Source: Pedobacter sp. SYSU D00535 | GTDB lineage: Bacteria; Bacteroidota; Bacteroidia; Sphingobacteriales; Sphingobacteriaceae | DNA: 58,802 nucleotides | Assembly (NCBI RefSeq): GCF_017355855.1 | Contig: NZ_JAFEWD010000016.1 | Location: 1-58,802, forward strand | Direction of reading: 5' to 3' | Shown here: positions 1 to 58,802 of the stretch, piece by piece | How positions within the stretch are numbered: position 1 is the first letter of the stretch | How the letters are laid out: each line of letters starts with the position of its first letter | Made by a program: the position numbers and the translations under genes | The notes under the pieces: model-generated | The model's input: the letters and a program-made list of their open reading frames with translations, nothing else | What the model was told of the DNA's origin: nothing | Databases searched by the model: none

Positions 1-3
1 TAG

Positions 4-322
4 TTCAAGGGATCCTGAAACCAGTTCAGGATGACGATGAAAGGAGAGGTAGGCGAAGATGAGCAACTTCAGCTTACGGTCTTGGGTGAAAACAGTTGAA
101 AAAGCACCAGGAGCTCTTCGGAATTTGTAATTCCGAAGTTCCTATCGTAGGTTCTAAGAACTGGTAGGAAGTTGCAACGTAGCTGGATTGTAAATCCAGA
201 GATACGGCTTCGAGATTGCAAATCTAGAAGAGCGTGTGTGAAAATGATGACTAGGTGCAAACAGTTGAAAAAGCACTAGCGCTACTTCAGATCGTCATGC
301 TGAATTTAGTTTAGCATCTCTT
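4..322. repeat. Three dispersed palindromic repeats
   Basis: No gene is visible before atpC. Positions 4-37 hold a REP-like hairpin (GGATCCTGAA / TTCAGGAT core) followed by GATGACGA. Positions 113-233 hold a multi-hairpin element bounded by the inverted pair GCTCTTC / GAAGAGC; inside are hairpins built on GGAATT-TGT-AATTCC, GTTC/GAAC, GGATT/AATCC and AGATT/AATCT. Positions 295-322 hold a variant of the first family in which the stem reads ATGCTGAA / TTTAGCAT. All three families recur elsewhere in the window. Confidence 0.8.
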
Positions 323-405
323 GAGTAATAAAAAAACGGGATCACGCAGGGCAAAGGTCAATGGAAAATTTTCGTCCCGGGTTCTCTCTCCCCCAACTAT
401 ATCCC

Positions 406-450
406 CGAAAAAAAAAATAGCCGGATGAATTGCTTCACCCGGCTATTTCT
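406..450 (-). terminator. Rho-independent terminator of atpDC
   Basis: Read on the minus strand, AAATAGCCGG ... CCGGCTATTT forms a GC-rich stem just after the atpC stop codon and is followed by a run of about nine T (the A-run at 406-417 of the plus strand). This is a canonical intrinsic terminator closing the atpD-atpC operon. Confidence 0.85.
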
Positions 451-464
451 CTTACCAGTATAAA

Positions 465-710
465 TTACAGTTCTACGCCTTCGGCAAGGACCATGATTTT
501 ATTGTCCAGTACTTCTACCACTCCACCCTTGATCAGAAAGCTTTCGGTTTCTTTTCCGTTACGGATGATCACTTGTCCATCTTCTAATGTAGAAATGATA
601 GGAGCGTGGTTGTTCAAAACTTCGAAAGAACCCTGTACACCAGGAACGGTTACAGAAGTAACTTCTCCTTCGTATACTTTTTTATCTGGTGTTAAAATTT
701 CTAAAGTCAT
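465..710 (-). CDS. atpC: F1Fo ATP synthase epsilon subunit
   Basis: This is the epsilon subunit of the F1 sector, a central-stalk protein that couples rotation of the c-ring to catalysis in the beta subunits. The 81-residue protein begins MTLEILTPDKKVYEGEV and keeps the N-terminal beta-sandwich, including the family-typical GSFEVLNNHAPIISTL stretch. It lacks the C-terminal two-helix domain that inhibits ATP hydrolysis in proteobacterial epsilon (about 135 residues); short forms are usual in Bacteroidota. It starts one base after the atpD stop and ends at a strong terminator, so the two genes are surely co-transcribed. Confidence 0.95.
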   Translation of the reverse strand: MTLEILTPDKKVYEGEVTSVTVPGVQGSFEVLNNHAPIISTLEDGQVIIRNGKETESFLIKGGVVEVLDNKIMVLAEGVEL

Positions 711-711
711 A

Positions 712-2315
<1,604 letters not shown>

Positions 2316-2416
2316 TGCCTGTTAAAAAAGATTTTAATTAATTTTTGAAAGCCTGCTCTTTTGCGAAAAACTGGCCCAGAAATGGCTTATATATCCCAGT
2401 AATAATCTCAATACTT

Positions 2417-2737
2417 ATGAAAACTTCAATTAATAAAATAGTACAATTTGGAGCGAAGATGACAGTGATCCTGATGCTCCTGTCTATATCCCTTGTTTCG
2501 TATGGGCAGAACGAATTTCCTGAGCGAACCACTCATGCCGAGCAGGCCAATACTTATTTGCACAACTGGGAAGTAGACCCTAACGGAGTGCCTAATACCA
2601 GTGCCTGGTATGTGCAGCCCTGGATCTGGTCTATCGTAGCCGCGGTGTTAATCCTCGTGGTGGCATTCTTCGCTCGTGGCGGAGGTCGTCAGGATCAGCC
2701 CTTCGGATCGGAACGCGGAGTGCGTCAATCTTCTTAG
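2417..2737 (+). CDS. Small exported membrane protein with WYxQPWxW tail (1)
   Basis: I do not recognise this as a named family. From the ATG at 2417 the protein has 106 residues; an in-frame start at 2345 would add an implausible leader ahead of the signal peptide. Residues 1-31 are a signal peptide (lysines, hydrophobic run, SYGQ). Residues 32-62 are polar. Residues 64-71 read WYVQPWIW and run straight into a hydrophobic helix (72-86) followed by ARGGGR and a polar end. The next gene encodes a shorter protein with the same tail, so the pair are paralogs. The order motif, membrane helix, basic residues resembles a sorting-signal layout, but no known motif is matched. Function unknown. Confidence 0.75.
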   Translation: MKTSINKIVQFGAKMTVILMLLSISLVSYGQNEFPERTTHAEQANTYLHNWEVDPNGVPNTSAWYVQPWIWSIVAAVLILVVAFFARGGGRQDQPFGSERGVRQSS

Positions 2738-2793
2738 TGGCACACATATTGCATTTAAGTTAACACACTTAGTATCAACTAAAATTTTTAACC

Positions 2794-3048
2794 ATGAAAA
2801 ACAGTATTAAAAAATTAGCAAAGGTGGATGTATGGGTTTCTGCCTTTGTAATCACCTTAAGCATTCTTTTCGGTTCAACTGCTTTCGCACAATCCTCCGT
2901 TCCTGAGCAAGTGGACGTAAATATAAACGCCGACACTGGTGGAGGTGGCGGCTGGTACGCTCAACCATGGGTTTGGGTAGTAGGGGTGGCATTGTTTATC
3001 ATTATCATTATTGCCATCACCAGAAATGGAAGCAGCCGGGAGGTCTAG
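2794..3048 (+). CDS. Small exported membrane protein with WYxQPWxW tail (2)
   Basis: This 84-residue protein is a paralog of its upstream neighbour. Residues 1-32 form a signal peptide ending in AFAQ. A short linker with a glycine run (49-53) leads to WYAQPWVW at 54-61, then a strongly hydrophobic helix (62-75) and a short charged end (TRNGSSREV). Once the signal peptide is removed, the mature protein is only about 50 residues: a linker, the aromatic motif and one membrane helix. It is followed by a strong terminator, so the two genes form a bicistronic unit separate from the reductase gene downstream. Function unknown. Confidence 0.75.
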   Translation: MKNSIKKLAKVDVWVSAFVITLSILFGSTAFAQSSVPEQVDVNINADTGGGGGWYAQPWVWVVGVALFIIIIIAITRNGSSREV

Positions 3049-3070
3049 TCCGGGCAACCGAAAATAGAAA

Positions 3071-3097
3071 AGGGCGAACCAGGTGTTCGCCCTTTTT
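3071..3097 (+). terminator. Rho-independent terminator
   Basis: AGGGCGAAC (3071-3079) pairs with GTTCGCCCT (3085-3093) around a 5-base loop and is followed by a T run. It closes the unit of the two WYxQPWxW genes. Confidence 0.85.
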
Positions 3098-3127
3098 GCT
3101 TTGCCGCCCTTTGTTCATATTTGAAAT

Positions 3128-4042
3128 ATGAAACGCATCCTGGTAACCGGCAGTAATGGTCTGCTCGGACAAAAGCTAACCGATCTTCTCTTAACCCGAT
3201 CAGAAATCTCCCTGATCGCCTCCTCTAAAGGTCCGAATCGTCATCCTGTAGCAAGGGGATATATCTATGTTGATCTGGATCTCTCAGACAAAAGCAGGCT
3301 CGAAACTGCCATCACTACCCATCGACCTGATGTCATTATCAATACCGCCGCCATCACCAATGTAGATAGCTGTCATAAAGAGCGGGATTTATGCTGGAAA
3401 ATTAATGTCGAGTCGGTGAGTCATCTTGCCGCACTTTGCCGAGAATACGCTATTCATTTGATTCATCTCTCTACGGATTTCGTTTTTGATGGTGAGGAGG
3501 GGCCTTATAGGGAAGAGGACCAGCCCAACCCATTGAGCTTTTACGGAGAAAGCAAACTGGCCGCCGAGCGCTTGGTGCAGGACTCGGGCTGTCGTTATAC
3601 TATTGTGCGCACTATCCTGGTTTATGGCATCACCGCGCAGATGAGCCGCTCTAATATTGTTCTCTGGGTGAAACAGTCGTTGGAAGCGGGAAAACAAATA
3701 CAAGTAGTAGATGACCAGTTCCGGATGCCCACCCTGGCCGAGGATCTGGCAGCGGCTTGTTTGGCAATCGCCGAGCAGGAAGCAACTGGCATCTATCATA
3801 TATCCGGAAAGGATATGTTATCCGTTTTAGAGATCGCCCTTCAGGTGGCCGATTTCTGGAAGCTCGACAAGTCGCTTATTACGTCTGTCTCCTCCGGAAC
3901 ATTGAATCAGGAAGCTAAAAGACCGCTTAAAACAGGATTTGTACTCAATAAAGCTATTCGTGATATCCATTATCAACCTCATTCGTTTCAGGAGGGGCTC
4001 GCCCTGTTGGATCAGCAGTTGAAGGAGGGAGGATACTTGTAG
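3128..4042 (+). CDS. RmlD-like NAD(P)-dependent sugar reductase
   Basis: This 304-residue protein belongs to the extended short-chain dehydrogenase family, close to dTDP-4-dehydrorhamnose reductase (RmlD). The Rossmann motif TGSNGLLG is at residues 7-14, and LSTDFVFDGEEGPY and YGESK carry the family's STD and YxxxK catalytic elements. No rmlA, rmlB or rmlC is nearby, so its substrate is uncertain; many Bacteroidota carry stand-alone copies. The ATG lies only a few bases after CATATTTG, a seven-of-eight match to the -7 element, so the message may be nearly leaderless. Confidence 0.8.
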   Translation: MKRILVTGSNGLLGQKLTDLLLTRSEISLIASSKGPNRHPVARGYIYVDLDLSDKSRLETAITTHRPDVIINTAAITNVDSCHKERDLCWKINVESVSHLAALCREYAIHLIHLSTDFVFDGEEGPYREEDQPNPLSFYGESKLAAERLVQDSGCRYTIVRTILVYGITAQMSRSNIVLWVKQSLEAGKQIQVVDDQFRMPTLAEDLAAACLAIAEQEATGIYHISGKDMLSVLEIALQVADFWKLDKSLITSVSSGTLNQEAKRPLKTGFVLNKAIRDIHYQPHSFQEGLALLDQQLKEGGYL

Positions 4043-4144
4043 AATATTTTGGATTAGAATTTAATTAGTTGATATTTGAGAAGATAGGGAACGGATTGCT
4101 GTTCTTTACCTTAATCATTTAGATTCTAATTAAACAACCTAAAA

Positions 4145-5128
4145 ATGGACAATGGCGTTTCTTTATTGCTTACAGTAGTTGGGGCAATAGTAGCTTTATT
4201 TCTTTTTCTGTATATCCTACCGATTAACCTTTGGTTTACGGCCCAGCTTTCCGGAGTGCGGATTAGTCTGTTGAACCTGTTCCTGATGCGGCTGCGGAAA
4301 GTGCCGCCTTCTTTAGTGGCCAATGCAATGATCACCTCCACCAAGGCGGGACTTAATCTTACCTCGAATGATATCGAAACCCATTACCTGGCAGGAGGTA
4401 ACGTGAATAACGTGATCAAAGCGCTTATCTCGGCAGACAAAGCCAATATCCCGCTCGATTTTAGACTAGCTACCGCGATTGACCTGGCGGGTCGTGATGT
4501 ATTTGACGCTGTTCAATTATCCGTAAATCCAAGGGTCATCAATACCCCTCCGGTGGCAGCAGTAGCAAAGGATGGTATCCAGCTGATCGCGAAAGCCCGG
4601 GTAACAGTAAGAGCAAACATCAATCAACTAGTGGGTGGTGCCGGAGAAGAAACGATTCTGGCCCGGGTAGGTGAGGGGATTGTAACCACCATTGGTTCAG
4701 CAATCAACCATAAAGAAGTATTGGAAAATCCCGACCGGATATCCAAAGTGGTATTGGAAAAAGGATTAGACAGTGGAACGGCGTTTGAGATCCTCTCCAT
4801 TGATATTGCGGATATCGATATCGGTGATAATATTGGTGCCAAATTGCAAACAGATCAGGCAGAGGCCGATTTGAAGGTGGCAAACGCCAGAGCCGAAGAA
4901 CGCCGCGCTATGGCAGTAGCCTCAGAGCAGGAAATGCGCTCCAAGGCCCAGGAAGCACGTGCAAAAGTAATCGAAGCAGAAGCGCAAGTACCACTTGCCA
5001 TGGCTGAAGCATTCCGTTCCGGGAATTTGGGTGTGATGGATTACTACCGCATGCAAAACCTGAAGTCCGACACCGAAATGCGCGACGCAATAGCGAAGCC
5101 AAATCCGGGTAAGGGTAAGCAGTCGTAA
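4145..5128 (+). CDS. floA: Flotillin-like protein FloA
   Basis: This 327-residue protein matches the FloA (YqfA) family of bacterial flotillins, which organise functional membrane microdomains. An N-terminal hydrophobic segment (about residues 5-27) anchors it in the membrane. A band-7/PHB-like domain follows (for example [20 protein letters not shown] and the [17 protein letters not shown] strand), then an alanine- and glutamate-rich coiled coil (about 240-290, with EEQ and EAQ repeats) and a polar tail. The usual partner NfeD is not present next to it. Its stop codon abuts a REP palindrome. Confidence 0.93.
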
Positions 5129-5159
5129 GTGATCGGACGACTCCAAGTCATCCGACCAC
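5129..5159. repeat. REP palindrome after floA
   Basis: TCGGACGACT and AGTCATCCGA form an imperfect hairpin directly after the floA stop codon. The same palindrome follows obgE (10281), lies after manC (about 14168) and recurs through 51.8-53.1 kb. Confidence 0.8.
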
Positions 5160-8100
5160 TAAAAGAGAGCAAGACCGGGGGAGTTCCCTCATAGCCGGGC
5201 AGGCCTAGTGCTGCTGCTATTTTCTTCCAACTTTTTCTTGACAAAAAGTTGGGCAAAACTTAGCGAAGCGATCTCTTTCAGGCCATTAAAAATAAAATTA
5301 ACCCTGAAAAACTCAAGGACTTCCCAAGGTGCCTTTTGGCTCAAATCATCCGCACAGTTCTGTCAGCAGCGCTCAGGGCTGCGCCTGCTTCGCCCTCTAG
5401 CTCATATCCATCGCTTCGCAACCAGCCAATGCCCTTTTCCATCACACAAGGCTTGCTGCTGCCAGAACTTTATCCGGCACTGAGGGAAGTCCGGCCCTCC
5501 GGATCAACGTTACTACTAAAATCATGTCGCTTTAACCCTAGTACCTTTTATCAAGTGCACTACCGGTTAGCTTGGTTGAAAACTTGTAGTTCCGTTGTTC
5601 AGGGGACCGCCGTCCCGTAAGTTCCGGAAAAATTTGCGCATCGGCTGGCCTGTGTATGGGGATGGGGCCTTGGCTGGTTGTCTGAAGCCAAGGCATGAGC
5701 GACTTCAGGGGACAAGCAGACGCAGCCCCGAGCTGATGCGCAAATTTGTGCGGCTGACCTGTGCGGCAAAGGAACATTCGGGAAGGCTTGGGTTTTTTTT
5801 CTTTTTGTGTCAAGACAAAAAGAAAAGAAACATTTTTTAGCGAAGCGGTCTCTAAAGGACTTCTCAAAGTACCCAAAAATGCTTCCTAGTTTCTTCTCCA
5901 ACTTTTTCTTGACAAAAAGTTGGGCAAAAGTCAAGGACTTCCCAAGGTGCCTTTTGGCTCAAATCATCCGCACAATTCTGCCAGCAGCGCTCAGGGCTGG
6001 GCTGCTTTGCCCTCTAGCTCATATCCATCGCTTCGCAACCAGCCAATGCCCTTTTTCATCACACAAGGCTTGCTGCTGCCAGAACTTTATCCGGCACTGA
6101 GGGAAGTCCGGCCCTCCGGATCAACGTTACTACTAAAATCATGTCGCTTTAACCCTAGTACCTTTTATCAAGGGCACTACCGGTTAGCTTGGTTGAAAAC
6201 TTGTAGTTCCGTTGTTCAGGGGACCGCCGTCCCGTAAGTTCCGGAAAAATTTGCGCATCGGCTGGCCTGTGTATGGGGATGGGCCCTGGCTGGTTGTCTG
6301 AAGCCAAGGCATGAGCGACTTCAGGGGACAAGCAGACGCAGCCCCTAGCTGATGCGCAAATTTGTGCGGTTGACTCGTGCGGCAAAGGAACATTCGGGAA
6401 GGATTGAGTTTATTCACAGGTTTATTTGTTTTTTAATGGTGTTCATGGTCTCGCTTCGCTCGGCATTGTTTCTTTTTGTGTCAAGACAAAAGGACTAGGC
6501 CCTTCCGCGGCCATGAGCGGAAATACAACGATCCTCGCTCTTCGGAATTTGCAATTCCGAAGTTCCTACCGCAGGATTTGTAATCCGAAACCTGCTGTTT
6601 TATTGTTTGCACGGTCGCAGGAACCACTAACGACGAGTTTTTCTTGTCATCCTGGCGGTAGGAGGGAACTGAAGTTTTTTTTGCCCTCATAGCCGGGCAG
6701 GCCTAGTCCTTTTCTCTTGAAAGAAAAGGACCCAAAGTTCAAGGACTTCCCAAGGTGCCTTTTCGCTCAAGACAACCGCACAGTTCCTGCATCAGCGCAC
6801 GAGGGCTGCGCCTGCTTGGCCCCAGTCACACAAGTTCAACGCTTCAGCCAACCAGCCAATGCCCTCTTCCCTGGCTCAAGCCCTGCTGATCCGGGAACTT
6901 TATCCGGCACTGAGGGAAGTCCGGCGCTCCGATCCACGCTACTACTAATACCATTGTCCCTTTCACCCTGGTGCATTTTATCAAGGGTAGTACCGGTTAG
7001 CTTGGTTGAAAACTTGCAGTTCCGTTGATCAATGGAATCGCCTGCCCGTAAGTTCCGGGAAAAATTTGCGCATCAGCTGGCTAGTGTATTGGGATGGGGC
7101 CTTGGCCGGTTGTCTGAGGCCAAGGCATGAGCGACTTCAGGGACAAGCAGACGCAGCCCGGAGCTGATGCGCAAATTTGTGCGGCTGACCTGTGCAGCAA
7201 AGGAACATTGGGGGAGGCTTGAGTTTTATTCACAAGTTGATTTGATTGTTATTGGTGTTCATGGTCTCGCTTCGCTCGGCATTGTTTCTTTTTTGTGTCA
7301 AGACAAAAAGAAAAGAAATAAAAATTAGCGAAGCGCTATTAAAGTTAGCAGGAACGACTTGCGAACGGTGTTTTTTGTCATCCCAATGATAGGAGGGAAC
7401 TTAAATTTCTTTGCCCTCATAGCCGGGCAGCCTAGGTACTTTTTTCTTGATAAAAAAGTACCCAAAACTTAGCGAAGCGATCTCTTTCAGGCCATTAAAA
7501 ATCAAATTAAATCCTGAAAAAATCAAGGACTTCCCAAGGTGCCTTTTGGCTCAAATCAACCGCACAGTTCTGCCAGCCGCCGCTCAGGGCTGCGTCTGCT
7601 TTGCCCCCATGCTCATTCCCCTCCCTCCGCAAACCAGCTAATGCCCTTCCATCACACAAGGCCTGCTGCTGCCAGAACTTGTTCCGGCACTGAGGGAAGT
7701 CCGGGCCTCCGATCCACGCTACTACTAATACCATTGTCCCTTTCACCCTAGTGCACTTTATCAAGGGTAGTACGGTTAGCTTGGCTGAAAACTTGCGGTT
7801 CCGTTGTTCAATGGAACCGCCGTCCCGTAAGTTCCGGGAAAAATTTGCGCATCAGCTGGCTAGTGTATGGGGATGGGGCCTTGGCTGGTTGTCTGAAGCC
7901 AAGGCATGAGCGACTTCAGGGGACAAGCAGACGCAGCCCCGAGCTGATGCGCAAATTTGTGCGGCTGGCCTGTGCGGCAAAGGAACATTCGGGAAGGCTT
8001 GACTTTTTGGTCCTTTTGTGTCAAGACAAAAGGACTAGGCTCTTCCGCGGCCATGAGCGGAAAAACAACAACTTTTGCTCTTCGGAATTTGTAATTCCGG

Positions 8101-8290
8101 AGTCTTGCAGTTCATCGATTTACGTCTGCTTTGCCCCCATGCTCATTCCCCTCCCTCCGCAAACCAGCCAATGCCCTTCGCCATTGCACAAGGCCTGCTG
8201 CTGTCTGAACTTTTTCCGGCTCTGAGGGAGGTCCGGCCCTCCGGATCAATGTTACTACTAAATACCAGTGTTGCTTCTAAAATCGGAACT
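5160..8290. repeat. Block of four ~475-bp long repeats plus a fragment
   Basis: No convincing gene lies in these 3.1 kb. Four related copies begin at CAAGGACTTCCCAAGGTGCC (about 5323, 5931, 6739 and 7527) and end near GGAACATTCGGGAAGG (about 5788, 6405, 7223 and 8001); a fifth, truncated copy spans about 8126-8290. Each full copy carries a long inverted repeat near its 3' end: AAATTTGCGCATC and GATGCGCAAATTT about 100 bases apart. Between copies lie short hairpins with a CTTGA or TCAAG loop and variable arms (5226, 5797, 5893, 6712, 7286, 7437, 8010), plus partial multi-hairpin elements at about 6537 and 8078. Open frames here differ between copies and carry no recognisable domain. Confidence 0.85.
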
Positions 8291-8411
8291 GCTGCATGAG
8301 CGAGGCAGCTTGCATTATTAAATGATTTGACTAATCCAATTTTATCCTCCTCAAAACCAGCACCCAAACCATTTTTTTCAAAAAAATATTTTATCCTTTA
8401 AAAACGATTTC

Positions 8412-8419
8412 TATCTTTG
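8412..8419 (+). promoter_or_regulatory. -7 promoter element of tRNA-Arg
   Basis: TATCTTTG matches TAnnTTTG exactly and sits 16 bases before the first base of the tRNA, the distance expected for a -7 box with a short leader. A T-rich stretch lies where the -33 element would be. Confidence 0.65.
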
Positions 8420-8435
8420 CAGTCCGTTAACACAG

Positions 8436-8509
8436 GGACTTGTAGCTTAATTGGATAGAGCATCTGACTACGGATCAGAAGGTTAGGGGTTCGACTCCCT
8501 TCAAGTCCA
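8436..8509 (+). tRNA. tRNA-Arg (anticodon ACG)
   Basis: The 74-base gene folds as a cloverleaf. The acceptor GGACTTG pairs with CAAGTCC (8502-8508), with A as discriminator. The anticodon stem TCTGA / TCAGA encloses CTACGGA, which gives anticodon ACG. The T arm is AGGGG-TTCGACT-CCCTT. The 3' CCA is not encoded. Its product reads CGU and, if the first base is converted to inosine, CGC and CGA. It lies 63 bases upstream of adk. Confidence 0.95.
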
Positions 8510-8572
8510 CAAACCAAATAGAAAGCCTTTTCGTCCAAATCGGAAAGGCTTTCAAATTTAAAAACAATCTTA

Positions 8573-9145
8573 ATGCTCAATCTAGTTTTGTTTGGCCCTC
8601 CGGGAGCCGGTAAGGGAACTCAATCCCAAAAGCTTATTGAAAAGTATCAGCTTGTTCACCTCTCCACCGGAGATATTCTCCGAAATGAAATCGCAAACGG
8701 CACTGAACTTGGCCTTGAAGCAAAAAAGCTGATGGATCAGGGTGTGCTTGTTCCGGATGAAGTAGTGATCGGTATGATCAGCAATAAGCTGGATGCCAAC
8801 AAGGATGCAAGAGGTTTCATTTTTGATGGTTTTCCGAGAACTGTTGCGCAGGCAGAGGCCCTCGACATTCTTTTAGCTTCTAAGCAAACTGCTATTTCCG
8901 GGATGATCGCTTTAAACGTGAACGATGCGGAGTTAGAGAAGCGTTTGCTGCTAAGAGGGAAAGATTCAGGCCGTCCTGATGACGCCGATCCGGCAATCAT
9001 CAGAAGAAGGATTGAAGAGTATAACAATAAAACTGCTCCGGTTGCCAATTACTACAAGTCGCAGGGCAAATACGTAGGTATTAATGGTATTGGTAGCATC
9101 GACGAGATCTTTACCGAGATCTGCAACGTAGTAGATAAGTTCTAG
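8573..9145 (+). CDS. adk: Adenylate kinase
   Basis: Adenylate kinase interconverts ATP + AMP and 2 ADP in the cytoplasm. The 190-residue protein is the short, zinc-free form. It has the P-loop [10 protein letters not shown] (residues 8-17), the AMP-binding HLSTGDILR, the GFPRT motif and a short lid with [15 protein letters not shown]; no CxxC pair is present in the lid. It follows the tRNA gene and ends at a hairpin terminator. The adk-obgE order is common in Bacteroidota. Confidence 0.97.
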
Positions 9146-9165
9146 TAACATTTCATATAGTATAG

Positions 9166-9200
9166 AGCGGATACGAAGTGAACCTTCTATCCGCTATTTT
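9166..9200 (+). terminator. Terminator after adk
   Basis: AGCGGATA (9166-9173) pairs with TATCCGCT (9188-9195), an inner GAAG/CTTC extends the stem, and ATTTTTG follows. A second hairpin, TAAAGGGGGAG with ATCTCCCTTTA (about 9207-9253), lies in the obgE leader. Confidence 0.7.
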
Positions 9201-9281
9201 TGTATTAAAGGGGGAGTAAGGAAGCACGGAGGTTCTCGTAGCATCTCCCTTTATTTTAATAACAGATCAATTTTCAGCACT

Positions 9282-10283
9282 ATGTCTCAGGGATCCAACT
9301 TCGTTGATTATGTCAAAATCTGCTGCCGCTCCGGTCATGGAGGTGCAGGTTCTGCCCATTTACATCGCGATAAGCACACCGCGAAAGGGGGACCTGACGG
9401 CGGCGATGGCGGGCGGGGAGGTCATATCATATTAAAGGGAAGTACCCATATCTGGACCTTGCTGCACTTGAAATATCGTAAGCACGTAATTGCCGAAAAT
9501 GGCGAAAGCGGAGGAAGCGCTCTCCGGACGGGACGGAACGGAACCGACGAAATTTTGGAAGTGCCCCTCGGCACGATTGCGAAAGATGCAGAGACAGGGG
9601 AGGTGCTGTTTGAGATTACTAAAGATGGTGAAACCAGGGTGCTAACTGCCGGCGGCAGGGGCGGGCTGGGTAACTGGCACTTCAAATCGCCCACCCAGCA
9701 GACACCCCGGTTTGCACAGCCCGGCGAGCCAGGTAAGGAAGAGTGGATGATCCTGGAGTTAAAGGTGCTGGCGGATGTCGGTTTGGTCGGATTCCCGAAT
9801 GCCGGGAAATCAACACTGCTATCCGTAGTATCGGCGGCCAAGCCGGAAATCGCAGATTACCCGTTCACTACGCTGGTACCTAACCTGGGTATTGTTTCCT
9901 ATCGGGATAACCGCTCCTTTGTAATGGCTGATATTCCGGGAATTATCGAGGGCGCCTCCAAAGGAAAAGGACTGGGTATCCGCTTTCTGCGACATATCGA
10001 GCGGAACTCTGTCTTACTCTTTCTAGTACCTGCCGATACCAGTCGAAGTATAAAAGAAGAATATCAGATTTTACTGAATGAGCTGGAAGACTACAATCCC
10101 GAGCTGATGCACAAGCCACGTATCCTGGCCGTAAGCAAATCAGATCTTTTGGATGAAGAGTTGAAAGAAGAGATGAAACAGGACCTTCCTGCTATTCCTT
10201 ATGTTTTTATCTCCTCCGTGGCGCAGCAGGGAATTCAGGAGCTCAAAGACCAACTTTGGAAGGTGATTAACCAGGGTCAGTGA
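9282..10283 (+). CDS. obgE: Obg family GTPase
   Basis: Obg (CgtA) is an essential GTPase that acts in 50S ribosome assembly and stress control. The 333-residue protein has the glycine-rich N-terminal Obg fold (for example [12 protein letters not shown] and [14 protein letters not shown]) and then the G domain: G1 [10 protein letters not shown]3 ADIPGIIEG and G4 SKSD in place of NKxD, a change seen in some family members. The variable C-terminal OCT domain is absent, as in many Bacteroidota. The stop codon overlaps the start of a REP palindrome. Confidence 0.96.
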
Positions 10284-10306
10284 TCGGACGACTCCAGTCA
10301 TCCGAC
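10281..10306. repeat. REP palindrome after obgE
   Basis: TCGGACGACT and AGTCATCCGA, separated by a few bases, begin at the obgE stop codon. The element is nearly identical to the one after floA and may serve as a 3'-end hairpin for the message. Confidence 0.75.
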
Positions 10307-10403
10307 TATTAAGGTAGAACCAAATCTTCGCCTGCCTTAAGCTTTTTGGGAATAAAAGAGTCGAAAAACAAGAATTTCAGCGTCGTTCGTCAGTTCGTTA
10401 GGT

Positions 10404-10468
10404 CCTAATAACCCTTTGGACGAATTTTAAGCTAGAGAAACTCTAAACGGATCGCTCGTTTTATTAGG
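10404..10468. other. Inverted repeat in a gene-free stretch
   Basis: The 270 bases between obgE and the small gene at 10579 contain CCTAATAA (10404-10411) facing TTATTAGG (10461-10468), with a smaller hairpin TAGAG-AAA-CTCTA inside (about 10433-10445). It could be a structured RNA or decayed repeat material. I see no promoter or T-run that would define a transcript. Confidence 0.3.
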
Positions 10469-10578
10469 AAAATAAAAAGCGAGTCCAAGGCTTCCTTGCA
10501 CATTTTTGAAAAATTTGCACATTAATAACTTCACAATTTCTTTTTACGTTATTAGTAATAAATAAACGCTCAGGATAT

Positions 10579-10674
10579 ATGCTCTTAGAAATTGTGATTA
10601 TCTTAATTGTACTGGCCTACCTCTGGATCGCTTACGAGCTAACACATCCTTATGTCCCTCATGAAGAGGATTAA
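10579..10674 (+). CDS. Possible 31-residue membrane protein
   Basis: This short frame begins with ATG preceded by AGGA at a suitable distance. It encodes MLLEIVIILIVLAYLWIAYE, one membrane helix, followed by a polar tail rich in histidine, proline and acid residues ending in EED. The composition is unlike the surrounding repeat DNA and like real single-pass small proteins. It matches nothing I know. The evidence is the reading frame, a ribosome site and the helix; conservation would decide. Confidence 0.4.
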   Translation: MLLEIVIILIVLAYLWIAYELTHPYVPHEED

Positions 10675-10709
10675 GGGTGTATGAGCCGGTGTAGTCGCAA
10701 CTTGCTCTT

Positions 10710-10817
10710 TTAGCTTAGCAGGGTGACGAACGCGTAAGCAGCTGAAGCGAGAAGGATCCCTCCCAGAATGAGTTCGCTGTAAATATTGTTTCGTTGTAGT
10801 GTGTCTTTGTCTTTCAT
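10710..10817 (-). CDS. Possible 35-residue membrane protein
   Basis: On the minus strand an ATG at 10817 opens a 35-residue frame. It has a charged, polar start (MKDKDTLQRNNIYSE) and a hydrophobic helix (LILGGILLASAAYAFVTLL). It points toward the small gene at 10579, and the two stops are 36 bases apart. No clear ribosome site is visible, which is not unusual in Bacteroidota. Function unknown; it could be a chance frame. Confidence 0.35.
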   Translation of the reverse strand: MKDKDTLQRNNIYSELILGGILLASAAYAFVTLLS

Positions 10818-11004
10818 GTGTTTTTGATAGGATTGAGATATTTGTAGTAAACGTTGACAAATTTAGAAAAAAAACTAATGTTTTCTGGATTTTGTTTGTG
10901 TTTTATCTATAAAGCGCTGTTTTTTATTTATTTATCTTTTTTGAGCCCATTGCGTTGAAAAACCTTTAAAATTCGTAGGGACAAGGGCCGTCTTTTTTAA
11001 TCCT

Positions 11005-11163
11005 TGCTCTTCGGAATTTGCAATTCCGAAGCTCCTATCGTAGGTTCTGTGAACCGGCAATGAAAACGCCGCTATTGATCCTTCCGACCCGTAATCGGAG
11101 AGGGGGGGCGACTGGATTACAAATCCAGGGATATGGCTTCGAGATTGCAAATCTCGAAGAGCA
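11005..11163. repeat. Multi-hairpin dispersed element
   Basis: An outer inverted pair TGCTCTTC / GAAGAGCA encloses a series of separate hairpins: CGGAATT-TGC-AATTCCG, CCTA-TCG-TAGG, GGTTC/GAACC, CGGC/GCCG, CCGA/TCGG, CTGGATT/AATCCAG and CGAGATT/AATCTCG. It is the same family as 113-233, with extra arms. Confidence 0.75.
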
Positions 11164-11211
11164 GCGAAATCTGGAAGAGCAGCATTCTACTAAACCTAAA
11201 AATAAGGAAAC

Positions 11212-11802
11212 CTAGTGTTGCGCAGCAAGCATTGCCCGCTTTTTGCCGCCCAGGTTTACCCAGATCACTATCAAAAAGAACAGGCAAAGATAGATCACGA
11301 AGTTAAAGGCATCGTGGTGGTTGGTAAAGCCGAGAAAGGAGTCTTCTTGGGACAGACACAGGTAAATAAAGCGACCCATATTCAGCAGTTGAATAAAGGC
11401 AATTCCAAAGAAAAAAAACAGGATCTTCTCTTTTAATGGCTTCGGATAGGCCACTACAAAGGCCGTAAAGAAGTTCATCACCCCAAAACCAAGGCAGGGA
11501 TATGCTACTATCACCCCACCCTGACCAGGAATCCTTAGCCAGTCACCATAGACAAAACTTGGATAGCCGATCAGGCTGATCACCATTTTTGTAGCTCCCA
11601 GGAGGATATGGGTGAAGCCTCTTAAATAGTTGAAATGATCGTCGATAAAAGGACTGTAATAATTTCTGGGGGTAACGATACCTTCGAAGGCCCAATGCCA
11701 GTAATCGAGCACGAAAAAGAGGCCTAAAAATACAAGGAGAAAACGGTAAAGTGGCTGACGCCATACCTGTTCTTTAAACCTTCTCCCAAATTTTCTATAC
11801 AT
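11212..11802 (-). CDS. Exosortase-family protein (XrtY-like)
   Basis: Exosortases are multi-pass membrane cysteine transpeptidases that cleave C-terminal sorting signals of exported proteins, often beside exopolysaccharide genes. From the ATG at 11802 the protein has 196 residues; a TTG at 11832 would add ten. Several membrane helices are evident. The proposed triad is visible: Cys in AYPCLGFG (residue 103), Arg in LLNMGRFIY (144) and His in TNHHDAF (162/163). This fits the exosortase/archaeosortase superfamily, and the context of GDP-fucose genes and XYAG1-like transferases suggests the type called XrtY. No substrate with a known tail is adjacent. It is transcribed away from gmd. The subtype is an inference. 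Confidence 0.75.
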   Translation of the reverse strand: MYRKFGRRFKEQVWRQPLYRFLLVFLGLFFVLDYWHWAFEGIVTPRNYYSPFIDDHFNYLRGFTHILLGATKMVISLIGYPSFVYGDWLRIPGQGGVIVAYPCLGFGVMNFFTAFVVAYPKPLKEKILFFFFGIAFIQLLNMGRFIYLCLSQEDSFLGFTNHHDAFNFVIYLCLFFLIVIWVNLGGKKRAMLAAQH

Positions 11803-11961
11803 AGACCTACTTTTTACGAAAGGCGGGCTCAAGGGTTACCGAAAAGACGATCCTAAAAAAAGGCATTAAATTTTTTTCAAAAATTCAAACGATCTGTTTT
11901 TCTTTTTGTTAAGAAATGAAAGAAAACGTGATAATATTGTAATTTGAATTAACCTTTACAC

Positions 11962-13074
11962 ATGAAAAAAGCACTTTTGACCGGCATTACAGGGCAAGAC
12001 GGCGCCTACCTGGCCGAATTTTTATTAAAAAAAGGATACGAAGTTCACGGTATCAAACGCAGAAGCTCCCTGTTTAATACCGACCGTATCGATCATCTCT
12101 ATCAGGATCCTCATGAAGAAGACGTGCGTTTTATCATGCATTACGGTGATTTAACTGACTCCACCAATCTGATTCGCATCATTCAGGATGTGCAACCTGA
12201 TGAGATTTACAACCTGGGTGCTATGTCTCATGTAAAGGTAAGCTTTGATACACCGGAATACACAGCAAATGCCGACGGCATCGGAACCCTTCGGATTTTA
12301 GAAGCGGTTCGCATTTTAGGATTAACACAAAAAACAAAAATATATCAAGCTTCCACTTCTGAACTGTATGGTTTGGTGCAAGCGGTGCCTCAATCGGAAA
12401 CTACTCCCTTTTATCCCCGTTCTCCCTACGCTGTAGCCAAACTGTATGGATACTGGATCACGGTGAACTACCGCGAGGCCTATGGCATGTATGCCTGCAA
12501 CGGTATCTTGTTCAATCACGAGAGTCCGCTTCGCGGAGAGACGTTTGTAACGCGTAAGATCACCCGTGCAGCAGCGAAGATCGCCTTAAACCTGCAGCAA
12601 AAATTGTATCTGGGAAATCTGGACGCACGCCGCGACTGGGGCCACGCCAAAGATTACGTAGAGGCGATGTACCTCATCCTGCAACAAGAAAAGCCAGAGG
12701 ATTATGTCATTGCTACCGGTATTACCACTACGGTACGCGACTTTGTGAAAATGTCCTTCGCTGAATTGGGTATTGAACTGGCATTTATAGGAGAGGGTGT
12801 GGATGAAAAAGGTATTGTAGTAGCTTGTGCTGACCCGGATTATCAGGTAGAGATCGGTTCGACGGTAGTCGAAGTAGATCCTCGCTACTTCCGTCCGACA
12901 GAGGTGGAGCTCCTGATCGGTGATCCGACCAAGGCCATGACCCAATTGAACTGGAAACCGAAATACGATCTTCCCGCCCTCGTAAAAGACATGGTGCAGG
13001 CGGATGTGGAGAGCTTCCGCAGAGAAAAGATCTTGCTGGACGCCGGTTATCGCGTCTTGAATCAGTTTGAATAA
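11962..13074 (+). CDS. gmd: GDP-mannose 4,6-dehydratase
   Basis: This enzyme converts GDP-D-mannose to GDP-4-dehydro-6-deoxy-D-mannose, the first step to GDP-L-fucose. The 370-residue extended SDR protein has the NADP motif GITGQDGAY near residue 8, the catalytic STSELYG and [12 protein letters not shown] (YxxxK), and the family marker [17 protein letters not shown]. Next come manC and fcl, which complete the route from mannose 1-phosphate to GDP-L-fucose. A hairpin terminator follows it, and manC has its own promoter, so the three genes may be separate transcripts. Confidence 0.97.
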
Positions 13075-13084
13075 TACGAAACGT

Positions 13085-13117
13085 AAAGCCGGTTATCCCA
13101 GGATCTCCGGCTTTTTT
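13085..13117 (+). terminator. Terminator after gmd
   Basis: AAAGCCGG (13085-13092) pairs with CCGGCTTT (13107-13114) around a 14-base loop and leads into a T-run. Confidence 0.65.
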
Positions 13118-13118
13118 G

Positions 13119-13126
13119 TACGTTTG
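13119..13126 (+). promoter_or_regulatory. -7 element for manC
   Basis: TACGTTTG matches TAnnTTTG exactly. It lies 32 bases before the ATG at 13159 and only two bases before a possible TTG start at 13129, which would therefore fall at or before the transcript start. This supports the ATG. Confidence 0.55.
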
Positions 13127-13158
13127 TATTGGTTTATTTAAGAAATCTTATCCCTCAG

Positions 13159-14154
13159 ATGATCAACGTAATACTCTCCGGAGGTGTGGGAAGCCGCTTG
13201 TGGCCGCTCTCCAGAAAGTCCCGTCCCAAGCAATATATCCCGTTATTTAATCAAAAGTCGCTGTTTCAGCTTTGTGCTGAACGAAACAGCGGGCTAGCTT
13301 CGAAAGTGACGGTAGTAGGGAACGTGGAAAATTATTTGCTTTCACAAGCCTGTCTGGATGCTGCAGGCATTCAATCGTATACAGAAATTGTGGAAGCGGC
13401 ACCCAGGAATACCGCTGCGGCGATCGCTTTTGCTGCTTTTGCTGCCCAGCCGGAAGAGCTCATGCTGGTATGTCCATCAGATCACGTCATAGCCGATCCG
13501 GATGGATACCGGAAAGCGGTAGAAGCTGCTGCGGACCTTGCTTCTCAGGGCTACCTCGTTACTTTTGGCGTGGTGCCTACGAAAGCAGAGACAGGCTATG
13601 GCTATATCGAGTTCGAAGGAAATAATGTAAAGAGCTTCCGCGAGAAACCTTCCTTCAAGGATGCCCAGGAGTATGTGTCCAGCGGAGCTTTCCTTTGGAA
13701 TAGCGGGATGTTCTGCTTTCAGGCGGGCGTGTATCTGGAAGAACTGAAGAAATACGAGCCGGCCCTGTACGAAGCAGCGGTACGCGCCTGGGAGAAACGA
13801 AACGGAGCCGAACTTCCTGCGGAAGAAACGATGCAAATTCCTTCACAGAGTATAGACTATGCGGTGATGGAGCGCTCCGATAAGATCAAGGTGGTTCCCG
13901 CCTCTTTTGGTTGGTCTGACCTCGGTTCTTTCGAGTCGATCTGGGAGTATTTTGAGAAGGAAAACGAGAAAGGAAATTTCTTTAATAATAACATGGTGCT
14001 CGGGATGGATAAGCACGTCGAGTTCCTCGGTGTGGAGAACCTTATCCTGGTAAACACAGAAGATGCGCTGCTGGTATTGCCGAAAAGCGTATCTCAGGAT
14101 GTGAAGAAAATCTACGAACGCCTGGAGCAGGAAAAACCGGGACTGCTAGCCTAG
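13159..14154 (+). CDS. manC: Mannose-1-phosphate guanylyltransferase
   Basis: The enzyme makes GDP-D-mannose from mannose 1-phosphate and GTP and feeds gmd. From the ATG at 13159 the protein has 331 residues and starts MINVILSGGVGSRLWPLSR, where GGVGSRLWPLSR is the nucleotidyltransferase signature and RPKQY follows. The metal-binding CPSDHVI, the GYGYIEF segment and FREKP are present, as is FLWNSGMF. It is the single-domain form; the C-terminal phosphomannose isomerase domain of bifunctional ManC is absent. The start follows the promoter position. Confidence 0.93.
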   Translation: MINVILSGGVGSRLWPLSRKSRPKQYIPLFNQKSLFQLCAERNSGLASKVTVVGNVENYLLSQACLDAAGIQSYTEIVEAAPRNTAAAIAFAAFAAQPEELMLVCPSDHVIADPDGYRKAVEAAADLASQGYLVTFGVVPTKAETGYGYIEFEGNNVKSFREKPSFKDAQEYVSSGAFLWNSGMFCFQAGVYLEELKKYEPALYEAAVRAWEKRNGAELPAEETMQIPSQSIDYAVMERSDKIKVVPASFGWSDLGSFESIWEYFEKENEKGNFFNNNMVLGMDKHVEFLGVENLILVNTEDALLVLPKSVSQDVKKIYERLEQEKPGLLA

Positions 14155-14162
14155 TGCTCAGT

Positions 14163-14290
14163 CCTGCGATCGGACGACTTTAAGACCGAAGAATCGATCC
14201 TTGCAAGGCTTTTCTTTCTTGTCATCCCGACAAAGAAGGGATTTAATGCAAGTCGTTACTTTCTTGTCATCACGACCCTGGGAAGGGTCT
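14163..14290. repeat. REP fragments between manC and fcl
   Basis: The 197-base gap contains half of the GATCGGACGACT palindrome (about 14169-14180) and two CTTTCTTGTCATC-type fragments (about 14210-14275). No terminator or promoter is clear. Confidence 0.5.
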
Positions 14291-14351
14291 CAAGCAGTCA
14301 ATATCTAAAACAAACAAAGGGCAAAACCCTTAAAAATATTCAATAACCGTC

Positions 14352-15302
14352 ATGGAAAAAAACGCTAAAATATACATTGCTGGTCACCGGGGCATGGTAG
14401 GCTCAGCGATCTATAGAAAATTGGAGCGGGAAGGGTACAGCAATATCATTACCCGCGGCTCCAAAGAACTGGACCTGCGTGATCAGGTAGCAGTAGCCAG
14501 CTTCTTTGCCGAAGAAAAGCCGGATTATGTATTTCTGGCTGCGGCAAAAGTAGGAGGTATTGTTGCTAACAATACGTATCGTGCGGAGTTTCTTTACGAT
14601 AACCTGATGATCCAGAGCAACATCATCCACAACGCTTATCTTAATGGAGTGAAGAAACTGATGTTCCTGGGTTCCAGCTGTATTTATCCCAAAATGGCAC
14701 CTCAACCTTTGAAGGAAGAATACTTGCTGACAGGCACCCTAGAGTCGACCAATGAGCCGTACGCTATCGCTAAAATAGCCGGAATCAAGATGTGTGATGC
14801 TTACCGGGATCAGTACGGTTGTAACTATATCTCGGTAATGCCGACCAACCTTTACGGTTACAACGATAACTACCACCCGGAGAACTCTCACGTGTTACCG
14901 GCGCTGATCCGGAAATTCCACGAGGCCAAGGTGCAGGGAAAGGATAAAGTGGTGATCTGGGGAACAGGCAGTCCGAAGCGGGAATTTTTGTTTGCAGATG
15001 ATCTGGCAGAAGCCTGTTATTACCTGATGGAGAACTATAACGAAGCCGGACTGGTGAACGTCGGAACAGGTGAGGACATCAGCATCAAAGACCTCGCACT
15101 GCTGGTGAAAAAGATCATCGGCTTTGAAGGAGAACTTGATTTTGATACGACCAAACCAGACGGTACACCCCGCAAGCTAATGGACGTAAGCAAACTCCAC
15201 GCGACCGGCTGGAAACACACCATCGAACTCGAAGAAGGAATCAACCTCGCTTATCAGGACTTCCTAAAGAAAGAACAAGCCGCGGAAGCGGAAATGGCAT
15301 AA
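14352..15302 (+). CDS. fcl: GDP-L-fucose synthase
   Basis: This NADPH-dependent epimerase/reductase makes GDP-L-fucose from GDP-4-dehydro-6-deoxymannose. The 316-residue protein shows [10 protein letters not shown] (cofactor loop, residues 12-21), AAAKVGGI, the LGSSCIYP segment, catalytic YAIAKIAG (YxxxK) and [20 protein letters not shown], all typical of Fcl/WcaG. With gmd and manC it gives a complete supply of GDP-L-fucose to the exopolysaccharide locus downstream. A strong terminator follows. Confidence 0.97.
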
Positions 15303-15338
15303 ACAAGAAAGGCGGCTTCGGTCGCCTTTCTTGTTTTA
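15303..15338 (+). terminator. Terminator after fcl
   Basis: AACAAGAAAGGCG (15303-15315) pairs perfectly with CGCCTTTCTTGTT (15324-15336) around an 8-base loop. Confidence 0.85.
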
Positions 15339-15576
15339 AGACTTTCAAGGGAGTTTTATCAAAGCACCACCTCCTAATCCAGCTCGCCATTTGCAGGATA
15401 GGATTCTTGCGTCACTCTACTGCCTCCTGTACTCCCTTTAAAGTGGAAAGCGACGAAACTGTCCTCCGCTGGCGACCCTGTCCCGAATGTAAATTTCGGG
15501 AAGGTGCCGCAGGTGGAAGTGGTTTTCAATCCCGCCGATATACGGTTCATCAAGGTTCCTCAAATCTAATCAAGAG

Positions 15577-16090
15577 CGTCATCCCGACCTTAGGAGGGAT
15601 CTCCCGGAACAGTGGTAGTACGCTTGCATTCTACTTTCACCCCCGGGGATGGTTACCTAACGTCGGCACGAGCCCCACCCTTCGTTCCTCACCATGACGT
15701 CGGTGGGAGAGTGGCTGCTACTCTCAATGAGCCGGTACATCAGCCATCCGTCGTTCTAGTTAACGCCGCAGCCAAGATTCCGCCCGATTTCCGTACATCC
15801 CCTCTTTCTTCGTCATCCTGAACTTGTTTCAGGATCTCTTGAGTTTTCACATCCACGTTACCTTCGCTGGTAGGAAGGCCCGGAACAGTGGTAGTACGCT
15901 TGCATTCTACTTTCACCCCCGGGGATGGTCACGTCACCCCACCCGCAGTCCCTAAGCTTCGTTCCTCACCATGACGGCGTGGGAGAGTAGCTGCTACTTT
16001 CAATGAGCCGGTACATCAGCGATCTGTCGTTCTTATCCAGAGCGTCATCCCGACCGTAGGAGGGATCCTCCAGAACAGCGGTAGTACTTA
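15577..16090. repeat. Two to three ~190-bp repeats and one REP hairpin
   Basis: The units start CGTCATCCCGACC at 15577 and 16043, with a half unit from about 15885 to 15975. They contain the segment GTAGTACGCTTGCATTCTAC and end CTTCGTTCCTCACCATGACG. This is the same family as the arrays at 42.5-43.8 and 45.8-47.0 kb. Between them, at 15821-15842, is the CGTCATCCTGAAC / TTCAGGATC hairpin. No gene is supported between fcl and the DUF6266 gene. Confidence 0.8.
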
Positions 16091-16196
16091 CATTCAGCTT
16101 TTCATTTTTTTTTGTCACTGCCTCCGGATTAATTGTATTTTTAACAAAGCATCTCCTAATACCGTCTTTCCTCTATTTTTCCCAAAAGTTTACACT

Positions 16197-16240
16197 GACC
16201 TTATAGCGACCTTACAGCGACTTTATAGCGACCTTATAGC
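16197..16240. repeat. Four tandem 11-bp units
   Basis: GACCTTATAGC, GACCTTACAGC, GACTTTATAGC and GACCTTATAGC follow each other without a gap. The unit is not a multiple of three and lies in non-coding DNA. Confidence 0.85.
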
Positions 16241-16378
16241 GATGTTTCTCCAGTATTCGCTCAGGATTGGTTCAGCTCTCCTTCAGTAAAAGCACCCGCT
16301 AGCTGGAAGATAACTGAGCAAGGTATCTTGCAGAAGAGGCCTCTACCAATTAAGGAATTATAAAAATGAAGAAGCACT

Positions 16379-16497
16379 TGTATAGCTTAACTACAATTAG
16401 CACATTGCCCTGTATAGCTCAATTACTATTAATCCCCTAACCTGTATAGCTTATTTAGGACGAGACATAGGACGAGACAGGACGAGACAAACCGGGG
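16379..16497. mobile_element. IS-end-like debris
   Basis: TGTATAGCT occurs three times, the last followed by TTATTTAGGACGAGACA, and GGACGAGACA occurs three times in a row. The reverse complement of the IS end at 58616-58650 reads AACCTGTAAACTT then TAGGACGAGACA, closely matching AACCTGTATAGCTT then TAGGACGAGACA here. No transposase remains. Confidence 0.45.
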
Positions 16498-16645
16498 GCT
16501 AGTCCGCACCTTCTCCGCACCAGCTCCGCAGAAAAGTATATTTCGGCGGAGGAAGTGCGGGGAAGATCAGCTGCTACTCCGGTTCCGGCGACTACTTTTA
16601 TAAAAATTCTTTATTATCTTTACGTTAACTTAATTACTTATCACA

Positions 16646-17416
16646 ATGGCACGTTATTCGAAAGGAGTTTATGGGCCTATTACAGGTAAAATAGGCAACG
16701 TTATCGGGAGCAGCTGGCGGGGAATACCTTATTTCAGGAGCCGGCCGAGGAAATCCACGAAACCAGTTACGGAAAAGCAACAAGGAACCCGCACCTCTTT
16801 TACTTTCATGCAGAACTGGTTGAGTCCACTGCATAAATTGTTGATGATCGGCTTCGAATCGTATGCACCTCCGGCCACCGGCAGGCAATCCGCCCATTCT
16901 TATAATGCAAAGAACGCCCTGATCCAAACCGAAGGCGGCTATGAGATCGATTTTAGCAAATTTCTCCTCAGCTGGGGCGACTTACCCGGAACTGGCCAAC
17001 TGGATATATCGATGAAGGATTCTACGACGCTGCTGATCACCTGGGACACCAGCATTCAGGGGGAGGCCGAGGGTGGAGACGCAGTGCTTTACATGGTCCA
17101 TTTCCCCGACCCCGGTCTCTTTATGACAGGTATTGGTTTGCAATGCAGGCAGGACGGTAGGGCGGAGGTTAGCCTGGCGGAGGCGCTGGTTAATAGGCCG
17201 GGCTTCAGAATAGAAGCATTTGTTGCGTTTAAATCGCTAAAAACCAATAAAGTTTCTACCAGCCAGTATGCAGGAGGACTAACACTTAACGAAATGCAGG
17301 CAGAATTACCTGGCACAGCCGGGGCGGAAGGTCCAGCCTATTGTGAGCCTCAAAGCGTACCTTCAGGCCTTTTCAGCAAGTTCGTGCTTGCACCAGTTCT
17401 TCCTTCGTCCTCCTGA
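16646..17416 (+). CDS. DUF6266 family protein
   Basis: The 256-residue protein starts MARYSKGVYGPITGKIGNVI and continues GSSWRGIPYFRSRPR, the characteristic N-terminus of the DUF6266 family of Bacteroidota; its function is not known. The remainder alternates predicted strands (ISMKDSTTLLITWD, GGDAVLYMVHF), suggesting beta-sandwich repeats. There is no signal peptide or membrane helix. It stands alone between IS-like debris upstream (with tandem TCCGCACC-like copies at about 16503-16535) and REP hairpins downstream, which fits a recently gained accessory gene. Confidence 0.8.
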   Translation: MARYSKGVYGPITGKIGNVIGSSWRGIPYFRSRPRKSTKPVTEKQQGTRTSFTFMQNWLSPLHKLLMIGFESYAPPATGRQSAHSYNAKNALIQTEGGYEIDFSKFLLSWGDLPGTGQLDISMKDSTTLLITWDTSIQGEAEGGDAVLYMVHFPDPGLFMTGIGLQCRQDGRAEVSLAEALVNRPGFRIEAFVAFKSLKTNKVSTSQYAGGLTLNEMQAELPGTAGAEGPAYCEPQSVPSGLFSKFVLAPVLPSSS

Positions 17417-17429
17417 AATTTGCGCTGAA

Positions 17430-17560
17430 CTTGTTTCAAGGTTTAATTTCAGGATCTCTTAAGCTTCAATTGTCCGCTAATCCTAACGCGGGAGTTGTTG
17501 GATGCCCCCGCTTCCTTCGTCATCCTGAATTTATTTCAGGATCTCTTGAGTTTCCACGCC
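17430..17560. repeat. REP hairpins after the DUF6266 gene
   Basis: At 17518-17550 the element CGTCATCCTGAATTTATTTC then AGGATCTCTTGAG is intact; a disrupted copy precedes it at about 17430-17462. The rest of the 530-base gap up to 17946 is AT-rich near its end and carries no frame I trust. Confidence 0.75.
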
Positions 17561-17945
17561 TTTGTGCCGCAGGGTAGGAGGCCTCTATCAAATGATGCAT
17601 CCTTACTGCAATTACCCTCGTTCAATCCCCCTTTCTCCACTTCCTTGTCCTCCCGACGCAGGCCGGTTCCGGAGTTCCAACTTGCCTTGCCGTCATGACT
17701 CCGGGGAATCTATCCGCTACCACATGACTTCTCAAACCACTATCCACCGTAACATTTTCCCATCATCCCTCGTATTTAGGAAGCCGGCAGAACGAACGCT
17801 ACGATTAATTTTATGAAAATTTTAAGTAAAGCGATCGGTCATTTGCGTTTTCTGTTGTGTAATTGTTTTTTTTTTATGATTTTTAGCAAATAAATATAAA
17901 AGAGATAATTATTTTCTCTTCTGTATTTCAAAATCACATTTCTCG

Positions 17946-18626
17946 ATGAAAAAGACTTTACTACTAGTACTTCTGTCTATAACCTCTACGCTGGGATTTG
18001 CTCAGTATAACTTTTATAAGTTCAGCGCGACGGCAGGAGTGGGGGGCACAAGCTTTTATGGGGATATGGCCACCAAACCGAGCTACGCCGGCAATGTAAA
18101 TCTCGATTTTAACATCACGCCTTTTTCTACCCTTGGAGTAGAAGTGGTAAAAGGGCAGTTCGATAGTAATCCGGACGTGCACCTCCGCCAGTTTACCAAT
18201 TCCTTCCTGGCTTATAACATCAATGGGAAGTTGACCCTCGGACAAGTGGTGGATTTTGAATCAAGTAATTTTTTGTATGCGATCAGAAATCTGTACCTGG
18301 GTGTAGGTGTCGGCATGATTAAGAATAAGCATACATCTATCGTACGTACCAAGACTAATCCCGATGGAAATCCGTACACGTTTCCTGGGGAATCAGACGG
18401 ATCGAGCATGTATGTGCCAGTCAACCTGGGTTATAAATTCATGATCCAGGATCGCTTTGGCTTCAATAGATACCAGGTGCAACTGAATTATCAATTCAAC
18501 ACTGCTATGAAAGATAATCTGGATGGTTATCAGGATCCCCTTTACTTAGGAAATAAGTTCAAGGATTTCTATTCGGTATTTACGCTTGGACTTGGAATTT
18601 CTTTCGGACCGGAGGGTTTGTATTAG
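17946..18626 (+). CDS. Outer-membrane beta-barrel protein
   Basis: The 226-residue protein has a signal peptide (MKKTLLLVLLSITSTLGFAQ, cleavage after residue 19) and then alternating amphipathic strands with aromatic ends, such as NFYKFSATAGVGGTSFYGDM, and a final strand FYSVFTLGLGISFG, typical of small OmpA-like or porin-like barrels of Bacteroidota. No OmpA peptidoglycan domain is present. A large hairpin, TTTCGTCC / GGACGAAA (18631-18675), follows the stop. It may serve the neighbouring exopolysaccharide system, but only proximity suggests this. Confidence 0.75.
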   Translation: MKKTLLLVLLSITSTLGFAQYNFYKFSATAGVGGTSFYGDMATKPSYAGNVNLDFNITPFSTLGVEVVKGQFDSNPDVHLRQFTNSFLAYNINGKLTLGQVVDFESSNFLYAIRNLYLGVGVGMIKNKHTSIVRTKTNPDGNPYTFPGESDGSSMYVPVNLGYKFMIQDRFGFNRYQVQLNYQFNTAMKDNLDGYQDPLYLGNKFKDFYSVFTLGLGISFGPEGLY

Positions 18627-18630
18627 TTGT

Positions 18631-18675
18631 TTTCGTCCTTACCTTAAGAGTTTTCGCTCTTCAACCTGGACGAAA
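18631..18675. terminator. Hairpin after the barrel gene
   Basis: TTTCGTCC (18631-18638) pairs with GGACGAAA (18668-18675), with an inner AAGAG/CTCTT stem. There is no T-run, so it may be an RNA-stabilising hairpin and not a terminator. Confidence 0.45.
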
Positions 18676-18700
18676 TCTTCTAGTTATTTAGCAGCTATTA

Positions 18701-19735
18701 ATGATTACCTATACATTAAAAGTAGTTGAGATCAGGAGAGAAACCTCGGATACGATTACGATTTCTTTCAAGCAGCCGGGATTAAAGAAAGTCAAATATA
18801 AGGCAGGACAATATCTATCTCTGATATTTAGGATAAACGGAAGAAAGCACGTCAGACCCTATTCTTTCTCCTCTGCACCCGGTGTTGATTCTTTGCTGGA
18901 AGTGACTGTTAAATTAATACCAGGGGGAATCGTCTCTACCTACTTGCATACCTCAGTAGTGGTGGGCGATGTAATTGAAGTAATCGAGCCGCTAGGTGAT
19001 TTTGTAGTTCCCCAAAACTTGAATATAAAGCACCTAATGTTGTGGGGCGCCGGAAGTGGGATTACGCCACTCTATTCTATTTTGAAATCCGTTCTTCATT
19101 CTCATCCTCTCATTCATGTCACTTTGGCTTACTGTAATAAAACAAAGGCGGATACGATTTTCTATACGTCCTTAAATAGCCTCGAAAAAGAATATTCAGA
19201 GCGTTTCACCTGGTATCAGTTCCTGACAAGGGAGACACTCGGCGATTGCTCTCATAGGATACAGAATTGCCGAATATCTGGTGAAAGTGTGAAGGGGATA
19301 GTGCAACGTATAAAGCACCTCGAAAGCAGTATTCACTATATATGCGGACCGGTTGAGTTAAAGCAGACGGTAAAAAGCGGGCTGGTAGAATCGGGGGTGG
19401 CTCCACATCAAATACATTCTGAGGATTTTGAGCACGTTGTTAATGAAGAGGAGCTCGGGGATATTACAGACCGGTTGGTTAGAGTAAACTTGGCTCAGGA
19501 AGAAAAGGAGTTTAAGGTTCAGCGGGGGAAAAGCATACTCGAGGCAGCTCTGGATGCAGACTTAGAGATACCCTATTCCTGTCAGACCGGGTCTTGCGGC
19601 CAATGTAAAGGAATTTTAAAAACCGGCTCAATAAGAACAATAGGTCAAGAGCACCCAGCCGACAGGCTCGCCGAGGGAGAACACCTATTATGTTGTTCCT
19701 ATCCACTCAGTGATGATATAGAAATTTTAGTTTAA
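18701..19735 (+). CDS. FAD/NAD flavoreductase with C-terminal [2Fe-2S] domain
   Basis: The 344-residue protein is an electron-transfer reductase. Domains in order: FAD binding (RPYSFSSAP, residues 52-60), NAD binding (WGAGSGITPLYSIL, about 113-126; CGP near 214) and a plant-type ferredoxin domain with Cys294-x4-Cys299-x2-Cys302 and Cys331 or Cys332. It begins an operon with rfbF, rfbG, an SDR and rfbH, exactly where the CDP-6-deoxy-glucoseen reductase (E3, AscD/RfbI) belongs. It would pass electrons from NADH to RfbH. The characterised E3 enzymes carry the ferredoxin domain at the N-terminus, so this one is permuted and looks like phenol hydroxylase or PaaE reductases. The role is inferred from context. 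Confidence 0.85.
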   Translation: MITYTLKVVEIRRETSDTITISFKQPGLKKVKYKAGQYLSLIFRINGRKHVRPYSFSSAPGVDSLLEVTVKLIPGGIVSTYLHTSVVVGDVIEVIEPLGDFVVPQNLNIKHLMLWGAGSGITPLYSILKSVLHSHPLIHVTLAYCNKTKADTIFYTSLNSLEKEYSERFTWYQFLTRETLGDCSHRIQNCRISGESVKGIVQRIKHLESSIHYICGPVELKQTVKSGLVESGVAPHQIHSEDFEHVVNEEELGDITDRLVRVNLAQEEKEFKVQRGKSILEAALDADLEIPYSCQTGSCGQCKGILKTGSIRTIGQEHPADRLAEGEHLLCCSYPLSDDIEILV

Positions 19736-19745
19736 ATATCAGAAA

Positions 19746-20516
19746 ATGAAAGTAGTACTATTAGCCGGGGGATTGGGGACCAGGCTGTCAGAAGAAACCT
19801 CTTTACGTCCGAAGCCAATGGTTGAAATCGGCGGCATGCCTATGTTATGGCATATCATGAAGATTTATTCGGCCCACGGATTCAATGATTTTATTATTTG
19901 TCTCGGCTATAAGGGCTATTATATCAAAGAGTATTTTTCCAACTACTTCCTCCATAAATCCGATGTAACTATAGATCTTAAGTCGAACTCGGTAAAGGTG
20001 CATGATTCCCAAGCTGAGCCCTGGACGATCACGCTCGTCGATACGGGAAATGAAACGATGACGGGCGGCCGGATCAAAAGAATAAAGCCGCATATAGGCA
20101 ACGAGCCATTCCTGCTTACCTATGGAGATGGTGTTAGCAATGTCGATATAAAAGGCCTGGTAGAATACCACAAATCACAGGGGAAGTACTGTACGGTGAC
20201 CGCTGTCCAACCTTCAGGGCGTTTTGGTGCGCTCAATCTTTCTGAAGAAAATCAGGTAGACTCCTTCCTAGAGAAGCCGAAAGGAGACGGCGCCTGGATT
20301 AATGGAGGATTTTTTGTGTGCGAGCCTGCAGTTTTTAACTTCATTGACGGGGATAGTACCATTTGGGAAAGAGACCCGATGGAGCGAATAGCTGCGGAGA
20401 AGCAAATGACTGCCTTCAAACATACAGGTTTCTGGAAGCCTATGGATACCTTGAGGGATAAACATGAGCTGGAAGAGGATTGGTCTAAAGGGAAGGCACA
20501 ATGGAAGATTTGGTAA
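19746..20516 (+). CDS. rfbF: Glucose-1-phosphate cytidylyltransferase
   Basis: The enzyme makes CDP-D-glucose from glucose 1-phosphate and CTP, committing carbon to 3,6-dideoxyhexoses. The 256-residue protein opens with LLAGGLGTRLSEETSLRPKP, the nucleotidyltransferase signature, followed by MVEIGGMPMLWHIM. The metal-binding TYGDGVSNVD and the FLEKPKGDGAWINGGFFV segment are typical of RfbF. It begins ten bases after the reductase gene and lies 20 bases before rfbG. Confidence 0.96.
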   Translation: MKVVLLAGGLGTRLSEETSLRPKPMVEIGGMPMLWHIMKIYSAHGFNDFIICLGYKGYYIKEYFSNYFLHKSDVTIDLKSNSVKVHDSQAEPWTITLVDTGNETMTGGRIKRIKPHIGNEPFLLTYGDGVSNVDIKGLVEYHKSQGKYCTVTAVQPSGRFGALNLSEENQVDSFLEKPKGDGAWINGGFFVCEPAVFNFIDGDSTIWERDPMERIAAEKQMTAFKHTGFWKPMDTLRDKHELEEDWSKGKAQWKIW

Positions 20517-20536
20517 TTTTTAGAACAAGACAATAG

Positions 20537-21625
20537 ATGCAGTTCTGGGACATTTATAAAGGAAAGAAAGTACTATTAACCGGCCATACCGGATTCAAAG
20601 GGTCCTGGATGGCTATTTGGTTGAAGATGTTAGGCGCCGAAGTGTATGGCTATGCGCTCGCACCTTCTGGTCCGGAGGACAATTTTGTCACCTGTGGACT
20701 TGCTTCCGAGATCAATCATCTTGAGGGCGATGTAAGGGACGGCAACAAATTGAGAGCCTATTTCCAGGAGCTGCAACCAGATATTGCATTTCACCTGGCT
20801 GCTCAACCACTCGTACTTCTTTCCTATGACGATCCCGTTGGTACCTTTGAATCGAACCTGATGGGTGTTGTCAACTTTTTTGAAGCGGTTCGCGCAACAC
20901 CTTCGGTAAAGGCAGCGATAAATGTAACAAGCGACAAATGCTACGACAATAAAGAGTGGGTATGGGGCTACAGAGAAAATGACCCTATGGGGGGAAAAGA
21001 TCCTTATAGTGCCAGTAAAGGCTGTGCCGAACTTATTACCTCCTCGTACCTTCATTCCTATTTTAGTGCGGAGGGGACAGCTGCAATTGCATCCGCCAGA
21101 GCTGGTAATGTGATAGGAGGGGGCGACTGGGCCAAGGACAGAATTATTGCAGATTACTTTCGTGCTTATCGAAAGGATGAGAAGCTGCTGGTTCGAAATC
21201 CTTATGCAACCAGGCCCTGGCAACATGTGTTGGAGCCACTGAGTGGCTACTTGAATCTGGGTGCGAAGCTTTTGCAGGAGGGGAAGAAATATAGTGGCGG
21301 TTGGAACTTTGGTCCCGAGGATACGGCTAATTATTCGGTAAAGGATCTTATTGAAAAACTGCTTGTATTAGATAAAAGAGGCGGCTATACGACTCCTAAT
21401 AATCTAAATAAACCTCACGAAGCCACTTTTCTAAAGCTGGATATTTCAAAAGCTGTCAATTTCCTTCAATGGCGGCCTGTATTAAATTTCGATGAGACGG
21501 TACAGTTTACGTATACGGGATACAAAGACGAATTGAGTACCAGAGATGTTTTGAAACACCGGAGGATACAAATTGGTGAATATGTGGCTAAAGCCCATGA
21601 AAAAGGTATAGCATGGAGCCATTAA
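20537..21625 (+). CDS. rfbG: CDP-glucose 4,6-dehydratase
   Basis: It converts CDP-glucose to CDP-4-dehydro-6-deoxyglucose. The 362-residue extended SDR protein has the NAD loop GHTGFKGSWMAIWL, the catalytic TSDKCYDNKE segment and DPYSASKGCAE (YxxxK), all diagnostic of RfbG. The end overlaps the following gene by 13 bases, indicating translational coupling. Confidence 0.97.
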   Translation: MQFWDIYKGKKVLLTGHTGFKGSWMAIWLKMLGAEVYGYALAPSGPEDNFVTCGLASEINHLEGDVRDGNKLRAYFQELQPDIAFHLAAQPLVLLSYDDPVGTFESNLMGVVNFFEAVRATPSVKAAINVTSDKCYDNKEWVWGYRENDPMGGKDPYSASKGCAELITSSYLHSYFSAEGTAAIASARAGNVIGGGDWAKDRIIADYFRAYRKDEKLLVRNPYATRPWQHVLEPLSGYLNLGAKLLQEGKKYSGGWNFGPEDTANYSVKDLIEKLLVLDKRGGYTTPNNLNKPHEATFLKLDISKAVNFLQWRPVLNFDETVQFTYTGYKDELSTRDVLKHRRIQIGEYVAKAHEKGIAWSH

Positions 21626-22512
21626 GGAAGATATTGGTTACGGGAGCCTCCGGGTTTGTCGGGAAACATCTGGTGAGGGGCTTATGTGAAGCAGGCTACC
21701 AGGTGGTGGGGCTAGTCAGAGAAAATTCAGACACAAGGGCGTTACCGCAACTGCCAGATTGCCATCTTTATTATCTTGAGGGCGGGCTCGAAAAGCTATT
21801 TTTTGATTTTGAAATTCAGGGCATAATACATACTGCAACCTCCTATGGTAAATCAGGGTTACTGTCAGAAGTGTTAGAGACCAACCTCGTGTTACCGGTG
21901 AAATTGATCGAAGCAGGGATATCAAGGGGACTTCAATTTTTCATAAACACAGACACCTTTTTTACCAAATCTTCCGGAACTTATCAGTACCTGAACCAGT
22001 ATACGCAGTCGAAGCAATTCTTCATGAAAGCATTGGAGGGGTATAGGGGAAAGATAAAGTGTATCAACTTTAAGTTGGAGCATGTATACGGCGAAGGTGA
22101 TGGAGATTCGAAATTTGTGACGCAGATACTGAGACGTCTTCTTGCAAACGAACCGGCTATCGATTTAACCGATGGTTTACAAAGGAGAGATTTTATTTAT
22201 GTAAAGGACGTGGTATCGGCCTATAGAACTATACTTGAGAAGCTACCTGTATTAGATGATTATACGGAGTTGGAAGTAGGAACAGGTGAGTCGGTAAGTA
22301 TCCGGCAGTTCACCGAAACTGCGAAGAAGCTGACAACATCAACCTCCGTTCTTAATTTTGGTGCCCTGGCTACTCGTCCGGGCGAATTTAGCGAGTCAAA
22401 AGCCGATAACGAAAGGCTGAGGATTTTGGGCTGGAGGCCCACTTTTAACCTAACTCAGGGCTTAACAAAGATTATTACACACGAAAAATCGATAAGAAAT
22501 GATACAAATTAA
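21613..22512 (+). CDS. NAD(P)-dependent SDR, probable CDP-dideoxyhexose synthase/epimerase
   Basis: The 299-residue extended SDR protein has [11 protein letters not shown] (residues 10-20), an NTDTFF segment and YTQSKQFF with the catalytic YxxxK. Its place between rfbG and rfbH suggests the last step of the pathway: reducing the 4-keto group (as abequose or paratose synthases do) or changing configuration. The NTDTFF..YxxxK layout resembles abequose/paratose synthases, but the sequence alone does not tell which sugar is made. It overlaps both neighbours by 13-14 bases, so the set is tightly coupled. Confidence 0.75.
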
Positions 22513-23773
22513 TGGAAGAGAAATTTCATTAAAAACTTCAAATCCGGTAATTGCGGGAGAGTCATATATTCCGGTAACCGGTAAAATAATTGAGGAAGAT
22601 GACCTGCTGTTGGCATTAGAAGCAGTGGCCGATGGATGGCTAACAGCCGGCCGCTTCGCCAACGAGTTTGAAAGCTCCTTTGCTTCTTATTTTGGTGCTG
22701 CTAAATCTTTATTGGTTAATTCAGGATCATCAGCGAATCTGGTGGCGTTTTATGCCCTAACCTCCCCGAAGCTGGGAGACAGAGCGATCAAGCCGGGCGA
22801 TGAGGTGATTACCGTTGCAGCCGGTTTTCCAACAACAGTAAACCCGATCATTCAGTTTGGAGCAATTCCAGTATTCATTGATGTGGACATTGCAACACAC
22901 AATGTAAAACCGGAAATGATAGAGGCTGCTGTATCTCCGAAAACAAAAGCGATCATGATTGCGCATTCCCTGGGAAATCCCTTTGATTTGGATGAAGTGA
23001 TGCGGGTGGCAAAAAAGTATAATCTTTGGGTGGTGGAAGATGACTGCGATTCCTTGGGGGCTACTTATAACGGTAAAAAAACCGGTACTTTCGGAGATAT
23101 TTCAACCTTCTCATTCTATCCTGCTCATCATATTACGATGGGAGAAGGTGGAGCTGTTTTAATTAACAATCCTGAATTGGCAAAGGTCGCAGAAAGCTTC
23201 CGCGATTGGGGTAGAGATTGTTACTGTGAACCCGGGAAGGACAATACCTGCGGGTGCAGATTCGGGCAACAACTGGGCTCCCTTCCTTATGGATATGATC
23301 ATAAGTACACCTACTCACACATTGGCTTCAACCTGAAAGTGACTGATATGCAGGCGGCGCTCGGAGTATCTCAACTAAAAAAAGTAGATCGTTTCGTTGA
23401 AAAGAGAAGACAGAATTACCGGGCCCTGTACGAGCGAATGAAGGAGTTTGAGGAAATATTCATTCTTCCGGAACCAACTCCCAATTCTGATCCATCCTGG
23501 TTCGGGTTCCTGATGACTTTGCGGGAAGGAGATGCGGCAGACAGACACATGTTAGTGCAGCATTTGGAAGCTAACAAGATAGGCACGCGTCTGCTTTTTG
23601 CAGGCAACCTACTTCGTCAGCCTGCTTATGCAAACATAAATCATAGGGTTGTGGGCGACTTAACCAATACCGATATTATAATGAATCAGTCGTTTTGGTT
23701 AGGAGTTTGGCCGGGGCTTAATGAAAGTCATTATGATTACATGGCGCAAGTTATAAGAAATTATATAGGATAA
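22499..23773 (+). CDS. rfbH: CDP-4-dehydro-6-deoxyglucose 3-dehydrase (E1)
   Basis: RfbH removes the C3 hydroxyl using PMP and an iron-sulfur cluster; electrons come from an E3 reductase. The 424-residue protein has the aminotransferase fold, but the usual Schiff-base lysine is replaced by histidine in [14 protein letters not shown] (His210/211), the hallmark of E1. The cysteines of [14 protein letters not shown] (241, 243, 251, 253) match the E1 cluster-binding region. With rfbF, rfbG and a reductase the CDP-3,6-dideoxyhexose route is complete. Confidence 0.96.
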
Positions 23774-23812
23774 AGTGTTCGCTTAGAAAAGATTAGGCTT
23801 CGAGTTTTCGAT

Positions 23813-24757
23813 ATGAATTTAACAATTGCAATTCCCACATATAACAGATATTCCAAGTTAAAACAGCAACTGGACCTTTTGGAAATTGCGAGGAATGAAT
23901 TTGGGGCGAAGTTTTCTTTGCTTGTGTGTGACAACTGTAGTACTGATGAAACGTCCAGGATTAAGGAGCATCCTGTTTTTTTGACCGCAGATAGATACGT
24001 TAGAAATACTTCCAATCTGGGATTGGTTGGTAATCTAAGAAAGTGTGTAACGGAAGCCGAGGGAGATTTTTTATGGATGTTGGGAGACGATGACCCTATT
24101 GTTCCCTCCGAACTCGCTCGTGCTACCAAACGGCTTTCACATCTGGAGTCAGCGGAACTTAATTTGATCTTCCTCGATCCGCGTCCATTAAAAGACAACT
24201 GCGAAGTGATTGAAGAAGAGGCTTCTTATATAGGTAACAAGATACACGATGACACTATTGGAACTTTGTCATTGTACAAACAGGTAAGAGACACTAACAG
24301 TTTGATGCCCTTTTGGATTTCTGCCTTCTGGATACGAGTGGATACCGCGAAAGCTACCGTTTCAAGTTCAGAGATTGGCAGTAAGAATCTGATGTTACCA
24401 TTGTACCTTTCGGGAAGGGCAGCAAGCCACGGACAAGTAGCTTATTGGAGATTCTATGCAGTCCAACATCGGTGTGATTCCGACTCGTGGAGTGATAAAT
24501 ATAAAAAATTAGTTTACTGGGTTGACTATCCAGAAGTTATTATGAGACTAGTTGGACAGGGTGTTCCAGCGACGGTATTTGAGGACTTCATTGCCGAAAA
24601 TTCATTTTCAATAAAAAAAGTACTCTCCCTCCTGTTAAAATATACTTCAGACTGGAAGCGTATTTTGACAATAAGTTGGGATTGGTTTTTATTTCGAAGG
24701 AGAAGTGACTTAAAAGGATTGCAGGAAGCCTCGGCACCAATAGCTAGGGAATACTAA
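23813..24757 (+). CDS. GT2 glycosyltransferase, abequosyltransferase-like
   Basis: The 314-residue GT-A enzyme starts MNLTIAIPTYNRYSKLKQQL and has VCDNCSTDETS, NLGLVGN and the metal-binding WMLGDDDP. This variant of GT2, with GDDDP after SNLGLVGN, resembles abequosyltransferases, and it is the first gene after the dideoxyhexose cassette. It is therefore the best candidate for transferring that sugar. There is no membrane helix; it probably acts at the cytoplasmic membrane face. Substrate assignment is inferred. Confidence 0.8.
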   Translation: MNLTIAIPTYNRYSKLKQQLDLLEIARNEFGAKFSLLVCDNCSTDETSRIKEHPVFLTADRYVRNTSNLGLVGNLRKCVTEAEGDFLWMLGDDDPIVPSELARATKRLSHLESAELNLIFLDPRPLKDNCEVIEEEASYIGNKIHDDTIGTLSLYKQVRDTNSLMPFWISAFWIRVDTAKATVSSSEIGSKNLMLPLYLSGRAASHGQVAYWRFYAVQHRCDSDSWSDKYKKLVYWVDYPEVIMRLVGQGVPATVFEDFIAENSFSIKKVLSLLLKYTSDWKRILTISWDWFLFRRRSDLKGLQEASAPIAREY

Positions 24758-24806
24758 AAACGACGAGTTAAGACATTTTTTATTGCGGTAGAAGAGAACA
24801 GCGATC

Positions 24807-26099
24807 ATGCGGACAGGGGCAGCCAATATTATAAAAACTTCACAGGATAGCAGGTTTAGAGAATGGCTAAAGCTTCTCACTATAACTGGCTTTGCCCAAG
24901 GTTTGGTTCAAGCTGTCGGTTTAGTAAGCGGAATCTTAATCATTCGCCTTCTTCCAACTGAAGAATATGCGCTTTATACCTTGGCAAATACAATGCTAGG
25001 GACAATGACGGTATTAGCGGATGGTGGAATATCAACAGGAGTGATGTCTCAAGGCGGCAAGGTTTGGAACGATCGGAAAAAATTGGGCGCCGTCCTTGCC
25101 ACTGGGCTAGAGCTGCGAAGAAAGTTTGCCATTGCCAGTTTTGCAATAGCATTGCCGATCTTAGTCTACCTACTTCGACATCATCATGCGTCATGGCTTA
25201 CAACTATTTTAATAGTAGTCTCTTTAATCCCCGCATTTTTTGCAGCCCTTTCTGATTCCTTATTGGAAATAGTTCCTAAGCTTCATCAGGAAATCGTACC
25301 ACTACAGCGGAACCAGGTAGAAGTAGGCATAGGAAGATTGTTTCTTTCTGCTTTGCTATTGTTTATATTTCCCTGGACCTTTGTCGCGATTCTTGCCGCT
25401 GGAATTCCCAGAATTTACGGAAATATTAAACTTAGGAAGATAGCGCGTAAATTCCATGAGGATTCGGACTCTAATAGCAAAGTGCGTCAGGAGATCCTAA
25501 CCGTGGTTAAAAAGTCTCTTCCTATGTGCATTTACTATGTACTGTCGGGACAAATATCTCTTTGGGTAATCTCTTTTTTTGGTGAAGTTAATACCATCGC
25601 TGAGTTAGGAGCATTGTCCAGGCTTGCAGCCGTCTTTACTCTAGTTTCAGTAATGGCCAATACCTTGATCGTACCCCGATTTTCTAGGATGGAGGATAAT
25701 AAGAATAAGTTATTGAAACTGTTTTTGGCTATTCTCCTAGCAGTTGGTCTTCTTTCGGCCTTTTTGCTGCTGATTACATCATTGTTTCCTCAAGAAATTC
25801 TTTGGATTTTAGGCGATGAATATAAGAATCTAGGATTTGAACTTGTATTAAATGTCCTGGTAAGCTGTATTGGTCTTTTAGCCGTTATTGGTTCAGGCTT
25901 AATTCAAAGCAGAGGATGGGTGTTGAATTCCACCTATATGGTAGCAATGAATATCGTAACCTTGGCTTTTGGTGCAATTGTGTTTGACTTGTCAACTTTG
26001 ACCGGGGTGCTATACTATAATATCTTGGCAGTATCGGGCCATTTTATCATGGTTTTTTTATATGGGTTATATTCAATTCTAAAAAGTAAACAAGTATGA
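24807..26099 (+). CDS. wzx: Wzx-type polysaccharide flippase
   Basis: The 430-residue integral membrane protein has about twelve hydrophobic segments. It begins with the MATE/MVF-like pattern FAQGLVQAVGLVSGILIIRL then LPTEEYALYTLANTMLG, as in oligosaccharide flippases. It would move lipid-linked repeat units across the inner membrane for Wzy. Its stop overlaps the next start (ATGA). A central stretch with a lysine-rich loop (KLRKIARKFHED) separates two sets of helices. Confidence 0.85.
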   Translation: MRTGAANIIKTSQDSRFREWLKLLTITGFAQGLVQAVGLVSGILIIRLLPTEEYALYTLANTMLGTMTVLADGGISTGVMSQGGKVWNDRKKLGAVLATGLELRRKFAIASFAIALPILVYLLRHHHASWLTTILIVVSLIPAFFAALSDSLLEIVPKLHQEIVPLQRNQVEVGIGRLFLSALLLFIFPWTFVAILAAGIPRIYGNIKLRKIARKFHEDSDSNSKVRQEILTVVKKSLPMCIYYVLSGQISLWVISFFGEVNTIAELGALSRLAAVFTLVSVMANTLIVPRFSRMEDNKNKLLKLFLAILLAVGLLSAFLLLITSLFPQEILWILGDEYKNLGFELVLNVLVSCIGLLAVIGSGLIQSRGWVLNSTYMVAMNIVTLAFGAIVFDLSTLTGVLYYNILAVSGHFIMVFLYGLYSILKSKQV

Positions 26100-26857
26100 A
26101 GCTTTCTATAATAACCATTAATTACAATGATGCAGACGGGTTAAAAAAGACCTTTGACTCGGTGTTCAAACAAACTTTTAAGGATTATGAATACATTGTA
26201 ATTGATGGTGGATCAACCGACGAAAGTGTAACTCTTATTAGATCTAAAGAAAGTTTGCTTAGCTATTGGGTAAGTGAGCCTGACAACGGAGTCTTCAATG
26301 CTATGAATAAGGGCTTATTGAAGGCACGGGGAGAATATGTCTATATGCTGAATTCTGGAGATTATTTGTATTCGAGTGATGCGTTGGAGAAGGTGTTCGG
26401 AGAGGACTTGTATAATGAAGATATTCTGACCGGGGATGTGTACCGTGAGGCAGATGGAAAAATATTTGCTGAAAGTAAATTCCCTGATAAGATTAATTTC
26501 AATCTTTTTAGGACGGGCTCGATTAGCCATCAAAGCACCTTTATAAGAAGGAGGGTTCATGACATCGTCGGCTTGTACGACGAAAGTTTGAAGTATAGCG
26601 CAGACGCTAAGTTTTTCATGTTAGCGCTCTGTCGCCATAATGTATCTTACAAACGGATTCCCCATTTTTTAGCAGTTTGTGATTGCGGGGGCCTTACCTG
26701 TAATCCATCTAATTTCGATGAAATGAAACTCGAGGGTGACAGGGTACTGAGAGAACATTTTCCTGCTTTTATAGAGGATTATCAAGAGTTAGACAAGCTA
26801 AAAGGAAGGCGAAGTAGTCGAAGCATTTCTTGGATAAAAAGGTTATTTTTTAAATAA
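26096..26857 (+). CDS. GT2 glycosyltransferase (WcaA-type)
   Basis: The 253-residue protein has the classic GT2 start LSIITINYNDADGLKKTFDS, YIVIDGGSTDES, SEPDNGVFNAMNKGL and the MLNSGDYLY segment in the DxD position. It adds a sugar to the growing unit; donor and linkage cannot be read from the sequence. It overlaps the flippase gene by four bases. Confidence 0.88.
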   Translation: MKLSIITINYNDADGLKKTFDSVFKQTFKDYEYIVIDGGSTDESVTLIRSKESLLSYWVSEPDNGVFNAMNKGLLKARGEYVYMLNSGDYLYSSDALEKVFGEDLYNEDILTGDVYREADGKIFAESKFPDKINFNLFRTGSISHQSTFIRRRVHDIVGLYDESLKYSADAKFFMLALCRHNVSYKRIPHFLAVCDCGGLTCNPSNFDEMKLEGDRVLREHFPAFIEDYQELDKLKGRRSSRSISWIKRLFFK

Positions 26858-26977
26858 GTTCGGATCTCGGCTAGGAATTATAGCGGGTCACAAAAGGTAG
26901 TAAGAAAATTTAGACACTAATCATTTATTGTATTGGTCAGGCCACGATACTTAGCTAAAATATTATACAAAGATTGA

Positions 26978-28078
26978 ATGAAAAAAGAAGGAAATATACT
27001 TACTGAAAGTTCATGGGCAATATTAGCGATAGTTAGAATGATTCTCGCTTCTATCGTTTGCATTGGACACTTAGAATATTTCACTATCCTACCGAAGGGT
27101 TTTACAGGAATTTTGCTTTTAGGGGGCAAAGCGGCGGTTTTAGGCTTTCTGTTAATTTCGGGTTTCTCTATCGGAAACTCGTATGTTAAGTCTGCGAGGG
27201 GGTATTTTAAAAGGAGGTTCTTACGTATTTACCCTCTCTATTTTTTTTCAGTCTTGTTTGCAGTTTTTTTACAAAGTTATCTTGGGTCTCCTTATCGTCT
27301 TCCTTACACTACCATGGTATCGGCCGGTGGTCTTACAAGCTTAGTTAACTTCTTTTTCCTCCAAGGTTTTGCTTCAATCACTATTCCGTATAATGGTCCC
27401 CTTTGGTCTTTAGCTGTTGAAGTTTTCTTTTATTTACTTGTTCCTTTACTACTGAGATTTCCAAGATGGCTGATATATCTTATAATAGTGTCATCAATGA
27501 TCTCCTTTAATGTGGTTCAAAAGCAATTCCTTTTTGGTCATTTAGCATTTATCTACTGCTGGGCATGGCTTATCGGCTTTTTAATTGGAGCTTATAGGAA
27601 ATACGGAGAAGCTTCCTTGTTTTTTGTATTTGGAATCGCTATTGTGTATACTAACAGGACGATAACGACAGAACCTCTAAGCTGGTTAACGTATTTCGCT
27701 GTTGGTATAATAATTTTCTATGTATCACTCTCTAATATTGCCATTTCAAAGGCCACTGTCAAGGTTTTTAATTATCTAGGTGAGCTTTCTTACCCCCTCT
27801 ACCTTTTTCACATGCCTTTATATTTACTTCTATATCACCTTGGTGTACGGCAGGCCGAGATTTTCTGCTTATTACTGATAATTTTGACCATACCTCTAAA
27901 TTATGTCCTTGACCGCAAATTAAGGACAGCTTTTTGGATACCTTTTACCGAATTCCTAGCAGACAGGGGCAGGATAGCCTTGCAGCTTTTAAAAAACAAA
28001 AAAAAAGTTGAAAGCGAGTCCAAAGACGCCTTTCGTGCTAGTTCACCCGTTGCAAATTATCGACAACTAACGAAATGA
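26978..28078 (+). CDS. Acyltransferase 3 family membrane protein
   Basis: The 366-residue protein has about ten membrane helices. It carries the catalytic-type histidine in VCIGHLEYF (helix 1) and the NGPLWSLAVEVFFY segment found in the OafA/WecH (acyltransferase 3) family. Such proteins O-acylate exopolysaccharides from the cytoplasmic membrane. The region is AT-rich compared with gmd or fcl. Its stop overlaps the next gene by four bases. Confidence 0.85.
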   Translation: MKKEGNILTESSWAILAIVRMILASIVCIGHLEYFTILPKGFTGILLLGGKAAVLGFLLISGFSIGNSYVKSARGYFKRRFLRIYPLYFFSVLFAVFLQSYLGSPYRLPYTTMVSAGGLTSLVNFFFLQGFASITIPYNGPLWSLAVEVFFYLLVPLLLRFPRWLIYLIIVSSMISFNVVQKQFLFGHLAFIYCWAWLIGFLIGAYRKYGEASLFFVFGIAIVYTNRTITTEPLSWLTYFAVGIIIFYVSLSNIAISKATVKVFNYLGELSYPLYLFHMPLYLLLYHLGVRQAEIFCLLLIILTIPLNYVLDRKLRTAFWIPFTEFLADRGRIALQLLKNKKKVESESKDAFRASSPVANYRQLTK

Positions 28079-28980
28079 GAAAAGTTAAATATCAGGGAGC
28101 CATTACCAAGATTGTGGCGTCTAGAATAGGAGCTGAAAACAAGGATAAATTCAGTCGGTTAGTAGAAGATAATTTGGAGTCTTTACTTCGTGGAATGACA
28201 AAAATTCAAGTTCCAATACAAGTGGTTAGCTTTTCTTCGCAAAAAGACTTTAACGAGCAAATATTATCTATTTTTTCTTTTTTGAAGTATGTAGGAGAAC
28301 CGAATCTCTGGATTATTTATTCTGATGGTACTCACACTGAGAGACAAAAAGCTTTACTTAATACCTTCCCATTCCTACAACTTAGATGCACGGATTTTGG
28401 AAGCCTAAGCTGTGTACATAAAGATAGTTTGAAAGATTATAAGGAGCAGTTGATTGACTACGCTAAGAAACAGCCCTTGGGGAAGAAACTACTATGTTAT
28501 TTGAATCATAGCATAGAGATGCCTACGCTATTTTTAGATTCTGATATTTTATTCTATTCTCAAGCTACCATTCTACATACTATTATAAAAGAAAGTTGTA
28601 ATGGCTGGTATTTGCCTGACGACACTTGGGGATGCTTGGATAGCAGATATAAGGAGAAAACCCAAAGGCAACTTTATCAAGCGAACTCCGGTTTTTTTCT
28701 AATTAATAGGGAAATAGAAAATTTAAAAGAGGGGCTAGATTTTTTGAAAAGCTTAAATTTTACCTACGAGTATTTCAGCGAACAAACAACTTTTCATATT
28801 CTTTTTCGAAGTAATAATTTTCTTCCCCTCGACCCTCGAATCTTTATTCTAAACTCGGGTGACCAGTTTGATTTCTCTTACTTGAAAACAAGGGAGGAAA
28901 TGGCTATGAGACACTATACTGGGCCTGTTCGGCATAAGATGTGGCAAAAAAATTGGAAGTGGCAGCTTTCATTAATATAG
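28075..28980 (+). CDS. Putative GT-A glycosyltransferase (divergent)
   Basis: This 301-residue protein matches no family I can name with certainty. TLFLDSDILFY holds a DxD in a hydrophobic strand, as in GT8-like and other nucleotide-sugar transferases. QANSGFFLIN and the late RHYTGPVRHKMW are also in the places where GT8-like enzymes bind donor and metal. There is no signal peptide or membrane helix. It is the first of three consecutive genes of similar length and similar DxD placement. Confident that it is a transferase fold; not confident of family. Confidence 0.6.
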   Translation: MRKVKYQGAITKIVASRIGAENKDKFSRLVEDNLESLLRGMTKIQVPIQVVSFSSQKDFNEQILSIFSFLKYVGEPNLWIIYSDGTHTERQKALLNTFPFLQLRCTDFGSLSCVHKDSLKDYKEQLIDYAKKQPLGKKLLCYLNHSIEMPTLFLDSDILFYSQATILHTIIKESCNGWYLPDDTWGCLDSRYKEKTQRQLYQANSGFFLINREIENLKEGLDFLKSLNFTYEYFSEQTTFHILFRSNNFLPLDPRIFILNSGDQFDFSYLKTREEMAMRHYTGPVRHKMWQKNWKWQLSLI

Positions 28981-28984
28981 GTGT

Positions 28985-29935
28985 ATGAGAAGAGGGATTT
29001 ATTTGGTTGCGAATCGAAAAAGTCAGGAAATGTGTGAGAATCTTATTTATTCTATTCGCGAAAGTGGTTGTGCCTTACCTATTCGACTCATACATTTTGG
29101 TGGTGATACCATAAAATCTGATTTTATTTCGTCGCAGGTGGAATTGCTATCCTACGAGGACTTTTCGACAGAAGCAAAAAGTTTTATCGCGAATTTACGC
29201 ACTGTTTTAACTGACTGCCCCCTTGGCTTTCTATACAGGTTTCTTGCCTTATTCGGGGATTGGGACGAATTTATTTATTCCGACAACGACGTTGTCGCCC
29301 TTCGGAATTGGGAAGAGATGCTTGAGTACCTGAGTGATTCAGATATTGTTCACGCAGATAATGAATATTTAACCGGGGGGATTTTTAATTATAATCAACC
29401 GGAGGAGGTTAAGAAACTATTTGGCAACGAAGCACTTACATCTGCTTTTACCGCCGGGCACATGGCTATTAGGAAAAGTGGGAAGTTGATTTCCGATATA
29501 AATGAGGCAATAGAGTGGTTTAAGAAGTATCCTTCCATACCTAAAAAGCACGATCAGGCGCTGCTACACGTGGCTTCATTATTAGGGAATTGGCGAGTTT
29601 TGAATCTTTGTAAGCCCTCTTTGGGTTGGTTAAGTTCCTGGGCTGGTGACTATAAGAATAGCTTAATGCTCATTCACTCGCTTCAAAAGGGGAACAAGAT
29701 TAGTCATTTGCATTATTCAGGAAGCACGCCGCTCGGAAACCTTCCTGTTGAGGAATTATTGCTCTCCAATAAAAGCGCGAAGAAGAGGCTTGGATCTCTA
29801 TTAGCAGTGAGCCTAAAAGAGTTTTCGGGTTTTTTTAAGTTTCAGTTTTACAGAAACAAGGGAAAGCGGAAGCTAATAGAATTAAAGGGTGAATTTTTAA
29901 ACCCTAGAGCATCAACTGATCTGAACAATACCTAA
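28985..29935 (+). CDS. Putative GT-A glycosyltransferase
   Basis: The 316-residue protein contains FIYSDNDVVAL, a DxD at a strand end, YLTGGIFNYN, KKHDQALLHV and a late HLHYSGSTPLG. The order DxD, GG-x-FN, DQ and H-x-SG resembles GT8 or related families. It follows its neighbour by four bases and its stop overlaps the next start by one base (TAATG). No homolog with known substrate comes to mind. Confidence 0.6.
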   Translation: MRRGIYLVANRKSQEMCENLIYSIRESGCALPIRLIHFGGDTIKSDFISSQVELLSYEDFSTEAKSFIANLRTVLTDCPLGFLYRFLALFGDWDEFIYSDNDVVALRNWEEMLEYLSDSDIVHADNEYLTGGIFNYNQPEEVKKLFGNEALTSAFTAGHMAIRKSGKLISDINEAIEWFKKYPSIPKKHDQALLHVASLLGNWRVLNLCKPSLGWLSSWAGDYKNSLMLIHSLQKGNKISHLHYSGSTPLGNLPVEELLLSNKSAKKRLGSLLAVSLKEFSGFFKFQFYRNKGKRKLIELKGEFLNPRASTDLNNT

Positions 29936-30900
29936 TGACTTCAATAATTTGCACTCTAGTAGAAGGGAAGTATCACTACGGATTGGCCGCCCTTATTAAT
30001 TCTCTTGAATTTAATGGATTTGAAGGAGAAGTTTTCGTTGGATATCGAGGTGAGATTCCGGGGTGGGCTGAGAGAGCCGCCTCCCCAATTGACAAAGGTT
30101 CGAATGAACTTAGGATCTTGAGAATAGGACAAAAAATTAAAATAAATTTTCTGTCAATCGATACGGCTTACCATTTTACGAACTATAAACCTGACTTTTT
30201 GTTACGGGTGATAGAGATTGCGCAGCCCGAAGCGATTTACTATTTTGACCCAGACATCGTGGTAACGGCGCCATGGACCTTTTACCAGGAGTGGGTGAAA
30301 GCGGGCATCGCAGTTTCAGAGGATGTTAATTCACCAGTTAGCAAATTTCACCCTAAACGGGTTTTTTGGCGGAAATATTTTCAGCAACACGGTTTTTCCT
30401 TGACTTTCAAAGATCAGATATATGTGAATGGTGGATTTTTAGGTCTTTGCAGCAAAAACTTCCCTTTCCTAGATGATTGGAAAAGAATTCAAGAGGCGAT
30501 GGCTCCTGTAATAGGAGGATTAAGTAAATCTATTTTTGGGGGTAATAATTTGCCAGCAGAGGCGAAGGGCGATTTCGCGCCTTTTGGAAAAACTGATCAG
30601 GATGCACTCAATGCCGCTTTAGAGGCATGGCACTCGCAGGAAATAAGTTATTTAGGAAAGGAGGGGATGGGATTTACAGTGGGACCTACGGTGATGGCAC
30701 ATGCGCTTGGCGGGCCTAAACCCTGGAGTAAAAAATTTATTAAAGCTGCATTTATGGGGGTTCCCCCAAGCACCGCAGAAAAAGAATTTTGGAAGAATGC
30801 TTCAGGCACTATTTCTCCTTTCCCTCCAGGTAAATTGAGGAGGAAAAAAATAGGGATTAGTCTCGCGGCACTAATAGGTCGCTTTTATCGCCGTAATTGA
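29935..30900 (+). CDS. Putative GT-A glycosyltransferase
   Basis: The 321-residue protein starts MTSIICTLVEGKYHYGLAAL and has YYFDPDIVVTAPW (DxD), IYVNGGFLGL and KTDQDALNAAL, again the DxD, NGGF, DQD order of the two upstream genes. A late MAHALGGPKPW could supply the metal-ligand histidine. The three genes probably arose from the same superfamily but have diverged strongly. Confidence 0.6.
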   Translation: MTSIICTLVEGKYHYGLAALINSLEFNGFEGEVFVGYRGEIPGWAERAASPIDKGSNELRILRIGQKIKINFLSIDTAYHFTNYKPDFLLRVIEIAQPEAIYYFDPDIVVTAPWTFYQEWVKAGIAVSEDVNSPVSKFHPKRVFWRKYFQQHGFSLTFKDQIYVNGGFLGLCSKNFPFLDDWKRIQEAMAPVIGGLSKSIFGGNNLPAEAKGDFAPFGKTDQDALNAALEAWHSQEISYLGKEGMGFTVGPTVMAHALGGPKPWSKKFIKAAFMGVPPSTAEKEFWKNASGTISPFPPGKLRRKKIGISLAALIGRFYRRN

Positions 30901-30911
30901 GGAGAAAAGCA

Positions 30912-32051
30912 GTGGAGAATGTCTTGAGTAGCTTATTGCTTATATGTGGATCGCTGGAACCAGGGAAGGATGGAGTGGGCGATTACAGTCGCCGTTTGGC
31001 TGCGGAACTACAGCGTAGAGGTCAGCGGGTATATATGGTGTCGCTAGCAGACAAAACCGTTTTAGAGGTGGTAACAGGGTCTCAGGTAGAACAAGGTCAG
31101 AGAATAGGAGTCACCCGTATTCCCGAATCTTTAGCCGACGAAAATAGAATTAAATTATTAGCTGCCTTGTTAACAAAGATTCAACCTTCTTTGGTAAGTC
31201 TTCAATTCGTGCCCTTTTCTTTCCATCCTAAAGGCCTGCCTTTTTGTCTTTTTTATCTGTTAAGTAAAACTTTGAAGCCCTATTCCTGCCATGTGATGTT
31301 TCATGAACTGTGGGTTGGGATGGAGATAGGAGCCACGGTCAAAATGAAACTTTGGGGGAGAGTACAAAGGTTGCTGATAGGCGGATTCATAAAGAGGCTG
31401 CAGCCGGGCTTGATTCATAGCCACAGCACGCTTTATCTTCAACAATTAGAATTGCTAGGCTTCCATGCAAAGCGCCTACCCCTTTTTGGTAATATTCCTG
31501 TCTGCCCGGATAACAAACGAAATAGCGATGAGCCGAAGCTGACCTTTGTACTCTTTGGAATGATTCATTATGGTGCTCCTGTTTATGACTTCACGGCGGA
31601 ATTGCATAATTTGCAGGCAGAGTTCGAAAAAAAAATTAGACTTGTATTTGTAGGAAAATGTGGAAGCGAGCTCTCTAAGTGGCAGAAGGTAGCTACTGAA
31701 GCTGGGTTAGTAATAGAAATATTTGGAGAGCAAAGCCCTGAAAGAGTTTCACGAATCCTCAGCACTGCGAATATGGGGATCTCCACAACTCCTCTTTGGT
31801 TAAGCGAAAAGAGTGGTACGGTGGCAGCGATGCGAGAACATGGGTTACCTGTATTGTGTGTTGCCCGTGACTGGAAGCCCAGCGGTGACTTTGAATTTGT
31901 TTTGCCGGCGGGCTTGTATAACTATGAGAAAGGAGAGTTAGTACAGTCCCTTCAAGCAATTGAAAATGGATCCGTTGGTTGTACCACGGTTAAATCAGTT
32001 GCTGATGTGTTTATTTCTGATGTTCTTAATTATTATCATGGCAACTCTTAG
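30912..32051 (+). CDS. GT-B glycosyltransferase (GT4-like)
   Basis: The start is uncertain. A TTG at 30897 overlaps the previous stop, and the GTG at 30912 has GGAGA at a good distance; I prefer the latter (379 residues). The N-terminal GSLEPGKDGVGDYSRRLA has the glycine-rich acceptor loop of GT4 enzymes, and FVLFGMIHYG and FGEQSPERVS lie in the C-terminal half. The usual EGFG..E donor motif is replaced by a divergent MGISTTPLWLSEKSGTVAAM. It is therefore a less typical member. Confidence 0.7.
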   Translation: MENVLSSLLLICGSLEPGKDGVGDYSRRLAAELQRRGQRVYMVSLADKTVLEVVTGSQVEQGQRIGVTRIPESLADENRIKLLAALLTKIQPSLVSLQFVPFSFHPKGLPFCLFYLLSKTLKPYSCHVMFHELWVGMEIGATVKMKLWGRVQRLLIGGFIKRLQPGLIHSHSTLYLQQLELLGFHAKRLPLFGNIPVCPDNKRNSDEPKLTFVLFGMIHYGAPVYDFTAELHNLQAEFEKKIRLVFVGKCGSELSKWQKVATEAGLVIEIFGEQSPERVSRILSTANMGISTTPLWLSEKSGTVAAMREHGLPVLCVARDWKPSGDFEFVLPAGLYNYEKGELVQSLQAIENGSVGCTTVKSVADVFISDVLNYYHGNS

Positions 32052-32631
32052 CTACTTGTGGAAGAACAGAAAAAGAGAAAAATTCGGTAGTTTCTCCTTC
32101 TTCAAACTCTGGGCGAAACGGATTCTTACCTTTGGTGAATTGATGCGACGAAACAATCGACGAGCGGCGCTTGTCAAGCGCGGCGCAACTATTCACGCGT
32201 GTGCAGAAATAGGCGAACTAAGGGCTGAAGGCAGTAAAAAGAATTTAATGGTTGGCGCGTTTTCGTTCATTGGAAAGGCTCATTTAGCATTGCACGACAT
32301 AATAGAAATAGGAGAAAATGTGTGTATTAACGATGGTGTGCAGCTACTGACCGGCTCGCATAACGTGATGGATACAGAATGGAAACATGTGAGGTCTCCA
32401 ATAATAATTGATGATTATGCCTGGATTTGTACCGGTGCAATTATTTTACCAGGCGTGACAATAGGACGGGGAGCTGTAGTTGGGGCGGGAGCGGTAGTAT
32501 CGCGAAATGTACGGGAGTACGAAATAGTAGTTGGAAATCCGGCTATGCCTATTAAGAAAAAGAGGGTTGATCATTTAAACTATAACCCATGTGAGTTCCT
32601 GGCGGCTAATCAAGCCTGGCTTAAAAGTTAA
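32038..32631 (+). CDS. Left-handed beta-helix acyltransferase
   Basis: The ATG at 32038 overlaps the upstream gene by 14 bases and gives 197 residues; an earlier in-frame ATG at 31960 would overlap by 92 bases. Hexapeptide repeats run from about residue 50 to 165 (EIGENVCINDGVQLL, then VTIGRGAVVGAGAVV), with LTGSHNVMDTEWKHV holding the catalytic-type histidine. Such enzymes O-acetylate sugars. The N-terminal stretch has one hydrophobic turn and basic residues and may lie on the membrane. Confidence 0.8.
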   Translation: MATLSYLWKNRKREKFGSFSFFKLWAKRILTFGELMRRNNRRAALVKRGATIHACAEIGELRAEGSKKNLMVGAFSFIGKAHLALHDIIEIGENVCINDGVQLLTGSHNVMDTEWKHVRSPIIIDDYAWICTGAIILPGVTIGRGAVVGAGAVVSRNVREYEIVVGNPAMPIKKKRVDHLNYNPCEFLAANQAWLKS

Positions 32632-32638
32632 TACCAGT

Positions 32639-33877
32639 ATGAAGATTACTTTATCCCATCCGACAGGGAACGCGAATGTTAGGGCGGCTGCGGTAGGCTT
32701 GGCAGAAGCTCAATTATTGAATCTCTTTTATTCAACTATAGCCTGTACTCCAGGCAGCCTTCTTCATACGATAGCAGGTTTCCCTCCATTTGGTGAATTG
32801 CGAAGGAGAACTTTTGAGGGGGTACCTGAGGAGAAACTGAAAACTTGGCCTTGGAGGGAGACTGGAAGGTTGCTAGCTGGCAGAGTTGGATTTTCGCAAC
32901 TTACGGCACATGAAGCAGGAATATTTAGTGTAGATGCAGTTTATCGAGATCTTGATTTATATGTCTCAAAAAGGATAGAAAAGGAACTAGTTAAATCGAC
33001 TGGTATCTACGCATATGAAGACGGAGCTGAATACTCTTTTATAAAAGCAAAGAAGTTGGGGTTAACTTGCCTTTACGATTTACCCATAGGTCACTGGCGT
33101 TCCATGAGGAAATTGTTAGGTGAGGAGAGAGAGCACCGTCCTGAATGGGCTTCAACCTTAACCGGATTTCGAGACTCTGAAGAAAAGTTAGCTAGAAAAG
33201 ATAAAGAGCTCGAACTAGCAGACGCTATATTTGTGGCTAGCACTTTTACAGCCCGGACATTAAAGGACTTTCCAAGAAATCTTGCTCCGGTTCAGGTTAT
33301 ACCTTACGGCTTCCCAGCAGTAGCAAACAATAAAACCTACAGCTCAAGTGCTAGCAGGAAGCTTAAGCTCCTTTTTGTAGGGGGACTTTCGCAAAGAAAA
33401 GGTATCGCTAATTTGTTTGAGGCTGTGACCTCGCTCTCCGGTCATGTAGAACTGACTGTAATTGGAAGTAAGGCAGTAGATGATTGCGAAGCCCTTAATA
33501 AGGAATTGTCAAGACACAGGTGGATACAGTCATTACCTCATTCAGAAATTTTAGACCAGATGCGAATGCATGATGTTCTTGTGTTTCCATCCTTATTTGA
33601 AGGTTTCGGACTTGTGATAACTGAAGCAATGTCTCAGGGAACGCCCGTAATCACGACTGACAGGACGTGCGGATTTGATTTGATAATAGATGGAGAAAAT
33701 GGGTGGCTGGTTGAGGCTGGCAGCACCCTATCCTTAAAAAATAAAATCGAGTCAATATTAAACAATAGAGGGGTGGTTGAAATGTGTGGAAAGGCTGCAA
33801 TGGAGACTGCAAAGGCCAGACCGTGGTCGGTATACGGAGAAGAGTTAGCTCGAGCGATTGAACTAGTTTTGGGATAG
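32639..33877 (+). CDS. GT4 glycosyltransferase
   Basis: The ATG at 32639 (not an earlier frame opening at 32591) gives MKITLSHPTGNANVRAAA and 412 residues. The C-terminal GT-B half is typical: LLFVGGLSQRKGIANLFEAV, then FPSLFEGFGLVITEAMSQG with the donor-binding E-x7-E. It probably adds a hexose or deoxyhexose to the unit. The polymerase gene follows within 21 bases. Confidence 0.87.
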   Translation: MKITLSHPTGNANVRAAAVGLAEAQLLNLFYSTIACTPGSLLHTIAGFPPFGELRRRTFEGVPEEKLKTWPWRETGRLLAGRVGFSQLTAHEAGIFSVDAVYRDLDLYVSKRIEKELVKSTGIYAYEDGAEYSFIKAKKLGLTCLYDLPIGHWRSMRKLLGEEREHRPEWASTLTGFRDSEEKLARKDKELELADAIFVASTFTARTLKDFPRNLAPVQVIPYGFPAVANNKTYSSSASRKLKLLFVGGLSQRKGIANLFEAVTSLSGHVELTVIGSKAVDDCEALNKELSRHRWIQSLPHSEILDQMRMHDVLVFPSLFEGFGLVITEAMSQGTPVITTDRTCGFDLIIDGENGWLVEAGSTLSLKNKIESILNNRGVVEMCGKAAMETAKARPWSVYGEELARAIELVLG

Positions 33878-33897
33878 TGACAAAAAGAGAGAGGAGT

Positions 33898-35211
33898 ATG
33901 CAGATAGGACAAATTAATAGAGCGGACGCACGACAACTTTTGTTTTTAAAGCGAGGGGTTTGGCTTTATTTTTTTCTTTTAATATTCGAGGGTGCCCTTC
34001 GGAAATGGATACTTCCCGGTCTCGCAACTCCACTTTTAATTGTTCGTGATCCTCTAGCATTGTGGCTATTAGTTAAATCAGCTGAGCTGGGTGTTTTTGT
34101 CCCTAATTTTTCGGTCAAAACAGTTTGGGTTACCTCTGTTGTCGCTTTCTTTGCGGCCCTGTTTTTCGGGCATGGTAATCTTACTGTCGCTCTATATGGG
34201 CTACGAATACTAATTTTGCACTTCCCATTAATGTTTGTGATCGGCCAAGTGTTTAATAGGGAAGATGCGATAGAACTTGGGGTTGTGCTCCTTTGGATTA
34301 ATATAGGGATGACCCTACTTGTAGCAGTTCAATTCTTCAGCCCGCAAACAGCTTGGGTAAATCGAGGAGTAGGGGGGGACGCTGAAGGTTCTGGTTTTTT
34401 TGGAACAAGTGATTACTACCGGGTTCCGGGTACTTTCTCATTTACAAACGGCCTTTCCATATTTTATGGACTTGTAGCGAGCTATGTTTTTTATTTTTGG
34501 ATGGACTTAAAAAACGAGAAACTCAAGAAATGGGTGCTAATTGCTTCTACCATTAGTCTATTGGCTGCTATTCCTTTAAGCATTAGCCGAACTGTACTTT
34601 TTGAAATTTTATTGTCGTTTGCTTTTCTCTGTGCAATTGTTGTGACAAAGCCACAAATTTTAGGGCGGATTGTTTTGGCATTAGCTGGCATTTTCCTAAT
34701 ACTCGCAGTCTTGAGTAATTTTGACTTCTTCAGAACTTCTTCATCTGCTTTTACTGAACGCTTCACGAACGCTAACGAGTCAGAAGGAGGCGTAGAGGGA
34801 GTATTCGTTGACCGATTTTTGGGGGGGATGCTTGCTGCTCTTTCTAATGATGCTGCTCCATCTTTTTGGGGGTATGGACTTGGTATGGGTACTAACGCAG
34901 GAGCTAAACTGATGACTGGAACTAGAACTTTTTTGATTTCTGAAGGGGAATGGGGGCGGTTGATTGGCGAAATGGGGCTGTACTTGGGCTTGATTATTAT
35001 TTTAGTCCGGCTTTTTTTTATTACTGAAGTATTTAGTAAGAGCTGGAGGGCTGTCCGAGTGAGGAATTATCTCCCCTGGCTCCTGTTGAGTTTTGGGTTA
35101 ATTCTCATTCTACAGGGCCAGTGGGCTCAACCGACAGCCCTTGGCTTCAGTACTTTGGCGGGTGGACTTATTCTCGCCTCTTTAAATTACCGCGATAAAA
35201 AAAGCGAATGA
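33898..35211 (+). CDS. wzy: O-antigen ligase/polymerase-like membrane protein
   Basis: The ATG at 33898 has GAGGAG five bases upstream, better than a GTG that overlaps the previous stop; the protein has 437 residues. About eleven membrane helices are visible. It begins with FEGALRKWILPGLATPLLIVRDPL, a motif shared by a set of bacterial exopolysaccharide polymerases, and has a long loop between helices (about 110-180). As the only such protein in the locus it is the candidate Wzy polymerase. The stop overlaps the next start (ATGA). Confidence 0.75.
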   Translation: MQIGQINRADARQLLFLKRGVWLYFFLLIFEGALRKWILPGLATPLLIVRDPLALWLLVKSAELGVFVPNFSVKTVWVTSVVAFFAALFFGHGNLTVALYGLRILILHFPLMFVIGQVFNREDAIELGVVLLWINIGMTLLVAVQFFSPQTAWVNRGVGGDAEGSGFFGTSDYYRVPGTFSFTNGLSIFYGLVASYVFYFWMDLKNEKLKKWVLIASTISLLAAIPLSISRTVLFEILLSFAFLCAIVVTKPQILGRIVLALAGIFLILAVLSNFDFFRTSSSAFTERFTNANESEGGVEGVFVDRFLGGMLAALSNDAAPSFWGYGLGMGTNAGAKLMTGTRTFLISEGEWGRLIGEMGLYLGLIIILVRLFFITEVFSKSWRAVRVRNYLPWLLLSFGLILILQGQWAQPTALGFSTLAGGLILASLNYRDKKSE

Positions 35212-36377
35212 AGATTATTTTTTTTACTCATCCTACTTTTATTGAGTCCCAAAGCATGCCCCGATATGCCAGTTGGCTAGCAAGGGGCATGAGGGAGAAG
35301 GGGCATCAGGTCGAATTGTGGGCTCCTCAGCCTCAATTCTTTCGTACTTCGTTACCGCAGAAGCTGAAAAAGTGGGCGGGTTATTTAGACCAATATATTA
35401 TTTTTCCTAACGTAGTTAGAGCTCGGTTAAAAGAACTTGAAGAGGATACACTCTTTGTTTTTACTGATCACGCATTAGGCCCCTGGGTGCCTCTTGTCAG
35501 TTCGAGAAAACACGTTATCCATTGTCACGATTTTTTGGCGCAAAGGAGCGCATTGGGAGAAATTCTAGAGAATAAAACCAAATTTACAGGTCAACTCTAT
35601 CAAAAATATATCCGAAAGGGATATCAACAGGGTAAGAACTTTATTTCCATTTCTAATCAAACTCGACAAGACCTGCACAGCTTTCTGGAGCGGATTCCGG
35701 AATTATCGGAAGTGATTTATAACGGACTTACCGGCACTTTTATGCCTTCTCAGGATGTCTGCGCTGACCGAAGAGATTTATCTGCTTCTTTCGGATTAGA
35801 TGTGAATAGTGGTTTTTTACTTCACGTGGGAGGTAATCAATGGTATAAAAACCGGGTAGGGGTAGTTCGATTGTATAACCAATGGCGCAATGCTATCTCC
35901 AATCCAATCCCACTTCTACTTGTCGGTTCCACCCCTGATAGCCGTCTGCGTGCCGCAATTGAAAATAGCCCCTATAGAAAGGATATTGGCACTTTGGAAG
36001 GAGTAGATGATGCGGTAGTGAAAAAGCTATACAGAAGTGCCACTGTTTTTTTATTTCCGTCGCTGGCAGAAGGGTTCGGATGGCCAATAATCGAGGCAAT
36101 GAGTTCAGGCGTTCCCGTCCTTACAACTGGGGAGGCCCCCATGACAGAAGTGGGCGGAGATGCTGCAACTTATATCAGGCGAATGCCTGCTTCGGAGCAG
36201 GAGATCAATCATTGGGCCAGTGAGGGGGCAAAGGTGCTAAACGACCTTATTGAAAGATCTGTTGAGGAAAGAGGAAAGCTAGTCGAGAAGGGCTTTCGCC
36301 AAGCGGCGAAATTTAGGTCAGAAATTGCACTGGATAGAATCGAAGAGATTTATCGACAAATAGTGAAGAAGCCTTGA
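35208..36377 (+). CDS. GT4 glycosyltransferase
   Basis: The 389-residue GT-B protein has the C-terminal signature LLHVGGNQWYKNRVG and FPSLAEGFGWPIIEAMSSG with E-x7-E, and PVLTTGEAPMTEVGGDAATY, typical of GT4 mannosyl- or glucosyl-type transferases. Translation is coupled to the polymerase gene. Confidence 0.88.
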   Translation: MKIIFFTHPTFIESQSMPRYASWLARGMREKGHQVELWAPQPQFFRTSLPQKLKKWAGYLDQYIIFPNVVRARLKELEEDTLFVFTDHALGPWVPLVSSRKHVIHCHDFLAQRSALGEILENKTKFTGQLYQKYIRKGYQQGKNFISISNQTRQDLHSFLERIPELSEVIYNGLTGTFMPSQDVCADRRDLSASFGLDVNSGFLLHVGGNQWYKNRVGVVRLYNQWRNAISNPIPLLLVGSTPDSRLRAAIENSPYRKDIGTLEGVDDAVVKKLYRSATVFLFPSLAEGFGWPIIEAMSSGVPVLTTGEAPMTEVGGDAATYIRRMPASEQEINHWASEGAKVLNDLIERSVEERGKLVEKGFRQAAKFRSEIALDRIEEIYRQIVKKP

Positions 36378-36421
36378 AGGAGTAAGAATAACTAATCTTC
36401 GGTTAGTCCGTATAAGTCGTT

Positions 36422-37555
36422 ATGAAAGTTTTGCATATAGTTCCATCTTACAAGCCCGCCTATGTCTATGGCGGGCCTATAGAGTCTATCGCTAAACTTT
36501 GTGAGGGTTTGGCAGCAATGGGGAACGAAATTCATGTACTTACCACAACTGCAAACGGTGAAAAGGAATTAAATATTGAACCAGGAACGACGAAGGAGGT
36601 AGACGGGGTTAAAGTCACTTATTTTAGGCGGGTCACGAAAGATCCAACTCATGCTTCTCCGGCTTTGTGGATTCATCTTTTTAAGAATGTGAAGCACTAC
36701 GATCTTGTTCATATCCATTCCTGGTGGAACCTCTTGGTAATAGTTTCTGCGCTCATCTGCCACCTGCAGTCGGTGAAATTGGTGGTGGCTCCGAGAGGAA
36801 TGCTGAGTAAATATATCTTTAACTCTTCTTTTTCTATTCTTAAAAAGCTAATTCATTATACGATAGGTTCAAAAATTCTCTCCAAGAGCTATTATCATGC
36901 GACATCAGAAGCGGAAAAGGAGGAGTGTGAGCGGTTGATTGGAGGTTGGAAAGGCTTTGTGGTCCCTAATATTCTGGATCTACCCGATGAGCCTATTGAG
37001 AAAAGTACTGAGCCTCAACTGCGTCTTCTTTTTCTTTCCAGGCTTCATCCAAAGAAAGGCCTTGAATTGTTGATCGAATCACTCAGTACGATTAGGTTTC
37101 CCTTCTCCTTGACTATTGCGGGCTCCGGCGAGGAGCAATACGTTGATGAATTAAAAGCACTTGCTCAGTATCATCATGTTGAGGACCGGATAACCTGGAA
37201 GGGATGGATCAGCCGAGAAGATAAATACGGAGAATTACAGAAGGCAGATGTATTCGTATTGGTGTCACACAACGAGAATTTCGCAAATTCAGTTATTGAA
37301 GCCTTGCATATGGGTACCGCTGTCCTGGTGTCTGAAGGAGTTGCTTTAGCTGGTTTTGTGAGGGAGCATGATTTGGGATGGGTTTGCCCACGAGACCTAA
37401 ACAGTATAGCAGCAGCCGTTCAGGATGCGTACTTAAATAAAGAAAAGAATATGAGGATATGTCGCACATCGCGGGAGATAGTTCAGCAGGTATTTTCAGA
37501 GGAACGAGTATTGAATAGCTATATTCAGGAGTATCAATCGTTGTTACTTACATAG
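36422..37555 (+). CDS. GT4 glycosyltransferase, XYAG1-like (1)
   Basis: The 377-residue protein starts MKVLHIVPSYKPAYVYGGPI and continues with TTTANGEKELNIEPG and HIHSWWNLLV, features I associate with the transferase family that accompanies XrtY in Sphingobacteriales. The donor-binding region is SHNENFANSVIEALHMG. A close paralog follows, sharing the same N-terminus. If the family assignment is right, it links this locus to the exosortase at 11.2 kb. Confidence 0.8.
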   Translation: MKVLHIVPSYKPAYVYGGPIESIAKLCEGLAAMGNEIHVLTTTANGEKELNIEPGTTKEVDGVKVTYFRRVTKDPTHASPALWIHLFKNVKHYDLVHIHSWWNLLVIVSALICHLQSVKLVVAPRGMLSKYIFNSSFSILKKLIHYTIGSKILSKSYYHATSEAEKEECERLIGGWKGFVVPNILDLPDEPIEKSTEPQLRLLFLSRLHPKKGLELLIESLSTIRFPFSLTIAGSGEEQYVDELKALAQYHHVEDRITWKGWISREDKYGELQKADVFVLVSHNENFANSVIEALHMGTAVLVSEGVALAGFVREHDLGWVCPRDLNSIAAAVQDAYLNKEKNMRICRTSREIVQQVFSEERVLNSYIQEYQSLLLT

Positions 37556-37628
37556 AAAAAATGATTCCTTATTTGCTGAAAGATAAACAAGAAAAACTAG
37601 GGATGACCAAACTTTACTTTATCGGTTA

Positions 37629-38765
37629 ATGAAAATCTTATTTATAGTTCCTTCCTATAAGCCCGCTTATATATATGGAGGACCCGTCGTCGTAATAGCG
37701 ATGTTGGCCGAGAATCTTGTGAAGTTGGGACATTCGGTTACCGTATATACTACCACCGCAAACGGAAAGGCGGAGCTTAATGTTGAGCCGGGAAGGGAGT
37801 TGACGGTTGAGGGCGTATCGGTAACGTATTTTAAGCGCTTAACTGGGGACCATACTCATCTTTCTTTTGATCTTTGGATGAAGCTTCGCTCCTCTGCTGC
37901 ACAATTTGATGTGGTTCATATTCATTCCTGGTGGAACGTGCTCGCTATCGGCGCGGCCCTTGTTTGCTATACCAAGGGCATAAGGCCGATCCTATCCCCG
38001 CATGGTATGTTTAGCGATTATATCCTGAAAACAAATAACTCTATCCTAAAGAAGTTGGTGCATGGACTAATCGGTAAAAAGCTCCTGAACAATTCTTATT
38101 TACACGTGTCCACTGACATGGAGTTGGAGGAGTCTCGTAAAATCATAGCTGACTGGGAGGCAACTATTATTGCAAACCCTGTAAAACTTTCTGCAACCGG
38201 TTATCAGAAAGCCACGAATACAGATTTTACTATCGGTTTTTTATCTAGGATAGACCCGAAAAAGGGATTGGATATCTTGTTAGACGCGCTCGCAGAGGTA
38301 AGTTTCAACTTTAAATTATTAGTGGCGGGAGATGGAGAGCCTGAGTATATTCAATCGCTGAAAAACCAGGCGACCCAATTAGGAATACAGAATCAAATTG
38401 AATGGGTAGGATGGATGTCGGGAGAGGAAAAGTTTAGTTTTTTATCAGGACTCGATCTTTTTGCCCTTACTTCTCATAGTGAGAATTTTGCTATTGTCGT
38501 CATTGAGGCACTCTCAGTAGGGACTTCTGTTATGATTACAGATAGAGTCGGCCTTTGTAAATTTGTTCAGGATAATGACTTTGGCTGGGTTACCGGATTA
38601 GACGCTTTTACTGTATCGCAAGCTCTTGAAAGTGCTTTCCTCGACATCACCAAGCGTCTAAGGATTGCAGAAGATGTACCTCAAAAGATTGCGTTGGAGT
38701 ACGATGAGTTGAACCTGGCTAAAAAATATGTGGAGATGTACGAGAAAGCCTCGCTCAAAGATTAA
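37629..38765 (+). CDS. GT4 glycosyltransferase, XYAG1-like (2)
   Basis: The 378-residue paralog of the preceding gene starts MKILFIVPSYKPAYIYGGPV, with TTTANGKAELNVEPG and HIHSWWNVLA in register and SHSENFAIVVIEALSVG as the donor motif. The pair diverges throughout, so the duplication is old. The 73-base gap before it holds no signal I can recognise. Confidence 0.8.
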   Translation: MKILFIVPSYKPAYIYGGPVVVIAMLAENLVKLGHSVTVYTTTANGKAELNVEPGRELTVEGVSVTYFKRLTGDHTHLSFDLWMKLRSSAAQFDVVHIHSWWNVLAIGAALVCYTKGIRPILSPHGMFSDYILKTNNSILKKLVHGLIGKKLLNNSYLHVSTDMELEESRKIIADWEATIIANPVKLSATGYQKATNTDFTIGFLSRIDPKKGLDILLDALAEVSFNFKLLVAGDGEPEYIQSLKNQATQLGIQNQIEWVGWMSGEEKFSFLSGLDLFALTSHSENFAIVVIEALSVGTSVMITDRVGLCKFVQDNDFGWVTGLDAFTVSQALESAFLDITKRLRIAEDVPQKIALEYDELNLAKKYVEMYEKASLKD

Positions 38766-38768
38766 AAT

Positions 38769-39761
38769 ATGAGTAGTTCTGCCAGAAATACTACAGTAGA
38801 CTTCTTTCGGGTACTGGCATGTGTAGGCGTAATTGCAATTCACGTTCCTTTCGATACTTGGGGTGCAGAGGCCTATAACAAACTTTTCTGGCCCCTTTGC
38901 GTGCCCTATTTTTATCTTACCTCTCTCACTTATTTCTCAGAAGCGGCGAAACGCAAGCGAGATAGCAGGTTGATTACGCGTGTAGCTCAGCGTATTTTGC
39001 TGCCTTATTTATCCTGGAGTGTTATTTATCTGTTACTGGTTTTGCTGAATTATAAGGTTACCGGAAAGGACTTGGATTTAAATGTGCTGAAGCTGCTTTT
39101 TTACGGTGAAAGCGCAGTGCATCTCTATTTTCTGCCCTTACTGTTTATTATGCAAATTACCTTAATCGGAATCTTCCTGCTATTCAATAATCCACGAAGT
39201 ATTGTCACAGGACTCTATTGTATACTGCTTGTCGCAGCTTATCTGGGGCTCGGAAATAGCATCGGTACTTTTGCTGTAAACTATAGTACAGGTATCGGGA
39301 TTTTAATTTTTGTTGGTGCGTCGTTGATTTTCGACAAACTAAAGCTAGTAAGGAAAATTGGGCCAGATTTGAAACTGGTATTTCTGGGAATGGCAATGGT
39401 TGTTGCTGCGGTCTCCGCGAACGTTTATAGCTATAGTTTAACTCTGATGAATTACCCAATGATACTGCCCCTCGGAGGGATTGGTTTATTTTTTACTGCA
39501 TCTGGTTACCCCACGTTTAGCTCTTCCGTGATTATTAGAACGCTTGCTGATGCTTCCTACGGGATTTATTTAATTCATATTGTATTTCTCGAGGGTTTTC
39601 AGGTACTGGAGAGTCGACTGCTACCTTTTACTCCCCAGTATACTTTTTTTTACAAAGCCCTTTATATAATTGTGGTATTTTTTTGCTCTCTAATAACCGT
39701 GCAGGTTCTTAGGAAAAATGCGATTTCTCGCATTGCTCTACTGGGGGAAGGAAAAAAATAG
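38769..39761 (+). CDS. Acyltransferase 3 family membrane protein (2)
   Basis: The 330-residue protein has about ten membrane helices, the family histidine in VIAIHVPFDTW (helix 1), LPYLSWSVIYLLLV, and SYGIYLIHIVF near the end, as in acyltransferase 3 / YiaH-like proteins. It probably acylates the exopolysaccharide. It starts four bases after the glycosyltransferase stop. Confidence 0.82.
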   Translation: MSSSARNTTVDFFRVLACVGVIAIHVPFDTWGAEAYNKLFWPLCVPYFYLTSLTYFSEAAKRKRDSRLITRVAQRILLPYLSWSVIYLLLVLLNYKVTGKDLDLNVLKLLFYGESAVHLYFLPLLFIMQITLIGIFLLFNNPRSIVTGLYCILLVAAYLGLGNSIGTFAVNYSTGIGILIFVGASLIFDKLKLVRKIGPDLKLVFLGMAMVVAAVSANVYSYSLTLMNYPMILPLGGIGLFFTASGYPTFSSSVIIRTLADASYGIYLIHIVFLEGFQVLESRLLPFTPQYTFFYKALYIIVVFFCSLITVQVLRKNAISRIALLGEGKK

Positions 39762-39784
39762 TAATATTTGTGGTTCTACAAACA

Positions 39785-40327
39785 ATGAATAACTCAGATA
39801 CGTCAACTGGTCCTTCTTTTTCTTTAGGTAATCGTTTACTCCGGCTTATATGGAATGTGGCATATATATTACTATTTCGATTTAGTCCCAGGCCCCTTCA
39901 CCCTTGGCGTGCCGTTCTATTGAGGATGTTTGGCGCCAAAGTTGGGAGAGGAGTGCACGTATACCCCGCTGTAAAGGTCTGGGCTCCATGGAATGTAGAT
40001 CTGGGTGATCAGTGTGGGATAGGAGATGGCGTAACCCTATATTCCCAGGGTAAAATCACTATTGGGAAGTTGGCCGTCGTGTCGCAAGGTACTCATCTAT
40101 GCGCCGGTACTCATGATTACACAAAGGCAGGCTTCCCGCTTTTAACAGCTCCAATTTCTATCGGCGAGCGGGCATGGCTGGCGGCAGAGGTATTTGTTCA
40201 TCCTGGCATTAGCATAGGTGAGGGTTGTGTGGTAGGTGCAAGATCTGTGGTAACAAAGGATATGCCCGCCTGGCAGGTATGTGCCGGACATCCTTGCAAA
40301 CCATTGAAAGAACGAAAGTATGAGTAG
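39785..40327 (+). CDS. WcaF-like colanic acid acetyltransferase
   Basis: From the ATG at 39785 the protein has 180 residues; a GTG at 39770 is possible. It opens with an amphipathic stretch (LGNRLLRLIWNVAYILLFRF) and FSPRPLHPWRAVLLRMFGAK, as in WcaF. A left-handed beta-helix follows, with VYPAVKVWAPWNVDLGD, LCAGTHDY (catalytic-type His) and ISIGEGCVVGARSVV. It is an O-acetyltransferase. Confidence 0.88.
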   Translation: MNNSDTSTGPSFSLGNRLLRLIWNVAYILLFRFSPRPLHPWRAVLLRMFGAKVGRGVHVYPAVKVWAPWNVDLGDQCGIGDGVTLYSQGKITIGKLAVVSQGTHLCAGTHDYTKAGFPLLTAPISIGERAWLAAEVFVHPGISIGEGCVVGARSVVTKDMPAWQVCAGHPCKPLKERKYE

Positions 40328-40359
40328 TAGCTTTAATATAACATTACTAATTAGAACGG

Positions 40360-41211
40360 ATGTCAGGTAAGTTAGATCTTACGATCGTAATTCCGGTAAA
40401 AAACGAAGAGAAAAATCTGGCAGGGTGCCTGGAAGCTATTGGTAGCGGCCTGGCGGCGAGAATAGACGTAGTCGATTCAGGAAGCACTGACCGGACCAAA
40501 GAAATTGCTGTACAATTTGGTGCAAACGTAATCGATTTTTCCTGGAACGGCCAATTTCCAAAAAAGAGGAACTGGTACCTGCGTAATCATACCCCTTCCA
40601 CCAAATGGGTGTTGTTTTTGGATGCGGATGAGTATCTGACGGAGGAGTTTAAAGAAGAATTGCGACGAGCGCTGCAGGAAGAGCGTATAGTGGGGTATTG
40701 GTTAAAGTATACGATCTATTTCCTGGGGGAAAAGTTGAAGGGCGGCTATCCTTTGGATAAACTGGCGCTTTTTCGCGTGGGGGCTGGTGAATATGAACGC
40801 ATAGACGAGGAGGCCTGGAGCAAGTTGGATATGGAGGTCCACGAGCATCCGGTGTTAGAGGGAGAGATTGGTCGATTGCAAGCCAAGATTGATCATCTGG
40901 ACTTTCGCGGGGTGGCGCACTATGTAAACAAGCATGTCGAATACGCCAACTGGGAGGCGGCGCGTTTTCTAAAGAAACTGGACGAAGGCAATCAGGGGGA
41001 GCAGCTAACCTGGAAACAAAAGATCAAATACGCCCTGATGCAAAGTGTCTTCATCGGCCCGGTTTATTTCCTGGGGAGTTTCTTCCTTCTGGGAGGCTTT
41101 CGAGATGGTGCACGCGGCTTTGCTTTTGCAATCCTAAAAATGGCTTATTTTACCCAGGTATATTGCAGGATCCGTGAGCTGAAAGCGGAGCGAAAAAGAA
41201 ATAATAAGTAG
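40360..41211 (+). CDS. GT2 glycosyltransferase (WaaE-like)
   Basis: The 283-residue protein has LTIVIPVKNEEKNLAGCLEA, VDSGSTDRT, WVLFLDADEYLT (DxD) and HLDFRGVAHYVNKHVEYANW, matching the WaaE/KdtX-like GT2 group. The last 60 residues have one or two hydrophobic segments that may bind the membrane. Codon use and GC content rise here compared with the upstream 16 kb. Confidence 0.87.
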   Translation: MSGKLDLTIVIPVKNEEKNLAGCLEAIGSGLAARIDVVDSGSTDRTKEIAVQFGANVIDFSWNGQFPKKRNWYLRNHTPSTKWVLFLDADEYLTEEFKEELRRALQEERIVGYWLKYTIYFLGEKLKGGYPLDKLALFRVGAGEYERIDEEAWSKLDMEVHEHPVLEGEIGRLQAKIDHLDFRGVAHYVNKHVEYANWEAARFLKKLDEGNQGEQLTWKQKIKYALMQSVFIGPVYFLGSFFLLGGFRDGARGFAFAILKMAYFTQVYCRIRELKAERKRNNK

Positions 41212-41229
41212 TAGGTGTAAGTGCATAGC

Positions 41230-42462
41230 ATGTCTTCAGTAGATAGATCGAAAAAACGATACCTGGTCATTGGCATTAACTGTTTACCCGAGTTGACGGG
41301 AATCGGCCGCTATACGGGGGAGATGGTCAACTGGTTCGAAGACCAGAACGCTCACTGTACAGTAGTAACTACTTTTCCCTATTATCCCTACTGGAAGGTG
41401 CAGAAACCCTACCGTGGGAAGTTTTATCGAAAGGAGAAACTGAAAGAGGGTGATCTAACGCTTTATCGTTGTCCCTTCTACGTACCCGCTCATCCCACCG
41501 GTTTAAAGAGGGTGATCCACGAAGCAAGTTTCTTTCTGTCCGCCTTTTTCGTGATTATCAATTTGCTTTTTCTGCCTAAGCACGACGAGATTATTTGTAT
41601 TGCTCCCCCTTTCCATTTGGGTTTTCTGGCGCTGTTATACCGCTTTTTCAAAGGTGGAAAGTTGACCTATCATATTCAGGACCTGCAGATTGAAGCAGCC
41701 CGGGACCTGGAAGTATTGAAGCCGCTATGGATTTTTGATATCTTTTTTGCGATGGAGCGTTTCATACTAAATCGTGCTGATCAGGTAAGTACCATATCAG
41801 AGGGTATGCAGAAAAAGGTAGCAGCAAAGACCAGGAATCCGGTAGTTCTGTTTCCGAACTGGTCGGACACCCGCGCATTTTATCCCCTTCCGGACCGGGA
41901 TCAGCTCAAGTTACTTTGGAACTACCAGCAGGAAGACAAGGTCGTGCTCTATTCAGGTAGTATCGGGGAAAAGCAAGGCCTGGAGGTATTACTGGAGATT
42001 GCCCGGGAGCTGAAGGGGCTGGAGCATATCAAGCTGCTGATTTGCGGAACGGGTCCCTATAAAGAGAAGTTGAAGCAGCGGGTAGCTGGCATGGACCTGA
42101 AGAATGTTTTGTTTTTGCCGCTGCAGGAGAATGAGGTTTTCAATAAGTTCCTGAACATGGCGGATGTGCACCTGGTATTACAAAAAGCAGATGCGAGCGA
42201 TCTGGTCATGCCTTCCAAATTGACGAATATCCTTTCGGCCGGTGCCCTTGCGCTGGTCACTGCGAATCCAGGTACTACCCTGCACGAGGTGGTGACGGAG
42301 CATCAGATGGGCGTGGTGATCCCACCCGAGGATAAGGAGGCATTAAAGCAGGCCATTGTTGCATGCTGTTCAGGCGACTATTCGCAAGAGCGCCGCAATG
42401 CACGGAAGTACGCGGAGGAGTTCCTCGATCAGGATACGATTTTGCACCGGATGTTTGGATAA
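41230..42462 (+). CDS. WcaI-like GT4 glycosyltransferase
   Basis: The ATG at 41230 (GTG at 41221 is possible) gives 410 residues. YLVIGINCLPELTGIGRYTG, TTFPYYPYWKVQ and LTYHIQDLQIEAARDL match colanic acid transferase WcaI, and QKADASDLVMPSKLTNILSA is its donor region. It is the last gene of the long plus-strand run; a repeat array starts right after the stop. Confidence 0.9.
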   Translation: MSSVDRSKKRYLVIGINCLPELTGIGRYTGEMVNWFEDQNAHCTVVTTFPYYPYWKVQKPYRGKFYRKEKLKEGDLTLYRCPFYVPAHPTGLKRVIHEASFFLSAFFVIINLLFLPKHDEIICIAPPFHLGFLALLYRFFKGGKLTYHIQDLQIEAARDLEVLKPLWIFDIFFAMERFILNRADQVSTISEGMQKKVAAKTRNPVVLFPNWSDTRAFYPLPDRDQLKLLWNYQQEDKVVLYSGSIGEKQGLEVLLEIARELKGLEHIKLLICGTGPYKEKLKQRVAGMDLKNVLFLPLQENEVFNKFLNMADVHLVLQKADASDLVMPSKLTNILSAGALALVTANPGTTLHEVVTEHQMGVVIPPEDKEALKQAIVACCSGDYSQERRNARKYAEEFLDQDTILHRMFG

Positions 42463-42479
42463 GGAAGGCGAGTGCCGCC

Positions 42480-43820
42480 AGCTGGTACATCAGCGATCTG
42501 CCGTTCTAATCAACCTCGTCATCCCGACGTTAGGAGGGATCCCCCGGAACAACGGTAGTATGCGGGCGCTCTACTTTCACCCCTGGAGATGGTCACGTCA
42601 CGCCAGGCGCTGGTCCACGGCTTCGTTCCTCACCATGACGGTGGTGGGAGCGGTGATGCTACTTTCAAACTCGGTTCATTAACCTTCCTCAAATCTTATT
42701 AAGAGCGTCATCCCGACGATAGGAGGGATCCCCCAGAACAGCGGTAGTACGCTTACATTCTACTTCCACTCGTCGGGATGGTTACGTCACTCCGAGGGCG
42801 GTCCAGGCTTCGTTCCTCACCATGACGGTGGCGGGAGCGGCGATGCTACTTTCAAACTCGGTTCATTAACCTTCCTCAAATCTTATTAAGAGCGTCATCC
42901 CGACGATAGGAGGGATCCCCCCGGAACAACGGTAGTATGCGGGCGCTCTACTTTCACCCCTGGAGATGGTCACGTCACGCCAGGCGCTGGTCCGCGGCTT
43001 CGTTCCTCACCATGACGGTGGCGGGAGCGGTGATGCTACTTTCAAACTCGGTTCATTAACCTTCCCCAAATCTTATTAAGAGCGTCATCCCGACGATAGG
43101 AGGGATCCCCGGGAACAACGGTAGTACGCGGGCGTTCTACTTTCATCCCTGGGGACACGCTTGCGCACGAGGCTTTGCTTCGTTCCTCTCCATGACGGGG
43201 TTGGAGGAGGTGAGTACTTTCAAATTCGGCTCATCAAGGTTCCTCAAATCTTATTAAGAGGGTCATCCCGACGATAGGAGGGATCCCCCTAAACAATGGT
43301 AGTACGCTTACATTCTACTTTCACCCCTGGGGATGGTCACGTCACTCCTGGCGCAGGTCCGCGGCTTCGTTCCTCACCATGACGGCGGTGGGAGAGGCGA
43401 TGCTACTTTCAATGACCCTTTTTACTGTCGGTGCATCGAAAATCCGTCATTCTAATCAACGCCATCATCCTGACGATAGGAGGTATCCCCGGGAACAGCG
43501 GTAGTACGCGGGCGTTCTACTTTCATCCTTGGGGATGGTCACGTCACGCTTGCGCTCAAGTCCGCGGCTTCGTTCCTCACCATGACGGTAGCGGGAGCGG
43601 CGATGCTCCTTTCAATGACCCTTTTTACTGTCGGTATATCGAAGAGCCGTCATTCTAATCAACCTCGTCATCCCGACGATAGGAGGGATCCCCCGGAACG
43701 ACGGTAGTACGCGGCGCTCTACTTTCACCCCGGAGGATGGTCACGTCACTCCATGCACAGTTCCCAGGCTTCGTTCCTCACCATGACGGAGGTGGAGCGG
43801 CGATGCTACTTTCAATGAAG
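42480..43820. repeat. Array of seven ~190-bp repeats (A)
   Basis: Units begin CGTCATCCCGACG-ATAGGAGG near 42519, 42709, 42893, 43083, 43262, 43465 and 43667, and each ends CTTCGTTCCTCACCATGACGG then a GCTACTTTCAA tail. Inside are GGTAGTACG, a TCTACTTTCACCCCTGG segment and GATGGTCACGTCACTCC. The spacers differ: most carry CTCGGTTCATTAACCTTCC, others CCCTTTTTACTGTCGG. The ends CGTCAT / ATGACG are inverted. No gene is supported in these 1.3 kb. Confidence 0.9.
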
Positions 43821-43821
43821 C

Positions 43822-44121
43822 CTACCATTTCTTGATTTCATCCCATAAATTCTCCCATTCCGGATTCTGAGACTTAATAAGGGCATTTTTCTTCTTCCTG
43901 CTCCATTTTTTTAGTTCCTTTTCCCGTTCAATTGCCTCTTCTATGCGAGGGTAGTATTCATAATAGACGCAAATGTGGAGATTGTATTTAGCGGTAAAGC
44001 TATTTTTGTACTTCTTGCTCATGTGATCCCGAATTCGGGAGACCAGGTCAGAAGTGACCCCTATATACAGGGTGGTTTTGTGTGTATTCGTCATCATGTA
44101 GACACAGCCACCTTTCTCCAT
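43822..44121 (-). CDS. GIY-YIG nuclease domain protein
   Basis: From the ATG at 44121 the protein has 99 residues and is a stand-alone GIY-YIG domain: GGCVYMMTN as the GIY half, TLYIGVTSD as the YIG half, then the catalytic-type Arg in DLVSRIRDHM, and a conserved AIEREKELKKWSRKKKNALI. Such small proteins are common and multi-copy in Bacteroidota; some relatives act on DNA. It sits inside a repeat array: its 3' end abuts the GATGCTACTTTCAATG end of a unit, and a half unit resumes 40-50 bases beyond its 5' end. Confidence 0.9.
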   Translation of the reverse strand: MEKGGCVYMMTNTHKTTLYIGVTSDLVSRIRDHMSKKYKNSFTAKYNLHICVYYEYYPRIEEAIEREKELKKWSRKKKNALIKSQNPEWENLWDEIKKW

Positions 44122-44162
44122 ACAAGCTTTTTGCAATTAAGATAGAAAAAATAATATTTGAG

Positions 44163-44278
44163 GAAGTAAAGCACCGTTTTACTTCCACCCATGGGGATGG
44201 TCACGTCACTCTATGCTCAGGCCTCACGCTTCGTTCCTCACCATGACGTTGGTGGCGCGGGGCGGCTACTTTCAATTG
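44163..44278. repeat. Half repeat unit plus hairpin
   Basis: GGAAGTAAA ... TTTACTTCC forms a hairpin at 44163-44187. The right half of a ~190-bp repeat (CATGGGGATGGTCACGTCAC then CCTCACCATGACG) follows and reaches the stop of the membrane-protein gene. The left half of the unit is missing. Confidence 0.7.
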
Positions 44279-44676
44279 ATCTTTTCTTTGCTCCTGGCTT
44301 TCAAAACTTCCATAACCCTTTCCAACACCAACACCAAAAAGAGGAAAGGAAAGGGTGAAATGAAGAAAAAGTAAATACCCAGAAAGGAATTGGTGATTAA
44401 ATCCGGTAAAGTGACCAGGTAATGAAGTGAATAGATAAGTTTCAGTGCAAAAGCAAAACCATATCCTGCGATCCAGATCGTGCGTATCCAGGAAAAAGCG
44501 GAGAAACGAAGTCCCCAATAACCACAAATGCCAATCAGAATGATGGGAAGGGTATTAAGCGCTCCACGGAGATAGGCAGAGGCTCCGAAATAATTCATGC
44601 CATTCAGGTAGTAGCTAAGCAGCTGAACCAGGCAGATCAGAAGAGCTGGAATCAACCAGGGGCGTTTATTAAGCAT
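44272..44676 (-). CDS. XrtX-associated-type membrane protein
   Basis: The ATG at 44676 overlaps the upstream exosortase stop by eight bases (ATGCTTAA) and gives 134 residues; an in-frame ATG at 44721 is less likely. Four or five hydrophobic segments are visible (WLIPALLICLVQLLSYY, TLPIILIGICGYWGL, GYGFAFALKLIYSL, FLGIYFFFISPFPFLF). It has no catalytic motif. The coupling to the exosortase suggests a partner subunit, as known for the family that accompanies XrtX. Confidence 0.75.
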   Translation of the reverse strand: MLNKRPWLIPALLICLVQLLSYYLNGMNYFGASAYLRGALNTLPIILIGICGYWGLRFSAFSWIRTIWIAGYGFAFALKLIYSLHYLVTLPDLITNSFLGIYFFFISPFPFLFLVLVLERVMEVLKARSKEKIN

Positions 44677-45235
44677 TTTTTGAAGGGTTCGTAGCTGCCT
44701 GCGGCTTTCTTCGGTCGCCACCCATGAACTTCATCCAGAGGACGAAGATCAGCGAGTAGATCAGGAAGGTAAAGATATAGGTATGTGCGGCGTAGAATAA
44801 GGGACTCTTTGTTTTGGCTAGCCACAACAGAAGCAGACAGCGACTGATATTAGCCAAGAAAATAAGAAGCAATCCTGTGAGGATAAAGCCTGCGCGTCTT
44901 TTTAAAGCACCTCCGATACAAAGGATAAAGCCGGTATATAAAACAAAAAGCTCCAGCGCATTACAGGGGTCGCCAATAATCAAAACTGGTTTTCCGCTGA
45001 CACTGATCTGGGCGAAGTTTTCGGAAAGCATCAGGGAGAGTTTCTCCGCCGAAAAGAGATCGTAGATCACCCAGGTACTTAGAGCAGTGATCCGGGTAAA
45101 TAGCTGGTCAAGGGAAGCAGATAGAAAATAGACATAGCCCAATTTCCAAACAATAAACAGAACGAGTGCTTTGGAGAAAAAATGAATCAGTTCTTTCGGC
45201 ACCTTCGCAAGCAAGGTTGAAGAGGGCTTAGTCAT
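44669..45235 (-). CDS. Exosortase-family protein (XrtX-like)
   Basis: This is a membrane transpeptidase-like protein of the exosortase/archaeosortase superfamily. The ATG at 45235 overlaps the stop of the upstream substrate gene by eight bases (ATGACTAA), giving 188 residues. The proposed catalytic residues are clear: Cys91 in GDPCNALELF, Arg132 in ANISRCLLL and His151 in YAAHTYIF. At least five membrane helices are seen. The operon holds a PID-CTERM protein before it and a partner membrane protein after it. The system would cleave and anchor the PID-CTERM protein, possibly while linking it to exopolysaccharide. Confidence 0.88.
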   Translation of the reverse strand: MTKPSSTLLAKVPKELIHFFSKALVLFIVWKLGYVYFLSASLDQLFTRITALSTWVIYDLFSAEKLSLMLSENFAQISVSGKPVLIIGDPCNALELFVLYTGFILCIGGALKRRAGFILTGLLLIFLANISRCLLLLWLAKTKSPLFYAAHTYIFTFLIYSLIFVLWMKFMGGDRRKPQAATNPSKNA

Positions 45236-45581
45236 GCGCCTGGCCGTTCGCCTTTTTACGTCGTTGATAGAGTTGTTTACCTCCATAGCCCAGCCCGGCA
45301 GCGAGTAGAAAACCAATTCCACCATCTATAGGAACACCGGCAGGATCACCTGAGCCACCAGGATTGGTGTTATTACTTTCAGCAACGACGTCATGAGGAT
45401 AACTGTTATGAATAGTAGGCTGGCGACCATCAGTATAGTGGACCACGTAATAGGTATAGGTAACGCCAGGCATAATTTCGATTTCCTTCTCCTCCACACG
45501 ATCAACATGAGCCGCCTTGCTCGCGGCCGGAAACATAAGGAGAAGGATGACTACCGCACAAACGTAGGAAAACGTTTTCAT
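45228..45581 (-). CDS. PID-CTERM sorting-signal protein
   Basis: The 117-residue protein (ATG at 45581) has a signal peptide (MKTFSYVCAVVILLLMFPAA, cleavage near residue 24) and a mature region with a short beta-rich part (VTYTYYVVHYTDG). A Gly/Pro-rich linker leads to the tail: PIDGG (residues 84-88), a hydrophobic helix IGFLLAAGLGYGG and the basic cluster KQLYQRRKK. This matches the PID-CTERM sorting signal layout. It begins an operon with the exosortase and its partner, so it is almost certainly the dedicated substrate. The mature protein is only about 60 residues; its function is unknown. Confidence 0.85.
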   Translation of the reverse strand: MKTFSYVCAVVILLLMFPAASKAAHVDRVEEKEIEIMPGVTYTYYVVHYTDGRQPTIHNSYPHDVVAESNNTNPGGSGDPAGVPIDGGIGFLLAAGLGYGGKQLYQRRKKANGQAHD

Positions 45582-45690
45582 CAATTTTTAATGTAAATCA
45601 CACAATAATCTTTCCAATCGTTTTTATTTTTTAAAAATTTGATCGGGAAAGAAAAACAATTTAAATATAGAGCTGTTGTAGCGGGTTGAC

Positions 45691-45715
45691 AATACCCAGA
45701 ATAGGGTATTTTTTT
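45691..45715 (+). terminator. Orphan intrinsic terminator
   Basis: AATACCC (45691-45697) pairs with GGGTATT (45704-45710), followed by a T-run. No plus-strand gene lies upstream (the PID-CTERM gene is on the minus strand and starts at 45581). Confidence 0.6.
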
Positions 45716-45799
45716 GTTACTCAGGCGTTTCTGGGCGTAGATTTAGATACTCGTTGTGGAGCAGAGATGGGTAAGATTTGCCACGGGGTTAGTCAATGT

Positions 45800-46995
45800 C
45801 CGGCGGTGGGAGATGCAATGCTACCTTGAAACTCGGTTCATCAAGGCTCCTCAAATTTTAATAAGAGCGTCATCCCGACGATAGGAGGGATCCCATGGAA
45901 CAGCGGTAGTACGCTTACATTCTACTTTCACCCATGGGGATGGTCACGTCACTCCAGGGACAGTCCAGCGCTTCGTTCCTCACCATGACGGCGGTGGGAG
46001 ATGCGATGCTACTTTCAATGACCCCTTTTTACTGTCGGAACATCGAAGATCCGTCATTCTAATCAACGTCGTCATCCCGACGATAGGAGGGATCCCCCGG
46101 AGCAGCGGTAGTACGCTTACATTCTACTTTCACCCCTGGGGATGTCACGTCACTCTATGCACAGGTCCAGGCCTTCGTTCCTCAACATGACGGTCGTGGG
46201 AGAGGCTGGCTACTTTGAATAACGGTTCATCAAGGTTCCTCAAATCGTATTAAGAGCGTCATCCCGACGTGAGGAGGGATCCCCCGGAACAGCGGTACTA
46301 CGCTTACATTCTACTTTCACCCCTGGGGATGGTCACGTCACTCCAGGCACAGTCCAGCGCTTCGTTCCTCACCATGACGGCGGTGGGAGATGCGATGCTA
46401 CTTTCAATGACCCCTTTTTACTGTCGGAACATCGAAGATCCTTCATTCTAATCAACGTCGTCATCCCGACGATAGGAGGGATCCCCCCGACCAGCGGTAG
46501 CACGCAATTCTACTTCCACCCATGGGGATGGTCACGTCACTCCATGCGCAGTTCCCAGCCTTCGTTCCTCAACATGACGGTCGTGGGAGATGCGATGCTA
46601 CTTTCAAACTCGGTTCATCAAGGTGCAGCAAAGCTAATAAGAGCGTCATCCCGACGATAGGAGGGATCCCATGGAGCAGCGGTAGTACGCTTACATTCTA
46701 CTTTCACCCCTGGGGATGGTCACGTCACTCCAGGCACAGTCCAGCGCTTCGTTCCTCACCATGACGGCGGTGGGAGATGCGATGCTACTTTCAATGACCC
46801 CTTTTTACTGTCGGAACATCGAAGATCCGTCATTCTACCAACGTCGTCATCCCGACGATAGGAGGGATCCCCCGGAGCAGCGGTAGTACGCTTACATTCT
46901 ACTTCCACCCCTGGGGATGGTCACGTCACTCCACGCACAGTACCCAGGCTTCGTTCCTCACCATGACGCTGGTGGGAGAGACGATGCTAATTCAA
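45800..46995. repeat. Array of six ~190-bp repeats (B)
   Basis: Units begin CGTCATCCCGACG at 45868, 46070, 46257, 46459, 46644 and 46845, i.e. spacings of 202, 187, 202, 185 and 201 bases. The alternation comes from two spacer types: CCCCTTTTTACTGTCGGAAC in the longer units and a CTCGGTTCATCAAGG type in the shorter ones. The array is the same family as array A; the PID-CTERM/XrtX operon and the GIY-YIG gene lie between the two. Confidence 0.9.
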
Positions 46996-47109
46996 TAGTG
47001 GCCCATCCCCTCCTTATTCCCATTTTCCTGCTTTCTCCCTTCGAAAATTAATTAACTCTCATCTTTTAGTAATAAATCTTAAAAAAACCTGTTCTTTTTC
47101 TCTAAAATT

Positions 47110-47125
47110 TTAGCAAATTTGCTAA
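47110..47125. promoter_or_regulatory. 16-bp palindrome upstream of wcaJ
   Basis: TTAGCAAATTTGCTAA is a perfect 16-bp palindrome 18 bases before the ATG at 47144. It may be an operator, and the AATTTG part overlaps where a -7 element would lie. Confidence 0.4.
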
Positions 47126-47143
47126 TGATGTTTAGAAGGGATA

Positions 47144-48535
47144 ATGGCAACATTTAGAAAGAAAGTTCACTGGTCCATATTTTGGGCAGACATCTTGGTA
47201 ATCTCAGTTTCCCTTCTGGTTACCATGATGTACACCAAGTCGCTTTTTAATCAAGACTTCAATCTGATCGATTTGGGACTCTGGGCCTTTTTAGCTGCTG
47301 GTTGGTATTTCTCCAGCAAAGTGAATATGCTCTACGACGAAGCCGTTAGTGGAGGCAACTTCGTGATCATTATGCTGAAGATCATGAACAATGTCTTCCT
47401 GCAGGCGATTTTGCTGGTGATCTTTCTCTTTGTTATCAAATATCCCTATTATGAACGCCAGTTTGCGTTGATTTACATTACGCTGCTCAGTGCCTTGATG
47501 CCGGTGGAGAAATATCTCTACAAGAAGTTGATGGAGCGCTTCAGTCACCGGGGCTGGACTACGAAAAAGGTGCTGATTGTGGGAGCGGGTCAGGTAGGCA
47601 TGAACTTCTACAATTTTTTGAAAAGCAATCCCCATTATGGCTATACCGTAGTAGGTTTCCTGGACGATCAGATCAAACCTTATCTGAACGGACAATATCG
47701 CGGCAATATCGCGCAACTCAAGGAAATCCTGCAGGGAGAGGAATACATCGATGAAGTCGTCGTGGCTTTGCCTAATCGCGCTTCCGAAAAGATTTCCCAG
47801 GTGGTAGAGACCGTCAATAACGAAGCCGTGCGTTTACGGATCATTCCGGATTACTTCCAGTTCCTTTCTACCAAATACGGACTCGATATGTTTGGGGGAT
47901 TCCCCATCATCACGGTGCGGCACGAGCCTTTGGAGGAAATGCATTGGAAATTTGTGAAACGGGCCTTCGATCTGGTTTTTTCGATATTCGTTTTGCTGTT
48001 TGTTTGCTCCTGGTTGTTTCCAATTATGGCCCTGTTGATCAAGCTGGACTCGAAAGGCCCGGTTTTTTTCAGTCAGCTTAGGTCAGGAATCAATAATAAA
48101 CCATTTTATTGTATCAAATTCCGGAGCATGACCGTAAACAACGCGGATCCGGCTAAACAGGCCTCCAAGAACGATAGCAGGGTAACGAAGATGGGTAAGT
48201 TTATGCGAAAAACGAATCTGGACGAATTCCCTCAGTTTATCAATGTTCTGATCGGAAATATGTCGGTAGTGGGGCCGCGACCACATATGGTGCAGCATAC
48301 GGATCAGTATTCAAAAATCGTACGACAGTATATGGTACGTCAGTTGCTGAAGCCGGGTATCACTGGCTGGGCACAGGTGAACGGGTACAGGGGGGAAACC
48401 AAAAAAATAGAGGAAATGCAGAAAAGGGTGGAAATGGATTTGTTTTACCTCGAGAACTGGACCTTGCTAATGGACATCAAAATTATATTCTTGACCTTTT
48501 GGAACACTTTAAGGGGCGACGATAAAGCCTTTTAA
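47144..48535 (+). CDS. wcaJ: Undecaprenyl-phosphate sugar phosphotransferase (WcaJ-like)
   Basis: This is the initiating enzyme: it transfers a sugar phosphate (usually glucose 1-phosphate) to undecaprenyl phosphate. The 463-residue protein has four N-terminal membrane helices, a CoA-binding-like NAD domain (VLIVGAGQVGMNFYNFL) and the C-terminal bacterial sugar transferase domain: KRAFDLVFSIFVLLFV, the KFRSM segment, TNLDEFPQFINVLIGNMS, VVGPRP and GITGWAQVNGYRGET. It starts the WcaJ-Wza-Wzc unit. Confidence 0.95.
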   Translation: MATFRKKVHWSIFWADILVISVSLLVTMMYTKSLFNQDFNLIDLGLWAFLAAGWYFSSKVNMLYDEAVSGGNFVIIMLKIMNNVFLQAILLVIFLFVIKYPYYERQFALIYITLLSALMPVEKYLYKKLMERFSHRGWTTKKVLIVGAGQVGMNFYNFLKSNPHYGYTVVGFLDDQIKPYLNGQYRGNIAQLKEILQGEEYIDEVVVALPNRASEKISQVVETVNNEAVRLRIIPDYFQFLSTKYGLDMFGGFPIITVRHEPLEEMHWKFVKRAFDLVFSIFVLLFVCSWLFPIMALLIKLDSKGPVFFSQLRSGINNKPFYCIKFRSMTVNNADPAKQASKNDSRVTKMGKFMRKTNLDEFPQFINVLIGNMSVVGPRPHMVQHTDQYSKIVRQYMVRQLLKPGITGWAQVNGYRGETKKIEEMQKRVEMDLFYLENWTLLMDIKIIFLTFWNTLRGDDKAF

Positions 48536-48552
48536 CTAACTTAAAATTACTT

Positions 48553-49338
48553 GTGAAATTAATTAATATAGTTTATAGCTTTTTCCTACTGCTCCTGTTA
48601 TCATCTTGTTCATATAAAAATCGAGATGTTCTGTTTAGGTCAGCTACCCCGCCTCCCCTAAATAACATAAGCCCTCTTTATGTTGTAAATGACCAAGGAA
48701 TTAACGATAAGGGCCATATCATTTCGCTTGATGATATTCTCACAGTTACAAACCTTCAAAATCCTGACCTAATTTCAGGAAAAATTACAGGAACTGCTAG
48801 TCCGGTAACTCAGGAAAGAACTTACAGGGTGGAAGCCGACGGGAGCGTTCGTCTTCCGGTGTTAGGGAAGGTGAAATTGGTGGGATTATCAATACTGGAT
48901 GCCGAGAGAGCGCTGGACAGTCTTTACCATCGTGAGTTTTTGAAGGACCCTATTATTGATATTTCAGTAGTAAATTTGAATGTGACGATTCTTGGAGAAG
49001 TAGCGCAACCGGGAACTTATCTGCTTCAAAAAGAGAAAACGTCGCTTGTGGAGATTCTTGGGCAGGCAGGAGGGATAAACGCACGGGCAAATAAAGGAAG
49101 CGTGAAAATTGTTCGCAAGACGGGAGATCCTGGAAATCCTGAAATAATCTATGTAGACCTAAAAAGTATAAGTTCAATAACAAATCCGAAACTGAACTTG
49201 CGTAAAAACGACCTTATTTACGTGGAACCTAGAACTTCAGCTCGAATAGGTGATAGACTTACTGCTATCAGTCCGATCATACAATCTGGTCTATTAGTTC
49301 TTAACACTGCTTTGATTATTCTTACCCTCTCTAGATGA
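48553..49338 (+). CDS. wza: Polysaccharide export lipoprotein (Wza-like)
   Basis: The 261-residue protein starts at GTG with a lipoprotein signal; the lipobox LSSC is at residues 16-19. It has the poly-export domain with YRVEADGSVRLPVLGKVKLV, an SLBB domain with VTILGEVAQPGTYLLQ and QAGGINARANKGSVKIVR, and a final hydrophobic helix (LLVLNTALIILTL) that would form the outer-membrane pore or anchor. The stop overlaps the wzc start by four bases. Confidence 0.92.
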   Translation: MKLINIVYSFFLLLLLSSCSYKNRDVLFRSATPPPLNNISPLYVVNDQGINDKGHIISLDDILTVTNLQNPDLISGKITGTASPVTQERTYRVEADGSVRLPVLGKVKLVGLSILDAERALDSLYHREFLKDPIIDISVVNLNVTILGEVAQPGTYLLQKEKTSLVEILGQAGGINARANKGSVKIVRKTGDPGNPEIIYVDLKSISSITNPKLNLRKNDLIYVEPRTSARIGDRLTAISPIIQSGLLVLNTALIILTLSR

Positions 49339-51764
49339 GTATTACTACTAGTCCCAAAACTACCGGGAAAGATTCTGTAGCATTTGAAAATGCTACGCAC
49401 ATGCCTGAAAAAAAAATATCGTACGCGAAAGTAGCTAGGGTGTTCCTGGCCGGATGGTACTGGATCATTGGAAGTCTGGTGTTAGCTGTAGGGGTCGCGT
49501 ATTTCTATTTGCGGACTGCTCCCAGAATATATTCGACTTCTTCAGTTATCCGAATCGAAAGTGATAAGCCTGGTTTTAACCTTGACCCCAATAATGCTCC
49601 AGTCTCCCTATTTAGGCCGAAGAATGATTTGGAGTCGGAAACTTTTGTGATCAGGTCCAGGGCTGTAATGGAGAACGCTATAAAGCGCCTCAACTATCAG
49701 GTTAGTTATTTTATTAAGGGGAGGGTGCGCAATAGTGATATTTATCCGGAAGTTCCTTTTTCTGTCGTTCCACAGGATACGACTAGCATGGAGGGAAGTA
49801 GCGACCTCTTCGAGTTTGAACACAAGACCCAGACAACTTACCTTTTAAGCCTGAACAATAAGAGCGCCTCCTTCAAGTACGGAGAGCTCGTGGAGTTAGG
49901 AGGCTACAAATTCAAGATCTTACAAGGAGTGGAGCCTGTTCAGGGTACCTATCTTTTTAGAATTAATACTCCAGCGTCAGTAGCCCGGTCTGTAATGCCA
50001 TACTTGACGATACAGCCTTACTCGAAGAATGCTGATATTATTAGTTTGAGTTTATCCGGGCTAAATCCTCAATTCGCCTCCGACATGCTCAATGCTATTA
50101 TGGAGGAGTATATCAATCACAGTCGAAAAAGTAAGCAGCAAGCAGCCACACAGACTATCGAGTTTATCAATGAACAGCTTGCCCTATTATCCGGTCAGGT
50201 TGAAAAGTCAGAGTCTGCATTGGAAAGTTACAAGAGAGGAAACAATATTGTCGATCTTAGTACAAGTACCGGTACTCTAGTATCACGATTATCAGAGTTG
50301 GAATCAAGGAAAAATGAGATTCAGATTCAGTCGCTCGCTATTGATCAGTTGGAGTCGGAGATAAAGCAGAACAGACAGCGAGTGACGTTAAACTTGGGTT
50401 TGGAAGGCGAAACCGGACCCCTACTTACGGGGCTAGTTAGTCAGTTTAATGGATTGATCACGGAGCGCAACGCTTTGTTAAATCAGTATAACGAGAATTC
50501 TAACCAAATTAAACAAATAGATAATCAAATTGCTGCCATCCAACAGGCGGCTGTAAATAGTATTAGGCTTTTACGCGAACGAAGTAACAAAACTTTGGGG
50601 TACGTTAATCAACAACTCGCCGAGCTTAACCAAGAGTTGAAGGAGATTCCCCGTGCTGAGCGGCAATTGTTTTCCCTCACTGCAAATAATGAGGTGAATC
50701 AGAAGGTTTTGACCTTTTTGAATGAAAAGAAATTAGCGGCGCAAATTAACCGAGCCAGCACTGTTGCAGACGCGTCAATAATAGAAACGGCTAAAGCGAA
50801 CTTGGCCCCAATCAGCCCAAAGTCTGCAGATATTTATAGGAATTCTCTTGTTTTTGGTCTTGCCTTGGGAATTGGTATCATCCTTTTATTAAGAATGATA
50901 AACCCGTATATCAATGACAGGGCTTTTGTTGAGGCTCATACCAACGTACCGATCCTAGGCGTAATTCGCAAATTTCCTGATACCATTGACGAGAACAATA
51001 GTCAGGTTTTAAATAATGTTCTTCCTAAATCAGTCTTTGCAGAGTCAGTTAGATCTGTTCGAACAAATTTGAGTTTTCTGGCCGCGGAAAAAGGCAATAA
51101 GGTGATTTGTGTGACATCGGAACTTGCAGGGGAAGGAAAATCCTTTACTTCCCTAAACCTAGCAAGCACCCTGGCTCTGATAGAAAAGCGGGTGGTACTA
51201 ATCGCTGCCGATTTACGACGATCGAAACTACATAAGGCATTTAATGTCGAGAAGGGCCTAGGCCTGGCAGACTTTCTGGCGAGAAAGACGGATTTAGAGC
51301 ATATTATTACAAAGACCTCCTTACCGGAACTCGATTTCATTTCTTCGGGCACTTTTCCACCCAATCCTTCTGAATTATTGCATAGCGATCGGATGCAGGA
51401 TTTGATCAAAAGGCTTTCAGAGACTTACGATTATGTGATTGTCGATACGGCTCCTGTCGGTATCATCTCGGATGCTATTCCAATTATTACCGCCGCAGAT
51501 ATCAACATTTTCGTGGTAAGAGCAGGGGTATCTAAGACCACCGCTGCGACCTTGCCTACCCGTATTTCTTATGAGTTGGGCCTCAACAATGCGGTGATTA
51601 TCCTTAATGAGTTTGAGGAAAAACCAATGTATGCCAGCTTCTATTCTACCGATTTCGGAGAAACCGGCTACTATGGTTATTACTACTATAGTGACTACTC
51701 GGCTTACTCTTCTTACCTGGATGTAGAGAAAAAGCCCTGGTGGAAGCGGATATTTAAAGTATAA
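49335..51764 (+). CDS. wzc: Polysaccharide co-polymerase / tyrosine kinase (Wzc-like)
   Basis: The 809-residue inner-membrane protein controls chain length and export and phosphorylates itself. An N-terminal helix (about 40-60) and a Wzz domain are followed by a long coiled coil (about 270-460) and a second helix (about 510-530). The BY-kinase domain has Walker A SELAGEGKSFTS (about 595-606), Walker A' LIAADLRRS and Walker B DYVIVDTAPVG. The C-terminus ends in a tyrosine cluster (GYYGYYYYSDYSAYSSY). A terminator follows. Confidence 0.96.
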   Translation: MSITTSPKTTGKDSVAFENATHMPEKKISYAKVARVFLAGWYWIIGSLVLAVGVAYFYLRTAPRIYSTSSVIRIESDKPGFNLDPNNAPVSLFRPKNDLESETFVIRSRAVMENAIKRLNYQVSYFIKGRVRNSDIYPEVPFSVVPQDTTSMEGSSDLFEFEHKTQTTYLLSLNNKSASFKYGELVELGGYKFKILQGVEPVQGTYLFRINTPASVARSVMPYLTIQPYSKNADIISLSLSGLNPQFASDMLNAIMEEYINHSRKSKQQAATQTIEFINEQLALLSGQVEKSESALESYKRGNNIVDLSTSTGTLVSRLSELESRKNEIQIQSLAIDQLESEIKQNRQRVTLNLGLEGETGPLLTGLVSQFNGLITERNALLNQYNENSNQIKQIDNQIAAIQQAAVNSIRLLRERSNKTLGYVNQQLAELNQELKEIPRAERQLFSLTANNEVNQKVLTFLNEKKLAAQINRASTVADASIIETAKANLAPISPKSADIYRNSLVFGLALGIGIILLLRMINPYINDRAFVEAHTNVPILGVIRKFPDTIDENNSQVLNNVLPKSVFAESVRSVRTNLSFLAAEKGNKVICVTSELAGEGKSFTSLNLASTLALIEKRVVLIAADLRRSKLHKAFNVEKGLGLADFLARKTDLEHIITKTSLPELDFISSGTFPPNPSELLHSDRMQDLIKRLSETYDYVIVDTAPVGIISDAIPIITAADINIFVVRAGVSKTTAATLPTRISYELGLNNAVIILNEFEEKPMYASFYSTDFGETGYYGYYYYSDYSAYSSYLDVEKKPWWKRIFKV

Positions 51765-51775
51765 CAGTATTACAG

Positions 51776-51806
51776 GAAGGCCGGCATTTGCTGGCCTTCG
51801 TTTTTT
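51776..51806 (+). terminator. Terminator after wzc
   Basis: GAAGGCCGGC (51776-51785) pairs with GCTGGCCTTC (51790-51799), followed by GTTTTTT. Confidence 0.85.
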
Positions 51807-51835
51807 AATTATCTTTTATTTCGCGGCGATGGTTG

Positions 51836-53140
51836 GTGATCGGATGATTTGGGCCTCTGTGATCGGATGACTATGAGGCGCTTGCAGTTGTCATCCGACC
51901 AGTTGTATTGGTTGCGCTGGAGAGGTGGCTGCTGTTAGTGATGGGATGAATGGAGTCGTTCGATCACATCTTTCTGCCGTTGGTTATGCGAAGCGGTATT
52001 TATAATATTGACAAGAGATAGTTCAAGGGATCTTGAAATGAATTCAGGATGACGAGGGAAGGGATGTGGGTAGAAGATTGCAGCGTTTAAGCAATTGCTG
52101 GGCTGTTAGTGATCGGATGACTATAAGGCGTTTTGCAGCTGTCATCCGACCACTAGTATTGGTTGCGCTGGAGAGGTGGCTGCTGTTAGTGATCGGATGA
52201 ATGGAGTCGTCCGATCACATGTATTCTGCTGGTTCTGTGAACGGATATTTGCGATGTCGACAAGAGATAGTTCAAGGGATCCTGAAATAAATTCAGGATG
52301 ACGAGGGAAGGGATTTGGGTAGGAGATTTACAAGGTTTAAGGCCTTGATGGGCTGTCTGTGATCGGATGACTATGAGGCGCTTTGCAGGTGTCATCCGAC
52401 CACTTGTATTGGTTGCGCTGGAGAGGTGGCTGCTGTTAGTGATCGGATGAATGGAGTCGACCGATCACATCTTTCTGCCGTTGGTTATGCGAATGGTATT
52501 TGTAATATTGACAAGAGAAAGTTCAAGGGATCCTGAACTAAATTCAGGATGACGAAGGAAGGATTTTGGGTAGGAGATTTACAAGGTTTAAGGCCTTGAT
52601 GGGCTGTCTGTGATCGGATGACTATGAGGCGCTTGCAGGTGTCATCCGACCACTTGTATTGGTTGCGCTGGAGAGGTGGCTGCTGTTAGTGATCGGATGA
52701 ATGGAGTCGTCCAATCACATCTTTCTGCCGTTGGTTATGCGAAGCGGTATTTATAATATTGACAACAGATAGTTCAAGGGATTCTGAAATAAATTCAGGA
52801 TGACGAGGGAAGGGATTTGGGTAGAAGATTGCAGCGTTTAAGCAATTGCTGGGCTTTAGTGATACGATGACTATAGGCCGCTTTGCAGTTGTCATCCGAC
52901 CACTTGTATTGGTTGCGCTGGAGAGGTCGCTGCTGTTAGTGATCGGATGAATGTATTCGTCCGATCACATCTTTCTGCCATTGGTTACGCGAATCGGTAT
53001 TTGTAATATAAATAAGAGATAGTTCAAGGGATCCTGAAATGAATTCAGGATGACGAAGGAAGGGATTTGGGTGGTAGATCTGCAACGTTTAGTCCATTGA
53101 AGAGCTGTTAGTGGTCGGATGACTTGGAGTCGTCCGATCA
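51836..53140. repeat. Tandem array of five ~250-bp units
   Basis: The marker GTTGCGCTGGAGAGGT occurs at 51911, 52162, 52412, 52662 and 52912, a regular period of 250-251 bases. Each unit carries the REP pair TCGGATGA / TCATCCGA (twice) and an AAGGGATCCTGAAATAAATTC / AGGATGACGA hairpin, so it is made of two REP families joined. Units differ by scattered changes. The last copy ends with a perfect palindrome, TCGGATGACTtggAGTCGTCCGA (53115-53137). No gene is supported in this 1.4 kb. Confidence 0.92.
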
Positions 53141-53152
53141 CGATGGTACATT

Positions 53153-53185
53153 AAAAAAACGGCCAGGTATTGACCCGGCCGTTTA
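53153..53185 (-). terminator. Terminator of the small acidic gene
   Basis: AAACGGCC and GGCCGTTT (53157-53164 with 53177-53184) make a stem; on the minus strand it is followed by a T-run (plus-strand A-run 53153-53159). Confidence 0.75.
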
Positions 53186-53225
53186 CATCTACCTATGAAA
53201 ACCAATTCCAATTCCATGGAACGAG

Positions 53226-53441
53226 TTAGGTCTTTTTGGGGGGATCCTTCACCGGATCCAGGGGCTGTTCACCCCGCTCTTTGGTAGTAGAAGGGTCCTT
53301 GAAATCCGCCTCTTCTTCTGTATAATCCAGATCTTCTAGTTTCAATACAGCTTCCTGATCGTCCTCGGGATGTCTGATGTCTTTACGCTCTGAATCTTTA
53401 GGCTCGAATTTCTCAGGTTTATCGCTTTGGTTATTGATCAT
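53226..53441 (-). CDS. Small acidic hypothetical protein
   Basis: From the ATG at 53441 the protein has 71 residues; a longer frame to 53492 exists. It is highly charged and proline-rich (KPEKFEPKDSERKDIRHPED, then LKLEDLDYTEEEADF), with no hydrophobic core, and is probably disordered. I do not recognise it; similar low-complexity proteins occur in Bacteroidota. It has its own terminator, which supports its being a real gene. Confidence 0.55.
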   Translation of the reverse strand: MINNQSDKPEKFEPKDSERKDIRHPEDDQEAVLKLEDLDYTEEEADFKDPSTTKERGEQPLDPVKDPPKKT

Positions 53442-53618
53442 GGTTTTATTGTTATAACATTTAATTAATAAATTGGTTTTTTCTCCTGCCATTCAAGAGC
53501 CTGCTGAATGAGGAGGAAAAAAAGGCTTGCCTGGTTTTAAAAATTAATATTGGAATAGCAGAAGATACCTTATCTTTAAGTCCTGAGGCACGTGCCTTTT
53601 AACTAGAACCTTTTCCCT

Positions 53619-54503
53619 ATGAACGAGGAAATTTATTCCTACATCGATTCGTCTGCCGCTATCGTTGACCATGGCACGTATCTGGAAAGTCCGATCAAAA
53701 ATCCGGGTGAGGGCTTAGCTGCCAATATCTATTATTTCAACCAGCCGGAATGGGCGGAAGAATACCTGACTTATTGCCACCGTTCTCCTTCATTCAAATC
53801 CAGATGGGAAGCGGCCCTGGGTGATCTGGAAGGTAAAGTGGTGGTCGATATTGGCTGCGGTCCGGGCAATGTCTTTGCGACGGTAACTAGTAAGCCTCGC
53901 CTCTTAATAGGCGTAGATGTGGCTCCGGTGTCTTTGAGGTTTGCCGCCAAATACGGCTATACGCCGGTGCTTGCGGATGCGTCCAAACTTCCCTTTGTTT
54001 CTGGCTTTGCCGATGTGGTGGTGCTGAATGCCGCCCTTCATCATTGCGAGGACATGGCTGCCATTTTACGAGAAGCAGCCCGCATCCTGAAACCGGGAGG
54101 TTTGATCGTGACGGATCACGATCCGCAGCTGAGCGCCTGGGATTATAAAGGGATCGCCAAGCTACTTTGGAACGGCCGTCTGCTTTACTACCGGATTGTT
54201 AAACATGGCTTTCACAAGACCGACGACCAGCAAACCTGGGGCCTTGCCTGCGAAATTCACCATAAACCCGGCCATGGGGTAACAGAGCAATTCTTCCGGG
54301 GAACACTTGAGCCACTCGGCTTTGACTTGCAGGTCTATCCGCATAACCATGAGGTGGGCGAACAGGTGCTGAAGGGGGAACGAGGAAAGGCAGCGCTGAA
54401 GTACCGCATGGGAAATATTCTATCGGGACGAAACCCGAAGAAGCCCGGTAGTGCACTCTCCTTGATGTGTCTTGCCAGGAAGAGGATGACTGTTACGGTT
54501 TAA
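53619..54503 (+). CDS. SAM-dependent methyltransferase
   Basis: The 294-residue class I methyltransferase has motif I VVDIGCGPGNVFATV (about 72-86), the acidic loop LIGVDVAPVS, ADVVVLNAALHHCEDM and ARILKPGGLIVTDHDP, typical of the Methyltransf_11 group. The acceptor is unknown; a stand-alone gene after the repeat array, its neighbours are unrelated. The stop is followed by a hairpin shared with the convergent operon. Confidence 0.9.
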   Translation: MNEEIYSYIDSSAAIVDHGTYLESPIKNPGEGLAANIYYFNQPEWAEEYLTYCHRSPSFKSRWEAALGDLEGKVVVDIGCGPGNVFATVTSKPRLLIGVDVAPVSLRFAAKYGYTPVLADASKLPFVSGFADVVVLNAALHHCEDMAAILREAARILKPGGLIVTDHDPQLSAWDYKGIAKLLWNGRLLYYRIVKHGFHKTDDQQTWGLACEIHHKPGHGVTEQFFRGTLEPLGFDLQVYPHNHEVGEQVLKGERGKAALKYRMGNILSGRNPKKPGSALSLMCLARKRMTVTV

Positions 54504-54524
54504 TGCATTTTGTTATATATGGAT

Positions 54525-54552
54525 AAACCAGCGCCACTAATACCGCTGGTTT
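54525..54552. terminator. Hairpin between convergent genes
   Basis: AAACCAGCG (54525-54533) pairs with CGCTGGTTT (54544-54552). It lies between the methyltransferase (plus) and the YetF operon (minus) and could end both. Confidence 0.65.
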
Positions 54553-54579
54553 AGTCTTTTAGTCGTTCTGGCCGAACTC

Positions 54580-55269
54580 TTATAGATAGGCTTCCACCCA
54601 TTTGGTTCTGCCGCAGCGTTCGCAGGGCACCTGGTTACCGGGTTGATTCCGCTTCACGTTGCCGCATTCGTTGCAGGCGCAGAAGCCGGGGGCTAGTTTT
54701 TTTTCCTTCCGGAAGTCGGTGTCGTATTGAGGCAGGGTTGATAAACCGGGAGAGGGCTGATCATTTTGAATAAAGCTGAAGGCGCCTCCCGACTCCAGGT
54801 AAAGACGTTTAATTTTACCCAGATTATCGATGCCGCAGGACCGGGCTTCGGCGAACAGACGCTCGGGGGAAATCCGGCTTTTTTTCATCTCGTCCAGCTG
54901 CAATTTTCCGTCGCTCACCAATATGGAGAGGTCATCTTCTGCAAGCTGCTCAAATTTCTGGCTTTTAAAGGCCAATGTCGAGATGATTCGCTGCACGATC
55001 ACCACTACAATGGCAATGACGAATGCCGGCAAAATCCCACGACTCGGGTCCATCATCGGTACCCCAATTGCTGCGGCAAGAGAGACCATCGCAATCAACT
55101 CATTCCTGCTCAGGTGCGAAGCCATCCGTTTTCCCATAATCCTCATCGAAACCATCAGCAAGAGGTATACAAAAAATGCCCGGATGATCACTTCAATTAT
55201 GAAACTGACTGGAGCCTCGCCAAAAAGCATCCGGCTCCAATCCATGATATAAATCTCAAACTCTTTCAT
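54580..55269 (-). CDS. DUF421/YetF membrane protein (1)
   Basis: The 229-residue protein has three N-terminal membrane helices (about 18-100, with FFVYLLLMVSMRIMGKRM) and a DUF421 soluble domain (ILVSDGKLQLDEMKKSRISP). Its C-terminus has two CxxC-type pairs (CNECGN and CERCGR), a zinc-ribbon-like tail. YetF-type proteins are membrane proteins whose function is not well established. It is the last gene of a three-gene minus-strand operon, eight bases after a paralog. Confidence 0.88.
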   Translation of the reverse strand: MKEFEIYIMDWSRMLFGEAPVSFIIEVIIRAFFVYLLLMVSMRIMGKRMASHLSRNELIAMVSLAAAIGVPMMDPSRGILPAFVIAIVVVIVQRIISTLAFKSQKFEQLAEDDLSILVSDGKLQLDEMKKSRISPERLFAEARSCGIDNLGKIKRLYLESGGAFSFIQNDQPSPGLSTLPQYDTDFRKEKKLAPGFCACNECGNVKRNQPGNQVPCERCGRTKWVEAYL

Positions 55270-55277
55270 TGTCTTTC

Positions 55278-55955
55278 TTATTCAATTGCTTTGGTCCAAC
55301 GCTTGCTTCCGCAATTATGGCATTCTTCCTGTGTTTCTATGGCCACATAGCCGCAGCTGCAGCAGGCCTGTGATCCCGCTGCCGCGCTCATTCCGTCAAG
55401 CTGTTCATCATCCTGGTCGGGTAAAAGGGAAAGGCCCCTACGTCCTTCGTTGGTGAAAATACTCAATAGGCCGCAGCCCTCCAGGTAGGCCCGTTTGACA
55501 TTGCCCAGGTTCAGAATATTTTTATGCCGTAGCATGGCAAACAACTCCTGCCGGGAAATGCGTACTTTTTTCATCTCCTCCAGATCCAGCACACCATCCT
55601 TCACCAATACACTGGAGTGGCCCTGGCTCAGTTTCTCAAACTTCGAGCTGTTAAATCCCCAGAGGTTAATGCCGCGCTGGAATAGCAGTGCACACAGAAG
55701 CAGAATGATGCCGAAAATGACGCCCCGGTCGGGAAGCTGCATAGCTGGGGCGACAATTGCACCGAGCGTAATCATAACAGCGGTTTCCGTCAAGGTTAAC
55801 TGCCCGCCCATCCGTTTTCCCAAAAGTCGCGCAATCACAATAAGTGCGATGTAAATGATCAGGGTCCGGATGAATACCTCCAGGAGGAATTCAGGTGGCG
55901 CATCTCCAAACAAGATGCGCTGCCAGTCAGACAACTTTATCTCTTCTTTTTTCAT
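55278..55955 (-). CDS. DUF421/YetF membrane protein (2)
   Basis: The 225-residue paralog of its neighbour has the same layout: membrane helices (VFIRTLIIYIALIVIARLLG), DUF421 domain (SVLVKDGVLDLEEMKKVRIS) and a cysteine-pair tail (CCSCGY and CHNCGS). The tandem pair probably makes hetero-oligomers. It lies 18 bases after the cyanophycinase gene. Confidence 0.88.
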   Translation of the reverse strand: MKKEEIKLSDWQRILFGDAPPEFLLEVFIRTLIIYIALIVIARLLGKRMGGQLTLTETAVMITLGAIVAPAMQLPDRGVIFGIILLLCALLFQRGINLWGFNSSKFEKLSQGHSSVLVKDGVLDLEEMKKVRISRQELFAMLRHKNILNLGNVKRAYLEGCGLLSIFTNEGRRGLSLLPDQDDEQLDGMSAAAGSQACCSCGYVAIETQEECHNCGSKRWTKAIE

Positions 55956-55973
55956 AGGTACTGCCTGTTGCTA

Positions 55974-56846
55974 TTAGATATGAGGGGGATTGGTTTGAGG
56001 AATGACAAACCGATCTCCCCGCGAGAGAAGGTCCACCTGCAAACCCCGGATGGAAATAGAGGCTCCCGTCCCGAAATCAAGGACATTGCTTTTAGAAATG
56101 CGATGACCGTCGATGATGATCACGATGCCGCTACCGCAAACCTGGCCTTCAATCCCGTTTTTGATGACGATAGCTGTGTCTTCTTCGATGCCAATCCCGA
56201 TACATGTGGGGTTGGTCGCAATCACTTGCGCCATCCGTACAAATCGCCCCCGGTCTACGAAGTGCGTATCAATACACACATCTTTCAAAAACTCTAAGCC
56301 TGTGGTGATCTTAATCTCTCCGCTGATCTGCTGCACGTCTTTATTGCCCGCGTAAATCATCGGTGTGGACATGGCCATTGCACCGGCACTAGTCCCTCCA
56401 ATGACAAAATGCTCGCGGATATAGCGCTGCTTAATCTCCATCAGGAAGAGCGTTCCGCCATAGATAGTAGTCAGCCGAAGTTGATCTCCGCCAGTGAAAA
56501 ACACTGCATCTGCCTCCCGGATTCGATCCACCAGTGCGGCTTCGTCTTTTAAAACATCTTCCCGCTGCTCGTGGTGGATCCGGCCGATCTGAGTCACGTT
56601 AAGCGTTGAAAAAGCATTTACATACTCTTCGAACAGCGCATCGCCTTCGCTGCTAGCGGTGGTCACCACCTCCAATTTGGGATTTTCCTTTTTTATTGCC
56701 GAAATAAATGTTCCCAGCACTTCCAGGGGCTGCAGATTGTCCTGCTGTACTTCTTTTTCCGGCGTTTCTCCCCGGTTTTCTTTACCTCCGATAGCTACTA
56801 AGATCCCATTCGGAACGGGACATTCATTAACTGGTTTCGTTCGCAT
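55974..56846 (-). CDS. Cyanophycinase-like S51 peptidase
   Basis: The 290-residue serine hydrolase has FFTGGDQLRL (GGDQ 119-122) and the nucleophile Ser153 in GGTSAGAMAMS, as in cyanophycinase, which releases beta-Asp-Arg dipeptides from cyanophycin. There is no cyanophycin synthetase in the window. It is the first gene of an operon with two YetF proteins. The polymer or peptide it acts on here cannot be told. Confidence 0.88.
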   Translation of the reverse strand: MRTKPVNECPVPNGILVAIGGKENRGETPEKEVQQDNLQPLEVLGTFISAIKKENPKLEVVTTASSEGDALFEEYVNAFSTLNVTQIGRIHHEQREDVLKDEAALVDRIREADAVFFTGGDQLRLTTIYGGTLFLMEIKQRYIREHFVIGGTSAGAMAMSTPMIYAGNKDVQQISGEIKITTGLEFLKDVCIDTHFVDRGRFVRMAQVIATNPTCIGIGIEEDTAIVIKNGIEGQVCGSGIVIIIDGHRISKSNVLDFGTGASISIRGLQVDLLSRGDRFVIPQTNPPHI

Positions 56847-56965
56847 AAATTCTGATACATTTGCTTTGAATCAACTTGGTCAATTAACGATTTGTTTGTT
56901 CCGTGCGTTAATACGGGTACTTTTTACACGCTCAGGGTTTCTACCTGCTAGCGAATGGTTTAGTC

Positions 56966-57199
56966 CTATAATTCCTTAAAATGGCGTTCTATTTCCTGAG
57001 TAATGGCTTTGAGCTCCTCAGGACTTAAATGTGTGCCTTCCATAAATTCCCAATTTCGCTCATCGCTATAAACCATTTTAACAACTTCATCATCATGCAA
57101 AATGAGGTGGTAAATACTTTCCCTAGAGCAATCGTCCGGTACAACGAGAATTTCCACCCACTCGGTTCCCAATTTGGTCTTGATCTTAAAACTATCCAT
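56966..57199 (-). CDS. Small hypothetical protein
   Basis: The 77-residue frame encodes a protein starting MDSFKIKTKLGTEWVEILVV, with a beta-strand-like first half and a C-terminal helix (LSPEELKAITQEIERHFKEL). It is soluble. I do not recognise the family, but composition and codon pattern look genuine. It points away from gap, and the two starts are separated by 110 bases. Confidence 0.6.
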   Translation of the reverse strand: MDSFKIKTKLGTEWVEILVVPDDCSRESIYHLILHDDEVVKMVYSDERNWEFMEGTHLSPEELKAITQEIERHFKEL

Positions 57200-57296
57200 T
57201 TGCTAGTAATTTTGCGGAACCCAAGCAAAAGTTATTCCGCGGAAACTAGAAATAGTGCCTTAAGGATGCAGAGGCCTCCTTAATCATCAAAAACAC

Positions 57297-57304
57297 TAAC
57301 TTTG
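57297..57304 (+). promoter_or_regulatory. -7 element of gap
   Basis: TAACTTTG matches TAnnTTTG. It ends only five bases before the ATG at 57310, so the transcript would begin at or very near the start codon. Confidence 0.6.
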
Positions 57305-57309
57305 CCGGG

Positions 57310-58314
57310 ATGAAAGTTGCAATTAATGGCTTTGGCCGGATAGGAAGGACGGTTCTTAGAACGCTTTTACTAAAAAAGGGGATTCAGGTTGCTGCGATTA
57401 ATGATCTGGCGGACGCAGAAACGCTGGCTCATCTGGTTAAATACGATACGGTACAGCGAGGCTTCTCCGGAACAGTAGCAGCTGGAGAGGGAGCTATCCT
57501 GGTTGATGGCCAGCCGATCCCACTCTTTTCAGAGGCGGATCCCCGTCAATTGCCCTGGCAGCGCCTGGGTATTGATCTGGTCATCGAGTCTACAGGCCGC
57601 TTCACTACCGCTGAGAAGGCCGCTGTTCACCTGGAGGCGGGCGCAAAGCAAGTGATCATTTCGGCACCCTCTGCAACGAAGGATGTGCCCACCGTCGTGC
57701 TGGGTGTGAATGACAGCGAGATCGACTTCCGCTCTCCGATTTTATCTAATGCTTCCTGTACCACGAACAATATCGCACCGATGATCAAGGTACTGGAAGA
57801 TAACTGGGGCATTGTGAATGGTTACATCACGACCGTGCATTCGATGACCGGTGATCAAAACCTGCACGACGGTCCGCATAAAGACCTCCGTAGAGCGAGA
57901 GCGGCTTCGGCTTCCATCATCCCAACTACAACCGGTGCAGCAAAAGCAATCACCAATATTTTTCCTCATTTGGATGGAAAGCTGGGTGGGGCAGGTATTC
58001 GCGTTCCGGTATTGAACGGATCGCTCACCGACTTTACCTGTATCCTGAAAAAGCCGGCGACTGTGGAGGAGATCAATGCTGCTTTTCGTGCTGCAGCCGA
58101 TAGTTATTTACAGGGAATCCTCTACTATACGGAAGATCCAATTGTTTCTGTGGATATCCTGGGTAATTCTCACAGCTGTGTATTCGATTCGAAACTTACT
58201 TCCATTGTAGGTGGCCTCACGAAGGTAGTCGGCTGGTACGATAACGAATACGGTTATTCAAGTCGCATGGCAGACTTGGTAGAGCGGATTGCAAGGGTTG
58301 GGAAGGATAGGTAG
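57310..58314 (+). CDS. gap: Glyceraldehyde-3-phosphate dehydrogenase, type I
   Basis: The glycolytic enzyme converts glyceraldehyde 3-phosphate to 1,3-bisphosphoglycerate with NAD. The 334-residue protein starts MKVAINGFGRIGRTVLRTL and has the active-site SNASCTTNNIAP (catalytic Cys near residue 152), HSMTGDQN with the general-base region, and WYDNEYGYSSRM near the end. All type I features are intact. It is a monocistronic gene whose promoter sits unusually close. Confidence 0.98.
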   Translation: MKVAINGFGRIGRTVLRTLLLKKGIQVAAINDLADAETLAHLVKYDTVQRGFSGTVAAGEGAILVDGQPIPLFSEADPRQLPWQRLGIDLVIESTGRFTTAEKAAVHLEAGAKQVIISAPSATKDVPTVVLGVNDSEIDFRSPILSNASCTTNNIAPMIKVLEDNWGIVNGYITTVHSMTGDQNLHDGPHKDLRRARAASASIIPTTTGAAKAITNIFPHLDGKLGGAGIRVPVLNGSLTDFTCILKKPATVEEINAAFRAAADSYLQGILYYTEDPIVSVDILGNSHSCVFDSKLTSIVGGLTKVVGWYDNEYGYSSRMADLVERIARVGKDR

Positions 58315-58326
58315 ACAAGACAGACG

Positions 58327-58610
58327 ATAGTCACCTCATCCCTGACCCTTCTCCTCAAGGAGAAGGGAACCACGCAACTTAGGAGCATCCTACAAAATCT
58401 CGTAGTTCGCAGATGTCCAGGGTTGGCGATATTAAGTTACGCGGAGGTAAGTTGTGTTTTTCCTGTCTAGCAGTAGTGTGGTGAGAACCTGTAAACGCAT
58501 AACCGGATTATTCTAAAACCTTAAATTTTCTTAGAACGAGACAGACGAGACATCACGGCACATCCCCTCTCCTTGAGGAGAGGGTTAGGGTGAGGTGTTT
58601 GTATTATTAT
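58327..58610. repeat. Dispersed repeats after gap
   Basis: CCTCATCCCTGACCC with TTCTCCTCAAGGAGAA (58336-58366) and CTCTCCTTGAGGAGAG then GGTTAGGGTGAGG (58567-58595) face each other, each centred on a CTCCTCAAGGAG-like palindrome. GACGAGACA-type motifs lie at 58536-58552. No gene is supported. Confidence 0.7.
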
Positions 58611-58615
58611 ACGGG

Positions 58616-58802
58616 TTGTCTCGTCCTAAAAAAAGTTTACAGGTTAAAGATATAATCCTAGGATAGCTTTACGGGTTTCCACTAGTCCTAAGATAGCTTT
58701 ACAAGCTTACGATTTTTCTGATAATAGTTTTTCCATAGTTTGTTTGTACTGATCATTTCGGAATGTACTACAGCAGGAGTTAGCATACCGTTGCTCATAT
58801 GT
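58616..58802 (-). mobile_element. End of an insertion sequence, cut by the window edge
   Basis: From TGTCTCGTCCTAA (58618 onward), a plausible TG-starting terminal repeat, to the window edge. The minus strand encodes the end of a transposase (next entry). Related end sequences are scattered at 16.4 kb. Confidence 0.6.
58688..58802 (-). CDS. Transposase C-terminus, partial
   Basis: A frame open to the window edge encodes a 37-residue end including GMLTPAVVHSEM and KLWKNYYQKNRKLVKLS before a TAG. The LTPAxVHS segment followed by basic residues resembles the end of IS3-type integrase-core transposases. The gene starts outside the window; family assignment is tentative. Confidence 0.6.
   Translation of the reverse strand, partial: HMSNGMLTPAVVHSEMISTNKLWKNYYQKNRKLVKLS

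Follow-up and report, generated by a model that had tools for sequence, protein, structure and literature searches.

By what route does RfbH, the 3-dehydrase of CDP-dideoxyhexose synthesis, receive its electrons in Pedobacter sp. SYSU D00535? The textbook case of a PMP/[2Fe-2S] enzyme that removes the C-3 oxygen is the E1/E3 pair. In the classical E3 reductases AscD and RfbI the ferredoxin domain lies at the N-terminus. The window, by which we mean the whole stretch of 58,802 nucleotides analysed (contig NZ_JAFEWD010000016.1), carries an rfb operon headed by a flavoreductase of a different build, hereafter called E3C. A preliminary description, made from the sequence alone, had proposed that a PaaE/phenol-hydroxylase-like reductase was recruited here as a second origin of the electron donor of RfbH. 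Our analysis indicates that a PaaE-like reductase has very probably become a second, separate E3 acting as donor for RfbH, a function that we infer from gene linkage.

The operon, its reductase and its acceptor

The relevant features of the window are the following.

18701..19735, + strand: E3C, flavoreductase with a C-terminal ferredoxin, proposed electron donor of RfbH (344 aa)
18716..19003, + strand: FAD-binding module of E3C, residues 6-101 (Pfam FAD_binding_6; RPYSFSS motif)
19046..19375, + strand: NAD-binding module of E3C, residues 116-225 (Pfam NAD_binding_1; GAGSGITPL and CGP motifs)
19487..19705, + strand: [2Fe-2S] ferredoxin module of E3C, C-terminal, residues 263-335 (Pfam Fer2; Cys294, 299, 302, 331)
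19746..20516, + strand: RfbF/DdhA, glucose-1-phosphate cytidylyltransferase (TIGR02623, 430.8 bits, cut-off 300.25)
20537..21625, + strand: RfbG/DdhB, CDP-glucose 4,6-dehydratase (TIGR02622, 457.9 bits, cut-off 278.45)
21613..22512, + strand: SDR-family sugar-nucleotide enzyme (Pfam Epimerase)
22499..23773, + strand: RfbH/DdhC (E1), PMP- and [2Fe-2S]-dependent 3-dehydrase (NF011936, 699.8 bits, cut-off 423)

These genes form a tight operon in which E3C comes first, separated by 10 bp from rfbF, which is followed after 20 bp by rfbG and then by the overlapping SDR and rfbH genes. The ORF positions and the curated cut-offs passed confirm that E3C heads an operon with rfbF, rfbG and rfbH, and place an SDR gene in it as well. 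The latter probably encodes the C4 reductase or epimerase that completes the sugar, an exact role that we infer. A DUF6266 protein and an outer-membrane beta-barrel match (weak, below cut-off) lie 5′ of the operon, at 16646-17416 and 17946-18626.

The Pfam order FAD_binding_6, NAD_binding_1, Fer2 confirms the reading of 18701-19735 as a flavoreductase with a C-terminal ferredoxin: since Fer2 occupies residues 263-335, after the FAD and NAD modules, E3C does not have the classical arrangement, in which an N-terminal ferredoxin is followed by these two modules. Within the FAD module, R52, P53, Y54, S55, S57 and S58 are invariant in the alignment. Cys294, 299, 302 and 331 are likewise invariant over 18 aligned rows; because Cys332 is only nearly so, Cys331 is the likelier fourth cluster ligand of the two that the preliminary description had named. 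The predicted model built from the 18-row alignment has a mean pLDDT of 84.3. Its best Foldseek match is phthalate dioxygenase reductase (2pia), which shares the module order and is matched over the whole length, but with 22% identity only; we take 2pia to be an FMN enzyme of another subfamily.

The partner enzyme was compared with the solved E1 structure. Residues 14-423 of the window RfbH align to residues 24-433 of 3bcx (E=2.9e-178), and Cys183, 241, 243 and 251 together with His210 correspond to E1 positions 193, 251, 253, 261 and 220, respectively; an alignment of 15 RfbH proteins shows no variation at any of these five residues. The four E1 cysteines (Cys193, 251, 253 and 261) are presumably the ligands of the E1 cluster, and the window RfbH thus has the four [2Fe-2S] cysteines as well as the histidine that replaces the aminotransferase lysine. 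The accessible part of PMC8987622 mentions the four cysteines of E1 and describes the role of His220; it also states that ColD-type enzymes require no reductase. Because the four cysteines and the histidine are conserved, the acceptor encoded in the window appears to be a genuine [2Fe-2S] enzyme of the E1 type rather than of the ColD type. The two partners differ in their rate of change: E3C has changed far more rapidly than the RfbH encoded with it, the window E3C being 44-50% identical to 17 relatives and RfbH 74-88% identical across five loci of the E3C clade.

Linkage of E3C to rfbF and rfbH

The distribution of both genes was determined in 301 genomes from the window's family and in 395 genomes drawn from the phylum, with a threshold of E <= 1e-100 for RfbH. 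RfbH is present in 48 of the 301 family genomes and in 29 of the phylum draw. The E3C profile also finds 48 family genomes, with scores of 440-578 bits, the next match being at 300 bits. The preliminary description had expected the reductase to group with rfbH loci in other genomes, and it does so: 47 of these 48 genomes also have rfbH (Fisher p 8e-53, uncorrected for kinship) and in all 48 E3C lies directly before rfbF. The gap between the two genes, with the rfbF frame taken to start at its first Met, ranges from -46 to 27 bp in 48/48 full-length copies measured (46 from the family plus two, G285 and G316, from another family; G462 and G593 were read separately). In the phylum draw E3C exceeds 500 bits in 5/395 genomes (the window's own, G000, with G099, G122, G285 and G316), all of which contain rfbH, and the next match scores 314 bits.

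Few genomes depart from this pattern. E3C occurs without rfbH in G462, a genome 60% complete whose contig stops inside rfbG right after E3C-rfbF. G409 has an rfbH of a related clade without E3C, and G467 has two rfbH copies, of which the one in the E3C clade is accompanied by E3C and the other has no reductase nearby. Apparent E3C fragments at some loci turned out to be the ends of the sequence stretches analysed. A Bernardetia plasmid protein with 39% identity, the first of 60 matches listed (1375 records matched), is not located beside rfbFGH.

The position of E3C is also that of the classical enzyme, directly before rfbF in an rfbFGH operon. The classical E3 is, we assume, the product of ddhD. 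Since ddhD precedes ddhA in the order ddhDABC (accessible text of PMC3715488), and since reductases with an N-terminal ferredoxin (N-type E3) precede rfbF, the position of E3C matches that of an E3. This fixed linkage to rfbF bears on the idea that E3C is an ordinary PaaE of phenylacetate catabolism, found in the operon by chance. Indeed, TIGR02160 (PaaE) is the best NCBIfam match of E3C; however, the score of 203.6 bits is below the cut-off of 420.8, and E3C forms a distinct group, set apart by the gap between 440 and 300 bits across the 301 genomes. Score and linkage together rule out a plain PaaE, a reading that we regard as hardly conceivable.

A separate E3 with an N-terminal ferredoxin elsewhere in the genome would have spoken against a donor role of E3C, and was therefore looked for. 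One RfbH copy over the cut-off and eight Fer2 matches at E <= 0.01 are present in the assembly, which is 4.89 Mb in size and 99.9% complete. Two of the eight belong to flavoreductases, namely E3C and a PaaE-like paralogue on another contig (C14), and in both the ferredoxin is C-terminal. Neither the Fer2 scan nor a profile of 14 rows of rfbF-linked N-type E3 (E <= 1e-30) found an N-terminal-ferredoxin E3 in this genome. The one match of this profile among 26 rfbH genomes searched is in G339, and the protein concerned is among the 14 sequences from which the profile was built.

The history of the linkage was traced on a quick tree of 153 RfbH rows, labelled from locus scans with extended stretches where these were cut. 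L095 and L102 received the E3C label from a cut ferredoxin alone; L093, L094, L096 and L097 (repeat family genomes) were left out, and L185, which repeats L018, and L139, whose row is identical to that of L032, were kept. The 51 E3C-labelled rows (50 distinct loci) and two rows without a nearby reductase form one set with an SH-aLRT of 100. Within this set, L091 has E3C-rfbF-rfbG on another contig of the same genome; the contig of L098 ends upstream of rfbG, and a 369-bit match is found on another contig, not beside rfbF. No linked reductase was detected in the stretches scanned around the related RfbH of Chitinophagaceae and Cytophagales, and a PaaE-like protein occurs elsewhere in 9/9 of their genomes searched. 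Label changes on the tree number three for C and six for N. The pattern is compatible with a single acquisition of E3C, distinct from the one or more acquisitions of N-type E3. Because the tree allows one gain followed by inheritance of the cassette, the linkage counts given above are not phylogenetically independent.

Ancestry of the flavin and ferredoxin modules

The two modules of E3C were analysed separately. E3C forms one clade in all flavin-module trees, with an SH-aLRT of 99 in the tree of 88 rows, 100/97 in that of 83 rows (without four FNR-only rows and the phthalate-type row L244) and 100/99 in that of 80 rows (without the same five rows and L124, L146 and L203). In the 88-row tree a set of 55 rows (SH-aLRT 96) consists of E3C together with PaaE-like sequences, and N-type E3 joins BenC, AntC and NdoR (support 94). 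In the 80-row tree the 18 E3C rows unite with 8 PaaE-like rows at 95/89. Forcing E3C and N-type E3 together in this module costs 46 log units and is rejected (AU p = 0.007), so that E3C does not share its flavin-module descent with the rfbF-linked N-type enzymes. Mean identity to the flavin module of the window E3C is 48.9% for 17 E3C rows, 32.3% for 38 PaaE-like rows and 20.0% for 18 N-type E3 rows. E3C can thus be placed among PaaE-like reductases in a wider sense, by its FAD-NAD-ferredoxin order and by its grouping with PaaE-like rows, although the branch that has E3C and all 37 PaaE-like rows on one side reaches only 87/73 in the 80-row flavin tree. The paralogue on contig C14 does not appear to be the source: its flavin module is 24% identical and sits on a different branch of the 88-row tree, and recruitment from it is not supported.

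The ferredoxin module points the same way. In the tree used for the AU test, which omits L244, L124, L146, L140, L219 and L118, E3C groups with 17 PaaE-like rows at 95/89; the 17 that join it in a tree of all rows are all from the phylum. Mean identity to the window ferredoxin is 31.5% for PaaE-like and 26.8% for N-type rows. Taken together, the trees place E3C with the PaaE-like reductases of Bacteroidota, and their simplest reading is that a whole PaaE-like reductase was recruited. Forcing E3C and N-type E3 into one clade costs 9 log units over a module of only 94 columns and is not rejected (AU p = 0.297).

The latter result would agree with a domain swap, in which a PaaE-like flavin module took over its ferredoxin from a classical E3, or with a permutation of a classical E3. 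The cluster loop is also of interest here. In E3C it reads C-Q-T-G-x-C-x-x-C-K and resembles that of N-type E3: a lysine follows the third cluster cysteine in 48/48 E3C, 16/21 N-type and 5/38 PaaE-like sequences, and a threonine stands two residues after the first cluster cysteine in 45/48, 11/21 and 0/38, respectively. This likeness is a lead; it may mean that the RfbH-docking face arose convergently, or that the ferredoxins have a common ancestry. On the other hand, the flavin-module test (p = 0.007) rejects a permutation of the whole classical E3, and both the ferredoxin tree and the ferredoxin identities bring the window protein closer to PaaE-like reductases. We therefore consider a domain swap unlikely, and retain recruitment of a PaaE-like reductase.

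The second origin proposed for the donor of RfbH is accordingly supported by the flavin-module phylogeny. Its PaaE-like part stands; the label "phenol-hydroxylase-like" is not apt, as phenol-hydroxylase reductases carry an N-terminal ferredoxin. As for the classical order to which E3C had been opposed, we found Fer2 first in the rfbFGH-linked homologues L115 (Yersinia vastinensis) and L023, and it is also the order ascribed to AscD and RfbI themselves.

E3C shares with the classical E3 (AscD, RfbI, DdhD) the FAD, NAD and [2Fe-2S] modules, the place directly before rfbF/ddhA and the partner RfbH/E1. It differs in its ferredoxin, C-terminal instead of N-terminal, and in a flavin module of separate descent. 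With PaaE, which serves phenylacetyl-CoA epoxidase as reductase, and with the relatives of PaaE in Bacteroidota it has in common the domain order and, most probably, ancestry, but it scores below the PaaE cut-off, is linked to rfbFGH and has the threonine and the lysine in its cluster loop. The titles and abstracts of the literature searched, which left subscription papers mostly outside, contain no E3 that is PaaE-like or has a C-terminal ferredoxin, and the accessible part of PMC7725333 makes no mention of E3. Provisionally, then, an E3 with a C-terminal ferredoxin is new.

Electron transfer and other partners of RfbH

Because E3C belongs to a different protein lineage and has its modules in reverse order, the electron-supplying partner of the dideoxysugar pathway has probably been recruited more than once. 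The ancestral cassette of the Pedobacter/Mucilaginibacter type would have acquired a Bacteroidota PaaE-like reductase ahead of rfbF, and this type of cassette would also have reached Flavobacterium. Modelled on the E1/E3 route (accessible text of PMC8987622), NADH would transfer a hydride to the FAD of E3C, from which single electrons would pass in succession to the C-terminal [2Fe-2S] cluster; this cluster would dock on RfbH and, through the RfbH cluster, reduce the PMP-glucoseen intermediate. CDP-4-keto-3,6-dideoxyglucose would then be released and probably finished by the SDR. The order of the modules would presumably matter little if a flexible linker tethers the ferredoxin.

The partners of RfbH outside the family were surveyed by scanning loci with profiles built from 52 reductases, since phmmer alone misses diverged ones. 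Among the best 80 of at least 583 named rfbH relatives, an N-terminal E3 lies directly before rfbF at 20 loci (18 in Pseudomonadota, one in Kiritimatiellota, one in another bacterium), E3C is whole at two and cut by the locus end at three, a phthalate-reductase-like C-terminal form follows rfbG at two (Demequina and Microbacterium), one has a cut flavin-module fragment, and 52 have no reductase near or too short a stretch, an upper figure because L093 (a contig of G542) has E3C beyond its stretch. The 26 rfbH genomes of the phylum draw that lie outside the window's family comprise two with E3C, one with an N-type enzyme, four with a ferredoxin-less protein and 19 with none near, the stretches of two of these 19 (L038 and L039) being cut short. 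A linked, dedicated E3 is thus not always needed, given these 19 genomes of other families and G409, whose rfbH is not accompanied by E3C.

The many loci without a visible reductase would agree with E3C serving another enzyme and RfbH being reduced by generic ferredoxin/flavodoxin systems. There is a precedent in SpnQ of Saccharopolyspora, like RfbH a [2Fe-2S]/PMP 3-dehydrase and one that works with a reductase other than E3, namely generic ferredoxin/flavodoxin pairs; unlike here, no dedicated fusion is linked to it (accessible text of PMC8987622). However, E3C of the family is found only beside rfbF, in the E3 position, and of the four proteins encoded alongside it in the operon RfbH alone is known as an iron-sulphur protein that accepts electrons, the SDR using NAD(P). 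We therefore regard this alternative as very unlikely and keep E3C as the donor of RfbH.

Two further partner types emerged as leads. At four loci (L029, L031, L040 and L042, from families f17 and f35) a flavin-NAD protein without ferredoxin, in frames of 228-257 aa, lies directly after rfbH; it may be an E3 passing electrons straight to the RfbH cluster. The second type is a phthalate-reductase-like protein with a C-terminal ferredoxin in rfbF-H-G operons:

L124:5019-6125: Demequina
L146:10289-11260: Microbacterium

It was seen at two of six actinobacterial rfbH loci and not at the other four; RfbH itself occurs in 4/299 Microbacteriaceae genomes, the query genome included. These proteins group with the phthalate-type row in the 88-row tree (support 99; a quick tree with long branches), but in the more careful 83-row tree, which lacks that row, the actinobacterial pair is placed next to E. 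coli PaaE, with a branch length of 3.1.

More broadly, and tentatively, we suggest as quite possible, though short of probable, that RfbH is an open acceptor to which dedicated reductases were assigned on several independent occasions. The reductase would be of a BenC-type, with its ferredoxin at the N-terminus, chiefly in Pseudomonadota and of a PaaE-type in Bacteroidota; four further genomes of the phylum would use the ferredoxin-less flavin-NAD protein encoded directly after rfbH, and some Actinomycetota the phthalate-reductase-like form. In the BenC and PaaE types the ferredoxins would have converged on a C-x-T-G-x-C-x-x-C-K loop that marks the docking surface for RfbH.

The classical E3 is called E1-specific in the accessible text of PMC8987622. 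With another donor of independent descent in the place of E3 in the operon, the requirements that RfbH imposes on its donor become testable, for instance whether the ferredoxin loop by itself determines docking and whether the order of the domains is relevant. E3C and RfbH also provide new E1/E3 pairs for enzymatic synthesis; according to the accessible text of PMC7851689, the combined activity of the classical recombinant pair was not obtained in one study. Moreover, dideoxysugar pathways become recognisable in genomes where E3C would be named after PaaE. Relatives of Pedobacter apparently make this rare class of surface sugars with the usual enzymes, except for a partner of different lineage.

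Finally, in family f18 (L024, L032, L035, L041, L044, L045 and L046) the rfbH frames are 540-565 aa long. Their open frame extends upstream into a sequence that we take to be PemK/MazF-like, representing either an in-frame fusion or merely the lack of an intervening stop.
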